From Blepharisma japonicum (Eukaryota > Ciliophora > Heterotrichea > Heterotrichida > Blepharismidae): 64,000 nucleotides of DNA. A program made the position numbers and the translations under genes. Position 1 is the first letter of the stretch; the number at the start of each line of letters is the position of its first letter. The stretch is taken from the NCBI GenBank assembly GCA_949751835.1, contig CATKHK010000060.1, positions 186,001 through 250,000 on the forward strand, read 5' to 3'. Below, in pieces: positions 1-64,000 of the stretch. The notes beneath the pieces were generated by a model. It was not told the DNA's origin. It ran no database searches and saw only the letters and a program-made list of their open reading frames with translations.

Positions 1-3000
1 TCTATTATAGCTAATTCGACTACAAATGCAGGAGCTGTTTCTTTAACCTCATATTCAACAGCTCATTGTGAGTTAACGAGCTTTATTAACAACACTTCAG
101 CAAATATTGCAGGCGCAATCAGAGCTGAGGGTAGCTCATATTTTCACTGCAACAAATGCATGTTTTACAAAAATAGTGCTAAATATGGAGGAGTCTTTTA
201 TTTTAACCAATTATCTTATTTTTTTATCGAAAATTCAATTTTCAAAAATAACTTTTGTAAAGAAAAAGGTGCAGTTGTCTATGTAATCCGATCTAAAAAC
301 TATAGCATCTTAAGAAATTCCCAACTGTATCACAATCATGCAGAATCAGAGGGCTTGATTTATTCAATTGCATCTAATATTAAAATCGATAGCTGTGAAA
401 TATATGAAAACACAGCTAATGGGATTACTCCAGGGATTTATTTTACGCTATCAAATTTTACTATTGCTAGCACTCAATTCAAAGACCATAAAGGACACTC
501 TGGAAGTTTTTTGTATTTAGCCTCTGATAATTGATTATCAGTTGAAAATTCAACCTTTCTTAATGGAAAATCTTTAACATCAGGCGGATCAATTTATACC
601 CTTTCAAGCTCTATAAATATGTCGGATAGCTTATTTATGAACTCATCTTCTAGTTCAGGTAATGTAATGCTAGCGTTTTCGACATCATTAAATATTTCTC
701 AATGTAAATTTTTAAACACCTATAGCTCAAGTTTTGGGGGGGTTATAAACCATTTTGGCAGCAGCATTTTTATTCAAAATTCATTATTTGAAAATTTTAC
801 ATATTCAGCAATTGATGGATCTGAAATGGAATCTTTAAAGATCATAAAAACGAGCTTTAAAAACAGCCAAGGAAAAGTAGGAGGAATAATTAGTTGTACA
901 AATACTGATTATGTTTATATTAATTCATGCGTTTTCTATAATGGGACATCAATTTATGGCGGTGCTTTATATTTTATCTTTACAGATAATACAATCAATA
1001 GTAAAAATTATGAAATAATTTCTACAGAATTCGTAAATAATACATCATCAGCTGGAGGAGCAATTTATCTAGATAATATAAATGCTGATATTAAATCTTG
1101 CAGATTTTATGGAAATAAAGCACTGGAAGTGAATCAATCATCTGAAACTACTCATAGCTCAGGAATAGGAGGAGCTATGAAATTAGGCTGCAGCTATTCA
1201 GGAGAATGCACTTTTAATGTATTTTCTAATGAATTTGTAGAAAATATAGCAGATTATGAAGGAGGAGCTATTGTCTGAAGAGATGTCATGCCAAATTTTG
1301 AAAGCAATTCTTTTGGAAGCAATAAGGCAGAATATGGTGAAAATATAGCTTCTTATTCTGTTAGTATGAAAATTATGAATACTAATTGAAATGGTTGATT
1401 AAATGATTTAGCATCTGGACAACTATCTACAACTCCATTAATTATTGGTCTCATTGATCATTTGGGCTCAGTTGTTACTACAGATGATTCTAGCGTAGGT
1501 GAATTAATATCACTTTCACAAGATGTTATTTTATCAGGTGAACTTAAAGTTACAGCTTCCAGTGGAATTTTTAATTTTTCTTCATTTATAATTTCTGCAG
1601 AACCAGGCAGCAATTTTTCTATAGAAATACAAACAGATGGGATTGATAATTTAAAAAGCATCAAAGCAAATGATGGCCTTACTTATAATTCAAGTCTGCT
1701 TGTAGAAGTAACCTTAAGAAATTGTGTATTAGGTGAAATTACAGTTGGAGTTAAATGCATAATCTGTCCAGAAGATTTATACAGTTTAAACCCAAAAAGT
1801 GATCAATGTTTGATTTGTCCTAATGAGGCTATATGCTATGGAAATTACACAATAGTCCCTAAGCCAGGGTATTGAAGATCTAGCATGCTTACTGACACAT
1901 TTTGGTCTTGCCCTAATAAAGATGCTTGTATTGGCTCTAACTTGCAAAATATTTCTTATACAGGAAACTGCCTTGAAGGATACACTGGAAATTTATGTCA
2001 AAGCTGTTCAGAAGACTATGCAAAAATAACAAAAAATCAATGCGCAAAATGCCAAAGTCTTTCTATAATTATCATAAAAACGTGTGGGATTGGTATAGGA
2101 TATATAATAGTCTGCTGAGTAATGGTCAAAATGTCAAAAAAATCTGCATATAAGCCTAAATCCCTCACAAGTGTATATATTAAAATCTTAGTTAATTATA
2201 TACAGCTGGCAATGATAACTACAACTTTTAGCCTTTCCTGGCCAAGCTATGTTAAACAGTTATTTTCTGCACAAAATAATGGAAGCTTTATTGGTGAACA
2301 AATTTTTTCTTTTGATTGCCTTTTGTATTATAGCGGAGACTTAAGAGGAGGTAGACCAGTGATTTTTTATCAAAAATTATTTTTTATGGCTCTTTTGCCT
2401 ATTTCTATTCCTATTATTTCAGCTATTATTTGGTCATTGATATCCTATTGTAAAAGAAATTTTTCATTGTTTGCTGACAATATAATTACTAGTTCAATTG
2501 TGGCTGCATTTTTTGTATATCCAAGCTTAATAAAGTATTATTTTAGTTCTTTTGATTGTAAAGAACTTGATTATGGTGAATATTGACTTGAAGTGGATTT
2601 AAGTTTAAGATGTTGGGATAGCCAGCATACATTTTATATAACAGCTATTTCTTTTCCTGCTATTCTTTTATGAGGAATCGGAATACCAGCCACATGCTTA
2701 TTGCTGATTAAGAAAAATAAACATAGACTTAGCAGTATTGATGTTAGGATCAAATATGGATTTCTCTTCAATGGGTATAAATCCAGAAGCTATTATTGGG
2801 AATTTGTAATCATTTACAGAAAAATAGTAATTATTTGCTGCTCTATTTTCTTATCAGCTGTATCAGTTAGCATTCAAGCTTTAACTACACTTTTTGTATT
2901 AGCGGTCTATCTTTACTTCCAATGCAAAATAAAGCCCTACAATGGAGATGACCTGAATAAGCTTGAAATCATCTCTATTGCATCTTCAGCTATAACAATT

Positions 3001-3528
3001 TATTGTGGAATGTATTATTTATCTGAGTCTCTTGATCAATTCACTGAAATGCTATTTTTTATTATAATTATATCAGTTAATGCTTATTTTATTATTTATT
3101 GAATTATTAAAGCTGGAAATGCATATATCGCCATAATAGTTGAAAAAATTCCTTTTTTGAGGAAAAAATTTCATCATGAAAATTACCAAAAAAATGCTCT
3201 TGGAGATGATAAAGGTAATAAAATAGGAGAAATTTCGTATGAGCTAATCTTAAAGTCTTCTCAAAGCGAAAACTTAAATCATCAAGGGATTGATTTCAAA
3301 GAAATCAAGATGAGAGATTTATTTTTAGCAAATTTGAAAGGAGGAATGCCTGTTATATATGAAGAGATCGAAAGAGATAGCATTGAATATAGTTATATGG
3401 AAAAGAAAAGTATTGGAGGGATTATTACAGAAGAGAACAGCTTTGAAGAAAACAACTTTAGACTTAGCAATACAAAAGGAATAAATTATGAAGAAAAATT
3501 TATGGGAGAAGTAAAAAAGCAAGAATAA
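1..3528 (+). CDS. Giant Pmp-like beta-helix surface protein with polytopic C-terminus (copy 1, 5' partial)
   Basis: The frame is open from the first base to TAA at 3526-3528 if UGA is Trp (1175 residues visible). It is the C-terminal half of a protein whose full-length paralogs follow downstream; base 1 aligns with base 8251 of copy 2, so about 3.9 kb of 5' sequence lies outside the window. Residues 1 to about 480 carry repeated GGAI/GGALY and FxxN motifs like the polymorphic membrane protein repeats that form right-handed beta-helices. A Cys-rich GCC2/EGF-like stalk follows (about 1755-2070), then about nine hydrophobic segments (2055-3120), including the motif RIKYGFLFNGY and an aromatic YYWEF, and an acidic cytoplasmic tail. 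I infer a plasma-membrane or cortical protein with a large ectodomain, possibly a sensor or adhesin; the function is unknown. The polytopic module resembles TRP-like modules seen at the end of other large protist surface proteins, which is only a resemblance. Confidence 0.85.
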
Positions 3529-4371
3529 ATGCAAAATGCTCTAATTCTTAACAAATTAAAATTATGAATCATAAAAATGATCTTTGAGCTTTTAAAAAAT
3601 TTGAAAGATAAACTTAAATATAATAACTTAATTTTGGTGTGCCGACTCTTCTTATATCTTAAAATCTTATAATTTTTATATTTTCCATAAAAAATATTAT
3701 TCGCTAGCCACAGAAGATAGAGTAAGAATGTCCTTCTATCAGGATAGAAATTAATTTTTTGAGTTTAAGGAATTTTCAACAGCGCCGCTTGATCCAGGGT
3801 ACAAAAATTATTATGAAAATTGAAATTTATTTTAGTTCAAAAAATTGTATACTTCTTCAAATGTAAAATGATGATGAATAAAATCATCGATTTACCTTGC
3901 TTTAGTTATAATATTATATAAATTTCTTATGAGCAGGATCTATAGAAAATGAGAAAACTTGATTTATTTGAGCAGTTACATTTTTTTATTTTTAAGAATC
4001 AAATTTTTCAGAAATAGCGTTTAATAGAAAAGGAATAAAATGTGATAGAAATTTTAATTATTTAATTATAATAGTAAATCCCAAATTATGGCACTTTTTC
4101 CTAGTCCTTCAACATTATGTTCAAGGAAATCTCAATCTCAATCTTAATCTTTTAAATTTAGCTTTGTTTATGCAATATATTATAATTAGTATCTAATTTA
4201 TGCAGCCTTTCATTTTCTAATATAAATAGGAACAACTCTTATCAAATTATATTTACTTTTCAAAATAATTCCTTAATTAAACCTATATATATGTTTTTTT
4301 GCTACATCAGTTTTAGTTAGACTTAATTTGTGAAAATGAGGAATGAATTTCATCAATAAAAAAATAAGCTT
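3529..4371. other. Intergenic spacer between copies 1 and 2
   Basis: This is an 843-base AT-rich spacer. I see no convincing reading frame, tRNA or repeat. It should hold the 3' end of copy 1 and the promoter of copy 2. Confidence 0.5.
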
Positions 4372-7300
4372 ATGATTATTTACTTTCTATTCTTCCTACT
4401 CCTTCCTTCTTGGTCTTTAATGGTGAATCTTATGTGCAACCCTACGCTATGTCCTTCATCATCTGTAATTATTACTTAGAAAGGGGATGGAATTTGTGAT
4501 CCGAACTGCATGTCTTCATTTTGTAATTTCGACTCAAATTATGCAGAAAATCCAAGATTAAATCCAGGAAATTCTGATTGTTATCAATCATGTATTAATA
4601 ACTATTCTTGCTTACCTTCTGATCTTGGAAATGGAATTTGTGATCAGAATTGCAATAATCAGATCTGCGGGTACGATTTTGGAGATTGCGGGTACTGTTC
4701 TTCAAATTGTAAAAGTTATTTAGGCTTCCAAGACGATTTAAATAAAAACTGCTCAGATTCTTGTAATAATGAAAATTGCATTTTTGGCTTAGGAGTTTGT
4801 AAAGATTGCTCACCTGGCTGCAGTAGAGAAATGCTTGGAGATGGAATTTGTGACAAATCTTGCAATTTTTCTTCTTGTAACTATGATTTTGGAGATTGTA
4901 ATAATAATCAATGCAGCCCAGGCTGTGAACTTTGGATGATAGGAGATTACAACTGTAATGAAGAGTGTAATAATCTCGCTTGCAACTGAGATGGTGGAGA
5001 CTGTGACTGCTCCCAAGGCTGCCATTCTTATATGAAATCTAATGGAGTTTGTGATGAAATTTGTGATAATGCATCTTGCGATTATGATGGAGGAGATTGC
5101 CAGAAATGTGCTCTAGGCTGCTTAAAGTCTATGCTTGGGGATGGAATTTGTAATACTGCTTGCAATGTAATCGATTGCCATTATGATAATTATGACTGTG
5201 GGTGTGATGATGGTTGTAGCATCACAAATTATGGGCAATGCCAAGATTCATGCATGAACTCTATGTGCAGATATGACACTATTAGCAGTTCTTCTATGTG
5301 CTCAAACACTAACCAAATTTTATTTGCTTTGTATTATGGATTTATATTTAAAAATATTGTTGCAAATGTAAGCCCAGATAACTGCACAAGTATTACAAGC
5401 TGCTTATCTACTGAAGTCCTTGATCCAAGCTCTTGCCACTCAAATTGCAAATCAAATAGTTGTATTTACTCATGGAATAAGTGTACAACTTATACTTGCG
5501 CCGATTCTAACTGCTTAATTTGTAACTCAAAAGCGTTAGGAGATTGCTTTAAATGCAACTCTCAAACTTATCAATTTTATGGGTATTGTCTTGCTAAGTG
5601 TCCAGGCGGTCATGAAGCTGTTAGTTTGCTTGGAAATTATTCAGTTTGTTTGATTCCTAAGGATTATTCCACAAAAGATAACCCAGCAATTTTTTATGTG
5701 ACTTCAAAAAATAGCACTGACATATATGGAGGAAATGGGACTTTTAGCAACCCATACACTTCTCTTTCTCTCGCTCTAGCTTCAATTTATAACAAATATG
5801 CAATTGTTTATCTATTCAATGATGGAGATCATTATTTAACCTGCGTCAACACCTCGAATCCTGTATACACTTTAACATCTGATGTCTGTAGTCCTCTTAT
5901 CAGAAGTTTCAGCTTAACAAGCCTTACCATTGCTTCTTATGACAATTCTATGATTTTATTAAAAAATAGGGCAGATTGAAAACTTCTTTTTTTTACATTG
6001 CCAAGCTATATGACTCTTACTATAAAAGATATTGCTTTTAATGGAAAAGATCTTATCTCTGGCTGCCCATCATCGTCAGCAAACCCTTATTGCACCTATT
6101 GCGCTAATATTACATTAGGCTCTGATGGATTTTATTATAGTGACCAAGGCATTAAAGTTACTAGCTATGTGCCTTCATCAGTCTGCACTAACACTTATCA
6201 CACAAAACACTTTTTTAATTTGTCTGTAAATGCCAAATTAATTATGAAAAATGTAAACATTTCTGATTTTAGAATGGAATTCAAATCACTTATCTATAGT
6301 ACAGGAGGACATATTATATTTAACAATGTAAATTTTGATAATATAAGATGCTTTTGAACAGTTGTAACCACAACACAACCAGGTCAAACTCCTGCCACAC
6401 CGACAAAAAATTCAGTGATATATTTTATTAGCTGTGGGGACTCAAACTATAACTGTGGAAGCTTTGAATATACAAATGGGGTGGTTTCAAGGCTAAATAA
6501 TGGCTATGAGTATGGATCAGCACAGTTTTCAGGATTTTTAACTGCAGATAAAATAAGAACTGTAAAGCTGAAAAATGTGACATTTGCTAACAATATTGTT
6601 TATACTCCATATGTTGATTCTAACACTTATTCACTAATAAAGCTAGCCTTATTTCGGTCAATTGAAATTTCTAATTGTGTTTTTGATAAAAATATTGCTA
6701 ATTATGGGCTTATTTATTTGAATCCAACAACATTGACCTTCAGTAGTGATATAAATTCAAATGGAGAACTAATTGATTTATTACTATATCATATTTATAT
6801 ACATGATACTGTATTTATAAATAACTTTGGATTAAATGCAGGCATTTTATCAGTTGCGTATAATTCTGAATTGCAAAGAATTTTATTGGAAAATTTGATT
6901 ATAGATGGAAATGGAGCCCAATTAGGAGCTTTGATATCAATTATTAACAATTATTATTCTCCGCAATATGCCAATGATACAAAGGGCAGTGTAAATAATG
7001 CCAATGGAAATTTAGTGGAAGCAATATTTAAAAAAAGAGATTTTATATTTAAGAATTCTATTATTTCGCATAACTACTCAGGAGGAAATGGAATTTTCGA
7101 AATTTTTCAGCTGCTCAACATACGAATGCAGAATCTTACTGTAGAATCCAATGGAAGTATGGATACCCAGAATATCAATACAATTATATGAAGCTATTTT
7201 GTAGCGAATAACGATGTATATGCAAAAAAACTTGTCACTAATGCAACTAATATAGATTGTATAAGCTTATGGTATTCCTCTACTTGCTATAATCATGAAT

Positions 7301-10300
7301 TATTAGGAAGCACCTTTAGAAGCAATACTTGCAAATATGCATCTCCATCTCTAAATTACCTTGATCAGGATATTAATATTATCGATTGCACTTTTGAAGG
7401 AAATATAGGCAATTCTACCTATGGAATATGCGTAACTACTAGAGGTGCTACATATATGCAAATAACTAATTCTGTTTTCAATGATAATACAAATAATAAT
7501 GCTCAAGGGATTGGGGCTTTGTGCTTTGTTGAGAGCTTGACAAATATTTATATAGAAAACACAATAATATCAAATAATGCAGCAAGCTATAGTCCTGGAA
7601 TTTATTTTACAGGTGGCTCATTAATGCTAAATAATGTAACTGTTGAGTCAAACACGGCAAGCTCGGGGCTAGGATCTGTCTATTTTTCTGTATACACAGG
7701 AACAGATAATCATGAAATTAATATAAAAAACTCTGCCTTTAAAGAAAATAAAAGCCTCGATACTAAAGGGGGAGCTATATTTATATCAGGTAATATATTG
7801 TCACAGGATCCGCTTAAATTATATGCACAAAATAATTTGTTTATGTACAATTTTGCACCAAGTGGCTCGGCAATATATATTGATAGTAATGCAGTTCTTT
7901 CAACAGACTCTATTATAGAATCCTGTACATTTATGCATAATATTGCTGAAACAAAAGGAACAATCGCGAATTTGTTTCAATATGGAATTCTTAATATTTT
8001 TAACTCTTTATTTGCTGCTAATTACGCTGAACTTGGATCTGCCTTATATTTTTCAAGTTCAGAAGAGTCGAACTCTGGTAAAACAAAAATGATATTGACT
8101 TCCTGCAATTTTACAGATAATTCTGGAAAAAATGTTTTATGTACTGATGATATCACAATTTATACTTATATTGAAACCGCTAAATGCATTTTTCAAAACA
8201 ATGAAGGGCTCGCGATATCTCTTATCCATGGCTGTTGAAAAGATACTGAATCTATTATAGCAAATTCAACGATAACAGCAGGAGCTGTGTATTTAACTTC
8301 AAATTCAACAGCTGATTGCGAGCTAACCACATTTACTAACAACACTTCAATAAAATATGCAGGGGCAATAAGAGCTGAGGGCAATTCATATTTTAGTTGC
8401 AACCAATGCACATTTTATCGAAATAGCGCTCAATATGGAGGAGTCCTTTATTTTGACCAATTATCTTATTTTTCTATTGATAATTCACAATTTTACAATA
8501 ATTTTTGTACTGATAGAGGCGCAGTAATATATATAATTGGATCAGATGAGCATTGCGTTTTAAGAAATTCAAAACTGTTTAACAATCATGCAGAATCAGA
8601 AGGCTTAATTTATTCTCTTACATCAAACATTAAAATAGATAGCTGCCAAATATGTGATAACACTGCTAATAGAATTACCCCAGGAATTTATTTAACGCTC
8701 TCAAACATCACTATTACAAATTCTCAATTCCATGATCAAGAAAGCAATTTTGGAAGTTTTGTATATTTAGCTTCAGATAGTGGGCTAATTGCCATAAATT
8801 CTACTTTCACGAATGGAAAATCCTATTCCTCAGGTGGGTCGATTTATGCTCTTTCTAGCTCTTTGACTTTAGAAAGCAGTGTCTTTGAAAATTCAATTGC
8901 GAGTTATGGGAATGCAATATTGGCGTTTTCAACAGTCGTATATATTTCCCAATGCAAATTTTTAAACGCCTACAGTTTAAGTTCTGGATCAGTCATAAAT
9001 ATTCTTGGGGATAATATTTATATTGAAGAATCAATTTTTGAAAATTTTACTAATTCAGCAATTGATGGAACAGAAATGGTATCTTTAAGAGTCATAGACA
9101 CAAGCTTTAAAAATAGTATAGGAAAAGTAGGAGGAGCAATTAGTAGTACAAACTCTTATTATATTTATATTAAATCTTGCACTTTCGAAAACAATACATC
9201 AATTTATGGTGGTGCTTTATACTTTACAATTAAGTCAAATGCGATCAATAGTCAACCTTATGAAATTGTGTCTACAGAATTTATAAATAATACATCGTCA
9301 GCTGGAGGAGCAATTTTTGTTGATAGTATTAATATCGATATTAAATCATGTAAATTTTGCAATAACTCAGCATTGAATACTCATAAAGCTTCTGAATCAA
9401 GTAGCGATTCAGGAATAGGAGGAGCTATGAAACTAGGCTGCAGCTATTCAGAAGAATGCAATTATAATGTGTTTTCTAATAATTTTGTAGGAAATATAGC
9501 AGATTATGAAGGAGGAGCTGTTGTTTGAAAAGATGTTATGCCAAATTTTGAGAGTAATTCATTTGAAAACAATAAAGCAGTATATGGTGAAAATATAGCT
9601 TCTTATCCTGTTAGTATGAAAATTATGAATACTAATTGAGATGGTGGATTAAATGATTTAGCATCTGGACAGCTATCAACAACTCCATTAATCATTGGTC
9701 TCATTGATCATTTGGGCTCAGTTGTTACTACAGATGATTCTAGTGTAGGCGAATTAATATCACTGTCACAAGATGTTATTTTATCAGGAGAACTTAAGGT
9801 TACAGCTGCTAGCGGAATTTTTAATTTTTCTTCATTTATAATTTCTGCAAAACCTGGCAGCAGTTTTGCTATAGAAATACAAACGAATGGGATTGTTGCT
9901 TCAAAGAGCATTAAAGCAAGAGATAACCTCACTTATAACTCAACTTTACTTGTGGGTGTAGCTTTAAGAAATTGCGTTTTAGGAGAAGCTACAGTAGGCG
10001 TTAATTGTGTTGCTTGTGCCAAAGATTTTTATAGCTTAGATCCTATGAATGAGCAGTGTTTAGCATGTCCTGATGAAGCAATTTGTTATGGAAATTACAC
10101 TATGGTTCCAAAGCAAGGATATTGAAGGTCTGACATGCTAAGTACCAAATTTTGATCCTGTCCTAATTCAGAAGCTTGCATTGGCTCTGATCCGCAAAAT
10201 ATTTCTTATACTGGAGATTGCCGCAATGGATATACAGGAAATCTATGTCAAGGCTGCTTTGAAGGCTATTCTAAGATAATGAAAAATGAATGTGCAAAGT

Positions 10301-11808
10301 GCCAAAGTCTCACTATAATTATCATAAAAACGTCAGGCATTGCTCTTGGATTCCTTATACTTTGCTGGCTAATGGTCTGAATGTCAAAATATTCTGCATA
10401 TAAGCCTAAATCTCTCTCAAGCGTTTATATAAAAATATTTATCAATTATATGCAACTTATATCTTTAACAACAACTTTCAGCTTATCTTGGCCAAGCTAC
10501 GTAAAACGCTTATTTTCTATACAGAGCAATGCAAGCTTTGTAAGTGATCAAATTTTTTCTTTTGACTGCCTTTTATATTATAACAAAAACATTTGAGGAA
10601 AAAGCACTGAAATTTTTTATCAAAAACTATTTGTCATGGCTGTTTTACCTATTTTTATTCCCTTTATTGCAGCCATTTATTGAGCCTTGATTTTAATATG
10701 TAAAAAAAGCTGCAATTTATTGATAAATAATATAGTAACTACTTCTATTATTGTGTCATTCTTGATACACCCGAGTTTAATAAAGTATTATTTTAGTTCT
10801 TTTGATTGTACTGAGCTTGATTATGGAAAAGATTGACTTGTTGATGACTTAAATTTAAGGTGCTGGGACAGACAGCACGTGTTTTATATAACTTTTATAG
10901 CCTTTCCAGCTATTATTTTATGGGGAATTGGAATACCTGCCACTTGCTGTTTTTTAATTATGAAAAATAAGAATAGGCTGAATAATATAAACGTAAGGAT
11001 CAAATATGGATTTCTCTTCAATGGATATAAATCCAGAAGCTATTATTGGGAATTTGTAATCATTTACAGAAAAATTATAATTATTTGCTGCTCTGTGTTT
11101 TTAGCAAATGTATCAGTCAACATTCAAGCTCTAACTACTCTTTTTGTTTTAATAGCTTGCCTGTATTTTCAATGTAAAATAAAACCTTATAATGGAGATG
11201 ATTTAAACAGACTTGAAACTATTTCTATTTCAGCTTCAGCAATAACTATTTATTGTGGTATGTATTATTTAACTGGATCTCTTGATCAATTTACAGAACT
11301 CATATTTTTCATCTTCATTGCTTCAGCGAACTTATATTTTGTTATTTACTGGTGCTTTAAAGCTGGAAGTGCCTACATTTCTATGATAATACAAAATGTC
11401 CCATTTTTGAAGAAAAAATTCCAAGCGAAGAACTATAATATTATGAGTGACTCTACCTTTAGGGATGATAAAACTAGTAGATTTTGAGAATCTTCTCGTA
11501 ATTTAATTTTAAGCTCTCCTAGAAGAGAAGATTTAAACCCGCAAGGGATATTTTTCAAAGGAATTAGTATGATGCAATTATTTTTAGGAACTTTGAAAGG
11601 AAATTTAGTTATCAAGGAAGAAAAGATTAAAAATGATAACATTGAAGAAAGCGAAATTGAAAAGAAAAGTGAAGAATATGATAATGGAGAAATAAATATA
11701 GAAGGATGCAGCTTTGAAATAAAATTTGATGAGAGAAATAACTCTGAAGAGAATAATTATGAAGAAGTTAATGAATTAGAAGTAAAAAACGAGGAAGAAG
11801 AAATATAA
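4372..11808 (+). CDS. Giant LNR / beta-helix / nine-TM surface protein (copy 2, complete)
   Basis: The gene runs from ATG 4372 to TAA 11808 with UGA as Trp and 15-nt introns at 4465-4479 and 4709-4723, giving about 2468 residues. Residues 1-17 form a hydrophobic signal peptide. From about residue 30 to 290 there are tandem Cys-rich units with the pattern GDGICD..CN...C.YDFGDC, typical of Lin12/Notch repeats (LNR), which bind calcium in Notch. A furin-like Cys segment follows (about 5490-5660), then a stretch of about 1300 residues of GGAI/FxxN beta-helix repeats, a GCC2/EGF-like stalk (about 9970-10300), about nine membrane segments (10310-11400) and a Glu-rich tail. Many NxS/T sites fit an extracellular location. 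The long Trp-UGA-containing frame has no TAA or TAG, so the gene appears intact. It sits between two paralogs in the same orientation. The ligand and role are unknown. Confidence 0.88.
4465..4479 (+). other. 15-nt intron 1 of copy 2
   Basis: GTAATTATTACTTAG begins with GT, ends with AG and contains an in-frame stop in the unspliced frame. It follows codon 31 exactly, as intron 1 does in copy 3. An A occupies position 10, as in all the 15-nt introns here. Confidence 0.9.
4709..4723 (+). other. Cryptic in-frame 15-nt intron 2 of copy 2
   Basis: GTAAAAGTTATTTAG is a multiple of three and has no stop, so it is invisible to frame analysis. It lies 229 nt after intron 1. In copy 3 a 16-nt intron that must be removed lies at exactly the same distance and phase. 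Splicing also restores normal Cys spacing in the LNR module (8 residues between the Cys pair instead of 13). Confidence 0.75.
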
Positions 11809-11995
11809 ACTAATTTGAATTAGAGTTGAAATACTTGATTCATTTTTAACGAAAGATGCATCGAACGATATATCATTAGCTGCAGATTACATATAAATAA
11901 AATTTTTGGACAAAAATAACCATAAAATGGAATTAAAAATTAATAAAAATATGTAAAAAGCTATTTTTGATTGTTATATATGATCGAATAATTAA
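11809..11995. other. Intergenic spacer after copy 2
   Basis: AT-rich 3' flank of copy 2. I see nothing recognisable before the TPR-like relic begins. Confidence 0.4.
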
Positions 11996-12433
11996 GAAAG
12001 TAATCACACTTGATCTTGATATCCCTTTGCATTTTTTAATCAAGCTATAGTGCTCAATAACCTAGGAAAAGAAGCAGAAGCTCTACAAGACTTTAATAGG
12101 GCTTATAATTTGATGCAAAAAGCTCAAGCAAGCGACATTAACATTAGTGGCGCGCTATCAAAAGATAGCATTAGATTACTCCAAAACTTTGTTCAATAAT
12201 CTAAAATCTCTTTTCAAGGAAATTATGAGCTATTGAAAGAGACTGAGGGGCAAGAGGAAGAAATTAAGGCTCAGTATTCTCAAATTATTGTAAGAGAAGT
12301 TAATTGCCTAGATTCTAATAAAAATGAACAAGTTGAAGAGGTAAAGACAAAAATCAATCAACTGGAAAAAGAGGCAGCTGGTCATCAAAAAGCTGCACTT
12401 GCGATAATTGTTCATCTCCAATCATATTTGTAA
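11996..12433 (+). pseudogene. Relic of a TPR-repeat protein
   Basis: One frame reads continuously from about 11996 to TAA 12431-12433 apart from an in-frame TAA at 12197-12199. The first part matches a tetratricopeptide repeat (FFNQAIVLNNLGKEAEALQD, with the LG, A and EAL positions in place) followed by the start of a helix; the part after the stop is Lys/Glu-rich and helical. There is no ATG in context, the frame is broken, and nothing similar continues on either side, so I call it a decayed fragment lying in the spacer between two receptor copies. Whether it came with a duplication or was there before is unknown. Confidence 0.6.
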
Positions 12434-14028
12434 CCAAACCAAGAGCTAGAGGGATACATTTTAGGTTAAGTTCAGAAATAATAAAAATTGAATAGTTTCT
12501 GCTTATAGATTTATAATGCATTAGAAAAATCATTTTCTATGAATTAAAGTTAAAAAAAATTAATATATACAGTTATCTTCATTATTAGCACCTATTATTC
12601 CATTTACTATTACAAGTCTTATAATTACGAATTACTTTCTTTTTTAAAGGTTTGAATGTATTTTAAAGCAAACTCCTAAAATAAACTTGGGCGGCTTAAC
12701 GCAGCTTAAGTTTGAATTGACATATAGTTAGTGTTTAGTTGTGTTTATAGTAGACAACTTTTGCTCTAGAACACTTTCTATAAGATTTTAGTATATTTTG
12801 ATGCAGCTACCTCCAAGTTTTCTTGAATAAATATAAATTATTAAAAGCCACAACATTCAAGTGTTTGTACTTTCAAATAATATGGGATTATTAAAGTACT
12901 ATGTTTTAAATATTTCCTTAAAACTAATAATAAGATAAACTGTGTGGCAAAACTGATAAATACCCCAAAAGCTTATATCTAAACTAATTATTTATGACTT
13001 ACGCTATTTAGAAAAGTCCATAAACATCTTGTAAATTTCTTTTAAGTTCTCCTATCAACCTAAGCATATCGAATTTACTTTTTTTACATTCCCATTGCAA
13101 TATTGAGTGGATTTCCCACAATGGATGGCTATAAGGCTTTCGCAAGCCTAATTATAGACTCTTTTTCCAAAAGTTAATTTGTCACTCCTATCAACCTAAA
13201 AGACTCTTTTTTTTCAGGTTATTATGATCATGGTCTCAGAGGCTTTTCAATGAGCGTTATTAAAAAAAAATTCTAGCTTTGCTCTTCTACAATAGCCTAG
13301 GTAGAGAACAAAACCTACATATTAAATTTAATAGAACTCATGTTTTGTGAGGAAAAAATGCAGCAGGTGAAATGTGGAAACGATCTCTCTAACTACAGCG
13401 CTTTAAATTGAGGTAATAAAATCTATTCAATTTAAAAGGGTAATTATCAAATTTTTGATAATAAAAAATTATATATTAGAACTTGATTTTATTATTTAAA
13501 AACAAGAAATGCTTTTTGAATTGCAATAAATTTTAAAGTTTAAAAAAATTTGTCAGAATAAGCACAATTCTATTCATCATTGTTGCGATGAGTCAATTTC
13601 TGGAAAAATAAAATGATGCAGTCTCCTTGAATTTCGCAAAATACTTAAAGTTAACGAAGTCAAATTTAAACAATTTTTTTTTATTTAAGAACATTCATTT
13701 TTTATTTTAAGAATCTCAAAACTTCTGAACAAACTTTAATATATGACAAAATATATGCATTGATTTACAAATAATTAATATTCTCTCTTGCCCATTTTGT
13801 ATGATCTTAACATATTATTTTCGTTTAAATATGTTTGGCTTGATATATTTAGATCTCCATGTGCCTAAATGAATTTTGACACGTGAACTTCTATAAATAA
13901 AACGGGCAAGTATGATATATTTCTAGAATATTGAAACCTCCAAAAAACAATTTCTTTATTTTTTTGACATTTAATTGCTATTTAGAATGTATCATCATAA
14001 AATTCTAATTTATTTATAAAATAGCATT
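12434..14028. other. Long spacer upstream of copy 3
   Basis: About 1.6 kb of AT-rich sequence without a supported gene. It contains a 15-base direct repeat CTCCTATCAACCTAA at 13049-13063 and 13185-13199 and several short, interrupted reading frames that may be further gene relics. The last part should hold the promoter of copy 3. Confidence 0.4.
13049..13199. repeat. Pair of 15-base direct repeats
   Basis: CTCCTATCAACCTAA occurs at 13049-13063 and again at 13185-13199, 136 bases apart, in noncoding sequence. No function is suggested by context. Confidence 0.45.
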
Positions 14029-17000
14029 ATGAATATCATTCTAATCTTAGCTATACTTATGCCCTCATTTTCACTTATGTCAAACTTTTTATGCAACCCC
14101 TCTCTCTGTCCTCCTTCATCAGTAAATTTAATTTAGAGAGGTGACCAAATTTGCAATCCAAACTGTATGTTTTCTTATTGCAATTATGACTCAAGCTCTT
14201 CAATAAACCCAAAGCTGAACCCTGAAAAATCTGATTGTTATAAGTCCTGTACCGAAAATTTTGCCTGCTCACCTTCAAGTCTTGGAAATGGGATTTGTGA
14301 CCAAAATTGCAATAACCCTACATGTGGCTACGACTTCGGAGATTGTGGCTACTGCGCTACTTCATGTAATCTATTATATAGGTTTCCAAAGTGATTTATA
14401 CTCAAACTGCTCTCAATCTTGTAATAACCAAAATTGTTATTATAATCTTGGATCTTGTGCAGACTGCTCCTCAGGATGTCCAAGCTTTATGCTTGGGGAT
14501 GGCAATTGTGATTCAAAGTGCAATGTTTCTGCTTGCAATTACGATTTTGGGGATTGTACTGCTAATGAATGCAGTCCTGGCTGCAAAATTTGAATGATTG
14601 GAGACAATAATTGCAATAAAGAGTGCTATCACGAATCTTGCAATTGAGATGGAGGAGATTGTGATTGTTCTGAAGGCTGCCGGTCTTATATGAAATCTAA
14701 CGGAATTTGTAATGAAAAATGCAATACACCTGAATGCGATTATGATGGAGGTGACTGTGGTAACTGCGCAGCTGGATGTTGAGAATCTATGCTAGGAGAT
14801 GGGCACTGTGATGGTCCTTGCAACGTAAGTAGCTGCTCGTATGATAATTACGATTGTGGATGTGCTGATGGATGCACAAAAGAAAGCTACGGACAATGCA
14901 AAGATGAATGCATGACTGCCTATTGTAAATATGACAAGATAAATGAAAATTCGAAATGCCAAGATGAGAATTTGAGTTTATTTTCTTTACATTATACGCT
15001 TATTAATAAAAACATTACTTTAAGTGCAAGTGTGGGAAACTGCACAAGCATTACAAATTGTACTTCTAGCGAAGCTCTTGACACAGAGAATTGCTATGAT
15101 TCATGCAACAACCAAAACTGCATTTATTCTTGAAATCAGTGCTCAACTAACACTTGCGCAGATTCCAATTGCTTATCATGCTTTTCCAAGTCTGCTGGAG
15201 GCTGCTTCAAGTGCAAATCAAATATGAATCAATTTTATGGATATTGCCTAAGTTATTGTCCTGCTGGGTACGAATCTATTCAATTGTTTGAAAATTATAA
15301 GATTTGTTCCATAATCCGAGATCATTCAACTAAGAAAAACCCAGCAATATATTATGTGACTTCTGTGCTAAATAACGTAACTAATGGAGGGAACGGGACC
15401 TATACAAACCCATTCACAACACTTTCTATAGCCCTAGCCTCAATATATACGAAATATTCAATTATTTATCTATTTGATGATGGACAGCATTATTTGTATT
15501 GTATTGGCGCAGTTAATCCTTTGCTAACTTTAATGCCTGATAGTTGCAATCCTTTAATCAGAAATTTTAATCTAACTGAACTTCTGATTGCTCCATATGG
15601 AAATTCCCCAATTGTTTTAAAAACAAAGCCAGGCTTTAAAATCCTGACATTTACAGTAACAAATACTACAATTTTAACACTAAAAAACATTAGTTTTAGT
15701 GGAAAGGACATTTTGACAAATTGCACATCAAATAATATATACTGTACATACTGCGCCAATATAACTTTGGCAAGTGATGGAAATTATTATAGTGACCAAG
15801 GCACAAAAGTCACTACCTTTCTGAGCGCAGCTACTTGCGCTACTTTTCACACAAAAAATTTATTTTATTTATACTTGGGTGGGCAATTATATTTAGAGAA
15901 TGTGAATATATCTGATTGGAGAATGGAATTTAATTCTGTTATATCAAGCTTTGGAGGAAATGTAACTCTTAATAACGTAAATTTTGATAACATTAGATGT
16001 ATGTATGGAGGAGGTACAAACAACTATCAGAAGAAATACTCAGTGATTTATTTCCTGGACTGTGGAGACTTAAACTATAATTGTGGAAGCTTTAGCTATA
16101 CAAACGGTATTATTACAAGAATTAACAATGGCTATGAGTATGGATATGCTACATTTTCAGCATTTTTCACAGCTGATAGAATAAGAAATGTGAGCTTGAA
16201 AAATTTGAATTTCACCAATAATATTGCTTATTATTTATCAATTTCTAAGGACAATTACAACAGTGCATACAACTCAAATCCTTTAATTAAGTTAACGATA
16301 TTTCGAACTATAGAAGTTAGTCATTGTATCTTTTTAAACAATGCTGCAAATGCAAGTCTTATTTATCTATATCCAAGATACCTTACTTATCGAAATGATG
16401 TGAACTCATTTAAAGAATTAATTGATTTGCTGCCTTATCATGTATGGATTCATGATTCAACTTTTGAAAGCAATTATGCCGATTATGGAATGATTGTAGC
16501 TTCTTATCAAAACCAGCTGCAAAGAATACTAATAGAAAACATCACCATGATCAGTAATGGGGTCACTTCAGGACCTTTAATATCATTCAGTAATACTAAG
16601 TATTCTTCTGACTATCTTACAGATACAATTTTCAGCATAACCAGTAGTGATGGAAATCTAGTCAATGCTCTTTTTAAAAAAAGAGTGTTTATCCTAAGGA
16701 ATTCTGTCTTCAAGAATAATTACTGTGGAGGAAATGGAATATACGATATAAGTCAACTTGTCAATGTGAATATCAACAATTTGACTATAGACTCCAATGG
16801 AAGCAGTGATGTGCAAAATATTAATACAGTTTTATGAAGAAAATACGTAGCTGATGATTCTGTATACATGAATAAACTCATAGCCGCTCCAAATAATATA
16901 GATTGCCTAGCTCTTTCATCTGCAACGTCTTGCTATAATTATAAAATCTCTGACAGCATCTTTAATAATAACTTTTGCAATAATTCAAGTCCATCCCTAA

Positions 17001-20000
17001 ATTTTATACAGAGCCAGAACACAAGTATTACCAACTCTGCTTTTAAAGGCAATATTGGCTCATCTCTTATGGGGATATGCATACAGTCGACTGGCTCCAG
17101 CAAAATGAAAATAAAGAGCTCAACTTTTTCGAATAACATGAATAATAACGCTGAAGGGGTCGGTGTGATGAGCTTTAACGGAAGTCTTCAAAATATCACA
17201 ATTGATGATAGTGTGCTAACAGATAATTATGCCATTCATGGAACAGGAGTTTATTTTCAAGGCTTGAGTTTAGTTGTAAGCGACATGACATTTGAATCAA
17301 ATATCGCCAACTCAGGACTTGGAGTTATTTACTTTTTGCCTTATACTGGAGCTAACACTTACTTCTTGAAAGTTTATAATTCTACCTTTAAGAAAAATCA
17401 AAGCCTAGATGCAAAAGGAGGAGCTATTTATTTGAACAGCCAATTACAGACGCAAGTCTTTTTTAACCTAACAATAAAAGGCTCTTCTTTCATATCTAAT
17501 TCAGCACTAAGTGGATCAGCCATATACATTGAAAACAGCATTTCTTTAACAAAAGATTCAATGATAGATTCTTGCAAATTTACACAAAATAATGCCGAAG
17601 TTAAAGGCACGATTTCAAACTTTTTTGAAAGCGGAATTCTGACTATTTCTCATTCCTCATTTACATCTAACTACGCTGGACTAGCATCAGCTCTGTTTTC
17701 TTCGCCTGGATTAGAAGCAAGTGCTAGTGATTCAAAAATAATGATTATTTCCAGTAATTTTACTAGTAATTCAGGGAAATATGTGATATGCACTGATGAT
17801 ATGGTGATTTACTCTTATATTGAAACTGTAAGTTGCCTTTTTGAAGATAATGAAGGGCCAGTCTTTTATCTGATACATGACCACTGGAAAGACACTAAAT
17901 CGACTATTTCAAGCTCATATAATTCTTCAGAACATTCTGGAGGAGCTTTACATTTAACCTCAAACTCAACAGCTAGTTGCGATTCAACCACATTTTTTAA
18001 CAATACATCAACCAATTTCGCAGGTGCAATAAGAGCTGAAGGGCGTTCAAATTTTTATTGCAGCAGCTGCACATTTAGCAAAAACACTGCTCAGTATGGA
18101 GGAGGGCTTTATTTTGACCAAGAGTCTTACTTTAATATTGACAAGTCTTCTTTCAGCGAAAATTTCTGCTCTGAAAAGGGTTCAGCCATTTATATAATAG
18201 GCTCTTCCCAATCCAGCGCTTTAAGCAACTCCAAGATGTACAAAAATCATGCAGTTGCTGAAGGCTTAATTGCTTTATTGACGTCAAAAATTGATATTGA
18301 TGATTGTGAGTTTCATGGTAACACAGCAGATGGGATTACTCCAGGCATCTATTCTACTCTTTCAAAAATAAATGCAACGAATTGTAAGTTTTATGACCAG
18401 ACAGGCAATTATGGAAGTTTTGCTTACTTAGCTTCAGACAGCGAAATGAGAATTGAGATCTCATCTTTTATTAATGGGGTATCTAAGATATCAGGTGGGT
18501 CTATTTCTTCACTTTCAAGCACAATATACGCTGTTGACAGTGTTTTCCAACAGTCAACTTCTGCATCTGGCAGCGCAATATTAGGATTTTCAACAGTTTT
18601 GAGTATTTCTCGATGCAGATTTTTAGATTCTTATAGTTCAGGGAACGGAGGAGTTATAGACCTTTACGATAGCAAAGTACTTGTTGAAAATTCCCATTTC
18701 GAAAATTTCTCTTATGCAGCTGTTTCAGCGATAAAAGTAAACTCTGTAGGGATTACAGGTAGCAGTTTTATCAACGGAAAAGGTAAAACAGGAGGAGCAT
18801 TAAGCTTCACAACTACAGAATCCATAAATATAGCTTCATGCACCTTTAGCAACAATACTTCAGTTCTAGGAGGAGCTTTATATATCATTTATTCTTCTGA
18901 CTCAGTCAATAAACAAACATATAGTGTGTCTTTAAGTGAATTTTCAAACAACACCTCTACTTGTGGAGGAGCTATCTATGTAGATAACGCAAATATTGGT
19001 ATCAATTCCTGCAAGTTTACTGAAAATTCAGTATATACAGCATCTCAGTCTGCAGGTCTGCATACATCAGGAATAGGAGGGGCATTAAATTTAGCTTGCA
19101 GTTCATCAGGATCTTGTAATTTTAATGTTGATTCAAATAACTTTTCAGAAAACAAAGCAATTTATGATGGAGGAGCAGTCTGCTGAAGAGATAAAATGCC
19201 TACTTTTGATAGCAATACATTTAGTAAAAATGAAGCTACTTATGGAGATAATATTGCTTCATATCCTGTAGATATTATTATTCTTAGTCCAGACGACTCT
19301 GAAGGATTAAAGGATTTAGCGTCTGGACAGCTTACCACGATTCCATTAGTCCTTGCCCTTGTAGACCATTTGAAGCAAGTGGTTACTACTAATAATTATA
19401 GCCAGGCTGAGCTAATTTCTCTTTCTAAAGACGTAACACTTGCAGGAAATATCAAGGTAACAGCAGTCAATGGAGTTTTCAACTTCTCATCCTTTATCAT
19501 TTCTGCTGAACCTGGAAGTAATATTTCAATTAAAGTGCACACAGACGGGGTGGATTCGTCAAAAAGTTCCAAATCCCATGATGGACTAACTTATAATTCA
19601 AGTTTGCTTGTAAACGTGTCTTTAAGAGAGTGCGTGCTAGGAGAAGCAACTATTGGGATTAATTGTGTTGTTTGTCCAGAAGGATACTACAGCTTGAACC
19701 CAAAAAGCAACCAATGTTTGAACTGTCCAGACTCAGCAATCTGCTATGGAAATTATACAATTGTTCCGAAGAAAGGATATTGGAGATCAGACATGCTTAG
19801 TGACAGATTTTGAAGCTGCTCTAATTCAGATGCCTGCATAGGCTCTGATTCGCATAAAATTTCTTATACAGGAGAATGTGCTGAAGGATATACTGGAAAT
19901 TTGTGCCAGAACTGCAAAAAAGGTTACTCAAAACAAGCTAAAGATCATTGTGTTAAATGTGATGGAACCACTCTGAGCATTCTAAAAACAGCTGGGATTA

Positions 20001-21406
20001 TGCTAGCTTTTGTTATGCTTTGCTGTATATTCATAAGAACCACAAAAAATTCTGCCTATAAGCCTAAATCAATGGCAAGTGTTCATTTCAAAATATTGAT
20101 CAACTATATCCAGCTGATAGCACTTACAACAACTTTTAATTTATCGTGACCAAACTATGTAAAAAAATTGTTTGCTCTACAAAACAATGCGAGTTTTGTA
20201 AGTGATCAAGTTTTTTCTTTTGACTGTCTTTTGTATTCCACTTATGACTTGCAAGGCGACAACGAAGTTTACTATCAAAAACTGTTTATTATGGCTTTAA
20301 TCCCATTTAGCATCCCAATTATTGCAGGGTGCATATGGATCTCGATATCTTTAATCAAAAGATCTTTTAATCTATTTAAGGACAATATGGCGACTTCTTC
20401 AATTATTTCAATATTCTTAATGCACCCAAGCTTATTGAAAGCTTATTTTAGTTCATTCGACTGCAAAGAGCTTGATTATGGAAAATATTGGCTTGCAGAC
20501 GACCTAGATTTGAGATGCTGAAACAGCCAGCATATTTTCTATGTGACTGCTATTTCTGTACCAGCTATTCTTTTGTGGGGAATAGGAATCCCTACTCTAT
20601 GTCTGTTTTTACTATGGAAAAACAAAAGGATCTTGACGAATATTAACGTAAGGATTAAATATGGATTTTTATTCAATGGCTACAAAACTAGAAGCTATTA
20701 TTGGGAATTCGTGATTATTTATCGGAAAATCCTTATTATTTGCTGCTCAGTATTTTTAGGCACCATTTCAGTGAATATTCAAGCTCTTACAGCTCTTTTT
20801 GTGCTATTAACTTGCTTATACCTGCAAATAAAAATTCGGCCGTATAATGGAGATATTTTGAATAAACTTGAAGCAATCTCCATTACTGTATCTGCAATTA
20901 CAATTTATTGTGGGATGTATTATTTAACTGGAACTCTCGACTATATCACTGAGTTTTTATTTTTCATTTTGATAGTTTCAGCGAACATTTATTTTGTGGG
21001 TTACTGAATCCTTAAGGCAGGACATGCATGAATCCATTTGATAATTGAAAAAATTCCGATTCTTAAGAAAAAGTTCCATAAGTCGACTTATGATATAATT
21101 CATGATTCAAATTTGAGAGAACCTTATAAAAGTGGCGGATTTGATATTCCAGAATCTCCGAATCGAAGCGTTTTGAATTTGAAAAATACCAATTTCCAAG
21201 CTCTCGATATTATGGACTTATTCTTAGGCTCGCTTAAAAAGAAAGATGATTTAAATGAAGGAGGGGGCGGAAATGTGAATTCAAGTAACTCGGAAAGAAA
21301 TAAGCAAAACGGTGAAAAATCAAATGGTAACCAAATAATTCGTTTAGCTGAGCAGATGCAGTCCAAAAATTCAAGTGATTTTGCAGTTTTTATTAAAAAC
21401 TCATAG
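14029..21406 (+). CDS. Giant LNR / beta-helix / nine-TM surface protein (copy 3, complete)
   Basis: ATG 14029 to TAG 21404-21406, UGA as Trp, with introns at 14122-14136 (15 nt) and 14366-14381 (16 nt); the product is about 2448 residues. The order of parts matches copy 2: signal peptide (MNIILILAILMPSFS), LNR modules to about 14940, a furin-like Cys segment, a long GGAI/FxxN beta-helix region (about 15340-19180), a GCC2/EGF-like stalk (about 19650-19950), about nine membrane segments (19975-21005) and a polar tail with a Gly/Asn-rich patch. Its sequence is clearly more diverged from copies 1 and 2 than these are from each other, so it is the older branch of the array. The second intron shifts the reading frame, so splicing is needed. 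A surface receptor, channel or adhesin role is inference only. Confidence 0.88.
14122..14136 (+). other. 15-nt intron 1 of copy 3
   Basis: GTAAATTTAATTTAG, after codon 31, contains a TAG in the unspliced frame. It matches the position and phase of intron 1 of copy 2. Confidence 0.9.
14366..14381 (+). other. 16-nt intron 2 of copy 3
   Basis: GTAATCTATTATATAG lies inside a Cys codon. Removing 16 nt joins the upstream frame to the frame that carries the remaining LNR modules. Its distance from intron 1 (229 nt) is identical to that in copy 2. Confidence 0.85.
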
Positions 21407-21506
21407 ATTTGTAAAAATAGTTGTTTTAAGGCTATTTCCCATAAAATTTTAAAAGTTTATTCAAGTCTATTAAGTAAAATAGATTTGCTTTGAACTTCTT
21501 GATAAA

Positions 21507-22333
21507 ATGGTAGAAGAGTTCCGTCGAGAATTGGATGAAATGTTTGGCAAAGACCGTGACCTGCCTCGTTCAGAGCGTCTTAAAAAGCGTGACCATTTTG
21601 ACGACAACGACGTCTGCAAGTATTTTCTCGTTGCTTTTTGTCCTCATGAGCTCTTTATCAACACCCGCAATGATATCGGCAGATGCAAAAAACGCCATGA
21701 CTCCTTCTTCAAGCAGCAATACCAAAACGACCCAAGTAGACTGTATTACCAAAAAAAATACGAGCAAGAATTATTAGGTAATCCTCAACTTTAGCTTTAC
21801 TAGAACAACTTGTAGCTTCAGTCGATGCCAGAATTCGTAGAAGTTTGGCAAGAATAGAAGCTCCTCTCCCTGATGTAGAAAGCTCTATGGAAAACCAAGA
21901 CAAAAAGAATTCTCTTAACGCCTTGATTGATAGGAGAATGAGAGAGGCAGAACAGTTAGCAGAAGCTGGGAGGGTAAATGAAAGCGAGCAATTAATCAAA
22001 GAAATCGAGCAGCTGAAAGAACAAAAAGACGACCAAGAAGCCATGATTTGTGAAATTTGTGGAGCAATGCAGAGCGCGACTGATACTGAGAGAAGGCAAG
22101 TTTCTCATTTAGAAGGAAAGCAGCATAAAGGGTTTGCTGCGATTAGAAAGTGTATTGAAGAGCTAAGAGGGCATAAAGATCTGTATAGGCATATTGATTT
22201 ATCAAAGCCACCACAGAAGCCAAATCAAGATAAAGAAAAAAATGAAGACAGAAAAAATAGAGATGAAAATAGATATTATGAGAGAGATAATTATAATAGG
22301 CAGAGACCGCGATACAGAGATAGATCTAAGTAA
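21507..22333 (+). CDS. LUC7L: LUC7-like U1 snRNP splicing factor
   Basis: Two exons (21507-21777 and 21795-22333) give 269 residues. The N-terminus has the LUC7 opening, with a Cys/His zinc finger (VCKYFLVAFCPHELF...GRCKKRH). A helical region follows the junction (YEQELLA/LLEQLVASVDARI, as in the family), then the second zinc finger (ICEICGAMQ...SHLEGKQHKGF) and a short Arg/Asp/Lys-rich tail in place of a long RS domain. LUC7 proteins belong to the U1 snRNP and help choose 5' splice sites, which is of interest in a genome with such short introns. The frame change between the exons requires a 17-nt intron. The gene follows copy 3 by about 100 bases on the same strand. Confidence 0.9.
21778..21794 (+). 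other. 17-nt intron of LUC7 gene
   Basis: GTAATCCTCAACTTTAG, GT...AG. Length 17 is required by the change of frame and gives a joined protein that matches the LUC7 family across the junction. Confidence 0.8.
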
Positions 22334-22766
22334 TCTTAAGCGATGAGTATTTTGGACAAGTTTAGAGATTTGTGAAAAGCTTAATGAAATAAGTGTCATT
22401 TTTAGATCCATTTATTAGGGAAATAAGAGTTTAACTTATTTTATCTTATTGCATTAAAATCCACTAGATCAATTCTTTAATAAATAATAATTCAATGAAT
22501 CTATTTATGCTTCTATAAATAGATTTGGTGCTTTCGTTTATTAATTTATTATCTAATTAAAAATTACTCTCAATCAAATACCTCCCATAATATGCCTGAG
22601 AACTTACAATCCCTGATTTCTTAAAATAAAATTCCTAAAACCGAGAATTTATTAAAATTAAAATAATTGGAAAACAAGTCAATATTGAAATATTTAATAA
22701 ACAATCTCAAAGAAACTAGCTATTAACAATCTAATTTTACGAATCATCTCTAAATATTTCTCAGCA
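22334..22766. other. Convergent intergenic spacer
   Basis: AT-rich spacer of 433 bases between LUC7 and the minus-strand RING gene, presumably two 3' ends. I see no other element. Confidence 0.5.
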
Positions 22767-24098
22767 CTAGCTGACTTCATTTACTGCTGTTTCCAAAACA
22801 ACATCTTCTTCATCAATAATATCCATTTCTTCATTTTCTTGGCTTTGCGCTGCCTGCCTATTTTCCTGATTTCTGTTCTCAGTTGTTACCAAGTGTTGTA
22901 AGCTTTCATACAAGCTTCCATATCTCAAATTCCTCTTACATAAAGGACATTTTGCTTTGCTTACAGCCCAAATGTCGATGCATTTTACATGGAACACATG
23001 CCTGCAACTTAAAACTCTTACCCGATCGTTTCTAGCAAAATCTTCTAAGCATACTGCACAGGAATCCTGGTTTCTGTGTAATTTTTTTCACTTTTGCGAT
23101 GGATACATTTTTTCCATGTCTTCACAAGTAATTTCATAGGCTTCTTCTTCATTATTATTTCTTCTATGTCTCGCGCAAACACAAATCGTTACTGGAATGA
23201 TAATACACATGACGATAAACGCTGCAATTGATGTAAAAATAGCTCAAAATATTGATTTCTGGGTTGAACTCCCTATAGAATGGTCCTCGATATTAACTTT
23301 GAAGCTGCAAGGAGTAGGGCTATTGCAGAAGGCAGAAAAAATCCAATTACTGTCTGCTACGTCGTTTATATAAAATAGACCTTTAGAAAGTTTTGTTATA
23401 TAAAATTGATTTGAGGATAAAAACATACTTGGCAATAGACTTTTGCTGTCATAACTCATAAAATAAAGGAAAAAATCACCTTGGGCTTCTTCTATCTCTA
23501 TGCTAAAATATGTCTTGTCTCCTTTGACATTGATATCGAATGTTTTAAATTCTCAGCTATTTCCATTTATTAAAATAAGATCTGAAAATGAATTTGTCTT
23601 AATTTTCGATGTCAAAACGTTGCAATTATAGCCTCAATAATGAGATGCACACTTGCAATTTCCTGATTGACAATGAGCACCATTAGTTCCACTACAAGCG
23701 GCTAGGCATGAATTTATATCTTTTGAATAATAAAATATGCTATATTCAAAATTTAAATATTGAGAATAGACAGCAAGATATCATACGTCATTTAAAACCA
23801 AATTCTCTTTTGGAATGATGATATAACTTGAGTTTAAGTTTTGGCTTCAAGAGTCAAAATCGTAATAATCTGCACTTCATTTGTACTCGCCAATGTCACT
23901 AAAATAGAAGTTTGGATTTGAGTTTTTCTTTACCAGAAGCAGTGCGGGGGAAAGCATCGTTTTGTGTGAAAGTTCAATTATCAAGTCATTTTGAACCATG
24001 GAAGTGTTTACAGTAAACTGCTGGTATATTATATTTGAAGATTGAGAAATTGCATGAGTTCTAGCCAAAATCGAAATAATAAGAACTTCTATTAGCAT
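22767..24098 (-). CDS. Membrane RING-H2 protein (copy A)
   Basis: The frame is open for 443 residues with UGA as Trp and ends in TAG. A signal peptide (MLIEVLIISILARTHA) is followed by an ectodomain of about 260 residues with an EGF-like Cys cluster (about 23620-23710), one membrane segment (about 23175-23250; AAFIVMCIIIPVTICVC), and a RING-H2 finger in the cytoplasmic part (CAVCLEDF, CRHVFHVKC, CPLC) with the C3H2C3 order. The tail is acidic. This layout resembles the goliath/RNF13 group of membrane E3 ubiquitin ligases, although I cannot recognise a PA domain in the ectodomain. A closely similar gene lies at 25138-26529; the two flank an unrelated gene, so a local duplication is likely. Confidence 0.82.
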
Positions 24099-24294
24099 AA
24101 GTTTATCCTTATTATCTCCAAATCAAATAAAATGGATATTTATAATCGAGAGTAAGTAATTTTTAAAATCAGTTTAGAAATTGAAATATTATAAATTTAT
24201 ATCCAATTAATATTTAATATTAAAATGGATTTTTTCAGTGATTTCATTGACTTGTAATTTTAATAAGACGCACCAAAGCCCTTACAATTTTTAT
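24099..24294. other. Spacer upstream of RING copy A
   Basis: AT-rich; the probable promoter of the minus-strand RING gene and the 3' end of the next minus-strand gene. Nothing specific is seen. Confidence 0.4.
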
Positions 24295-25119
24295 TTACTC
24301 TTCACTTTGACCATATTTCTTAAGAATTTCCCTTATCATCGCTACATTATCCAAACCAATATCTTCTACTTCTTTTTTAATCCCCTCTATCCTCTCAAAA
24401 TCTTCATCAATATGTTCAAGCCAAAACTCTTTGATTTCTTCCAAAAGGACTAGTTTTTCAACCTGTCCAAGGCTTTCATATTCTAATTTTTTTAGTTTTT
24501 CATTTGCTTCTTGCTTTAAGTTTTTAATAGAATTTAGCCTATCATTCTGCATTCTTATTGCTACTTCAGCATTTTTTCTTTTCTGAGTTATTTCGAGCAG
24601 CATTTCATTGATATCAATATCGTCAACTCTTTTGCTGATTCTGCTTTCTTCTGGCATAAAAGGAAGCTTGGTCCTGGGTAAAACTTTACCTCGATTCATT
24701 CTTTCTCTTGTCCATTCTTGGACTTCAGGGTCATCTTCATCACTAAAATCACCTGTTCTTCCTAAATCTTCGTATTCTTCTCTTTCACATTCTCTGATAT
24801 TTTCAGCTAAATTTGTAATATCTGATCTCAGTTCATTTTCATAGCCAGAGTTTTTGAGATTTCTAGCAAATTCTTCTATTTTTTCAGGTGGGACTGTAAT
24901 TTCATTCTCGATGATTTCCATTACTTCTTTATTAGACTTGGCCTGCTCTTCTTCTGATTTTTTCATTTCATCAAAATTATAAGCAGCTGATTGAATTGGC
25001 TGAGGAATTCATCGGTTTTGTTTTCGCTTGGCTGTTTGGTGTTTAATAATAACTTGGCTGTTTTCTTCTGAGAAGTCTTCTATTTTTACTTTGCTTTTCT
25101 TGTGTTTTTTATTAAACAT
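24295..25119 (-). CDS. PAXBP1/GCFC or NTR2-like splicing factor
   Basis: ATG at 25117-25119 gives 274 residues; the later ATG at 24966 would lose a basic N-terminus (MFNKKHKKSKVKIEDF). The protein is highly charged. Around residues 120-150 it has an acidic stretch followed by EVQEWTRERMNRGK, which resembles the conserved segment before the coiled coil in PAXBP1/GCFC1 and the NTR2 family, proteins linked to spliceosome disassembly. A long helical region follows, with a short segment (EIKEFWLEHIDEDFERIEGI) at the expected place of the family's second conserved block. It is shorter than animal PAXBP1, which has a large C-terminal GCFC domain not seen here, so an NTR2-like short form is favoured. 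The assignment rests on pattern resemblance only. It ends 18 bases from the next minus-strand gene. Confidence 0.45.
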
Positions 25120-25137
25120 ATTTTATTTAATTATTTC

Positions 25138-26529
25138 TTAATTTATATCAATAATTTCCGTTTTGTCGAATTGTTCTTTTTGAAGAGGCTCAATTATAGG
25201 GGTTTCTTGGTTTGTCTCGTGCTCATCATTGTCCATTGAATTAGCAAAAGCTACACGGGGTTGAGGTCGAGGGTCAATTAGATTTTCTTCCTGCTCTCTT
25301 CTAGCAGATTCTTGAGGAGCATCTTGATTTTCTTGGTTCATCAAATTCTTTTTACACAATGGACACTTTGCATTTGTCTGTGCTCATTCATCAATACATT
25401 TCGTATGAAAAATATGCTCACAGGTTAGCATTCTAACGTTTGCAGCAGCTTCAAAATCTTCTAAACAAATCGCGCAAGATTCTTTTTCTTTTCCCAGCGT
25501 GCCTCATTCTTTTTCAGGGAAGAGTTTTTCCATTTCTTCAGGAGTTAATGGACTAGCCCTTCTATCTGCAATTATTTGGGCCATTCTTATAGATCGATAT
25601 CTGATTAGCGTTCGCACTGCAATTGGAATTAAAAAACAGACTAGACAGACTGTGACAACGATTGCGACGACTAATCATATGTAGTTTTTGCTTGAGTCTG
25701 AATAAGGGCTTTCTTTTAATGTAAATTTGCATGGGGTCTGCCCTCTACATAACACGGAGAAAGTTCATAGTAAATTTTCCCCATTCGGGAAACTATAAGA
25801 AATTTCACTTTCGCTAGGGCCGAACCACATCTGGAGTCACGCATAGAACATACTGGGGAGGTATTGGTCTTCAGTGAACAGTTTAAAATAAAATCTTGGA
25901 TCTCCAGTGTGATTTGATATTTTTACAGTAAAGTCTTTGGTGTATGAGAAATTATAATAATAGAAACTTCATAACCCTGCCCCAATTTCGAACTCTTCTT
26001 CAGTGTCGCTTGCTTTTATTCTTGTGAATGGAACACCACAGTCATATCCTGAATAAGGTCCATTAGTGCAATTGCACACCCCAACAGCTGTGCATTCTCC
26101 ATTTCTACCATTGCAATCTGGTATGCATCTATCACTTTTGCTTTGAGATCATGATATTGTATATGTAACGCCCATAATCTCAGAGTAAATTCCAATATGC
26201 AGAATATCACTACGGTTAAGAGACTTGTTTGGCACTTTTATGAAACCGTTTGGCAAGTTTTGGCTTCAAGCTTCGAAATCAAAATATGATGCATCTGCCT
26301 GATAATTGTCAGCCGTATTATTAAAGAAAAAATTTGGATCCCGATTTTTATTCATAAGTAGCAAAAGAGGGACTGGTTGATCCTTTGATGATAGCTGGAT
26401 AACAAGACTATCATCATCACTTGGTGTGCCTTGTGATGACAAATCTAAAAGGTATGTTTCAATGCTATGTCTCTGAGTTATGACCTGTTGCCCAGCTGCT
26501 AAGGAGAAAAATACAAAAAATTCCAGCAT
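25138..26529 (-). CDS. Membrane RING-H2 protein (copy B)
   Basis: 463 residues with UGA as Trp, ending in TAA 25138-25140. The order matches copy A: signal peptide (MLEFFVFFSLAAGQQ), an ectodomain with a Cys-rich EGF-like portion (about 26030-26130), a membrane segment (about 25615-25690; VVAIVVTVCLVCFLIPIAV), then a RING-H2 finger (CAICLEDF, CEHIFHTKC, CPLC) and a tail with Glu, Pro and Arg. It is probably a membrane-bound E3 ubiquitin ligase of an endomembrane or surface compartment (family knowledge). The similarity of layout and of short segments around DPNFFF/NPNFYF with copy A shows that the two are paralogs. Confidence 0.82.
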
Positions 26530-26700
26530 GGAAATTGTAATAATTTTTATTGTAAAGAAATACTCCTTAGGAGAGAAAAGATCGTGCTAATTAGAAAGTC
26601 TTTATGCAGTATATAAAATTTAAAAATAAATTTAAGTCTGATCATAATTATCAAATTAAATTTTTTTGAAGTTCTTTATAAACTTTAGACTTATTTATCA
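26530..26700. other. Spacer upstream of RING copy B
   Basis: AT-rich sequence that should contain the promoter of the minus-strand RING gene. Confidence 0.4.
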
Positions 26701-27360
26701 AAATTACGTAAAAATTCATCAAATAAAGAGGCATCACCTACCCGTCTTCCCTTGATAGATACTTAGTTCAGAGACCAGCAGTAAAGATTTAGGTCTTCCA
26801 ATACACGTCAACAGAACTAGCTTAAAAATTGAAATTTTTCTGTTTGTTCGACGACCAAGATAGAACATATAGCCAAGGGCGCAATATATGGCATCGCTCT
26901 CAGTATTTGTCTGATTGGCCAAGAATAATCTCTAGCCTTCTGGTGCTTGCTTTCCAACTCTGAGCTCCATCTGCCCAAGAAAAAAAAAGCCATGTGGGCT
27001 AGAACTAGTTCGCCTATCACGCTGCCCTCCAAATTGGCCAAACCTGGCCAGATGCGCATCGCTGAACTCTGTTTTCTCTTCCATTAGGTCTCCAGGCTTC
27101 CCCAATAAGCTAGAAAGTTGGCCACAATGCAATTTTATGCATGATACAGATGCCAACTAGAAAATTTATGTATAGCTGCCAAGATATGAAACACTATATC
27201 ACATGCCTCACTACTCTAGACTAATTATCTGAAGATCCAGCAGCCTGCTTAACATATTATCCATTGGTTCTGGCTATGGCATTCTGATCAAAGTTGTAAA
27301 GGTTACTGCTGGAGAAGTAAGGCGACCGAAATCGCAGCTCATACTGAGACCGGGAGCAAT
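26701..27360. other. GC-richer island without a recognisable gene
   Basis: About 650 bases are visibly richer in G and C than all neighbouring spacers, with words such as GGCCAAACCTGGCCAG, and include a run of nine A (about 26980-26990). On the minus strand one frame from 27156 to 26734 is interrupted only by a TAG at 26932-26934, but its translation resembles nothing I know and there is no ATG at its start. Candidates are a mobile-element relic, a structured noncoding RNA, or DNA acquired from elsewhere. I cannot decide between them. Confidence 0.45.
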
Positions 27361-27478
27361 TCAATAATACTTCTTTAATTTTAAGAAATTTAAGACCTCA
27401 TCAAATAATAAAACACTGCTGATCAAAATTATCCTCGAAAAACCCCTAATATTTGATTCATTAAATTGATATTTAAAA
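27361..27478. other. AT-rich spacer
   Basis: Returns to the AT-rich composition typical of this window; nothing identified. Confidence 0.3.
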
Positions 27479-28081
27479 TTATTGTGATTTATATACAGAA
27501 TTAATTCTTGCGCTTCTTTTTATTAATAGATCCCTATCGCTCAGTCCTTGCTTAATTTTTTGATAATTATCCAAAGAATACAGTTTTCTTGGTGGCATAT
27601 TTACCGATGCATCTTTCAGTATTTTTCTTCCATAACTTGTTTTTACCAGTTCTTCAACCAATTCTTCTGGTATACTTGTAATGGAAATCTTGGGCTTCTT
27701 GTGTGACCTTTCATATTCATTTAATTTTGTAATGATATTTGCTTTATCAAGGTGCTCCCCTCTTCAAGTGATAGCAATCTTTTCAAGAGGATGAGCATAA
27801 GGGACAGTTTCTTTATGCTCTTCAGGGCTTGGCCTTCAAGTATTTAGCTGCTCAATAGAATTTGTCATTCAGTTAAGTGATGGGAGATGCCTGTCAAAGT
27901 CAATACTATAGGCAATACACCTTTCAATCCTTTTTCTGATGTTTTGATTTGTGAGGGTTCCTTTGATCCCAGTTCTGGGAGTGTACATTGAGCCTGAAAC
28001 AGTTATTTTCTTTAAGTTTGGCAAGGATTTTAGCCTTCTAAAGGTATATGGCTCTTTAAATTGGGCGTTTTGATAAAACAT
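27479..28081 (-). CDS. Hypothetical basic protein
   Basis: The frame ends in TAA at 27479-27481 and is open with UGA as Trp. The first ATG is at 28079-28081, giving 200 residues. The frame is open further upstream to 28198 without an ATG, and that part would encode a hydrophobic stretch like a signal peptide (NIFIKTLFTSALLFITLTL), so an upstream start through an unrecognised small intron is possible. The protein is rich in Lys and Arg, with short repeats of Pro-Lys and a C-terminus of basic helices. I do not recognise a family. It stands alone between the GC-richer island and a long spacer. Confidence 0.5.
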
Positions 28082-28198
28082 TGTAAAGTATTCACTAGTC
28101 CATTGAAATCTATTTTTTAGAGTCAAAGTTATGAATAAAAGTGCGGAAGTAAATAGAGTTTTTATGAATATATTATATGTGAATGAGGGAAAAAATTA

Positions 28199-28849
28199 GA
28201 CGTGAGAAGTGAAACTGCTTTATTAATCTTTCAAAAAAATGAGATATAGATTTAAATAATAAGAAAATAAGGACATTATTATGATGATGCATATAAACAA
28301 AATTTATGAATCAGTTGAAGATTATTTGAAGCTATTTTCGTTCATTAAATATTTCAGAATATAATTAATGAAGATTCCTGCAAAGCAAGATATTATGCAA
28401 AATATAATCAAGTTAGAACTGCTTATATCTCAAGTTATTTCATCATAAGTATACATAAGATACTCTAGATTTGTCTTTTTTTAAACTTGAGAATTAGCAT
28501 CTATGAGTATTACTTAAATGAGTAATACATCAATTTAAAGAAAATGATAAGATTATTTGAATCATATTCTGCAATAAACAAAATTCAATCAAATATAATA
28601 TTTATAGCATATCAAATTGTTTTTTGGAACAATTACTTGTACAGACGATACAAATGCTATCTATTATAAGAAGAAAAAGCTATAAAAAAATTATTACAGT
28701 CAATTAAGGGATTTCTCTAAAACTCAAAAGCTAAAAATTTTCTGACAATAACAAAACTTAACGATCTAAAGGCGCTTATCAATAAAACTTCATAATAAGT
28801 TCTTGTATAAAGACAATAAGTAGAAGGAGACTAAATTTTAAAAGTTTTT
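28199..28849. other. Divergent intergenic spacer
   Basis: About 650 bases of AT-rich sequence between a minus-strand gene and the Rab GDI gene. It presumably holds both promoters. I see no RNA gene or repeat. Confidence 0.5.
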
Positions 28850-30262
28850 ATGGATAATGTAAGTCTGTTGCAATATAAAATGGAAGAAACATACGATGCG
28901 ATTGTCTTAGGGACCGGGCTAACAGAATGTATCATTTCTGGCCTATTGTCAGCCCATGGCAAAAAAGTCTTGCATTTAGACAGGAACAACTTTTATGGGG
29001 GCGAAACAGCATCGCTAAACTTGACGAATCTTTACAGAGTCTTCTACCCAGGCACAGAACCTCCAGCAGAGCTTGGAGCCAACAGGGAATGGAACGTCGA
29101 CCTTATCCCTAAGTTTACAATGGCCAATGGCAAACTTGTCAAGCTTATTCTTCATACCGAGACTGTGGCAAATAACTTAGAATGGAAATGTGTTGACGGC
29201 TCCTACGTCATGCAAGTTTCAGCTGGCGGCGTCTTTTCAAAGGCAAAAGCCAAGGTCCACAAGGTTCCTGCAACAGATTCAGAAGCCCTCAAAAGCGATT
29301 TGATGGGACTTTTTGAAAAGAGAAGATGTAAGAAATTCTTCAAATTCGTCCAAAATTATGAGCCAAATGACCCAGCAACTCATAAGAACATGAACTTGCA
29401 GAGACAGCCAGGAAGAGATATTTTTGCTGCCTTTGGATTGGAAGAAAATACCATTGACTTTATTGGGCATGCAGTCGCTCTTTATACAAGTGACGCCTTC
29501 TTAGATCAGCCAGGTCATGATTTGATTATGAAAGCTAAGCTGTATATGGACAGCATTGGGCTGTATGGAAATTCTCCTTTCTTATACCCAGTCTATGGTA
29601 TTGGTGGAATTGCTGAAGGATTTTCCAGACTTTCCGCTATTTATGGAGGCACTTATATGCTTAACAAGCCCATTGACGAAATTCTCTTTGGAGAAGACGG
29701 AAAGGTTTGTGGAGTAAGAGCTGAAGGAGAAGTAGCAAGAGCTCCATTAATTTTATGTGACCCATCCTACGTTCTTAACCTGAATAAAGCAAGATCAACA
29801 GGCAGAGTCATTAGAGCCATCTGCATCCTTAATCACCCAGTTCCAAATAGCGACAACGCACCATCAGGCCAAATTATAATCCCACAAAGACAAGTAGGAA
29901 GACGCAACGATATTTATGTTTCATTCATGTCAAGCTCTCACTGTGTATGCTCTGAAGGGTACTACATTGCTATTTGCAGCACTAGTGTAGAGACCGATGC
30001 CCCAGAGGCAGAATTACAGCCTGCTTATCAATTAATTGGAGACGTTCTTGTGTCATTCATCAAGGTTTATGACACTTTTGAGCCAACTGAAGATGGCAGA
30101 GCTGACAATCTTTTTGTGAGTAAATCTTATGATGCAACCTCTCACTTTGAAAGCGCTTGTGACGACGTGCTGAACCTTTGGGAAAGAATGATGGGAGAGC
30201 CTATTAATTTGGAGACCACTCTCAGACCTCAAGTTGCCCAGCAGACACCAGCAGATAGTTAA
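28850..30262 (+). CDS. GDI1: Rab GDP-dissociation inhibitor (GDI)
   Basis: 470 residues, ATG 28850, TAA. The second ATG (residue 11, 28880) begins exactly where the family usually starts (MEETYDAIVLGTGLTECI), so the first ten residues are either an extension or untranslated. Family signatures in order are the dinucleotide-like GTGLTE segment, DRNNFYGGE, WNVDLIPKF, LMGLFEKRRCKKF, the conserved RLSAIYGGTYMLNKP block and SYDATSHFES. GDI extracts prenylated GDP-bound Rab proteins from membranes and recycles them. The length is slightly above the usual 440-450 residues, partly because of a short insertion near residue 125. No C-terminal prenyl-transferase escort extension is present, so GDI is favoured over REP. 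Codon use is GC-richer than its neighbours, as expected for a well expressed gene. Confidence 0.95.
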   Translation: MDNVSLLQYKMEETYDAIVLGTGLTECIISGLLSAHGKKVLHLDRNNFYGGETASLNLTNLYRVFYPGTEPPAELGANREWNVDLIPKFTMANGKLVKLILHTETVANNLEWKCVDGSYVMQVSAGGVFSKAKAKVHKVPATDSEALKSDLMGLFEKRRCKKFFKFVQNYEPNDPATHKNMNLQRQPGRDIFAAFGLEENTIDFIGHAVALYTSDAFLDQPGHDLIMKAKLYMDSIGLYGNSPFLYPVYGIGGIAEGFSRLSAIYGGTYMLNKPIDEILFGEDGKVCGVRAEGEVARAPLILCDPSYVLNLNKARSTGRVIRAICILNHPVPNSDNAPSGQIIIPQRQVGRRNDIYVSFMSSSHCVCSEGYYIAICSTSVETDAPEAELQPAYQLIGDVLVSFIKVYDTFEPTEDGRADNLFVSKSYDATSHFESACDDVLNLWERMMGEPINLETTLRPQVAQQTPADS

Positions 30263-30552
30263 ACATTTCTTAATGCATAATTGCAGATTAATAAAATTAT
30301 CTCTGAAATATAAGGAAATTAATTTGTTTACACATTATTATTTATTTTTAGAAAAATTAAACACAAAATTCTTGATATATAATAAGTGATTTCTTAAATT
30401 AATTGGCTTTAAATAATAAAGCAGATATTTATATAGTGATTTTATTATAAATATTTATTGAAAGTTTATCAGTAATCAAGCTTTATATTAATAATTAAGA
30501 AAATAGCCCCAATAGAATGAAAATCAATATTACTCATAAAAAATTTCAATCT
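30263..30552. other. Convergent spacer
   Basis: 290 bases, strongly AT-rich, between two 3' ends. Nothing else seen. Confidence 0.4.
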
Positions 30553-32832
30553 TTACTCACTCGTTTTCTTTTGTGCTAGCAGCTCTACAAGTCTCTTCAA
30601 GTTCGCTACTAAATCTCCTTTCATAGGAGCAGGATTCTGCTCTTGCACCTTTTTCTCTTGCACTGGCATCGATACTCCTCTATTATTGTTATAAGATGCG
30701 TTTACATTTGCAAACGGATCCGCTCTTTGCTGTTTCCATGACTGGGAGTAAACATCTTGTGTAAGATTCCTGCTGACTAAATTGATAAGTGTAAACCCTC
30801 CAAATTGTCTTCGATCTCCACATCTAAACACGTGCTCGTCAACTTCTGGGCTGGCTTCAACAACTCCGGGAAGTCTTTGTGAGGAATGAGGCCTCTTAGG
30901 AGGGTTTGTGACCACGTAAAGCAAAACGTTTGATCCTACTGGAACTTGATATCGATCAGAGAATTTGGGAGCTGTCCCTGTGTAAACTAAGATAAATTCG
31001 GGATGGGATTTTGGGGTATATAGCAATGTGTCACCAAAAGTGTTTCTTAATGTGTCTTGGGCATTAAGTAATCTTAATTTAGGCTCTAATGCTGCTAGTA
31101 GTCGTTTCTCGTCGATGAATGGCAGCAAAACAACTCCTTGCCATGCGAACCTTTTGCCATTTATGTCGAATTTGAAGGAGTCTGGGTAAAAGTCAATGAT
31201 TTCGGAGCTGGGGTCAAGCAAAAGCGGCCTAATTGGCTCTGGAAGAGCTTTTGCACTGGCAGGGGGCAGAACAGCTAATAGTTGTGCGTATGGCTGAAAT
31301 GGGGATCCCTGAATAAACTCAATTTTTAATAGATGCGAGTTGTATAAATCTGAGGCAAATGGAGCATAATGGAAAGGATAGTACCACCCCCATGATGGGC
31401 AGCCATTATAATAATACTCGAAAACCCATGAAATTCCTTCCATATAGCTTTTATGTATTTTTTGTCTAAAATTTTCAAATTCATCAGAAGTGACCTCAAA
31501 TTTCTCTTGGTAGTACCTTAGTCTTCACCCTTCTTCTCCTAGTCTGATATTATCTACAATAGTATCCTCCTCTTCTACTATTTCCTCCATTAACTTTTGA
31601 GCAGCCATACTATTTTTATCTTCTTCACTTGCATCCTCAGCTTTCCTTTTCCTAGGCGCATTCTGCTGGTTTCTCTTTTTCATATACTCTTCTCTTTCTG
31701 ATTTTTGTTTAAAATACTCATCCTCCACCTTTGCAATTTCTGCAAATAAAATATCCACCCTATAAAGCACAACTTTCCCATTTTCTGTCAAATATCCACC
31801 TAGCTTGTAAAAAATTTTGCAATAGAGATAGATAAGCCCATCAATAGCCCCATCTCGGATCTGAAGAGATGGTAAATGTGGGAGAAAATCGTTCCCCACG
31901 AAAAAGCATAAGAAAATAAAATCGTCCAAAACCCTTTCAAAATCGTATATAGGGTACCTACAAAGCTCTTGAAATTCATAGTAAAGATATTGCCGAAGTA
32001 CAGGGAGTCTTATGAATTGGAACTTTGCTGATGTAATGACAGGCTGCAGAGTATCATTTTGGTCTACCCTTACACGTGCTGAGCCTTTACAATCATACTC
32101 AAAATGCCCAGGTTGGCCACAGATCTTACAAAACACTTTTCTGTAGTCCATCACATTTTCTCTGATGATGTAAAAGTGAGCTTCATGAGTTACTAAAGAA
32201 AGCATGATCAGATCAGCATCAGCTCCATATATGACATGCTTTATATTCGGGTTATGGTCAGGTTGTGCTCTCTGTGTCCTGATAAATTCAAGAATCTTAT
32301 GTTCCCCTTCTCCTGGGTTATTTGAGTCAGAAAAAATGACATTCAGATGTTTTCAGTCTCCTTCCAGCTTCCTCATCACGAACCCATGCAAGGCTTCTGC
32401 CAGTCTTTCCATAAAAGGTGTGCCAGGGGTGATTTCATTTGTGTCGAACCTAAACCCTGAGCTTTCTTTTGTTTCTTCTTGATTCCCAGATAATACTTTT
32501 TCTTTTTCGTCTAAAACTTTTCTGAATCTTCTGGCCCTTTGCTGATTCATTTTGGCTCTTGGCGCTACCCCATCAATAGCCATATAAATCAATTTTTTAG
32601 GTTTTACTATCCTTGTGAGGTCTTCAATATACACAAAAATGTTTTGAAAGATGTCGAACTCTGACTCAGGCTGTTTGCCTTCAGGATGACAACAAGGGTG
32701 AATGATACCGTTCAAGTCTAAGTACAAGCAGTCGAATTGAGGAAGGTCATGGGCTAAGCTGGAGTCGTTGGCGTCCACTACACATTTAGGGTAGCGGAGA
32801 GTGAGCCATCTAAAGAATGTTGGTACTCCCAT
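30553..32832 (-). CDS. XRN2: 5'-3' exoribonuclease XRN2/Rat1
   Basis: 759 residues with UGA as Trp. It opens with the family start MGVPTFFRWLTLRYP and keeps the acidic active-site blocks: LYLDLNGIIHPC, the basic AKMNQQRARRFRK, NNPGEGEHKI and YGADADLIMLSL. A CCHC zinc knuckle (CKICGQPGHFEYDC) in the middle is a mark of the nuclear XRN2/Rat1 branch; XRN1 lacks it. The second conserved region (VGNDFLPHLPSL) and the segment SWVFEYYYNGCPSWGWYYPFHYAPFASDL-like, at about 31330-31443, are present. The enzyme degrades 5'-monophosphate RNA and acts in transcription termination and rRNA maturation (family knowledge). It is shorter than animal XRN2, mainly in the C-terminus. It starts 30 bases downstream of the stop of the next minus-strand gene. 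Confidence 0.93.
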
Positions 32833-32862
32833 TTATTTGAATTACCCAGAAACTAAATTAAG

Positions 32863-33633
32863 TTAAGATTCACTGTAGATGTACCCGAAGAAGTACATTT
32901 TGAAAGTAAGGCCAAGAATAAGCTGAAGGACACCTATTAAGAAGAGCACTGAGTATTTCTGTTTTAGCTCAGTGTAGCTTTCCATTTCTTGCTTGAGGTT
33001 CGTGACTAAGAATACTGCTGAAGAAGCCATTGAATATAGAACAAATAGCCACCTTAGGAAACTGACAGGAATAATGCAGAATATTGCAGAAGGGACGTAA
33101 ACTACTAATGAGTACCCATATAAGCACAAGACTTGTAAGTACTTGATTTGGCTCCCTGAGTATTTCAATAATCCCCATATCAAGACAGGAGCTAGAAATC
33201 CAATGAGATAGATAAAAGTGCAGGCTCCAGTGATGAACTCTAGATTATTCTTTGGTTCTGCTCCTATGGCTAGTGAAAAATTGCTTGCAGAAGCAAGAAG
33301 AACAATGAGCGTTGTATATATCCAAAATGGCCCATATAGATCTGTCCTGTACTCAATTAGTTCAATAAATTTGGAATAAGTCGGATTGAATGCTTTTAAG
33401 ACTCGTGCTTTTATATCCTCAGTGTCGATGTCGAATTGAGGCTTAAGGCAGGATAAGCACTTCCTTATTGGATCTGAAAGTCGATTTGGAGGACTTAAAT
33501 CTTCTGCTTCTTTGATATCGTCCAATGATGGTCTCTCCCATGAAGTTATGTTAGTTGCCCTGTTTATATAGTAAACTTTCCCATTCTTGTCTTTAGCTTC
33601 TTCCCAATTTGGTGGGAGAACGGACTTATCCAT
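32863..33633 (-). CDS. Yip1-family membrane protein with N-terminal WW domain
   Basis: 256 residues. Residues 5-36 are a WW domain (LPPNWEEAKDKNGKVYYINR...TSWERP) with both signature Trp residues and the Tyr pair. From about residue 95 the protein is a Yip1-type membrane domain, opening with DLYGPFWIYTTLIVLL, the block that defines YIPF1/2-like proteins, and containing five hydrophobic segments. Yip1 proteins bind Rab GTPases and act in ER-Golgi transport; WW domains bind Pro-rich ligands. The two in one short protein are unusual. The frame has no break and no intron is needed, so it is not an artefact of joining two genes. The gene lies just upstream of XRN2 on the same strand. Confidence 0.85.
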   Translation of the reverse strand: MDKSVLPPNWEEAKDKNGKVYYINRATNITSWERPSLDDIKEAEDLSPPNRLSDPIRKCLSCLKPQFDIDTEDIKARVLKAFNPTYSKFIELIEYRTDLYGPFWIYTTLIVLLASASNFSLAIGAEPKNNLEFITGACTFIYLIGFLAPVLIWGLLKYSGSQIKYLQVLCLYGYSLVVYVPSAIFCIIPVSFLRWLFVLYSMASSAVFLVTNLKQEMESYTELKQKYSVLFLIGVLQLILGLTFKMYFFGYIYSES

Positions 33634-33821
33634 TTTAATTAATTAGGAACACTAATGAATATCGTTGACTAGAAGTAATAAAAATCTAATAATGCAATCA
33701 TACAAATATGATTCTTCTATTATTTTTATTTTATTTATAAAAATAAAAGCTTTTTTCTGCTAAAGGACATTAAAACTTAAGCACTTATTTTTATCTATAT
33801 TAATATCTAATATCTTACTTA
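33634..33821. other. Short AT-rich spacer
   Basis: 188 bases between two minus-strand genes, with poly-A/T runs. Nothing identified. Confidence 0.3.
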
Positions 33822-36800
33822 TTAATTGCCCAATTTTTGTAAGATTCTGGTCGCATATTTCATGACCTGCTGATCTTTATGATGCAAATATCCTTCTATA
33901 ACAGACCGAATATTCAGCCTCTCAAATTCTTCTTTACACTGGGGATAGACACACAAGTTACCTATTGAAAATAAAGCCACTTGTCTAGGAGACTGCGATT
34001 GAGCTTGGTCACTCCTGACAACTTCTAATAATTGTTTCAGTGCTCCATGTCTTATTAAATCCATACACAGCAAATCAGAATTTCTTACAAGATTTCCCAA
34101 AGCTCCAGCTGCATTTGCCCTGGTCTTTTCTTCTTCATCGCTTAATAAATCCACCAGCAAAGGCACACAAGGTCTTAAGTGCTCATATAATTTCTGATTA
34201 TGGAACCCTGCATTCCCAACAGCAAAGCAAGCGAATTTTCTTGTGGTCCTATCTGGATCTTTGCAGCAGTTTATAGCACATGCAATCAGCCCATGCTCTA
34301 AAATATAGTCATAGAAAAATGCTGAGTGTCTACAAATATTCCCTATTAGGTTACAAACTTTGCTTCTGACAGTAGATTCTCGATGCTCTATAAGTTTCCT
34401 TAAGTCTCCATAAATGTTTTCATTGTGAATTAGCTCATAGTTTTCTCGCTGTAGCCTTGCTAATTGGCTTATGAGAGATAAAATATCGACTAAGAGATGG
34501 GTAGGGTTGTCCTGGGCAAGAAGGTTGTATTGACTTATAATATTCATACCCCCTGCATTTACAAACTGCTGGGCGAATGGCTTAGAGCCATCTGTATTTA
34601 CTATCATTTTTGACAGCAATGAAACTGCAATCCCTAAGTGTTCTCTTGATAGGAATTTCATAATATTCAGTGTTGAAGCAATAATCTCAGATTCAGCGCA
34701 TTCTTTATTGAACTGTTCGAGCTCCTTTGCATAGTTTTGCATAGAGTGTGGCAAGTTAAAAATTCTTAAAACCTGGGCAATAATGAGGTTGACTGCGCTT
34801 GGCCCACCTCCACATACAACTGGCCATTCTTGGATACTGGCAAGCTGGCTTTCTTTCAATTGTGCTGCTAAAAGTTTGATGACGCCTTCATGAATTAGCG
34901 TCTGCAAGAGGACTCTGAATTGCTCATAAATGGCATCATGAATAAAGGTTAAAAGCGAAATCAGCCCTTTCGGAGAAATTTCACATTTGGCATTTAGCCC
35001 ATTGATGAGCGCCACAATTAGACTTGGAACTGCAGCTTGGTTAAGAGCCATAATGAATTCTCTGACATTATCATTTGAAATTGATTTCGCAAGCATCCTT
35101 TGCAGAAGCAAAATAATCCCATCAGAAAAGCCCATGTATAAGCATCCATAGCCTGACCCTTCAATTCTCTTGACTTCATCTTGTCTATTATTTCTCGGTG
35201 TCAGAATTTCTACAATGATTGAGAGTGATGAAGGAGTTGACAGTCTCTGCATGATCATGTCCACGTGTTTTGGGCTTCCACTCTGCAATATTTCTGACAG
35301 TAAACATGCAGAACTCATTGCAATTATATAAGATTCTTGAACCAAGCAGTTTTCTTCAAATGATTCTAATAAGTATCCTACATCAACCTCAAGGTCCAAA
35401 TTTTTCCTCTTATAAGCTGCTATCTGCTTCAACATATGTGTCAAAATCTGTAGAGAAGTCGATGCAAGCACTGGATCTGGATTAGAAATCAGCCCATATA
35501 GCAGATTCATTGCCCCTTTGTGAGGCAGCACAACGTCTACAGCATCTCTAGAAATCCTCATCATTTGTAGCATAACCCTTAAAACTGACAGTTTTGTTAC
35601 ATTACCTTCGTCGTCTGAGTTAAAAATCTGAACTAAGCATTGAAGCCAGTCAAATTGGTTAAACGCTTTCCATACAACTTGTCTGAGGTTTTCAAAGAAA
35701 TGGAAGTTTGAGTTGAATTCGTTAACAAGCTCATTTTGGCCTCCACGCTTCCAAGGAAATAAAATCACATCTCCGCTTGAAGGGTGGATTATGACTTGGA
35801 TAGCTTGGATCGCTGATTTGTGGAGAGAGCTGACACCCTGAGAAATCCCTTGTTTTATGAGGAGACAAATTTCATGTAAAGTATTGGTTTCTATTATGTC
35901 TGTATACACAAAAATGCATCTGAGTGGGATTAGTCCTGCTTGGTTTAGGATGATTCCGACTGATTTTACAGTGTTGACTTGTAGTAGGGTCATTGCTTGG
36001 TCTATATTACAGTTTGAGCCTGGGCCGTTTGGATAGTACAGCAGCTGAGGAACCAGCACAATGAAGCCTTTTACCATATTTGACTCAATCCCTAATGATT
36101 TATTAAAGGTAGCCCTTGCAATCAGCCCAGCTGCTCTAACAATTTCAGATACCATATCTGTCAATACAGGTGCAGGCGATCCTTGATCAAGCCTAATACA
36201 TCTTTTTATCAATCCAATTAGGCCACTAGTCAATGCTGAAGATTTCAAAATGTCTTGGTTAGGGTCTTCAAGCTTAGCTTTGGATACAATCAAAATAATC
36301 GCTCTTAATGCAGAAATTATGTTGCTTTTCCTGTCCTTTGCAGTCCGGAAATCAGCATTCATTTGGAACAGCGACATCACTCTGTCAAGGAATTGAGCAT
36401 CATGTCTAAGCCTGGTAGCCCCTGCTTCATCACTAGCCATAGTTTCATATCTTTGCCAGATATCTGAGCCTTCCGATACAGATGCAGCTTGCTTTTTAGG
36501 TGCTGATTCAGACAAAGGGTGCTCAATCCCAGCCCATTTCAAATATTTATTAGTCCGAGACTCTCTTGCTAGCTTTTCTTCACCGGTTTCTCTTACAAAT
36601 GGATGGTTCAGTAAGTCAGGCCAGGCAAGTCTTTCTTGTGGAGCTTTATTGAGCAGTCCTTTCAGGAAAGACTTAAAGTCAGGATTCATATTATCAGGGA
36701 ACTTCACAGGGTCTTTTACAATCAAATTGATCAAAGTGTATATAGAATTTGTATAAAATGGAGGCTGCCCCACAAACAGCTCATAAATAATAACCCCCAA

Positions 36801-37355
36801 GCTCCACAAATCTGCTGTATGGTTATAAGGCAGCTCTTGTACAAGTTCTGGAGCCATATACAGTGGAGTTCCTTTAATAGAAGTCAAAACTATTGTATTT
36901 GAGCTCATAGCTCTGGCGAATCCAAAATCGCATAGCTTCACCGTCCCATTTGCAGTAATCAAAATATTCTGTGGCTTCATATCTCTATGAATAATCCTAT
37001 TACTATGTAAATAATGAAGCGCAAGTACCAGCTGCTGAGCGATTTTTCTTACTTCATTTTCTGGCAGATTTTTATCATCTTCCAAAATTTCAAAAAGCTC
37101 CCCTTGTCCAAACTCAGTAACAACGCAAAACTCATGAGGAGTTTCAAAGGTATCGAGCATAAGGATGATATTTTCATGATGCAGCCCGCGAAGAATGTCG
37201 ATTTCTTGACGGAGATTGGATAAATCTTTTTCTGTTTTTCCACGCTTAGTAATAAATTTTAAAGCTACGATTTGACCTGAAAACTTTCTTCGGCCTTTGA
37301 AGACTTTGCCGAAAGAGCCTTCTCCGATGGGATGAAGCACGTGATAGTTGTCCAT
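33822..37355 (-). CDS. STK36: FUSED/STK36-type kinase with armadillo repeats
   Basis: 1177 residues in one frame. The kinase domain covers residues 4-254 with [37 protein letters not shown] and the conserved DLWSLG. The sequence around [19 protein letters not shown] and the DFG-to-APE loop is closest in pattern to FUSED (STK36). The rest of the protein is helical and ends in armadillo/HEAT-like repeats (about residues 950-1177; for example [38 protein letters not shown]). FUSED kinases are required for building the central pair and for orienting motile cilia in animals and protists, so a ciliary role is expected in a ciliate (family knowledge and inference). The start codon lies only 13 bases from the start of the divergent TPR gene. 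Confidence 0.9.
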
Positions 37356-37368
37356 TTAAATCTTATAA
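37356..37368. promoter_or_regulatory. 13-bp divergent start-to-start interval
   Basis: Only 13 AT-rich bases separate the ATG codons of the FUSED gene (minus) and the TPR gene (plus). Any promoter elements must overlap the coding sequence, or the transcripts must have nearly no 5' leader. Confidence 0.6.
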
Positions 37369-38575
37369 ATGTGGAGGCTACTTATAAGGAATTTTTCAAG
37401 AATTGGACCAACTCTGCCCCCTGTACCGAGGGTTGAAGAAGTAAGAGGATTAAATGAGTTTGTGAGGGCTATAGAGTATATAAATGCGAATAGGTACCAA
37501 TTGGCTGAGATCGAGCTGAATCTATGCTTAGAAATACTAAAAAATGGAGGATTATTTGCAGAGCCTGCTTATAATTTCACTTTGAAAAAGCTTGCTTTTG
37601 TGTATAAGCAGCAAAATAAAACAAAGCAATGTGAAAAAACATTGAAAGATATTGTAAAGCACTATGAATCTAAAGCAGAGACATATCCAGATTTATTATT
37701 AGCAGCTCAAGAAACATTCGCAATGTATTTGCTAGAGACCGATGTTGGAAGATGTGTTGACCTTTGTAGAGAAGTACTGGCTAACACTCCAACTGAATTT
37801 TTTAATTATCTTTTTGGAATATCCTTAGTTCTCAAAGGCGAGGATTTCATAACAGCAAAAGAACACTTGCAACCACTTGTACTTAATAGAAACCCTCAAC
37901 CTGAAGTTTTATATAATTTGGCTTATGCCCAACTAGTCCACCCTAGAAAGTTCGAAAACCCTAACAAAATGAATGATAAAGAAATCAGAGAAAACAGAAA
38001 CGCAGTCATTGAGTACGTGCAAGCAATTCCTAATTTCAAAAAAGCAATACAATACTTCGAAAACCTCAGTGACCCCTATGAGCCAAACCCTGACAACCCA
38101 GGCCTTAAAAAGAGAGAAAGTGGGCTTGTGCTCACCACCTTAGCAGAAATGGGGTGGGGAGACGGTTTGACATTAAAAGTAATTTAGATTTCAGGAAACA
38201 GCAGCATGGCTTAAATGCGCGTTGAAATTATACGAAGAAGTTGACAAGAAGAAGCTAGGAAGAGTGCTTACCTTGACAGGAAGGCTGCTAAAAGATCAAA
38301 AACAATTCCTTCACGCAGAAGGCCTGCTGAGCAATGCAATGAGCATTTTAGAAGGAGTAACAATTATATAGAGAGGAGACTGGGATGAAGCATTAGTCTG
38401 TGAAGAGTATGGAGGGCTGCTTAAAAAAATCCCCAAAAGAGAAAACGAAGGTGAACAGCTGATAGAAAAAGCCAAGCTTATTAGAAGCAAACTTCCATTC
38501 TGGGCTGAAAGGGCAACTCATATGTTTATTCCTAAATGGACCTTAGAGCTGCAGCCTTTTACTTCTTCCCTTTAG
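37369..38575 (+). CDS. TPR-like helical repeat protein
   Basis: Three exons (37369-38178, 38195-38356, 38372-38575) give 391 residues ending in TAG. Without splicing the frame would stop at 38185. The protein is built of helical pairs with TPR-like spacing (YQLAEIELNLCLEIL, KKLAFVYKQQNKTKQCEKTL, GISLVLKGEDFITAKEHLQPL). The N-terminus MWRLLIRNFSRIGP is a basic amphipathic stretch compatible with mitochondrial import, which is only a suggestion. A role as a TTC19-like assembly factor is possible but not shown. The gene is divergent from FUSED (13-base gap) and ends 35 bases before the F-BAR gene. Confidence 0.7.
38179..38194 (+). other. 16-nt intron 1 of TPR gene
   Basis: GTAATTTAGATTTCAG. It contains TAG in the reading frame and an earlier AG at position 9 that would give an implausibly short intron. 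Removing 16 nt joins the frame that continues the helical repeat. Confidence 0.8.
38357..38371 (+). other. 15-nt intron 2 of TPR gene
   Basis: GTAACAATTATATAG, codon-phase 0, contains the in-frame TAG at its 3' end. A is at position 10. Confidence 0.85.
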
Positions 38576-38610
38576 TTAATAAAACTAAATTAATAATAAA
38601 ATCAAATAAA

Positions 38611-40470
38611 ATGAGTTTCCGCGAAAATTTGCACGACCAATTCGAACTAGTTCACAACCATTGTCTACACAGGCGGAAGGGAGGAGAAGAATTCATTCAG
38701 CTACTCAAAGAAAGGGCACAGCAAGAAGAGTCATATGCAAGAGGTTTAGAACGATTGGGAAATCATCCATATTTTGTGACCAGCCAAGGCACCTTGTCTC
38801 ATGCAATCTCAGCAATGAAAAATGATAACCTAAATAAGGCAATGCAAGCCAAAATATTAGCAGAAAGCATTACCAATGACTTGGTCGAACCTTTTAAAGA
38901 ACTTTTAAAAAACCAAGGAAATACACTTAAAAAAGCAAGCGCAGAAGGGAAAAAGCTAGAAAAAGATAAAGCAATGCTAAAGGAAAGAGTCGAAAAATCG
39001 AAAGGAAGGTATGTCAGAGCTTGCATGGAATGTGAGCAGCTCACAATTTTGCTTGAGCAGCCAATTCCTCAAGTGAAAAGGGAAAAACTAGTACAAAGAT
39101 TGATTCTTAGCAAGAAAGAAGTAGAAGATAGCATGAAGCAGAACATTGAATCCGTCAATGCTTATAATTCGTATCAAACCAGGTACTGTGATATGATGGC
39201 TATGATTCTTGAAATTTATCAAAAGCAAGAAGAGCAGAGGCTGGAAGCTATGAAGGATTCTCTAAGGAAACTGGTAGTTTATGAAACTAGCTGCTTAAGA
39301 AACCTGCAGTATGACATTGATAACTTGGCCCATTCAATGGAAAGTGTTAACATCCAAGCTGATATCAACCAGTTCATCGACGAAAACACCTCAAATAACC
39401 CCAAAATGATCTTATTAGAATTTGAGCCTTACCAAGGATCTCATCCATCATTTAAAGAAGTAAAGCATAACGCACCAATTGTGACGATCCCACATAGTAT
39501 TACTACCAATGACTCCCAAGCTTTAAATGCTTTGCAAGACGTATACAAATCTGAAATCAGCAATATTTTACAGAAAACTTGAAATGGAGAAAATCTTTCA
39601 CCTGAAGAGTTTCATCAATTTAGAAATATAATAAAAGACCCTTCAGCAAGACAATGCTTTACTTCTGTTCTCAGCCAGAAAAAGACTCAAGGAGATGTCT
39701 CTCTCAGCGAAAAAAGTTTTGAACAAATGGGTGAGCTTCTACTTGTAGTCCTAAACGAATGTGCCTTAACAACAGATATAAGAACTTCCAGAAACCTTAT
39801 CCAGCTATCACAAGTTTTCCGCAAAACCCAAGCTGCTCCAAACACCCCAGTTGACTATTTGCAAAATCTCATTATTTCTCATTCTATATGGGCAAGTATG
39901 GAGTTCTGGGAAGGAATTATTCAGTCTGCAATAGATGAAGATATACAGAGTCATGAAGTTTATGGTCTTCATGAAAACGAAACTCAGGAATCAATTGAAA
40001 ACAGGATTAAGAATATTGTATTCTGCCAGCTTGGGGTGTTTGGAAATACTATGCTAACTTTTCAGGTAGACACTATGTATGCAGCAGAGTTGGTCTCGAA
40101 ATATGCTTGCAAGTATCAGCTGAGCTCAGAAGATATGGACACCTTAATGGCAACAATTGATAAGAAATTTTCTGCAAAGACAGATAAAGAAGAAGAGGTT
40201 GTCCAGGAGGTCCAGAGGGGTGTGCCAAAATGGCTACATGAACTGGAAGGGGCTACTGCTACTATGAATAGGAGGGTTAAGAAAGATAGTAAAGTAAATG
40301 AAGAAAACAAAGTAGAAGAACATGAAAACCCTGAAGAGACGTATAAACAAGCGGAAAATCCTGAAGATACAAATAAAACTGAGGAAGAAAAAGAAAGCGA
40401 TTCATTAGAAATTGTTAGGGAGGAGGTAAGCAAAGAGGAGACAGAAAAAGAGGTAGAACAAGAGCAATAA
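38611..40470 (+). CDS. F-BAR protein with SBF2-like C-terminal domain
   Basis: 619 residues with UGA as Trp. An upstream ATG (38536) is in frame but overlaps the previous gene, so the start MSFRENL at 38611 is chosen; it matches the opening of FCH/F-BAR domains (FRENLHDQFELVHNHCLHRRKGGEEFIQLLKERAQ-type sequence within residues 1-60). Residues 1-270 form the helical F-BAR region. Residues about 330-520 (LLLVVLNECALTTDIRTSR, LQNLIISHSIWASMEFWEG) resemble the SBF2 domain of KIAA0513 and the myotubularin-related SBF1/2 proteins. The C-terminal 80 residues are almost all Glu, Lys and Asp. F-BAR proteins shape membranes and link them to actin. The combination with an SBF2-like domain is not one I recall from other organisms. 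Confidence 0.75.
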
Positions 40471-40542
40471 TTAATTTCATTAAATATCGAAGAAATTTGT
40501 ATGAATTATTATTAATTAGAGATGGAAAATAGATAATAAAAA
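40471..40542. other. Spacer containing tRNA terminator
   Basis: Short AT-rich spacer. It holds a run of five A at 40538-40542, which on the minus strand is the TTTTT stop signal of RNA polymerase III directly after the tRNA. Confidence 0.6.
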
Positions 40543-40629
40543 CGCTCAGAAGGGCGAATCGAACGCCTGAGGCGCTAGCCTCCCTAGGATTTGAAGTCCT
40601 AGCCAGGCACCAGCCCAGATCATCCAAGC
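40543..40629 (-). tRNA. tRNA-Sec: Selenocysteine tRNA, anticodon TCA
   Basis: On the minus strand an 87-nt sequence folds as a eukaryotic tRNA-Sec. It has a 9-position acceptor stem (GCTTGGATG with CTTCTGAGC, one T-T mismatch at position 8 as in the vertebrate tRNA), a 6-bp D stem closed by a TGGT loop, an anticodon stem CTAGGA/TCCTAG with loop CTTCAAA (anticodon TCA), a long variable arm GAGGC-TAGC-GCCTC, a 4-bp T stem with loop TTCGATT, and discriminator G. The 9/4 arrangement, the 4-base D loop, the CTAGCG variable-arm segment and the total of 87 nt match known tRNA-Sec and distinguish it from tRNA-Ser and tRNA-Trp. No intron. TTTTT follows directly. All stems are intact, so it does not look like a pseudogene. 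Confidence 0.92.
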
Positions 40630-40650
40630 ACTATTTTAAGTCGTTCAGCA

Positions 40651-40661
40651 TGATATATACA
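40651..40661 (-). promoter_or_regulatory. TATA-like element upstream of tRNA-Sec
   Basis: On the minus strand GTATATATCA lies about 22-32 bases upstream of the first tRNA base. Animal tRNA-Sec genes have an upstream TATA box near -30; the position here agrees. The spacer is AT-rich, so chance occurrence is possible. Confidence 0.4.
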
Positions 40662-40975
40662 TTGAATTTTCTAATTCAAGATAATAAATATATCTAATAC
40701 ATACCGTAAGGGATATAGTTTCATAATTGTATTGCCTTATATAAAAAGCTAAAAAATATTGCCTTGCTTTAATACTACATATAAATTACCACACAAAATG
40801 AGGCTATAAACTGAATAAATATAATTAATCAACTATATTTCCTACGAAAATTTTTAGTGATTTATTTCTTAATCTTCACTTTTTATTTTATTGTTTCTAA
40901 ACCTCTACTTGAGTTCCATTGGTTAAAACCTTTAGCCAAAACTCTTATATACCAAGAGATTATATAGAATGTAAA
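40662..40975. other. Spacer upstream of atypical kinase gene
   Basis: About 310 AT-rich bases. It should hold the promoter of the plus-strand kinase gene and any upstream element of the tRNA. The frame of the kinase is open for some codons before its ATG but without another ATG. Confidence 0.4.
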
Positions 40976-42739
40976 ATGGTTGAAACAGAACCAAATTCGA
41001 TGATAAAAGTTATGCATGATGAACTACTGCCATTAGTTATTTCCTACATCCGCCAGAAAACATATCCTTTTCTAATTGAAGATTTATCTAAACTTGTTTC
41101 ATACTCATCTTTGACGTGTGGAGAAATTGAATCTATTTGATTAAAAATATCAGATTCACAGCTTCCTACAGAAACCATAGAAAAACTCAGCATAATGAGC
41201 AGCTGTGCCTTTTTGATTAAGGCATCTTGTGAATGTGATTTTACCATTGAAATTGCTAAAAAGTGCTTTACTACTCTCCAGACTCTAAAGAAACAAAATT
41301 TCAAAATCGAAGACATTTCTGAAGATATTTCAAACCAATTTATTCCTTGCATTTTAAGTTCAGAAAGCTTTCAAGAGCTCTCTGAATGAATAATATTTAT
41401 AAAACAGTATTCAATGAATTTCACTGATTGCAGACTTGCTAAATCCGCTTTAGAATTCAAGTTTAAAGCTTTATCATGAACTCAGCTCTCTTCTACAGAT
41501 TTTAACTCTATTATAACTCTTCTCTCTGAAATCAATAAAACCTCGCCTGAGCACTGAGATCTTCAAGACCTTGGCCAAATTCTCACTATTCTTGCACTTG
41601 ATCTAATTGAAAATAATCTTAACAGCACTGACCAACTTATAAATTCTCAAATATCTAAATGCCTTAGATATCTCCAATGATTTGACTACCTAGAAGAGTC
41701 TTTAAAAGAAAAAATCAATGAATTTATCCAAATAAAGGGGACAGAAAGCTCTACGTCAACTGCTATTAATTTAACAGACAATGACGAAAATGAAAACCAA
41801 GGCAAATTTTCTGACGAAGAAATCAAAGCATTTGGGATTGCCATTAAATGAGGAGAAGAGCTAATCAGACAAGATAATGATTGAATCTACTTTTTACGGA
41901 AAGGAGACAACAACTCAATAGCTGTTTTGAAAGCTACTTTGTGATTGAATGACAATGAATCTAGAATCGTCGCAGTAAAATATTATAAATCGACTGATAG
42001 AAAATGGCTACTTAATTATCGTACAGAAATTGAGATATTGAAGAAACTTAGCGACACAGAGCATAAGGCTTTTCTGCAGCTTTATGGATCATTTGTAGAC
42101 ACAGTGATAGAAAATGAAAGAGAATATCACAGATTAAATATAATCATGGACTATTGTCAAAAAACTCTTATGAATGACATTGATATAAGGAAAAAAGAAA
42201 ATAGGCCTTATACTCAAATTGAGCTATGAGATGCTATCAAGCAGCTAATTGAAGGCTTTGCAGTACTATCAACTATGAAAATCTATCATCAAGATATCAA
42301 GCCACACAACATTTTAATTTCGGACGACGTATATAAGATCTCTGATTTCAATGTAAGCAAAACCACGAATGGTATAACAACAATAACAAAAGAGGCAACG
42401 ATACAAGGAACGTCTGGCTACTTCTCTCCTGAGCTCCAAAAAGCATTTAACAACTATAAGACAAAAAATGGGCCAAGTAGAGTTAATTTCAATCCTGGAA
42501 AGTCTGATGTTTTTTCTTTAGGCTTAACAATTTTACAGATGGCAAGCTTAAAAAGTGTAATTGATCTAAATTTGCCTGAAAACCAAAGCGATTTGATCAA
42601 TAGAATAGAAAATCTGCCTTATGATGGCAAAGTAAAGGATATTTTAAGAAGGATGATGATTTTTGACTACCACCAAAGGCCGAGCTTTATACAGTTGGCA
42701 TCTCTGATAACTGAAGAAAACACAGTCCGCTGCGAATAA
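40976..42739 (+). CDS. Atypical protein kinase with N-terminal helical domain
   Basis: 587 residues from ATG 40976 to TAA, with UGA as Trp. Residues 1-290 are helical and unrecognised. The kinase domain covers about residues 305-580: the Lys of VAVKYYK is present, the catalytic loop reads YHQDIKPHNILI (HQD in place of HRD, with Asp, Lys and Asn kept), the metal-binding motif is SDFNVSK (Asn in place of Gly), the activation segment ends GYFSPELQ (SPE in place of APE), and SDVFSLG keeps the conserved Asp. No Gly-rich loop is visible in the expected place. Catalysis remains possible because the core Lys, Asp and Asn are kept. The gene ends 49 bases before the WD40 gene on the same strand. Confidence 0.75.
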
Positions 42740-42788
42740 TTGTAGCTTAGCATCAATTTATGCATAATAATTTTAATTTTGTGATAAA

Positions 42789-43895
42789 ATGGACATGAAT
42801 ATGGAAGAGCACATGGAAAAATCCTCTGAAGAGGTCGGATCTGAAGACAGTGACACATTACCCAGGATATTCCCCATTTCAGAGCTTGAAGCCCATACAG
42901 ATTCAGTGTGCTCTGTCCATTTTCATCCCACCAATCCTGAAGTTTTTGTTACAGGTGGAGTGGATGATAAGGCCTTCTTTTTTCATAATGATGACTATAC
43001 AGAATTAGCCTTCCACACAGACACAATAGTCCAAGCAAGATTTTCCAATGATGGGGAATATCTTGCCCTTGCAAGCATGGATTCTAAAGTCTCTATATGG
43101 CAGATTTCAAGCCTAGATGAGCCTATAGCAACCCTTGAAGGTCCATCAGACGAAATCTTGAATATTGAGTGGCATCCTAAAGGACCTGTTATTGCTGTAG
43201 CCAGTGGAGATCAGTCTATATGAGTCTGGCATATAAGGAAAAATACACCTTTAGCTGTTTTATATGGACACCCTATCAATATATGTAAGATTTCACCTAA
43301 TGGGAGATATCTTTATTCAGGTGGAAAAGATGGGTCTGTAAAGGTCTGGGACATGAAAGAAGAAAACTACTCTGAAAGACCTAGTGAGTGCACATTTTCA
43401 GGAAGGGATTTTCATCAAGAAGAAATAGTGTCAATAATAATGTATCAAGATAACAATGTTATATTATCTGGAGGCAGAGATGGCACTGTCTGCCTGGCAA
43501 ACAGAGCTGGAAATAGAATTTTGACAAAAATAGAAGCATTTGAAGACTCTGTAGAGACAGTAGATTTTTGTAAAGAAATGCGTCTATTTTTGGCTGGGAG
43601 TATGACTGGAGAAATCAAGATTTATGAGCTAGAAAATCTTCAGTGCAGAGTTACAATTAGCATGGGAAGCGGAATAGTCAAAGCAATCTGGATTGGGATT
43701 GAAGTTGTAGCTTCAACTGTGGAAGGGAAATTGAAGTGCTATGATGGAAGAAATGGAAATGGGCTGAGAAAATGGATCGGACATGAAGAAACAATATTAG
43801 ATTTCGATGTAAAGCATGACAAAATCATAAGTGGAAGCGATGACCAGAGGATTTTGATACATCCTTATCAATTCATTCCACAACAAATTTCTTAA
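42789..43895 (+). CDS. AAMP: AAMP/Sqt1-like WD40 protein
   Basis: 368 residues with UGA as Trp. An acidic N-terminus (residues 1-30) is followed by seven or eight WD40-type repeats, starting with AHTDSVCSVHFHP and GGVDDKAFFF, which match the first repeat of AAMP, and continuing with SGGKDGSVKVWDM, SGGRDGTVCLAN and SGSDDQRILIHP. The yeast member, Sqt1, is a dedicated chaperone of ribosomal protein uL16, whose gene is also in this window (60467-61105). Length is close to the family's usual 430 minus the long acidic leader. A general WD40 protein is the alternative. Confidence 0.7.
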
Positions 43896-44073
43896 ATTTT
43901 TTACAAATAAATTTGATTAATTTAAGCAGAATTAATTAAGAAACTTTTGATTTAAATGCACTTTTGTTAGTTTAAAATACTTAAACTCTCGCTATAGCCT
44001 ATCAATTTTTAGTTTCCCATCTAACCCAATGCATATGATTAGTTATAAGTCAGATTGTAAAGAAGATTATAGC
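43896..44073. other. Convergent spacer
   Basis: AT-rich spacer between two 3' ends; nothing identified. Confidence 0.4.
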
Positions 44074-44322
44074 TTACTTAGCGAAAGTCAAGAGTCCTTT
44101 CTCTTTGAAAAGTCTGTTAAGGCATCCATCAGCAAATCCTTGTCGTCTGACTCTCCCTGAGATGCAAAAAGTTTGGTTTGTCTTGAGTGCAACTCCGTCT
44201 TCGTTTACATCAGCTATATTTAACTGAACGCTTGAATAATCACTAGGTCCGACAAGTCTGTTGGTTGCAGAGCACTTTCTTGGGATGTAAAGATCAACTA
44301 TCTTTTTGTCCTCGTTCTGCAT
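44074..44322 (-). CDS. RPS21: 40S ribosomal protein eS21
   Basis: 82 residues, the normal length. It has the family start MQNEDKKIVDLYIPRKCSAT, the block RLVGPSDYSSVQLNIADV, and the C-terminal RRQGFADGCLNRL. eS21 is a component of the small ribosomal subunit near uS2. It is a single-exon gene on the minus strand between two plus-strand genes. Confidence 0.95.
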   Translation of the reverse strand: MQNEDKKIVDLYIPRKCSATNRLVGPSDYSSVQLNIADVNEDGVALKTNQTFCISGRVRRQGFADGCLNRLFKEKGLLTFAK

Positions 44323-44612
44323 ATTTATGGTTAATTATGGACTCATTCCATTTGCCTAATGCAAACTTAATTTCATTTCTCAGAATCGCTACCTTTTTAA
44401 GCTTACATTTACTCTTAGCTGAAATTTATGGATAAAGAATCCTTTCGACTGCTTTTTGCTTTTTTTTAATAATTAAAAAGAACATGAGGCTATTTGTTTT
44501 TGTTAAATTTTTAATTGGACTAAGAGCACTTATAATAGATAAATCAATTCATTTTTAAATTAAAAGAAGCCTTATAAAAGTTTAATTATAATTGTCATTG
44601 TTAGAAATCAAA
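44323..44612. other. Divergent spacer
   Basis: 290 AT-rich bases between eS21 and the TRIM-kelch gene; should hold both promoters. No distinct element is seen. Confidence 0.4.
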
Positions 44613-46709
44613 ATGGACTGCCCAAGATGTATCAATCCTTTCGGCGAAACTCACAAAACGCCTCGCATCCTTCCTAAATGTGGCCATTCATATTGTTCTG
44701 ATTGTATAGCAGAGCTATGGTGTGATTCCAAAGTGACCTGCCCATTATGTGGAAAATTGAATAATTCTGATTCTCCAGAAGATTTTCCAATAAATCAAGC
44801 TTTGCTTCAAATTGCAATTTCCAGTTCACAGCTTTGTTCAGACCACAGCCGACCATTTGAAGCCTTCTGTAAAGATGATCGCAAACTTATGTGTGTGCGC
44901 TGTCTTCTAGAACCCCATCACAGAGTTCATGAAGTCGCCAGTATTTTAGAAGAAGCTCAAAATGAGCGTGAGCGCCTATCAAAAATCTCTGAAACAGTCA
45001 AAATTATTGAAGAAAATATTTCAAAAAATGAAAAAGAGCTCAAAGATACTGAATTTTTAATTAATTCAGAGTGTGAAAGACTATTAAAAGATTATAAAGA
45101 TTTGTATGATATGGTAAGAGGAGAAATTAATAAAAGAGAAACTGAGACTATAACACAAATTAAAAATATTTTGAATAAAGAGCAAGGATTAATTGAAGAA
45201 AAGCAGTTTGAGTATAAAAAGCAAGTATATTTATTACAGACTTTAAAGCAGGAAATAGAAAAAGTTCAGACAGAGAAGGATTTAGAGTTGCTTTCTAAGG
45301 TAACTGAAAGAGAAGCTGTCATTAAAAGTGCGTTCTGTGAGGTAAACGCTATGACAAAAAATAAACCTTATTCTGAGTATTCAAAAGACAACGAAAAACA
45401 AATTTTAGGGAAAATTATATGCGATGTTTTGGAGTTTTCTGAAAAAGAAACAAATTATCAAACGATAATTAAACCCAAAAGTGAAGTTACTGACAATGAC
45501 TCAACAATAACCAAAACTGCACAAATAATAAAATCATACGTATATCCTTTCAACACAGAACAGAAGTTTAAATCTAAAGCCCAAGCCCAAACAATGAGAA
45601 TTACAACACAATCAAGATTTATCAGAGATAAATCTCCTGTTACTATAAGAAGCTCTATGGACACAAAAAGTGGATGAAACACAAGAAGGGATTTAAACAG
45701 AATTTCGTTGGATTTTTCCCCTGAAAATTTCCCAGTCGAGCCATTTTCAGCGAAAAATCTATTTGAAGATGATCTGTCTTCAGTCCACTCCTTGGATTTA
45801 GCTTCATTTTGCAAGCTCCCTAAATCAATAATTTATAACATTGGCGGATTTTCTGAGTCAACAGCTTCAAAAGTAGAATTGTTTGACTCAGCCAATAACA
45901 TATGAAGAGAAATAGGAGACTATCATTCAGCGCGCACCCAATTTGCAGCAGTTCAGTACCAAAACAGAATTATTGCCCTTGGCGGTAAAATTGTGATTTT
46001 TATGTAGAAAAGTAAGCCAGTTGACACATGTGAAGAATTTGACAGAGGAGAAATTTTGTGAAGGGCCAGTGATATTTTTTTGACCGGAGCCAGAAGCGGC
46101 TTTGGGGCAACTGTAATTTCAAGTAAAAATTATTTAGATGACCTTTATGTTATTGGTGGAAGTGACGGGGTGCCTATAAAAACAGCTGAAATGTTTAGTG
46201 GAGATCGATGAATAACAGTAAATTCTTTGAAATTAAGGAGAGATGAGCTTTCTGTGTCATTAGGGCCTGATAATAACATATATGCGATAGGCGGATATGG
46301 AGGCCCAGATATGACTTCACAGTCGTCTGCTGAAAGATTTAGCATAAAAGAAGGAATTTGAAGCTTTTTACCACATATGAAAGAAGCTAGAAGAGCACTG
46401 GCGTCAGTGACCTTGCCAGATGGGGTTTATGTGTTTGGAGGGTTTGATGGATTGAGGTACTTAAATACAATGGAAAAGTTTGATATAAGAGCTGGGAAAT
46501 GGATGCAGCTGGCTCCTATGAATACAGCAAGATGCAGCTTGAGTGGAGTTGCTAGTAGTGATTGCCAGTATATATATGCAATAGGAGGGTTTAATGGTAT
46601 TGGCATAAGGTCTGTAGAAAGGTATTCTGTTGTGGAAAATAGCTGACAGGAAATGTCTTTATTATCCTATCCTAGATTTTCTCATTGTTCTTTGATGTTT
46701 AATGAGTAA
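44613..46709 (+). CDS. RING / B-box / coiled-coil / kelch (TRIM-like) protein
   Basis: ATG 44613 to TAA 46707-46709, UGA as Trp, one 15-nt intron (45993-46007); 693 residues. The N-terminus is a RING finger (CPRC...CGHSYCSDC...CPLC), followed by a B-box (CSDHSRPFEAFC...CVRC...HHRVHEV), a coiled coil of about 130 residues, a linker, and six kelch repeats (IGGFSESTAS, LGGKIKSKPV, IGGSDGVPIK, IGGYGGPDMT, FGGFDGLRYL, IGGFNGIGIR), enough for one closed six-bladed propeller. This is a TRIM-like E3 ubiquitin ligase with a kelch substrate-binding domain. Ciliates have expanded such genes, so a specific substrate cannot be named. Confidence 0.85.
45993..46007 (+). other. 15-nt intron of TRIM-kelch gene
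   Basis: GTGATTTTTATGTAG carries the only in-frame TAG in the kelch region. Removing it joins two halves of one kelch repeat. It has GTG in place of the usual GTA. Confidence 0.8.
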
Positions 46710-47763
46710 ATTAAGTAATAATAAGTTAAAGAGACTCTTGATTAATATAAATCAAGTGAAAAGATCCGGAAAAGCTTTCTATTAATTAGGCGTTTAATAA
46801 CTATTAGCAATTTTTACATTTAATTTGAAATAAATCAACATGCTAATACATTTAAATTTGATGCTCAAAAAGAATGTTTTTAAAGTTAATTAATATATTT
46901 GAATTAAAAGCTTATAAGAAATGAATTTTTTATAATCGAAATCAATTTAGAATCACACATAAATTAATTATTCTTTAAAAATTTTAAGTTAATAAAAATT
47001 CTGTAAATTTATTTATAGTTATTTTGAGTGTTAGTCTGACTCCAAAAAGTGCTGCCTAATAAATAATTAGCAATTTAATCTTCTAAAATTGATTATTTCT
47101 GGTAAATAACCCAATCTATCTTCAGATGCCTACCATCTCCATTCTAAACTATGGTTTCTTAATTTTTGATTTATGAATTTATGAAACTAAGTCAAGATAT
47201 ATATTGAGAGCTTTATTTTAAGTAATTAAATTTAAATTTCATTTGTTTATAATACAAAAATCAATTTTTAATTTTTAGCTCAATGAAATCAAAATCATTA
47301 ATATAGGCACATTTCTTGACCTTTATTAGCAAAATAGGCTTTAATAAGGCTTTAGTCAATAGCCTTAATACTTATGTTTGTGATAAGCCCTAAGATTTCT
47401 AAACTTTATAAATTTATAAGGGAAAAAAATACCATTTCTTGCAACTTGCTAATATGAGCGACTATAAATATAATAAATAAAGATTGAAGTAATTACTTAG
47501 GAAAGCCTGCTTGCATTTCTAAACTTTTAGATCATTTAGGAGATTAAGCTGGAAACATCAAAATGAGTTAAATTTAGGACTCAACAATTTTTTACTAAAA
47601 GTTTAAGGTTTTTGAGCTTATAATTTTAAAATTTTATATATTTATTGCTAGCAGAGCCTTTTGGTGATAGCTAGTCTATTAAAGTTTTTGAATTTTTAAC
47701 TAAATTAGCTTTACCATTTTAGCTTCAAGCTAATATTTGAGTCCATAAAAATCCTTTATAAAT
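46710..47763. other. Long AT-rich spacer
   Basis: About 1050 bases, strongly AT-rich, with no reading frame, tRNA or repeat I can support. It is one of the longest gene-free stretches in the window. Confidence 0.5.
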
Positions 47764-49168
47764 ATGGGTTTGATTGGACCACTAATTGCAATCCTTGCCT
47801 TCTTCTTACCAGCTGCTGAAAGCGGAACTATTGATAAATGAAGCCTAATGAAAAGTGGTCTTGCCAGTAATGGATTCACAAGTTTCCAGGGTATTATTTT
47901 AAATCCAAATCCATTAACTACTTCTCTTTCAAGTGCTACTATGTGCCAAACACTTGTAAAGCAAGGTGAAGCTTGGGGCCTTGACGCCGATTTTAACACC
48001 CTAACATTAGGTTTAACAGAGTTTGCAGTGGCATATATGGTGAAATTTTCATCTACTCTAAGCGACAGCATTTTCCAGATTGGACAGAGCTCTGGACCTC
48101 ATTATGTTTTTTCCTCAACAGCAAATGGGGTTATCGATGGAAAGTTTTATAAAGATGCTAGCACACCTGCTGACTCAGCAAACAACTTTCGTTTTACAGT
48201 CCCTCTTGGTAATTTCTATGCAGATAAGTTTTTCACCATTGCATTTGATTGGGTAAAGGATGCTACTTCAGCTGTCACATTAAATGTTCTTATTTCAGGA
48301 GTAGGAAAAACTAGCTACACTTCTATTGCAGGATCGACTTCACCTTTCCAAATTCCTTATGGCTATATGCTTTTCGGGAAGTCAGTTTATGCAGAATTTC
48401 ATTCTGTCTATATTTCCAAATCAATTTTTTATAAGAACGCAGAATTAAGAGAATTATATAGTACAGGCCCAGATAATATTTCTAACAAATTGACAAGAGT
48501 CTGCGATTATGATTGTTATGATGATGTGTGCACTGAAAGTAACAATTGTGTTAGTTCTTTGATTTTATGCCTGTGCCCGTCAACTGATTGTGATAGTTGT
48601 ACTCAGATAGGTCGCGATGGCAGCATGCAATGTACTGCATGCAAGAGTGGATTTTCATTCAAGAATCATCACTGTATTTTTTACACTAGGCTGCTCTAAT
48701 ACCCTCACCAATTCTCTTGATTGCGAACCTTTATCAGGAACTTCTAGCATTTTATGTGCAGAAGGCTACTTTCTTTACGACAATGGATCAGGCACAACAT
48801 CTTGTATTTGTAACTTTTATTTAGCTTGCTCTGACTCCTGTACCAGCTGCAACCCAAATCCTCAGTGTTTTAACTGCGCTAAAGTTATCACTCAAGATGG
48901 AAGTACTTGTAGAGTTGATAGCGTTGGATTCCAAATTAGTTTTAGCAGCCCAAACATCATAGAGCTTGACTTTGCAAGTGCTCTTAAAACTGGCTTGACG
49001 ATAAATTCTATAAGTGCTAAAACAGACTCAAGCTCTTCTACAACTATTCCAACAACTGGATGGACACTTAATACCTGTTTAGCAGGTGCAAAGCAATGCA
49101 CTATTAAGACTGATCTTACTGCCAATAAATTTCCAATAGTAGTTGATATGGCATTCAATCAAGTCTAA
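47764..49168 (+). CDS. Secreted LamG-like / Cys-rich protein, possibly truncated
   Basis: Exons 47764-48673 and 48690-49168 with UGA as Trp give 462 residues. Residues 1-19 are a signal peptide (MGLIGPLIAILAFFLPAAE). Residues about 60-235 look like a concanavalin-A/LamG-type domain (FAVAYMVKFSSTLSDSIFQI, FTIAFDWVKDAT). A Cys-rich furin-like region follows (CDYDCYDDVC, CDSCTQIG, CTACKSGFS, CTSCNPNPQC), then about 80 residues of beta-rich sequence, and the frame stops at TAA. Ciliate proteins with this start usually continue into further repeats and a membrane domain, which are absent, so the gene may be truncated. The following spacer does not continue the frame. The alternative is a short secreted protein. 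Confidence 0.65.
48674..48689 (+). other. 16-nt intron of LamG-like gene
   Basis: GTATTTTTTACACTAG. It joins two overlapping frames, each Cys-rich on its side of the junction. Confidence 0.75.
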
Positions 49169-49751
49169 TAAGGTAATTACTTTCATAATTCAACTTAAAA
49201 TTTCTGCTATCATATAGATAGTATTGTCTTAAATCCAAATATTTATAGCAATTTCGATGCCTGAATTAAAAAAAATTAAAATAAGTAAAGTAACTAGATG
49301 ATAAATGACTATAGTGATAACTTTTAAATTAAAAATATTTAATATATTTGAGATTTTTAGCTCTATTTAAGCAGAAGACTTAGATAAAATAGTACGTATT
49401 ATAAAAGTCAAAGCATTATGCGGACTTTAATAAAGAAATAATGTAGTGATATTTCACTTTTAATTTTCTAAATTTAAATATTATTATAAAACTTTTATAA
49501 ATCATCAAATAATTCTTCAAGTAGTATTAATGCTATTAAACAGATATATCTTATTGATAAACCCTTGCTGATATATTAATTTTAAATATAAAGCTATAAA
49601 AATCTCATCATTTCCTTTAATTCTCCTTAAAACCTAAACACATCATATTTTTGTTACAATAATAATAATTTCTTTACTCTCCAACCCAGAGTATTTTTTT
49701 TCTTTGGTTTTACGTCTTTTGACTGTACTGAAACCTACATAAAAACTAAAA
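49169..49751. other. AT-rich spacer
   Basis: 583 bases without a supported feature. It would hold the promoter of the next gene. Confidence 0.4.
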
Positions 49752-51437
49752 ATGCAAAATCAGTTCTCAGAATACCAAAGTTCAAATAACGAAAGTATCG
49801 TCACTTTTTCAGGAAGCCCCACATCTCCACGAAGCCAGCAAAATTTCAGTGGCGACCCACTTGATTCTTCAGAACCTGAAGAAAATTCCAGCGACAACAA
49901 TTCGTCAGACAAGGAAGATATCATGTCTTTAGAAGAAATCTCTAGCAAGCATATGGCGCTTAGAGCTTCAACAGCTCCCGCAAGGCCTTTGAGTGACATT
50001 GAAGAGTTTCGTAGGACTTCTGATTTCCTTTTATTAGAACATACAGTTATATGCGCATCCCAATTAATCCAAAATCAAGACCAAAAGTATGATCTCGACT
50101 CAGAAGAAGGCCAAAGGGCTTGTAAAAAATTTTTAAATCAAATTGAAAGACTTTGCGAAGTATTTAAAGTGAACTGTGTTTCCCGTGATTATAGGAAGGC
50201 TTTTTCAAAAGCTTATCAAGTCTTATATAAAGAAGGCACGCTTTGCTTTCTCACTGAAATATTGGATTCAGCACAGGAAGGGTTTCCTTATTTGTATGTG
50301 AATGGGGAAAAATATTTATTTTCAAGCGAAGTTTTAGATGCAGGAAGCAAATTGTTCCATTCATTTTGTAAAATCCAGCATATCTTTCGTGAAATTTACA
50401 ACCGTATCTGTGAAGAAACTTCCACAGGTGTAGTAGGAGAAATAATTAGTGACTTAACCGAGGCTCTGCAAGATTTTGACACAAATTGGGTGGATTTCGA
50501 GCATTTATACGTCCATGAGCTGATGGTAATAGAAACCGATGCAAGGAGATTTATAACACAAGCTATTGAACTGGAAAGAGAAATGTCACTTATTGAGGTA
50601 AAAGAAAAGGCAAGAGGAAGAGTGACTTTGGATTCTGAAGAATTTAATGGCCTAAGAGATAAGTTTGTAACGATTATTGGGAAAATTAACTCAGTTGCAA
50701 ATGTGGAAGGAAAAGGAAGAGATGATTTATCACTTAATATTTTACTAGCTGCAGAAGGGATTTCCAGAAGGATGCATCCTATGCAAAGTCATCCGATAAA
50801 AAAGTTGGCTGATAAAATTAGGCAGGCTTTTACAGCATTTCGCACATTGTTTAGAAAATATGACCAGAATATCGAAGTTGTTGACCCGCAGCTTAAAAAT
50901 AATCCAGAACTTGTTGAAGCATTAACAAACTTTGAAGGAAGCTGGGAGCGCGGAAAAGAGTACATTTTAAATTCAAAAAGGTGTAACCAAGTCGTTTATA
51001 TCTATAATATGATTGAAAAACATGCTGAAAAATACCCTACTTTCAAGGAACAGCTTGAATTTTCAGACTCACAGCTCTTCGTAAGTGTTCCTTCCCTCCT
51101 CGTTTTAAAATGTTTAGAAGACGACGATAAAGGGATTTGCAAGCATTTCTGCCCACTTATTTATGAAGAGCATGAAGAAATCGGAATTGTCTTTAAAAGG
51201 CTGAAAAGAAGCTATAAACTAGGAAAACTCGCCAGTTCTTCAGTACAGGAGTATGCAGAACTGCTTGAAATGATGATAATTGGCGAAAAAGTTAACCAAA
51301 AATCACGTACACAGATCATAAACCCTAAATTTGACAACTTAGACCATGTGCTGACAAAAATTACTAATTTATCGATTGCAATTCAAAGAAATAGGCCGAG
51401 TGAATGGAACAGATTTCTAGACGTTGTTCTTTGCTAA
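49752..51437 (+). CDS. Orphan helical protein with Ser/Asp/Glu-rich N-terminus
   Basis: 561 residues in one uninterrupted frame. Residues 1-65 are rich in Ser, Asn, Asp and Glu and likely disordered. The rest is mostly helical, with hydrophobic and charged positions in regular alternation and several Cys. I do not recognise a domain: there is no kinase, GTPase, zinc-finger or membrane pattern. Unlike most genes here it contains few or no in-frame UGA codons and uses TGG for Trp. It is convergent with the following kinase gene (31-base gap). Probably a ciliate-specific protein. Confidence 0.75.
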   Translation: MQNQFSEYQSSNNESIVTFSGSPTSPRSQQNFSGDPLDSSEPEENSSDNNSSDKEDIMSLEEISSKHMALRASTAPARPLSDIEEFRRTSDFLLLEHTVICASQLIQNQDQKYDLDSEEGQRACKKFLNQIERLCEVFKVNCVSRDYRKAFSKAYQVLYKEGTLCFLTEILDSAQEGFPYLYVNGEKYLFSSEVLDAGSKLFHSFCKIQHIFREIYNRICEETSTGVVGEIISDLTEALQDFDTNWVDFEHLYVHELMVIETDARRFITQAIELEREMSLIEVKEKARGRVTLDSEEFNGLRDKFVTIIGKINSVANVEGKGRDDLSLNILLAAEGISRRMHPMQSHPIKKLADKIRQAFTAFRTLFRKYDQNIEVVDPQLKNNPELVEALTNFEGSWERGKEYILNSKRCNQVVYIYNMIEKHAEKYPTFKEQLEFSDSQLFVSVPSLLVLKCLEDDDKGICKHFCPLIYEEHEEIGIVFKRLKRSYKLGKLASSSVQEYAELLEMMIIGEKVNQKSRTQIINPKFDNLDHVLTKITNLSIAIQRNRPSEWNRFLDVVLC

Positions 51438-51468
51438 ATATATAAAAAATTAATTTTTCATAACAAAA

Positions 51469-53079
51469 TTAATGTATAGCATCATGTAGCAGGTAGTAGG
51501 TTGCTGTAGCATGGTTGAGTTCATTGCAGTTTAATGAATTCAAGACAAAATTTTTTGGGAAACCACAAGCCACCACTTTTTCTAATATAAAATCATCAAC
51601 TTTGAATCTTTTTTCTCGAGATGGCTCGATGTTTCCTATAAATCGTGGGGAAACGCTTTCTTCTTCAGTTTCGTCTGATGCTCGGAATCACGGATGCCTT
51701 AATAAAGTGTCTAATGGGATTCTGTTGTGTGGGACAAGCTGCAGCATGCTTCTTATCATGTCCTTGGCGTTTTCACTTAAATAATCTGGAAGATTGTATT
51801 TTCCTGTCAAAATCAGCTTGTTCAGTTCTGGAATACTGTGAGCCTTAAATGGAACTGTTCCACACAGCATCGCATATGCCAAAATTCCTAAGCTTCAAAT
51901 GTCTGCCCAAAATCCTTCATATCCTCTATCTACAATGATTTCAGGGGCTAAATAGGCAGGAGTTCCACACTGCTCATTAATAATTTGTCCTTTTTTTACA
52001 AGTTTACTTACCCCAAAATCACAGATTTTGCAGCAAGAATACTGTGAGTCTAATAAAATATTATCAAGTTTAAAATCTCGATGCAAAACCCCATTTTCGT
52101 GAATCTCAATTGCACCTTCTATAATTTGTCCAAAAATTCTCCTCGCTTCGTTTTCTGTTAGCCTTCCCTTTTGCTTTACAAATTGCAATAAATCTCCACC
52201 TCCTGCATATTCCATGACAATCAAAAAATGCTTCGAGCTTTCGAAAACTTCGAAAATTTTAACCACATATTTGTTTCTGATTTTTTTCAAAATATACACT
52301 TCTTGGAATACTTTTCTCTTTGCGTGCTCATTTCTAAGTTGGGCTTTTTCGATGGTTTTTATTGCTACATTCATTCCTGTTAGCTTATGGACTCCTAGCA
52401 AAACCTTTCCAAAAGCTCCTTTTCCTATCATTTTTCCAATTTTATAAAAATCTAAGGTTGTTGGTGGGTCATCTAAATGTTTGGCGAAATAACTTGAAAT
52501 ATAGCTCACCAGCTTTTCCTTTTCTTCTTCTTGTTCTTGAAAAGACCCTGCTGAGACATTCAGGTTTTCATAAAAGTGTGTTGGTGTGTGTCTTTCTTGC
52601 AACAAACTTTGGTTGACTTCTATCATAGATTTGTCGTTTTTAGAATTTATTGGAGTATTTTTTTGAAAAGAATTATTTCCATTTCGTCTTGATACTGACC
52701 GTATCTTGAAGATACTGCTTATTTTATCCGAAACAACTCTTCTGTGTCCAGGTTTTGAGGTTTGTTTAGGAGTTAGCTCTGGACTTCGTGCAGGAGTCCG
52801 AGATTGTCGATCAGGAGTGATCTCCTTTCAGCCTTCGATTCTCTTTTTTACGTATTCATGAAGGTCGTTGTGTGCTGGGGGTTGAATTTCAATTGCAAGA
52901 TTTTTAATTATTCTTGTTGTGACTGGGCTGGTCTTTTCGCTCTTCGATATTCGGCGCCCTTCATCTTTAGTAGAAATTCTGATGCGGTTGCCAACCTTAA
53001 GGAATTCTTTTGATGCTTTTGAAGCTGGCTCAGCGAAGTCTTGGCTAGATCCATGAGCCCTGATTTTCCTTTTAAACAT
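51469..53079 (-). CDS. SNF1/CAMK-like Ser/Thr kinase with C-terminal UBA-like segment
   Basis: 536 residues with UGA as Trp; TAA is at 51469-51471. The first 190 residues are basic and rich in Ser, Thr and Pro, so likely disordered and phosphorylated. The kinase domain covers residues about 195-450: GKGAFGKVLLG, VAIKTIEK, HRDFKLDNIL (Phe in the loop), DFGVSK, GTPAYLAPE and DIWSLG, whose Trp is a UGA. After the domain a segment (ILEKVVACGFPKN...ATATYYLL) resembles the UBA-like domain that follows the kinase domain in SNF1/MARK-type kinases. The group regulates polarity and energy state, but no specific ortholog can be named. Convergent with the orphan gene and divergent from the CH-domain gene (99 bases). 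Confidence 0.88.
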
Positions 53080-53178
53080 TCTCTAATATGATCAAGTGAA
53101 ATTTGATTTAATAATCAAACGGCTTAGAAAATAATAAATTACATAATTTTGAACATTAATTTATAATTTTTGCTGAAG

Positions 53179-55728
53179 ATGTCAAACAAAACTCCTCAGT
53201 ATTCTAATCAAGAAAATGTTATCCTTATAGATTGGGTGAATTCTTTAAGTATCCCCTCATGCTTGCTTGTGTCAAATTCCAATGATTTAAAAGGTGGTTG
53301 CGCTTTGTGTGACATTGCAGCCCAAATTCTGAATAAAATCCCTTTCCAAAATATCTACAGAGACCAATCTTTGCCAGAGCACAAAGCAATTCATAATTTA
53401 CGAGTCCTTATTAAAGAAATCAAAGGCATTCTACCTGAAAGTCTAAGAAATCTGACCGCAGAGCTGCTTTACCAAGACGATTCCAAAATTTTTGCGCTCT
53501 TAAAATGGTTTGTCAGAGTTCTTGACATGCCTTTTTACGACAAGCTTCGTTCCATATTCAGAAGAATCCAAACCGAAGGACGCGTAATTTTTATCTAGGA
53601 ATCTCAAATGACTGACCGTCCACGAATTTCAGAGTCAAACGAGCGCATCACAACTCCATCCGTATCAACTGTAAAGCCAACCCTTGGGGTAAACAAGCAG
53701 CTAATGAGCACATACGAAGATTTAAAAATCAAAAACCTCAATCAAGTGCTAAATAGCACTGATGACAGACCAAACCAAGTTTCTAAAAGATTATTTGAGC
53801 CTTTAGCTTACAAAGGTACTAATCTTGTCAGTCTACTCAAAGATCTACACGTTATAGACGCAAATTCATCTGACGGTGATTTTATGAACCTATGCACAAA
53901 TGGAGTTTTATTTGGAGACCTTGTAAATGTGCTGGAAGGAAGGGAAGAAAAAGTCAAAGGAATTAATAGAAAAACAAGAACCCCAACAGACAAAGCTACT
54001 AATATAAGCAAGGCGCTTAAGTACTTAAGAGGAATGTCAAAGATGGATAGCACTTATCTGTGGAGTGATAAAGAAATCCTAGCGGGGAATATTGAAGTCA
54101 TTTTAGGACTGATTTATCAGATTTTGACGTTTTATAGGAGAATTCCGAGAAATGAGCAACCATTGTTGGTGCCAAGGACACCTAGAGAAGCAAAACATGA
54201 CTTCGAGCCAGTTTTGACAAGAAATAGCGATGTGTTATCAACATCAAAATCAGCGAAAAAATTAAATAGAGAGTATCCTTCGCTTCTTGTGACTCCTACA
54301 TATGAAAATATTCATACAGCTCCTATCATGATTACTCAAGAGATTATTGATAGAACTATTGATTGGCTTGTCTCATTAGAGCTCGGACATCTTATATCAG
54401 CTCAAAGCAGGGAGTTTACTACTGATAACTTAAGGAATGGGGTATTATTTTGTGAGCTTGCTTCGATTATCACAAAGGTGCCAAATCTGGTGAAATTCAA
54501 AACTCCTAGGACACTTGGGGAGGCTAAAGAAAATATTGAAATTGCTTTTAACACCTTAAGAGAAGTAGCACGAGATGTTCCAGTTTCATTTTTTTATCAG
54601 TCAGAAAACGTGATAAAAGGTGATATTAATGCTATTTGGGGACTTCTCTGTCATTTGATGCTAAGCTACCCAAATTTATTGCCTATTTCTCCAAATGTAG
54701 CTGAGCTGCCTTATTTTCCTCTCCAAATCCAAGAATTAGAAGCGTCTCTTTTAGACTGGATTATGTCCTTAGGCGTCGTCGACAGAAATAACGCTCCCTC
54801 TACCTTCCAAGAACTCATCCCTGATTTAATTTCTGGCGTCCTCTTATGCGATCTTGTCAGCCGAATCTTAGAAAAGCCAATAACAGGGATATTCCGATCC
54901 CCAAAAACTGAACAATTAGCCTTATCCAATATCAAGCGTGCGCTAGCTCCTTTAAGAATTGAAAGAAGAATGAGCTTAAAATACGTCTTCAGCGAAGCTG
55001 AAATCCTCAAAGGGAACCTAGGGGCTATTTTAGGACTTCTAGAGGACCTAAGAAGATTTTCTGATGGACTTCCTCCTCGTAAGAGAGGCATTAATTATCA
55101 TAGCAACGGTCCTTATCTTGGATCAGCCTTATCCAGAAGTACCTCAGCACAGAAACTCAACCAAAGCAAGCTGCTTACAAATATTGAAGATTCTCCTATG
55201 ATGTCTCCTATATACAGTCCACGGTTTTATCTTTCTAAAGAAACCCCTGGCTCTCAATCACGAAGGCTGCTATCTACAGAAAGGTCAGCTTTATCTATTT
55301 TCAAAAGCTTGAATAATAGCTCAGAAGAGGCCAAATATCAATGCCCAGAAGGCTTTTCCTGGCTCGAGCATCTAAATATAAAGCTTCCTGAAAATTTGAA
55401 TTTAGACGCAGATAATATCCAGGAGTTTAGGACTGGCCTTTTCCTATGTGAAATTGTTTCAAAGCTAGAGAGAAGCCCTATTGAAGGGCTCCATTATAAA
55501 GTAAGCAGCCAAGCTGCATGCCGGCATAATATAGCTAAAGCGTTTCAGATTTTGAGGACCAAGCCCTCATTTCCAAGCGAGCTTTATTTTTGTGAAGACC
55601 TTGTATACTGTGGGGACGCAAAAACTATTAGAAAAGTGTTAAGGGCAATATATAAAGTTTATAGGAGAACTATTGGCAGCTGCATCAGCTTTAGTAGAAG
55701 AAAAAATTCAAAATTAGCTGTTGAATAA
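53179..55728 (+). CDS. Protein with five calponin-homology-like domains
   Basis: Two exons (53179-53583 and 53599-55728) give 844 residues. Five segments share the CH pattern (W..SL or LL..L, then L.NGVLFCEL or SGVLLCDL, an N-containing helix, and a final G....I.GLL..L helix): about residues 15-133, 209-316, 383-493, 513-624 and 718-830. Linkers between domains 2-3 and 4-5 are Ser/Arg-rich. CH domains bind actin or microtubules; here the five copies are divergent from each other and from the classical tandem pairs, so the target is unknown. Ciliary and cortical proteins with single NN-CH domains are known, and a cytoskeletal scaffold is a reasonable inference. Without the intron two separate proteins would be predicted. 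Confidence 0.75.
53584..53598 (+). other. 15-nt intron of CH-domain gene
   Basis: GTAATTTTTATCTAG, phase 0. It contains the only in-frame TAG between the first CH-like domain and the rest; the frame is the same on both sides. Confidence 0.85.
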
Positions 55729-55751
55729 TTTATTTAAGAATATACATTAAT

Positions 55752-56099
55752 TTAGTCGAATTTAAACTCTTCTGTTTCTCCCCAGCTGCCAAAATCTGCT
55801 TCTTCCATATCAAACCTAGTTCCTTTTTTAGGATTGCTTTCAGCTTGCTTGTTCGTCATGACCACGTAATCCACTTTTTTAGGAGCTGTGTAGGTTGGCT
55901 CAATTTCTTTTAACAATTCGTCCACGTCTGATTCTTTCTTATTCGGCTTCTTTTCTATAGGCTTAGGAGCTTCACTAGGCATTTGAGATGAATCTACTTG
56001 GGAAGGTCTTTCCACCTCAACTAGTGTAGGCTCATTAGAAGGGTTAGGTGGGTAGCATCTTGAGAGAATGAATTTTTCAAGAAAAGTGAAGCAACTCAT
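55752..56099 (-). CDS. Small acidic protein, possibly EBAG9-like
   Basis: 115 residues, stop TAG. It has a short N-terminal hydrophobic/aromatic segment (MSCFTFLEKFILSRC), a polar middle rich in Pro, Ser and Lys, then DVDELLKEIEPTYTAPKKV and a C-terminus with DFGSWGETEEF. The combination of an N-terminal membrane-like anchor, an LEP-type motif followed by Lys, and Trp in an acidic context recalls EBAG9/RCAS1, a Golgi-associated protein. This is a weak resemblance and the gene could equally be an orphan. Convergent with the CH-domain gene (23-base gap). Confidence 0.55.
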   Translation of the reverse strand: MSCFTFLEKFILSRCYPPNPSNEPTLVEVERPSQVDSSQMPSEAPKPIEKKPNKKESDVDELLKEIEPTYTAPKKVDYVVMTNKQAESNPKKGTRFDMEEADFGSWGETEEFKFD

Positions 56100-56163
56100 T
56101 TATTTAATATTGCCAATTTGAATCTATTAGATTATATATATACACACTTTTACTATTTGTTTT

Positions 56164-56700
56164 CTAAGCATTTGACACCACCCCTTCTTTGACCATTCCC
56201 TGGTCATTTTTGATGGTATCAGCTGTCAGTTCATTCTGGCTTAGGCCGAAATGACTGATGAGTGTGGTCGAGTAGCTATTAAACTCTGCATCAGAAACAA
56301 AAAGCTCGAACTCAATCATCATCAAAAATTGGTGCTCAAGCATGTTCATTTCTGAACAAGGAATTCCTCCTACCTTGGCATAATAAGAGTTTTTGTAAAA
56401 TGTGTCTTCTGCAAACTTTGCTGAGACCATGACTGATGTTAGTATCAGTCTATGGATACAGAGGGAGTTAATGGTGAAGCTTCTGTGTTTGGAGGTAATT
56501 CTATCTATATAAATAAGGGCGAGGATGTAACATTCTTCTGAACATTTCATATATTGCTTAAGCCGACTGAGGTAGCTACTGATCGAAATATTGGGGACTT
56601 TTTTAGAAAAAAATAGTGAAGAAGTCTTGGGGGAATTATTGATAGCTGTTTGTTCAAGGTAGGTTTCCAGCATACATGTCACAGCTTCTATGATGGACAT
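56164..56700 (-). CDS. P-type (PHO80-like) cyclin
   Basis: 178 residues. The cyclin box covers about residues 35-150: ISISSYLSRLKQYMKCSEECYILALIYIDRI, then INSLCIHRLILTSVMVSAKF with the conserved Lys-Phe, EDTFYKNSYYAKVGGI and the LEHQFLMMIEFELFVS block. Length and motifs match the PHO80/CYCP group, which pairs with PHO85/CDK5-like kinases and is expanded in ciliates. There is no long N-terminal or C-terminal extension. Confidence 0.85.
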   Translation of the reverse strand: MSIIEAVTCMLETYLEQTAINNSPKTSSLFFSKKVPNISISSYLSRLKQYMKCSEECYILALIYIDRITSKHRSFTINSLCIHRLILTSVMVSAKFAEDTFYKNSYYAKVGGIPCSEMNMLEHQFLMMIEFELFVSDAEFNSYSTTLISHFGLSQNELTADTIKNDQGMVKEGVVSNA

Positions 56701-56950
56701 TTTTTAAAATTTGTAAAACAAAGAGGCTAAAGCAATTTAAGCCTAAAAGTTAAGATTTTTTATAGGTCTAAACAAAATAGAATTTATTTAAATATAAGTT
56801 ATATAAGCTTAAAAGAGATTTATATTAGCAGTTTCTAATAAGATTTGGGCTTATAATAAAACTGATAATTATCCAAAGTAATTATATCTTTAAAGAACTT
56901 TAAATATATAAGATTATATATGTCATTTTAATTCGTCTATAATTTATAAT
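56701..56950. other. Divergent AT-rich spacer
   Basis: 250 bases between the cyclin gene and the first PB1-like gene; probable promoters only. Confidence 0.4.
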
Positions 56951-57706
56951 ATGATGGAAGTTTATACCGTATACAAGCAATATTGTTGTCAGCTCTTTCA
57001 AATACCCGATAATTTTGATGAACTTTGCCTGGAAATTATGGATATCTATAAATTAAAACCTTATAAATTTGAGATTCATTATGAAGACGATGAATTAGGA
57101 GACTCTATTATAGATAATAACGAAGGATACCAGAAAGCATGATGCCAACCCACTGGACAAGGAATTTACTTAATTATTGAAGATAAATTAGCTTCTCTAA
57201 GCATTATACCACAAAAGCAATCTCCTGGTCAAGCAAATAAAAATCAAGAATTCCCTCAGAACAATGGCCTTAATCATCCACAATTTCCAGTAAATAAAAA
57301 TCAAGGATTCCCTCAGTACAATGACCTTAATCGTCCACAATTTCCACCAAATTCTGTAAATATTTTTCCTCCAGCACCAGGATTATATCAAGCCAACCCT
57401 CAAGCACCTCAACAACCAAATCCCCTATTTAATTCTCCTCCACCATTACCACCTAGAAACCCTAATTTACAGCAAAACAATCCTGCAAGAAGAGGCCCAG
57501 ATCAATTTATAAATATGCATATACCACCTCCAATTAAGAATAAATGCACATGTCGAACTGAAAAAAAAATCCCAAACAAACCATGAAGGTGTGATAACTG
57601 TGCTACACTAAATTATGGTCCAATAGACTGCCCAATATGCGACAAGAACACCAGAAGTCCTTGAGAACTTATTTGCGATCAATGCAACAACTACTATTAT
57701 ATATAA
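56951..57706 (+). CDS. PB1-like / Pro-rich / zinc-finger protein (copy A)
   Basis: 251 residues with UGA as Trp. Residues 1-75 resemble a PB1 domain, with the acidic loop YEDDELGDS and the pattern of a ubiquitin-like fold. A Pro/Asn/Gln-rich middle (about residues 80-200) contains a short internal repeat (HPQFPVNKNQGFPQ and RPQFPPN). The C-terminus has two Cys pairs of RanBP2-type zinc-finger pattern (WRCDNC...CPICD) and a final CDQC pair. A longer paralog lies at 58192-59667. PB1 domains mediate head-to-tail binding and RanBP2 fingers bind RNA or ubiquitin; the role of this pair is unknown. Confidence 0.7.
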
Positions 57707-57800
57707 TCAACTGAAGTATCATTTAATTTAAAAATCCTTTGTTTTGGATAATTTTTTATAGCTTATTTAAACTAAAGTTTAATATTAAATAAAGCAAAAC

Positions 57801-58055
57801 ATGAAGATTTCAGTAATAGAGCCATCAATTCAGCTATCATAAACTGCCATCTAGCCAAAAGTAACTGCTATAAGCACATTACTATAAAAAATGTAAAGAT
57901 AAGGCAAAGTTTACATTAATGTAATATCAAAAAAAATGAAGAAGCAACTTTATATCAACATCTAGGCAAATTTTATATCAAAAAAATCAATAAAAGTGGA
58001 ATAACTAAAAAAAACAGAAATAATTTCTCAAAATAGAGATGAGAAAATCCGAAAT
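57801..58055 (+). pseudogene. Decayed copy of prefoldin subunit 1
   Basis: From ATG 57801 the sequence aligns almost without gaps to the intact prefoldin gene at 59770-60129, for example AGCCAAAAGTAACTG against AGCTAAAAGTAACTG, AAAATGAAGAAGC in both, and AGATGAG in both. The copy lacks about 18 bases near the start, and the frame is broken by several TAA and TAG codons, beginning with TAA at 57840-57842. It lies in the same place relative to PB1-like copy A as the intact gene does to copy B, so the two genes were duplicated together and this one decayed. Confidence 0.85.
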
Positions 58056-58191
58056 AATGATTAAATTTATTTTTTAGATTTTTAGTATTCAAACTTAATA
58101 ATTGCTAGATAAAACGTTTCAAAAAGTATTGACCTTTGCTATCATAAATCTAAACATGATATTTTTGCATTTCTATAAATATTAATATAAA
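58056..58191. other. Spacer before copy B
   Basis: AT-rich; probable promoter of the second PB1-like gene. Confidence 0.4.
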
Positions 58192-59667
58192 ATGCAGCAT
58201 TATGATATCAATGGAATGGAAGTATATACCAAATTCAAGAAATGGGATGAGTGTATCGTCCCAATACCAATGACGTATTATGAACTGTGTCAGAAAATTA
58301 TGAATAGCTATAGATTAGAGCCTGATGGATATGAGATATTATATGAAGACGATAATTTAGGACAAACTCTTGTCGATAGTGATAAGGCTTATGAAAATGC
58401 AATATGCCAACGCACTGGACAAGGAATTTACTTAATTATTAATGAAAAATCTGTGTCTCCAAGTATTCCTATGGGTAAAGGACCTAAACCACAATTTACT
58501 CCAATAAATGACAGATTCATACCTTTAAATGTCAACACAAATTTATCTCCGCCTTTTCAGCAAACTGCAAATGCAAGTAATATAAATTTAACAACCTTGC
58601 CCTTAAATGCTCTGCATTTTCAGCCTATGAATAATTTAGATGATTCTTCCAGAAGTATGCAAGTAAACAATCCCAATAAGCCTACACAGAATCCTCCCCC
58701 TATTGTGCCTATGAATCAAAATAGCATTCCCCAATTTCAGTCTAAAAATCACCCAGGAGTCAATGCTCCTCCTCCTATTTTTCAACAAATGAGTCCTGGA
58801 TTTTCTGCAACACCTATGAATTCTAATATATCCATTCCTTTTAATCCTTCCCCAAATAACCCCGGAGCCAATATTCCTCCTCCTATTTTTCAACAAATGA
58901 GCCCTGGATTACCTGCAAAACCTATGAATTCTAATATGTCTATTCCTTTTAATCCTTCCCCAAATAACCCCAGAAACTCAATTGGTTCTCCTCCAATTCC
59001 TCCCCCTCAAATTCAGCCTCTAAACAATCAAAAACCAATGCCTGCTAATATTGCAAATTTCCAGCAAACCCCGCCGAATTACCCACCTATGAATTTTCCA
59101 GAGGGAAGCCCAGGACTGCAATTCAAAGGAAACATAAATCAAGGCGTTTCTTTCCCTCAGAACCAATCTCCTGGCCAAACTTTAAATTTGCCTAGAAACT
59201 CATTAAATCAAACTATCCTTAATTCTCCACTACCTCCTGCTCTCAATCCTTTCCCCCCTAGTATCCCAATTCTTATAAATCCTTCTCATATTCCTCCAAA
59301 TACTCCTCCAAGCCCCGGATATTTCTCTCCAGGAAATCCTATGCCAAACCAAGTATTTTCCCAATATCCGCCAAACCTAATTAAGCCTCCTCCGCAATTT
59401 CCTCCACAAAACTTTAATTATCAGCAAACGATTCCAATAGTTAGAGAGCACGATCAAAACATAAATCAAAGGATGACCCAAAGTTTGCAAATAAATAATA
59501 GTAAATGCTCATGTGGAGCTGAAAAGGTAATCCCAAACAAACAGTGGAGGTGCGATGGCTGTGCTTGCCTAAATAGTTATGCGATTAAAGCATGCCCTAT
59601 TTGTGAATTAAAAAGAAGCGATTTAGATGTAAAATGCCCTTCTTGTGGCAAAATCTATAAAATATAG
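58192..59667 (+). CDS. PB1-like / Pro-rich / zinc-finger protein (copy B)
   Basis: 491 residues. Residues 1-85 match the PB1-like region of copy A (YEDDNLGQTLVDSDKAYENA). A long Pro/Asn/Gln-rich middle (about residues 95-430) includes a near-perfect tandem repeat of 36 residues and is likely disordered. The C-terminus (residues 437-491) has CSCGAEK, WRCDGCACLN, CPICELK and CPSCGK, that is, four Cys pairs of RanBP2/zinc-ribbon type. The frame uses TGG for Trp at sites where copy A uses UGA (for example the Trp of WRCDGC), showing the equivalence of the two codons. The next gene, prefoldin 1, follows after 102 bases. Confidence 0.75.
   Translation: MQHYDINGMEVYTKFKKWDECIVPIPMTYYELCQKIMNSYRLEPDGYEILYEDDNLGQTLVDSDKAYENAICQRTGQGIYLIINEKSVSPSIPMGKGPKPQFTPINDRFIPLNVNTNLSPPFQQTANASNINLTTLPLNALHFQPMNNLDDSSRSMQVNNPNKPTQNPPPIVPMNQNSIPQFQSKNHPGVNAPPPIFQQMSPGFSATPMNSNISIPFNPSPNNPGANIPPPIFQQMSPGLPAKPMNSNMSIPFNPSPNNPRNSIGSPPIPPPQIQPLNNQKPMPANIANFQQTPPNYPPMNFPEGSPGLQFKGNINQGVSFPQNQSPGQTLNLPRNSLNQTILNSPLPPALNPFPPSIPILINPSHIPPNTPPSPGYFSPGNPMPNQVFSQYPPNLIKPPPQFPPQNFNYQQTIPIVREHDQNINQRMTQSLQINNSKCSCGAEKVIPNKQWRCDGCACLNSYAIKACPICELKRSDLDVKCPSCGKIYKI
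58762..58977 (+). repeat. Tandem 108-bp coding repeat
   Basis: Two units, 58762-58869 and 58870-58977, encode 36 residues each (PPPIFQQMSPG...PFNPSPNNP) with few differences. They lie in the Pro-rich part of copy B; copy A has no equivalent. Confidence 0.85.
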
Positions 59668-59769
59668 TTAATCAAGAGCATTATTTAATTAAAAATCTGA
59701 TAAATTTGGTAATTTCTCAATATTCTGCTTACTTTTGATATAAAATTTTGATATTTATTAAAACAAAAA

Positions 59770-60129
59770 ATGAACGTCCCTCCTCAACTTCAGCAGCAAA
59801 TGTTCGAACTCTCCACCCAGCTCTCAGAAACTGTCAACCAGCTAAAAGTAACTGAAGCCAATACATTTGCCCTGGAAAATGAAAGGAGAAGACAAGAGCT
59901 TACACTTAATGAAATTTCAGGACAAAATGAAGAAGCTCTTCTTTATAAGCCTGTGGGCAAGCTTTATATCAGAAAATCAAAGAACGAAATGGTCACAGAT
60001 TTGACGAATAAAATAAGGAGAACTGAAGTTGAGCTGGAAGAAGCCAGAAGAAAGCTGGAAACCCTTTCCAAAAAGCGAGATGAGGTAAGCACAAATATTC
60101 AAGAATTAGTAGCATCAGTTAGCTCTTAA
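59770..60129 (+). CDS. PFDN1: Prefoldin subunit 1
   Basis: 119 residues, the usual length. It is two long helices around a short beta hairpin with the motif LLYKPVGKLYIRKSK, close to the MYEGVGRMF-type hairpin of prefoldin 1, and a C-terminal coil ending NIQELVASVSS. Prefoldin is a six-subunit cytosolic chaperone that delivers unfolded actin and tubulin to the CCT chaperonin. Subunit 6 is the alternative, but the hairpin fits subunit 1 better. A decayed copy lies at 57801-58055. Confidence 0.82.
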   Translation: MNVPPQLQQQMFELSTQLSETVNQLKVTEANTFALENERRRQELTLNEISGQNEEALLYKPVGKLYIRKSKNEMVTDLTNKIRRTEVELEEARRKLETLSKKRDEVSTNIQELVASVSS

Positions 60130-60466
60130 ACTTATCTATTTATTAGTATTGAACTAGGGTTATGCTTAATTGCTTTTCTTGATTTTTTAGAAATTAAAAA
60201 TTTTAATTTTTAGTTTGCGGTATTGTTATCTGAAATAGGCTTATATGCTGCAGACTAATACTAATAAGTGTTTGATGCTGTATCAAATGCCATAGAGATA
60301 TTTTCTATATAGAATAATAAAATAATTATTATTATTGAAGAGAGGGCAGTGTCTTTCTTTAGAAATTTAGCTTGCTAATATTGCCGAGGTAATATAGCAT
60401 AAAAACTTAGGTTAAGTCTCTATCTTTAAGGCCTAATTCGCTTTCTCTATATAATTAGTGGTAAAT
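60130..60466. other. Spacer upstream of uL16
   Basis: 337 bases, AT-rich, with the promoter of a highly expressed gene expected. No specific element recognised. Confidence 0.4.
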
Positions 60467-61105
60467 ATGGGACGCAGACCAGCAAGATGCTATAGGTACT
60501 TATCAACTAAGCCTTATCCTAAATCCAGATACTGCAGAGGTGTCCCTGATCCAAGAATCAGAATTTACGACAACGGCTTCAAAAAGGCTGATTGCGAGTT
60601 CTTCCCTAAGTGCATTCATCTTGTTTCAGATGAAAACGAAAATCTTTCCTCAGAAGCTCTCGAAGCTGCCCGTATCACAGCCAACAAATACCTTTTGAAG
60701 AAGACTGGCAAAGAAGGCTTCCACCTCAGAATCAGATGTCACCCATGGCACGTCTTGAGAATCAACAAAATGCTTTCGTGTGCCGGAGCTGATAGACTCC
60801 AAATGGGAATGAGAGGTGCCTTTGGCAAGCCAACTGGAAAGGTAGCAAGAGTCAGGATAGGAGACGTCATCATGTCAGTCAGAGTCAAGGAAAGAGATGT
60901 GGAAAATGCTAATGAAGCCTTAAACAGAGCCAGGTATAAGTTCCCAGGCAGACAAAGAATCATTGAGAGCGACAAGTGGGGCTTCACCAAGCACACAACT
61001 GAGAAGTACGAACAGCTTAGAGCAGAAGGCAGACTTGTGCCAGATGGAATCAATGTCAAGGAAATCACCCAGCATGGACCTTTGGCAAGATTAAACATCT
61101 TCTAA
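60467..61105 (+). CDS. RPL10: 60S ribosomal protein uL16
   Basis: 212 residues from ATG 60467 ([12 protein letters not shown]). The whole sequence follows the family: [32 protein letters not shown], the conserved [20 protein letters not shown]-type loop near the peptidyl-transferase centre, [13 protein letters not shown] and the C-terminal PGRQRI. Normal length. The protein joins the 60S subunit late, with help of a chaperone (Sqt1/AAMP) whose likely gene is at 42789-43895. Codon use is biased and GC-richer than the neighbours, as in well expressed genes. Confidence 0.97.
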
Positions 61106-61478
61106 GCTTAATAGTTAGTTTTTACATAATAAAAGTTTCTGTTTTTGAATTCGGTGATGATTAGCAGTGAAGTAGAAATATTAATCAAAATAAAAGATGG
61201 ACTTATAGGTCTTTTTTGACCCAAAAGGTGTCGGTTATTATTCTTTTGCTAGGGTTTTATAAAATTTTTAGGGAAAAAAAATCCATTCATAGATATTATA
61301 TTTTAAATACAATATATTATTGTGTGAACAATCACTTTTATTTTGCAAAAAACTGAAACTATTTTTCCTGTCTTTTAAAAGCTAAAGGTAAAAAATAATG
61401 TTATTTTTCTAATTATAAATATCAATATTTACGCCTACTCGATTCTGGTTACACATTAAAAATCTTGGTTGGATAAAA
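61106..61478. other. AT-rich spacer
   Basis: 373 bases between uL16 and the CDPK gene. Nothing beyond 3' and 5' flanks can be supported. Confidence 0.4.
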
Positions 61479-62933
61479 ATGGGTTGCTGTAACTCAAAAG
61501 TTGAATCTCCAGAGAAAAAGCCAAATCCAAGCCTTCCTCGCCCCAAGACCAAGAAAAGCTTCAGTAAAGCTGACTTCATTTCTCAAAAGAAAGGTTCAGT
61601 CGAAGACCATTATACAGTCTTAAAAAAGTTAGGAAGCGGCGGCTTTGGTACAGTTTATCAAGTGATTGACAAGCGAACAGATATAGAGAGAGCCATGAAA
61701 GAGTTATTGAAGTCTAAAATGACCCAGGAAGCAAGTGCGCAGATGCTTTCTGAGGTTGAAATTTTACGTAATTTAGACCATCCTAATATCATGAAAGTTT
61801 ATGAACTTATTGAGTCAAAAAAAAATTATTACATAATAACTGAATTTTTAACTGGTGGCGATTTGTTCGAAAAAATTGTTAAAGACCAAGGCTTAAGCGA
61901 AAAAAATGCAGCTGAATATGCGTATGGGTTTATGAGAGCTATTAATTATTGCCATAAGAATGGCATTGTCCATAGAGATTTAAAGCCTGAAAACTTGCTG
62001 CTTGAAAGTACAGAGCCAAATGCTAAAATTAAAGTCATTGATTTTGGGATTTCTCAAAAATTACAGCCAAACCATAAGCTTAGACAAGCTGTTGGGACTA
62101 TTTTTTATATGGCGCCTGAGACTTTTGTAGGGTCTTATGATGAAAAATGTGATATATGAAGTGCTGGGGTTATTTTGTATATGATGCTTTGTGGGTCTCC
62201 ACCATTTTATGCTGAAAAACCTGATGATATGCTTCAAATTATTAATAATGGCAATTTGAATTTCAAAGAATCAGCTTGAAAATCAATATCAGAGAATGCT
62301 AAAGATTTAATCCGAAATATGCTATCTGTAAATCCAATACAAAGATATAGCGCTGAACAAGTATTAAATCACGCTTGGTTTAAAAACTATATTAACAATG
62401 AACTTCCTCAAACTTCACTAAGCATCGAAGCTTTAGGAAACCTCAGTAAATTCAATGCCCAAGGTAAACTTGAAAAATCAATCATGACCTTCATTAGCTC
62501 ACAAATCACCAGCATCCAAGAAGACCGAGAATTTGCAGATTTATTCAGTAAGATGGACAAAAATAAGGATGGAAAATTAAGTCAAAGGGAAATTTTGGAT
62601 GGGTATAAGGAGCTAGGAATAACAACGCCACCTGGGATATTAGAAATTTTGAAGAAAATCGATAGTGATGGAAGCGGGTTTTTGGATTATACGGAATTTG
62701 TGACAGCTTCTAAGAATTGGAAGAAAGCGTTTGAAAAAAATGAACTGGAAAGCGCATTTAAGATTTATGACCAAGGAGGAGATGGAAAACTGTCACTTAA
62801 AGAGCTGAAAGACAGCATCCCTGATATAGAAGATTCAGAGTGGGAGAAATTTTTGGCTGAAGCCGATGAGAATGGGGATGGGCAGATTGGTTTTGAAGAG
62901 TTGAAAACTTATTTAATGCAAAAAGTATCTTAA
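61479..62933 (+). CDS. CDPK: Calcium-dependent protein kinase (CDPK)
   Basis: 484 residues with UGA as Trp. The N-terminus MGCCNSK fits N-myristoylation (Gly2) and palmitoylation (Cys3, Cys4), so membrane attachment is likely. The kinase domain covers residues about 45-305: GSGGFGTVYQV, ERAMKELLK, HRDLKPENLLL, DFGISQ, GTIFYMAPE and DIWSAG, whose Trp is UGA (62157-62159). A junction helix follows, then four EF-hands: DKNKDGKLSQREI, DSDGSGFLDYTEF, DQGGDGKLSLKEL and DENGDGQIGFEEL. In the third, position 3 is Gly in place of Asp/Asn, so it may bind calcium weakly. CDPKs of ciliates and apicomplexans couple calcium to motility and secretion. Confidence 0.95.
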
Positions 62934-63361
62934 GAGCCTCTTTAGATAAATATTATTCAAAATGAAAATTTATAATATTTTATTTTTTCTGATGTCTTCT
63001 GAAAAATAGTTTGATGCTATAATTATTGTTTATTGCTATTTAAAAATATTATTCAACCTTATTCTAATATTTAAATTCCAATTTTTATTGCTGCTTTCTA
63101 ATTTTTCAATTTCTTTCAATATAAGAGAAAATAAATTTTAATTTTTCAAAAAAAATCATAAATTTCCTGGCATTGCAATAAATCTTCTAGTTCTTTCCAA
63201 ATATCCGCCCAATTTCCCTTATTCTCTATTCAAAAGCTAAGTGTGAACTTTTTTATGCTCAAATATATTAAAACTTTTCACATTTTTAAATCCCTGCATT
63301 CTGATTGGCTGATTTTCAATATAAATAAGGTGGCACTGATATAGACTAAACATAATATAGA
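62934..63361. other. Spacer upstream of eEF1A
   Basis: 428 AT-rich bases. The last 60 are slightly less AT-rich (about 63300-63350) and probably form the promoter of a strongly expressed gene; no defined element is recognised. Confidence 0.4.
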
Positions 63362-64000
63362 ATGGGAAAAGATAAAGTACATGTAAACATTGTAGTTATA
63401 GGACACGTTGATTCAGGCAAGTCCACCACTTGTGGCCATCTTATCTATCAATGTGGTGGAATTGACAAAAGAACAATTGAAAAATATGAAAAAGAAGCCT
63501 CTGAGATTGGAAGAGGATCATTTAAATATGCATGGGTGCTCGATAAGCTTAAAGATGAAAGAGAGCGTGGAATTACAATTGATATTTCCTTATTTAAATT
63601 CCAAACTGATAAATTTTATTTTACTATTATTGATGCTCCAGGGCATAGAGATTTTATCAAAAATATGATTACTGGCACCACACAGGCTGATATTGCTTTA
63701 CTAGTCATTGCAGCTGGCAAAGGTGAATTCGAAGCTGGGTATTCAAAAAATGGTCAAACAAGAGAGCATGCGCTATTAGCCTACACCCTTGGAGTCCGAC
63801 AAATGATAGTAGCTATCAATAAAATGGATGATAGATCTATAGATTGGTCAGTCAATCGCTATAACGAAATCAAAGATGAAGTAAGTGCTTACCTGAAAAA
63901 GATCGGTTATAACCCAGCTAAAATTCCATTTATCCCTATTTCAGGATGGCTTGGTGACAATATGATGGAGCCTTCACCCAATATGCCGTGGTATGACGGT
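63362..64000 (+). CDS. EEF1A: Translation elongation factor eEF1A (3' partial)
   Basis: The first 213 residues are present; the gene runs off the window. GTPase motifs are complete: GHVDSGKS (G1), ERGITID (switch I), DAPGH (G3) and NKMD (G4). The block [16 protein letters not shown] and [15 protein letters not shown] follow the family. eEF1A brings aminoacyl-tRNA to the ribosome. One small oddity is Cys after STT where Thr or Gly is usual. A divergent eEF1A-like factor is possible because several usually invariant positions differ (for example SLFKF, usually ALWKF), and only the missing C-terminal part would decide between the true factor and a paralog. Confidence 0.9.

Follow-up and report, generated by a model that had tools for sequence, protein, structure and literature searches.

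Can a single codon specify tryptophan throughout a nuclear genome and, at the same time, selenocysteine (Sec) in a few mRNAs? The question is raised by a 64,000-nucleotide stretch of DNA (the window, by which that whole stretch is meant hereafter), in which a tRNA-Sec gene with a UCA anticodon lies among open reading frames (ORFs) with in-frame UGA codons. From sequence analysis of the window and of the genome searched (45,185,585 bases, or 45.2 Mb, in 224 contigs), we consider it very probable that this tRNA-Sec functions in a ciliate in which UGA means Trp, with SECIS elements directing Sec to the UGA codons of a thioredoxin reductase (TrxR) and a glutathione peroxidase (GPx), and with Trp inserted at UGA elsewhere.

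The tRNA-Sec Gene

The locus contains the following features.

40543..40629, minus strand: tRNA-Sec(UCA) gene, 87 nt with a G discriminator (ARAGORN and Rfam RF01852)
40592..40594, minus strand: UCA anticodon of the tRNA-Sec (ARAGORN and sequence letters, TCA at 40594-40592)
40538..40542, minus strand: TTTTT run 3′ of the tRNA-Sec, a Pol III-type terminator (read from the sequence)
40654..40659, minus strand: TATATA at −30 of the tRNA-Sec, a possible upstream promoter element (sequence)

ARAGORN, a check suggested in the sequence-only reading of this DNA, called a single tRNA in the window, tRNA-SeC(tca) at 40543-40629 on the minus strand, and every structural detail claimed in that reading—an intact 87-nt gene with a 9/4 arrangement, 6-bp D stem, long variable arm, TCA anticodon, and TTTTT terminator—was confirmed. 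The acceptor stem has 9 bp, pair 8 being a U.U mismatch, and the other helices are a 4-bp T stem, a 6-bp D stem, a 6-bp anticodon stem, and a 5-bp long variable arm; the marks of eukaryotic tRNA-Sec (9/4 arrangement, D stem of 6 bp, long variable arm, UCA anticodon, and G73) are all present. The covariance model RF01852 matched 40544-40629 on the minus strand over model positions 1-91 of 91 with 75.6 bits (E 1e-13), well above its gathering cut-off of 47 bits, and this was the single Rfam match over gathering score in the entire window. The window tRNA is a real tRNA-Sec(UCA) gene. That it might instead encode a suppressor tRNA for Trp or Ser that decodes UGA through a UCA anticodon is hardly credible: UCA does pair fully with UGA, and no other UCA tRNA was found, but the structural marks and the full-length match to RF01852 are those of tRNA-Sec, and the tRNA-Trp genes found are separate, with a CCA anticodon and a 4-bp anticodon stem.

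A genome-wide search with RF01852, in which 53 of 1545 first-look candidates were scored, gave ten matches, with the window tRNA-Sec alone over the cut-off. The other nine scored 46.5 or 39.9 bits, and the seven of these that were fetched proved to be tRNA-Ser (six) and tRNA-Leu (one). A TATA promoter specific to tRNA-Sec was considered and rejected, TATAWA being present between −32 and −36 in 9 of the 22 other tRNA genes compared. The position of the element in the one tRNA-Sec gene (−30, versus −32 to −36 elsewhere) may reflect a different transcription start.

UGA as a Tryptophan Codon

On the evidence of aligned sequences, the nuclear code is one that reads UGA as Trp, as had been claimed for the whole window, kinase Trp sites included. 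The 22 ORFs of at least 250 aa, taken from 39 listed ORFs of at least 150 aa, contain 74 UGA and 79 UGG codons (UGA 74/153 of Trp codons), and end with UAA (17) or UAG (5), UGA being barred as a stop by the way in which the ORFs were constructed. In two kinases, in-frame UGA codons were aligned with Trp.

62157..62159, plus strand: UGA in frame in a CDPK-like kinase, at its kinase Trp site (DIWSAG), aligned to W in PDB 3lij_A
62277..62279, plus strand: second in-frame UGA of the same CDPK-like kinase (AWKS / EWKN), aligned to W
51895..51897, minus strand: UGA in frame in a SIK/MARK/AMPK-like kinase, at its kinase Trp site (DIWSLG), aligned to W in PDB 8r4o_A
51688..51690, minus strand: in-frame UGA of the same SIK/MARK/AMPK-like kinase (HPWF / HKWM), aligned to W

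Elsewhere in the genome, the SecS gene carries UGA in an alignment column occupied by Trp in PDB SepSecS 3hl2, and the NIEQW motif is encoded with UGA in two of three eRF1 paralogues and with UGG in the third. Among five Rdx-like paralogues, the Trp of one conserved site (HxWC) is UGA in two (L039 and L040) and UGG in three (L035, L041, and L042). The Rdx family, with ten matches, was also considered as a source of SelW/SelT selenoproteins and was rejected as such, the UGA codons of L039 and L040 lying at this Trp site with its UGG paralogues. In both genes UGA lies beside Cys, so that a program searching naively for selenoproteins could mistake them for such.

Genes for Selenocysteine Synthesis and Insertion

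A genome lacking the whole Sec machinery, which the sequence-only reading had named as the mark of a relic, was not what the searches for SecS, eEFSec, SPS2, and SBP2 found; all four (with selenophosphate synthetase for SPS2) are present. SecS matched PF05889 with 425 bits and PDB 3hl2 with an E of 3.9e-119, 394 of the 395 searched residues being aligned. Its gene contains a 15-nt GT-AG intron with an in-frame TAG inside, excision of which restores the frame; the intron sits after the RP of ALKPQRP and fits a gap in the PDB alignment. eEFSec has the GTPase, euk_SelB_III, and eEFSec_4th domains (PF21208, PF21131), and was aligned with PDB 5izk (E 4.9e-135), as was a second, C-terminal stretch. 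Its score with TIGR00475, 234 bits, is slightly under the cut-off of 242.25, none of the 31 matches of that search being over it. Selenophosphate synthetase (SelD; TIGR00476, 213 bits) is of the Cys form (MKGCSCKVPQ), with Cys in the position that is Sec in human SPS2.

SBP2 was recognized as one of ten L7Ae-family matches in the genome, its best PDB match being SECIS Binding Protein 2 (E 4.2e-21), with the alignment of residues 149-291 extending into the stretch before the L7Ae domain. The search for PSTK, also proposed in the sequence-only reading, yielded a candidate and not a firm assignment: one of seven KTI12-family matches (L073) is likely PSTK, as judged by its best NCBIfam hit (selen_PSTK, 47.6 bits, far under the curated cut-off of 290.5) and by its top match in PDB, an L-seryl-tRNA(Sec) kinase (E 7e-8).

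Selenoprotein Genes

Four selenoprotein families (GPx, TrxR, SelD, and Rdx) were searched, and among these only two selenoprotein genes were found, one for TrxR (L025) and one for GPx (L021). The TrxR gene matched TIGR01438 with 661 bits and has the 3′ end GC-UGA-G-UAG, with the UGA aligned to the last residue but one of PDB chains 1h6v and 2zz0 (rat and human enzymes), which end in GCCG. Eight other TIGR01438 matches were obtained, and the four examined (L026-L029) end without a GC-UGA-G tail. GPx is encoded by eight genes (L017-L024), with, by eye, a catalytic Cys in seven and UGA in one; in the latter, L021, the catalytic stretch is NVACE-UGA-GLTTKNY, and the UGA is aligned with a Cys of PDB 2v1m. 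The family has at least eight genes, and the surroundings of the catalytic Cys are diverged in L018, L022, and L024.

Selenophosphate synthetase and SelT are selenoproteins in many eukaryotes. Here, both selenophosphate synthetase and a SelT-like protein (L038) carry Cys; in the SelT-like gene, the codon is one for Cys and not UGA, by eye.

Could these genes be foreign, having come from a standard-code contaminant together with the tRNA? DNA from food or symbionts can enter ciliate assemblies, but such an origin for the tRNA or the Sec genes is extremely improbable, with the tRNA-Sec flanked, on a contig of 305 kb, by ORFs that contain 1 and 9 in-frame UGA codons, the SecS gene containing both its 15-nt intron and UGA at a Trp column, and the Sec-GPx gene having seven paralogues in the same genome.

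Apart from the Sec codon, neither selenoprotein gene uses UGA: of their Trp codons, 0/5 in TrxR and 0/1 in Sec-GPx are UGA, versus 74/153 in the window. An effect of selenoprotein status on Trp-UGA usage was rejected as an explanation, since the paralogues are alike, with 0/10 in the four reductase paralogues and 0/7 in the seven GPx paralogues when counted in the GPx frame (the single UGA of L020 falls in an upstream extension that is itself doubtful). The base 3′ of UGA is G at both Sec codons and at 19 of the 74 Trp-UGA codons; the Gly after Sec is conserved in TrxR and GPx proteins, so no conclusion is drawn from this G.

SECIS-Like Hairpins

The 3′ regions of the TrxR and Sec-GPx genes each contain a hairpin composed of helix I, GUGA, 11 nt, AA in the apical loop, and helix II, with GA on the 3′ side in both. 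From the stop codon to the GUGA core downstream, the distance is 27 nt in TrxR and 13 nt in GPx; in TrxR, 33 nt separate the core from the Sec codon. A small additional stem can form after the AA of the TrxR hairpin, which is thus form 2-like, whereas the GPx hairpin, with no extra stem after AA, is form 1-like.

How often such hairpins arise elsewhere was gauged with a descriptor of our own, shaped after both hairpins had been seen, so that its numbers are optimistic. Scanning the window and 77 loci (651,268 bases over both strands, with overlapping loci not removed) gave 34 distinct hits, five of them scoring ≤ −13.5, two of which are the TrxR and GPx hairpins. The remaining three are not located at ORF 3′ ends; all of them equal or surpass the GPx hairpin in score, and one is better than both hairpins. 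Within 150 nt behind 412 ORF 3′ ends (mechanical ORFs of at least 80 aa in six frames, duplicates from overlapping loci not removed), seven hits were found, the best two being those of TrxR and GPx, and none of the seven lying in the two UGA-bearing Rdx-like loci, which served as a control. When each 150-nt 3′ region was dinucleotide-shuffled 3000 times, 13 (GPx) and 6 (TrxR) shuffles gave any hit, and none gave one as good.

Rfam SECIS_1 (RF00031) gave no match in either 3′ UTR at E up to 10, and none over the cut-off genome-wide among the 133 of 1292 candidates scored; its sole genome match (19.4 bits, E 9) was dismissed as chance, lying, by eye, inside a protein phosphatase-like frame. The fold energies of the hairpins are only moderately better than those of shuffles (z −1.35 and −1.53), and when the TrxR piece is folded freely, part of the core becomes paired. 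A covariance model built from the TrxR hairpin was tried and abandoned, having missed the GPx hairpin, which even with the filters switched off scored 6.8 bits and in the wrong register. SECIS elements with a GUGA_AA core have been described for certain green algae and for a sponge (PMC3473315), and share with the present hairpins a non-AUGA core and an apical AA. The search of the 3′ UTRs has supplied candidate GUGA_AA SECIS elements behind TrxR and GPx, and not the absence of such elements that had been named as a sign of a relic. In the green algae and sponge with GUGA_AA, in contrast to the UGA-as-Trp code here, UGA is a stop codon.

These findings bear on whether the tRNA-Sec is a leftover, with the TrxR and GPx UGA codons now read as Trp. 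This is very unlikely in our estimation. UGA is indeed Trp elsewhere in the genome, but the five pathway protein genes (PSTK being only likely) keep open frames, that of SecS after removal of the intron; both UGA codons are at catalytic Sec/Cys positions, with Cys there in seven of the eight GPx genes; and TrxR and GPx carry the two best SECIS-like 3′ ends among those scanned. The tRNA-Sec gene thus does not look like a relic, because the genome keeps the Sec machinery and at least two genes in which UGA apparently serves as a Sec codon. The dual meaning proposed for UGA, Trp and Sec, is accordingly supported at the level of the genome, by the machinery, the SECIS-like hairpins, and UGA at Sec sites.

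tRNA-Trp and a Proposed Division of UGA

The anticodon and anticodon stem of tRNA-Trp, which the sequence-only reading had suggested checking, were examined with a pattern search (CCA or UCA anticodon, up to three mismatches). The 14 matches comprise six tRNA-Trp, five tRNA-Arg, and three tRNA-Cys genes. All six tRNA-Trp genes found are identical in sequence, separate from the tRNA-Sec, and have a CCA anticodon and a 4-bp anticodon stem, with an A.C mismatch at the first pair; no tRNA-Trp(UCA) was among the 14 matches. The tRNA-Sec is the sole UCA-anticodon tRNA found. Readthrough of UGA in trypanosome and yeast reporters increases with the 4-bp tRNA-Trp of Blastocrithidia or Condylostoma, and Blepharisma and Loxodes are also stated to have a 4-bp tRNA-Trp (PMC13092985). 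Since the six tRNA-Trp genes found are all of the CCA type with a 4-bp stem, Trp at UGA is probably inserted by near-cognate pairing of tRNA-Trp(CCA); a UCA tRNA of other tRNA origin, or an edited UCA tRNA, is a possible alternative reader of UGA.

A division of the codon between the two tRNAs can then be proposed. Sec-tRNA would be made by the route from Ser through PSTK and SecS, with selenophosphate from the Cys-type synthetase. In the TrxR mRNA and one GPx mRNA, the GUGA_AA SECIS of the 3′ UTR would recruit SBP2, eEFSec, and Sec-tRNA, and UGA would be read as Sec; ordinary UGA codons would be read as Trp by the near-cognate 4-bp tRNA-Trp(CCA), as published tRNA work suggests. Sec-tRNA is carried by eEFSec instead of eEF1A, and eEFSec works together with SBP2 on mRNAs that contain a SECIS. 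This would answer the question, raised in the sequence-only reading, of why ordinary UGA codons receive no Sec. The less obvious question is that of the reverse leak, namely how Trp-tRNA stays off the Sec codons. At these, the rival of Sec-tRNA would be Trp-tRNA more than the release factor, and failed Sec insertion would give a full-length, Trp-substituted protein.

We also put forward, as a conjecture that is more likely wrong than right, that keeping Sec shaped how UGA became Trp. A UCA Trp-tRNA on eEF1A, had it arisen, would outcompete Sec-tRNA at every Sec codon, while a CCA tRNA that is only near-cognate, and weak because of its 4-bp stem, would leave the UCA-UGA match to tRNA-Sec alone. 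Here, as in Condylostoma, Blastocrithidia, and Amoebophrya so far as the accessible parts of the published accounts extend, tRNA-Sec occurs with tRNA-Trp(CCA), and no UCA form of tRNA-Trp was found. Against the conjecture, one report gives Euplotes a tRNA-Cys(UCA) alongside its Sec system (PMC4967479), whereas another gives it only a Cys-tRNA with GCA (PMC4695839, in the part available). If Sec retention did shape the code, selenium shortage would yield Trp-substituted, not truncated, TrxR and GPx.

Known Systems with Two Meanings of UGA

In Euplotes, UGA means both Cys and Sec. As proposed here, one codon has two amino acids between which SECIS chooses, the general meaning there being Cys and not Trp. 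Euplotes, for which the Cys/Sec use of UGA is cited in PMC12153298, had been thought in the sequence-only reading to be the only comparable case, which is wrong: in the accessible portions of the respective papers, a Trp/Sec dual UGA is given for Condylostoma magnum and Parduczia (Swart et al., 2016; PMC4967479), Amoebophrya (PMC6394959), and Blastocrithidia (PMC12153298). Trp/Sec dual use of UGA is thus already known in a few other protists, and the system described here appears, from genome evidence, to be an added case.

In Condylostoma magnum and Parduczia sp., as here, UGA is both Trp and Sec, and the Sec codon of TrxR shortly precedes the SECIS (here 33 nt to GUGA); a tRNA-Sec(UCA) was found in C. 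magnum. In these ciliates, UGA is also a stop, giving it three meanings, and UAA and UAG are Gln (PMC4967479), whereas here UAA and UAG end genes. Blastocrithidia spp. likewise use UGA for Trp and Sec and keep tRNA-Sec and the Sec toolkit (PMC12153298), together with a tRNA-Trp(CCA) having a 4-bp anticodon stem (PMC13092985). They differ in reading UAR as Glu and in having SelK, SelT, and SelTryp as selenoproteins, SelTryp using UGA for both meanings; here, the selenoproteins found are TrxR and one GPx, both without Trp-UGA, and the SelT-like gene has Cys, unlike Blastocrithidia SelT. In Amoebophrya sp. ex Karlodinium veneficum, UGA is Trp and tRNA-Sec is the sole UGA-complementary tRNA found, both as here, and a SECIS was found in selT; unlike here, UAA and UAG are also reassigned, and the likely selenoproteins are selT, selM, and selO (PMC6394959).

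For Blepharisma itself, the legend of a TrxR alignment in PMC4967479 lists a transcript from a sample labelled B. japonicum. Beyond that alignment, no Blepharisma Sec system is described in the available parts of PMC4967479 and PMC4695839, and Blepharisma is absent from the main text of a study of ciliate GPx (PMC7409322).

Significance

The present analysis locates the genetic components for a Trp/Sec use of UGA in a heterotrich lineage, one that has cultured members, and competition between a near-cognate Trp-tRNA and a SECIS-directed Sec-tRNA becomes directly testable, with less competition from termination than usual if UGA is no longer a stop. Moreover, UGA alone cannot mark selenoproteins in such genomes, as illustrated by the two Rdx-like genes that use Trp-UGA beside cysteine.

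Release Factors and Host Lineage

Introns as short as 15 nt are typical of heterotrichs. A search for the eRF1 domain gave four matches, three of them eRF1 (L069, L070, and L071) and the fourth (L068) Pelota-like by eye. One of the three copies, L069, has the motifs KSSNIKS and YICDNKF, which are tabulated for three Blepharisma species in PMC4695839. The host would thus appear to be Blepharisma or a close relative, because of these L069 motifs and the 15-nt SecS intron.

Published accounts of the B. japonicum factor diverge: assays suggest that it recognizes all three stops (PMC4967479), whereas PMC4695839 has it recognizing UAR only. Termination may therefore still compete at UGA, given the former assays; in the same study, none of the B. 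japonicum UGA stops appeared to be genuine (PMC4967479). The copies L070 and L071 are diverged, with SATSIKS and a UGA-coded N-terminal Trp, and L070 has YICNNVF; judging from their motifs, the three eRF1 paralogues may differ in stop recognition.
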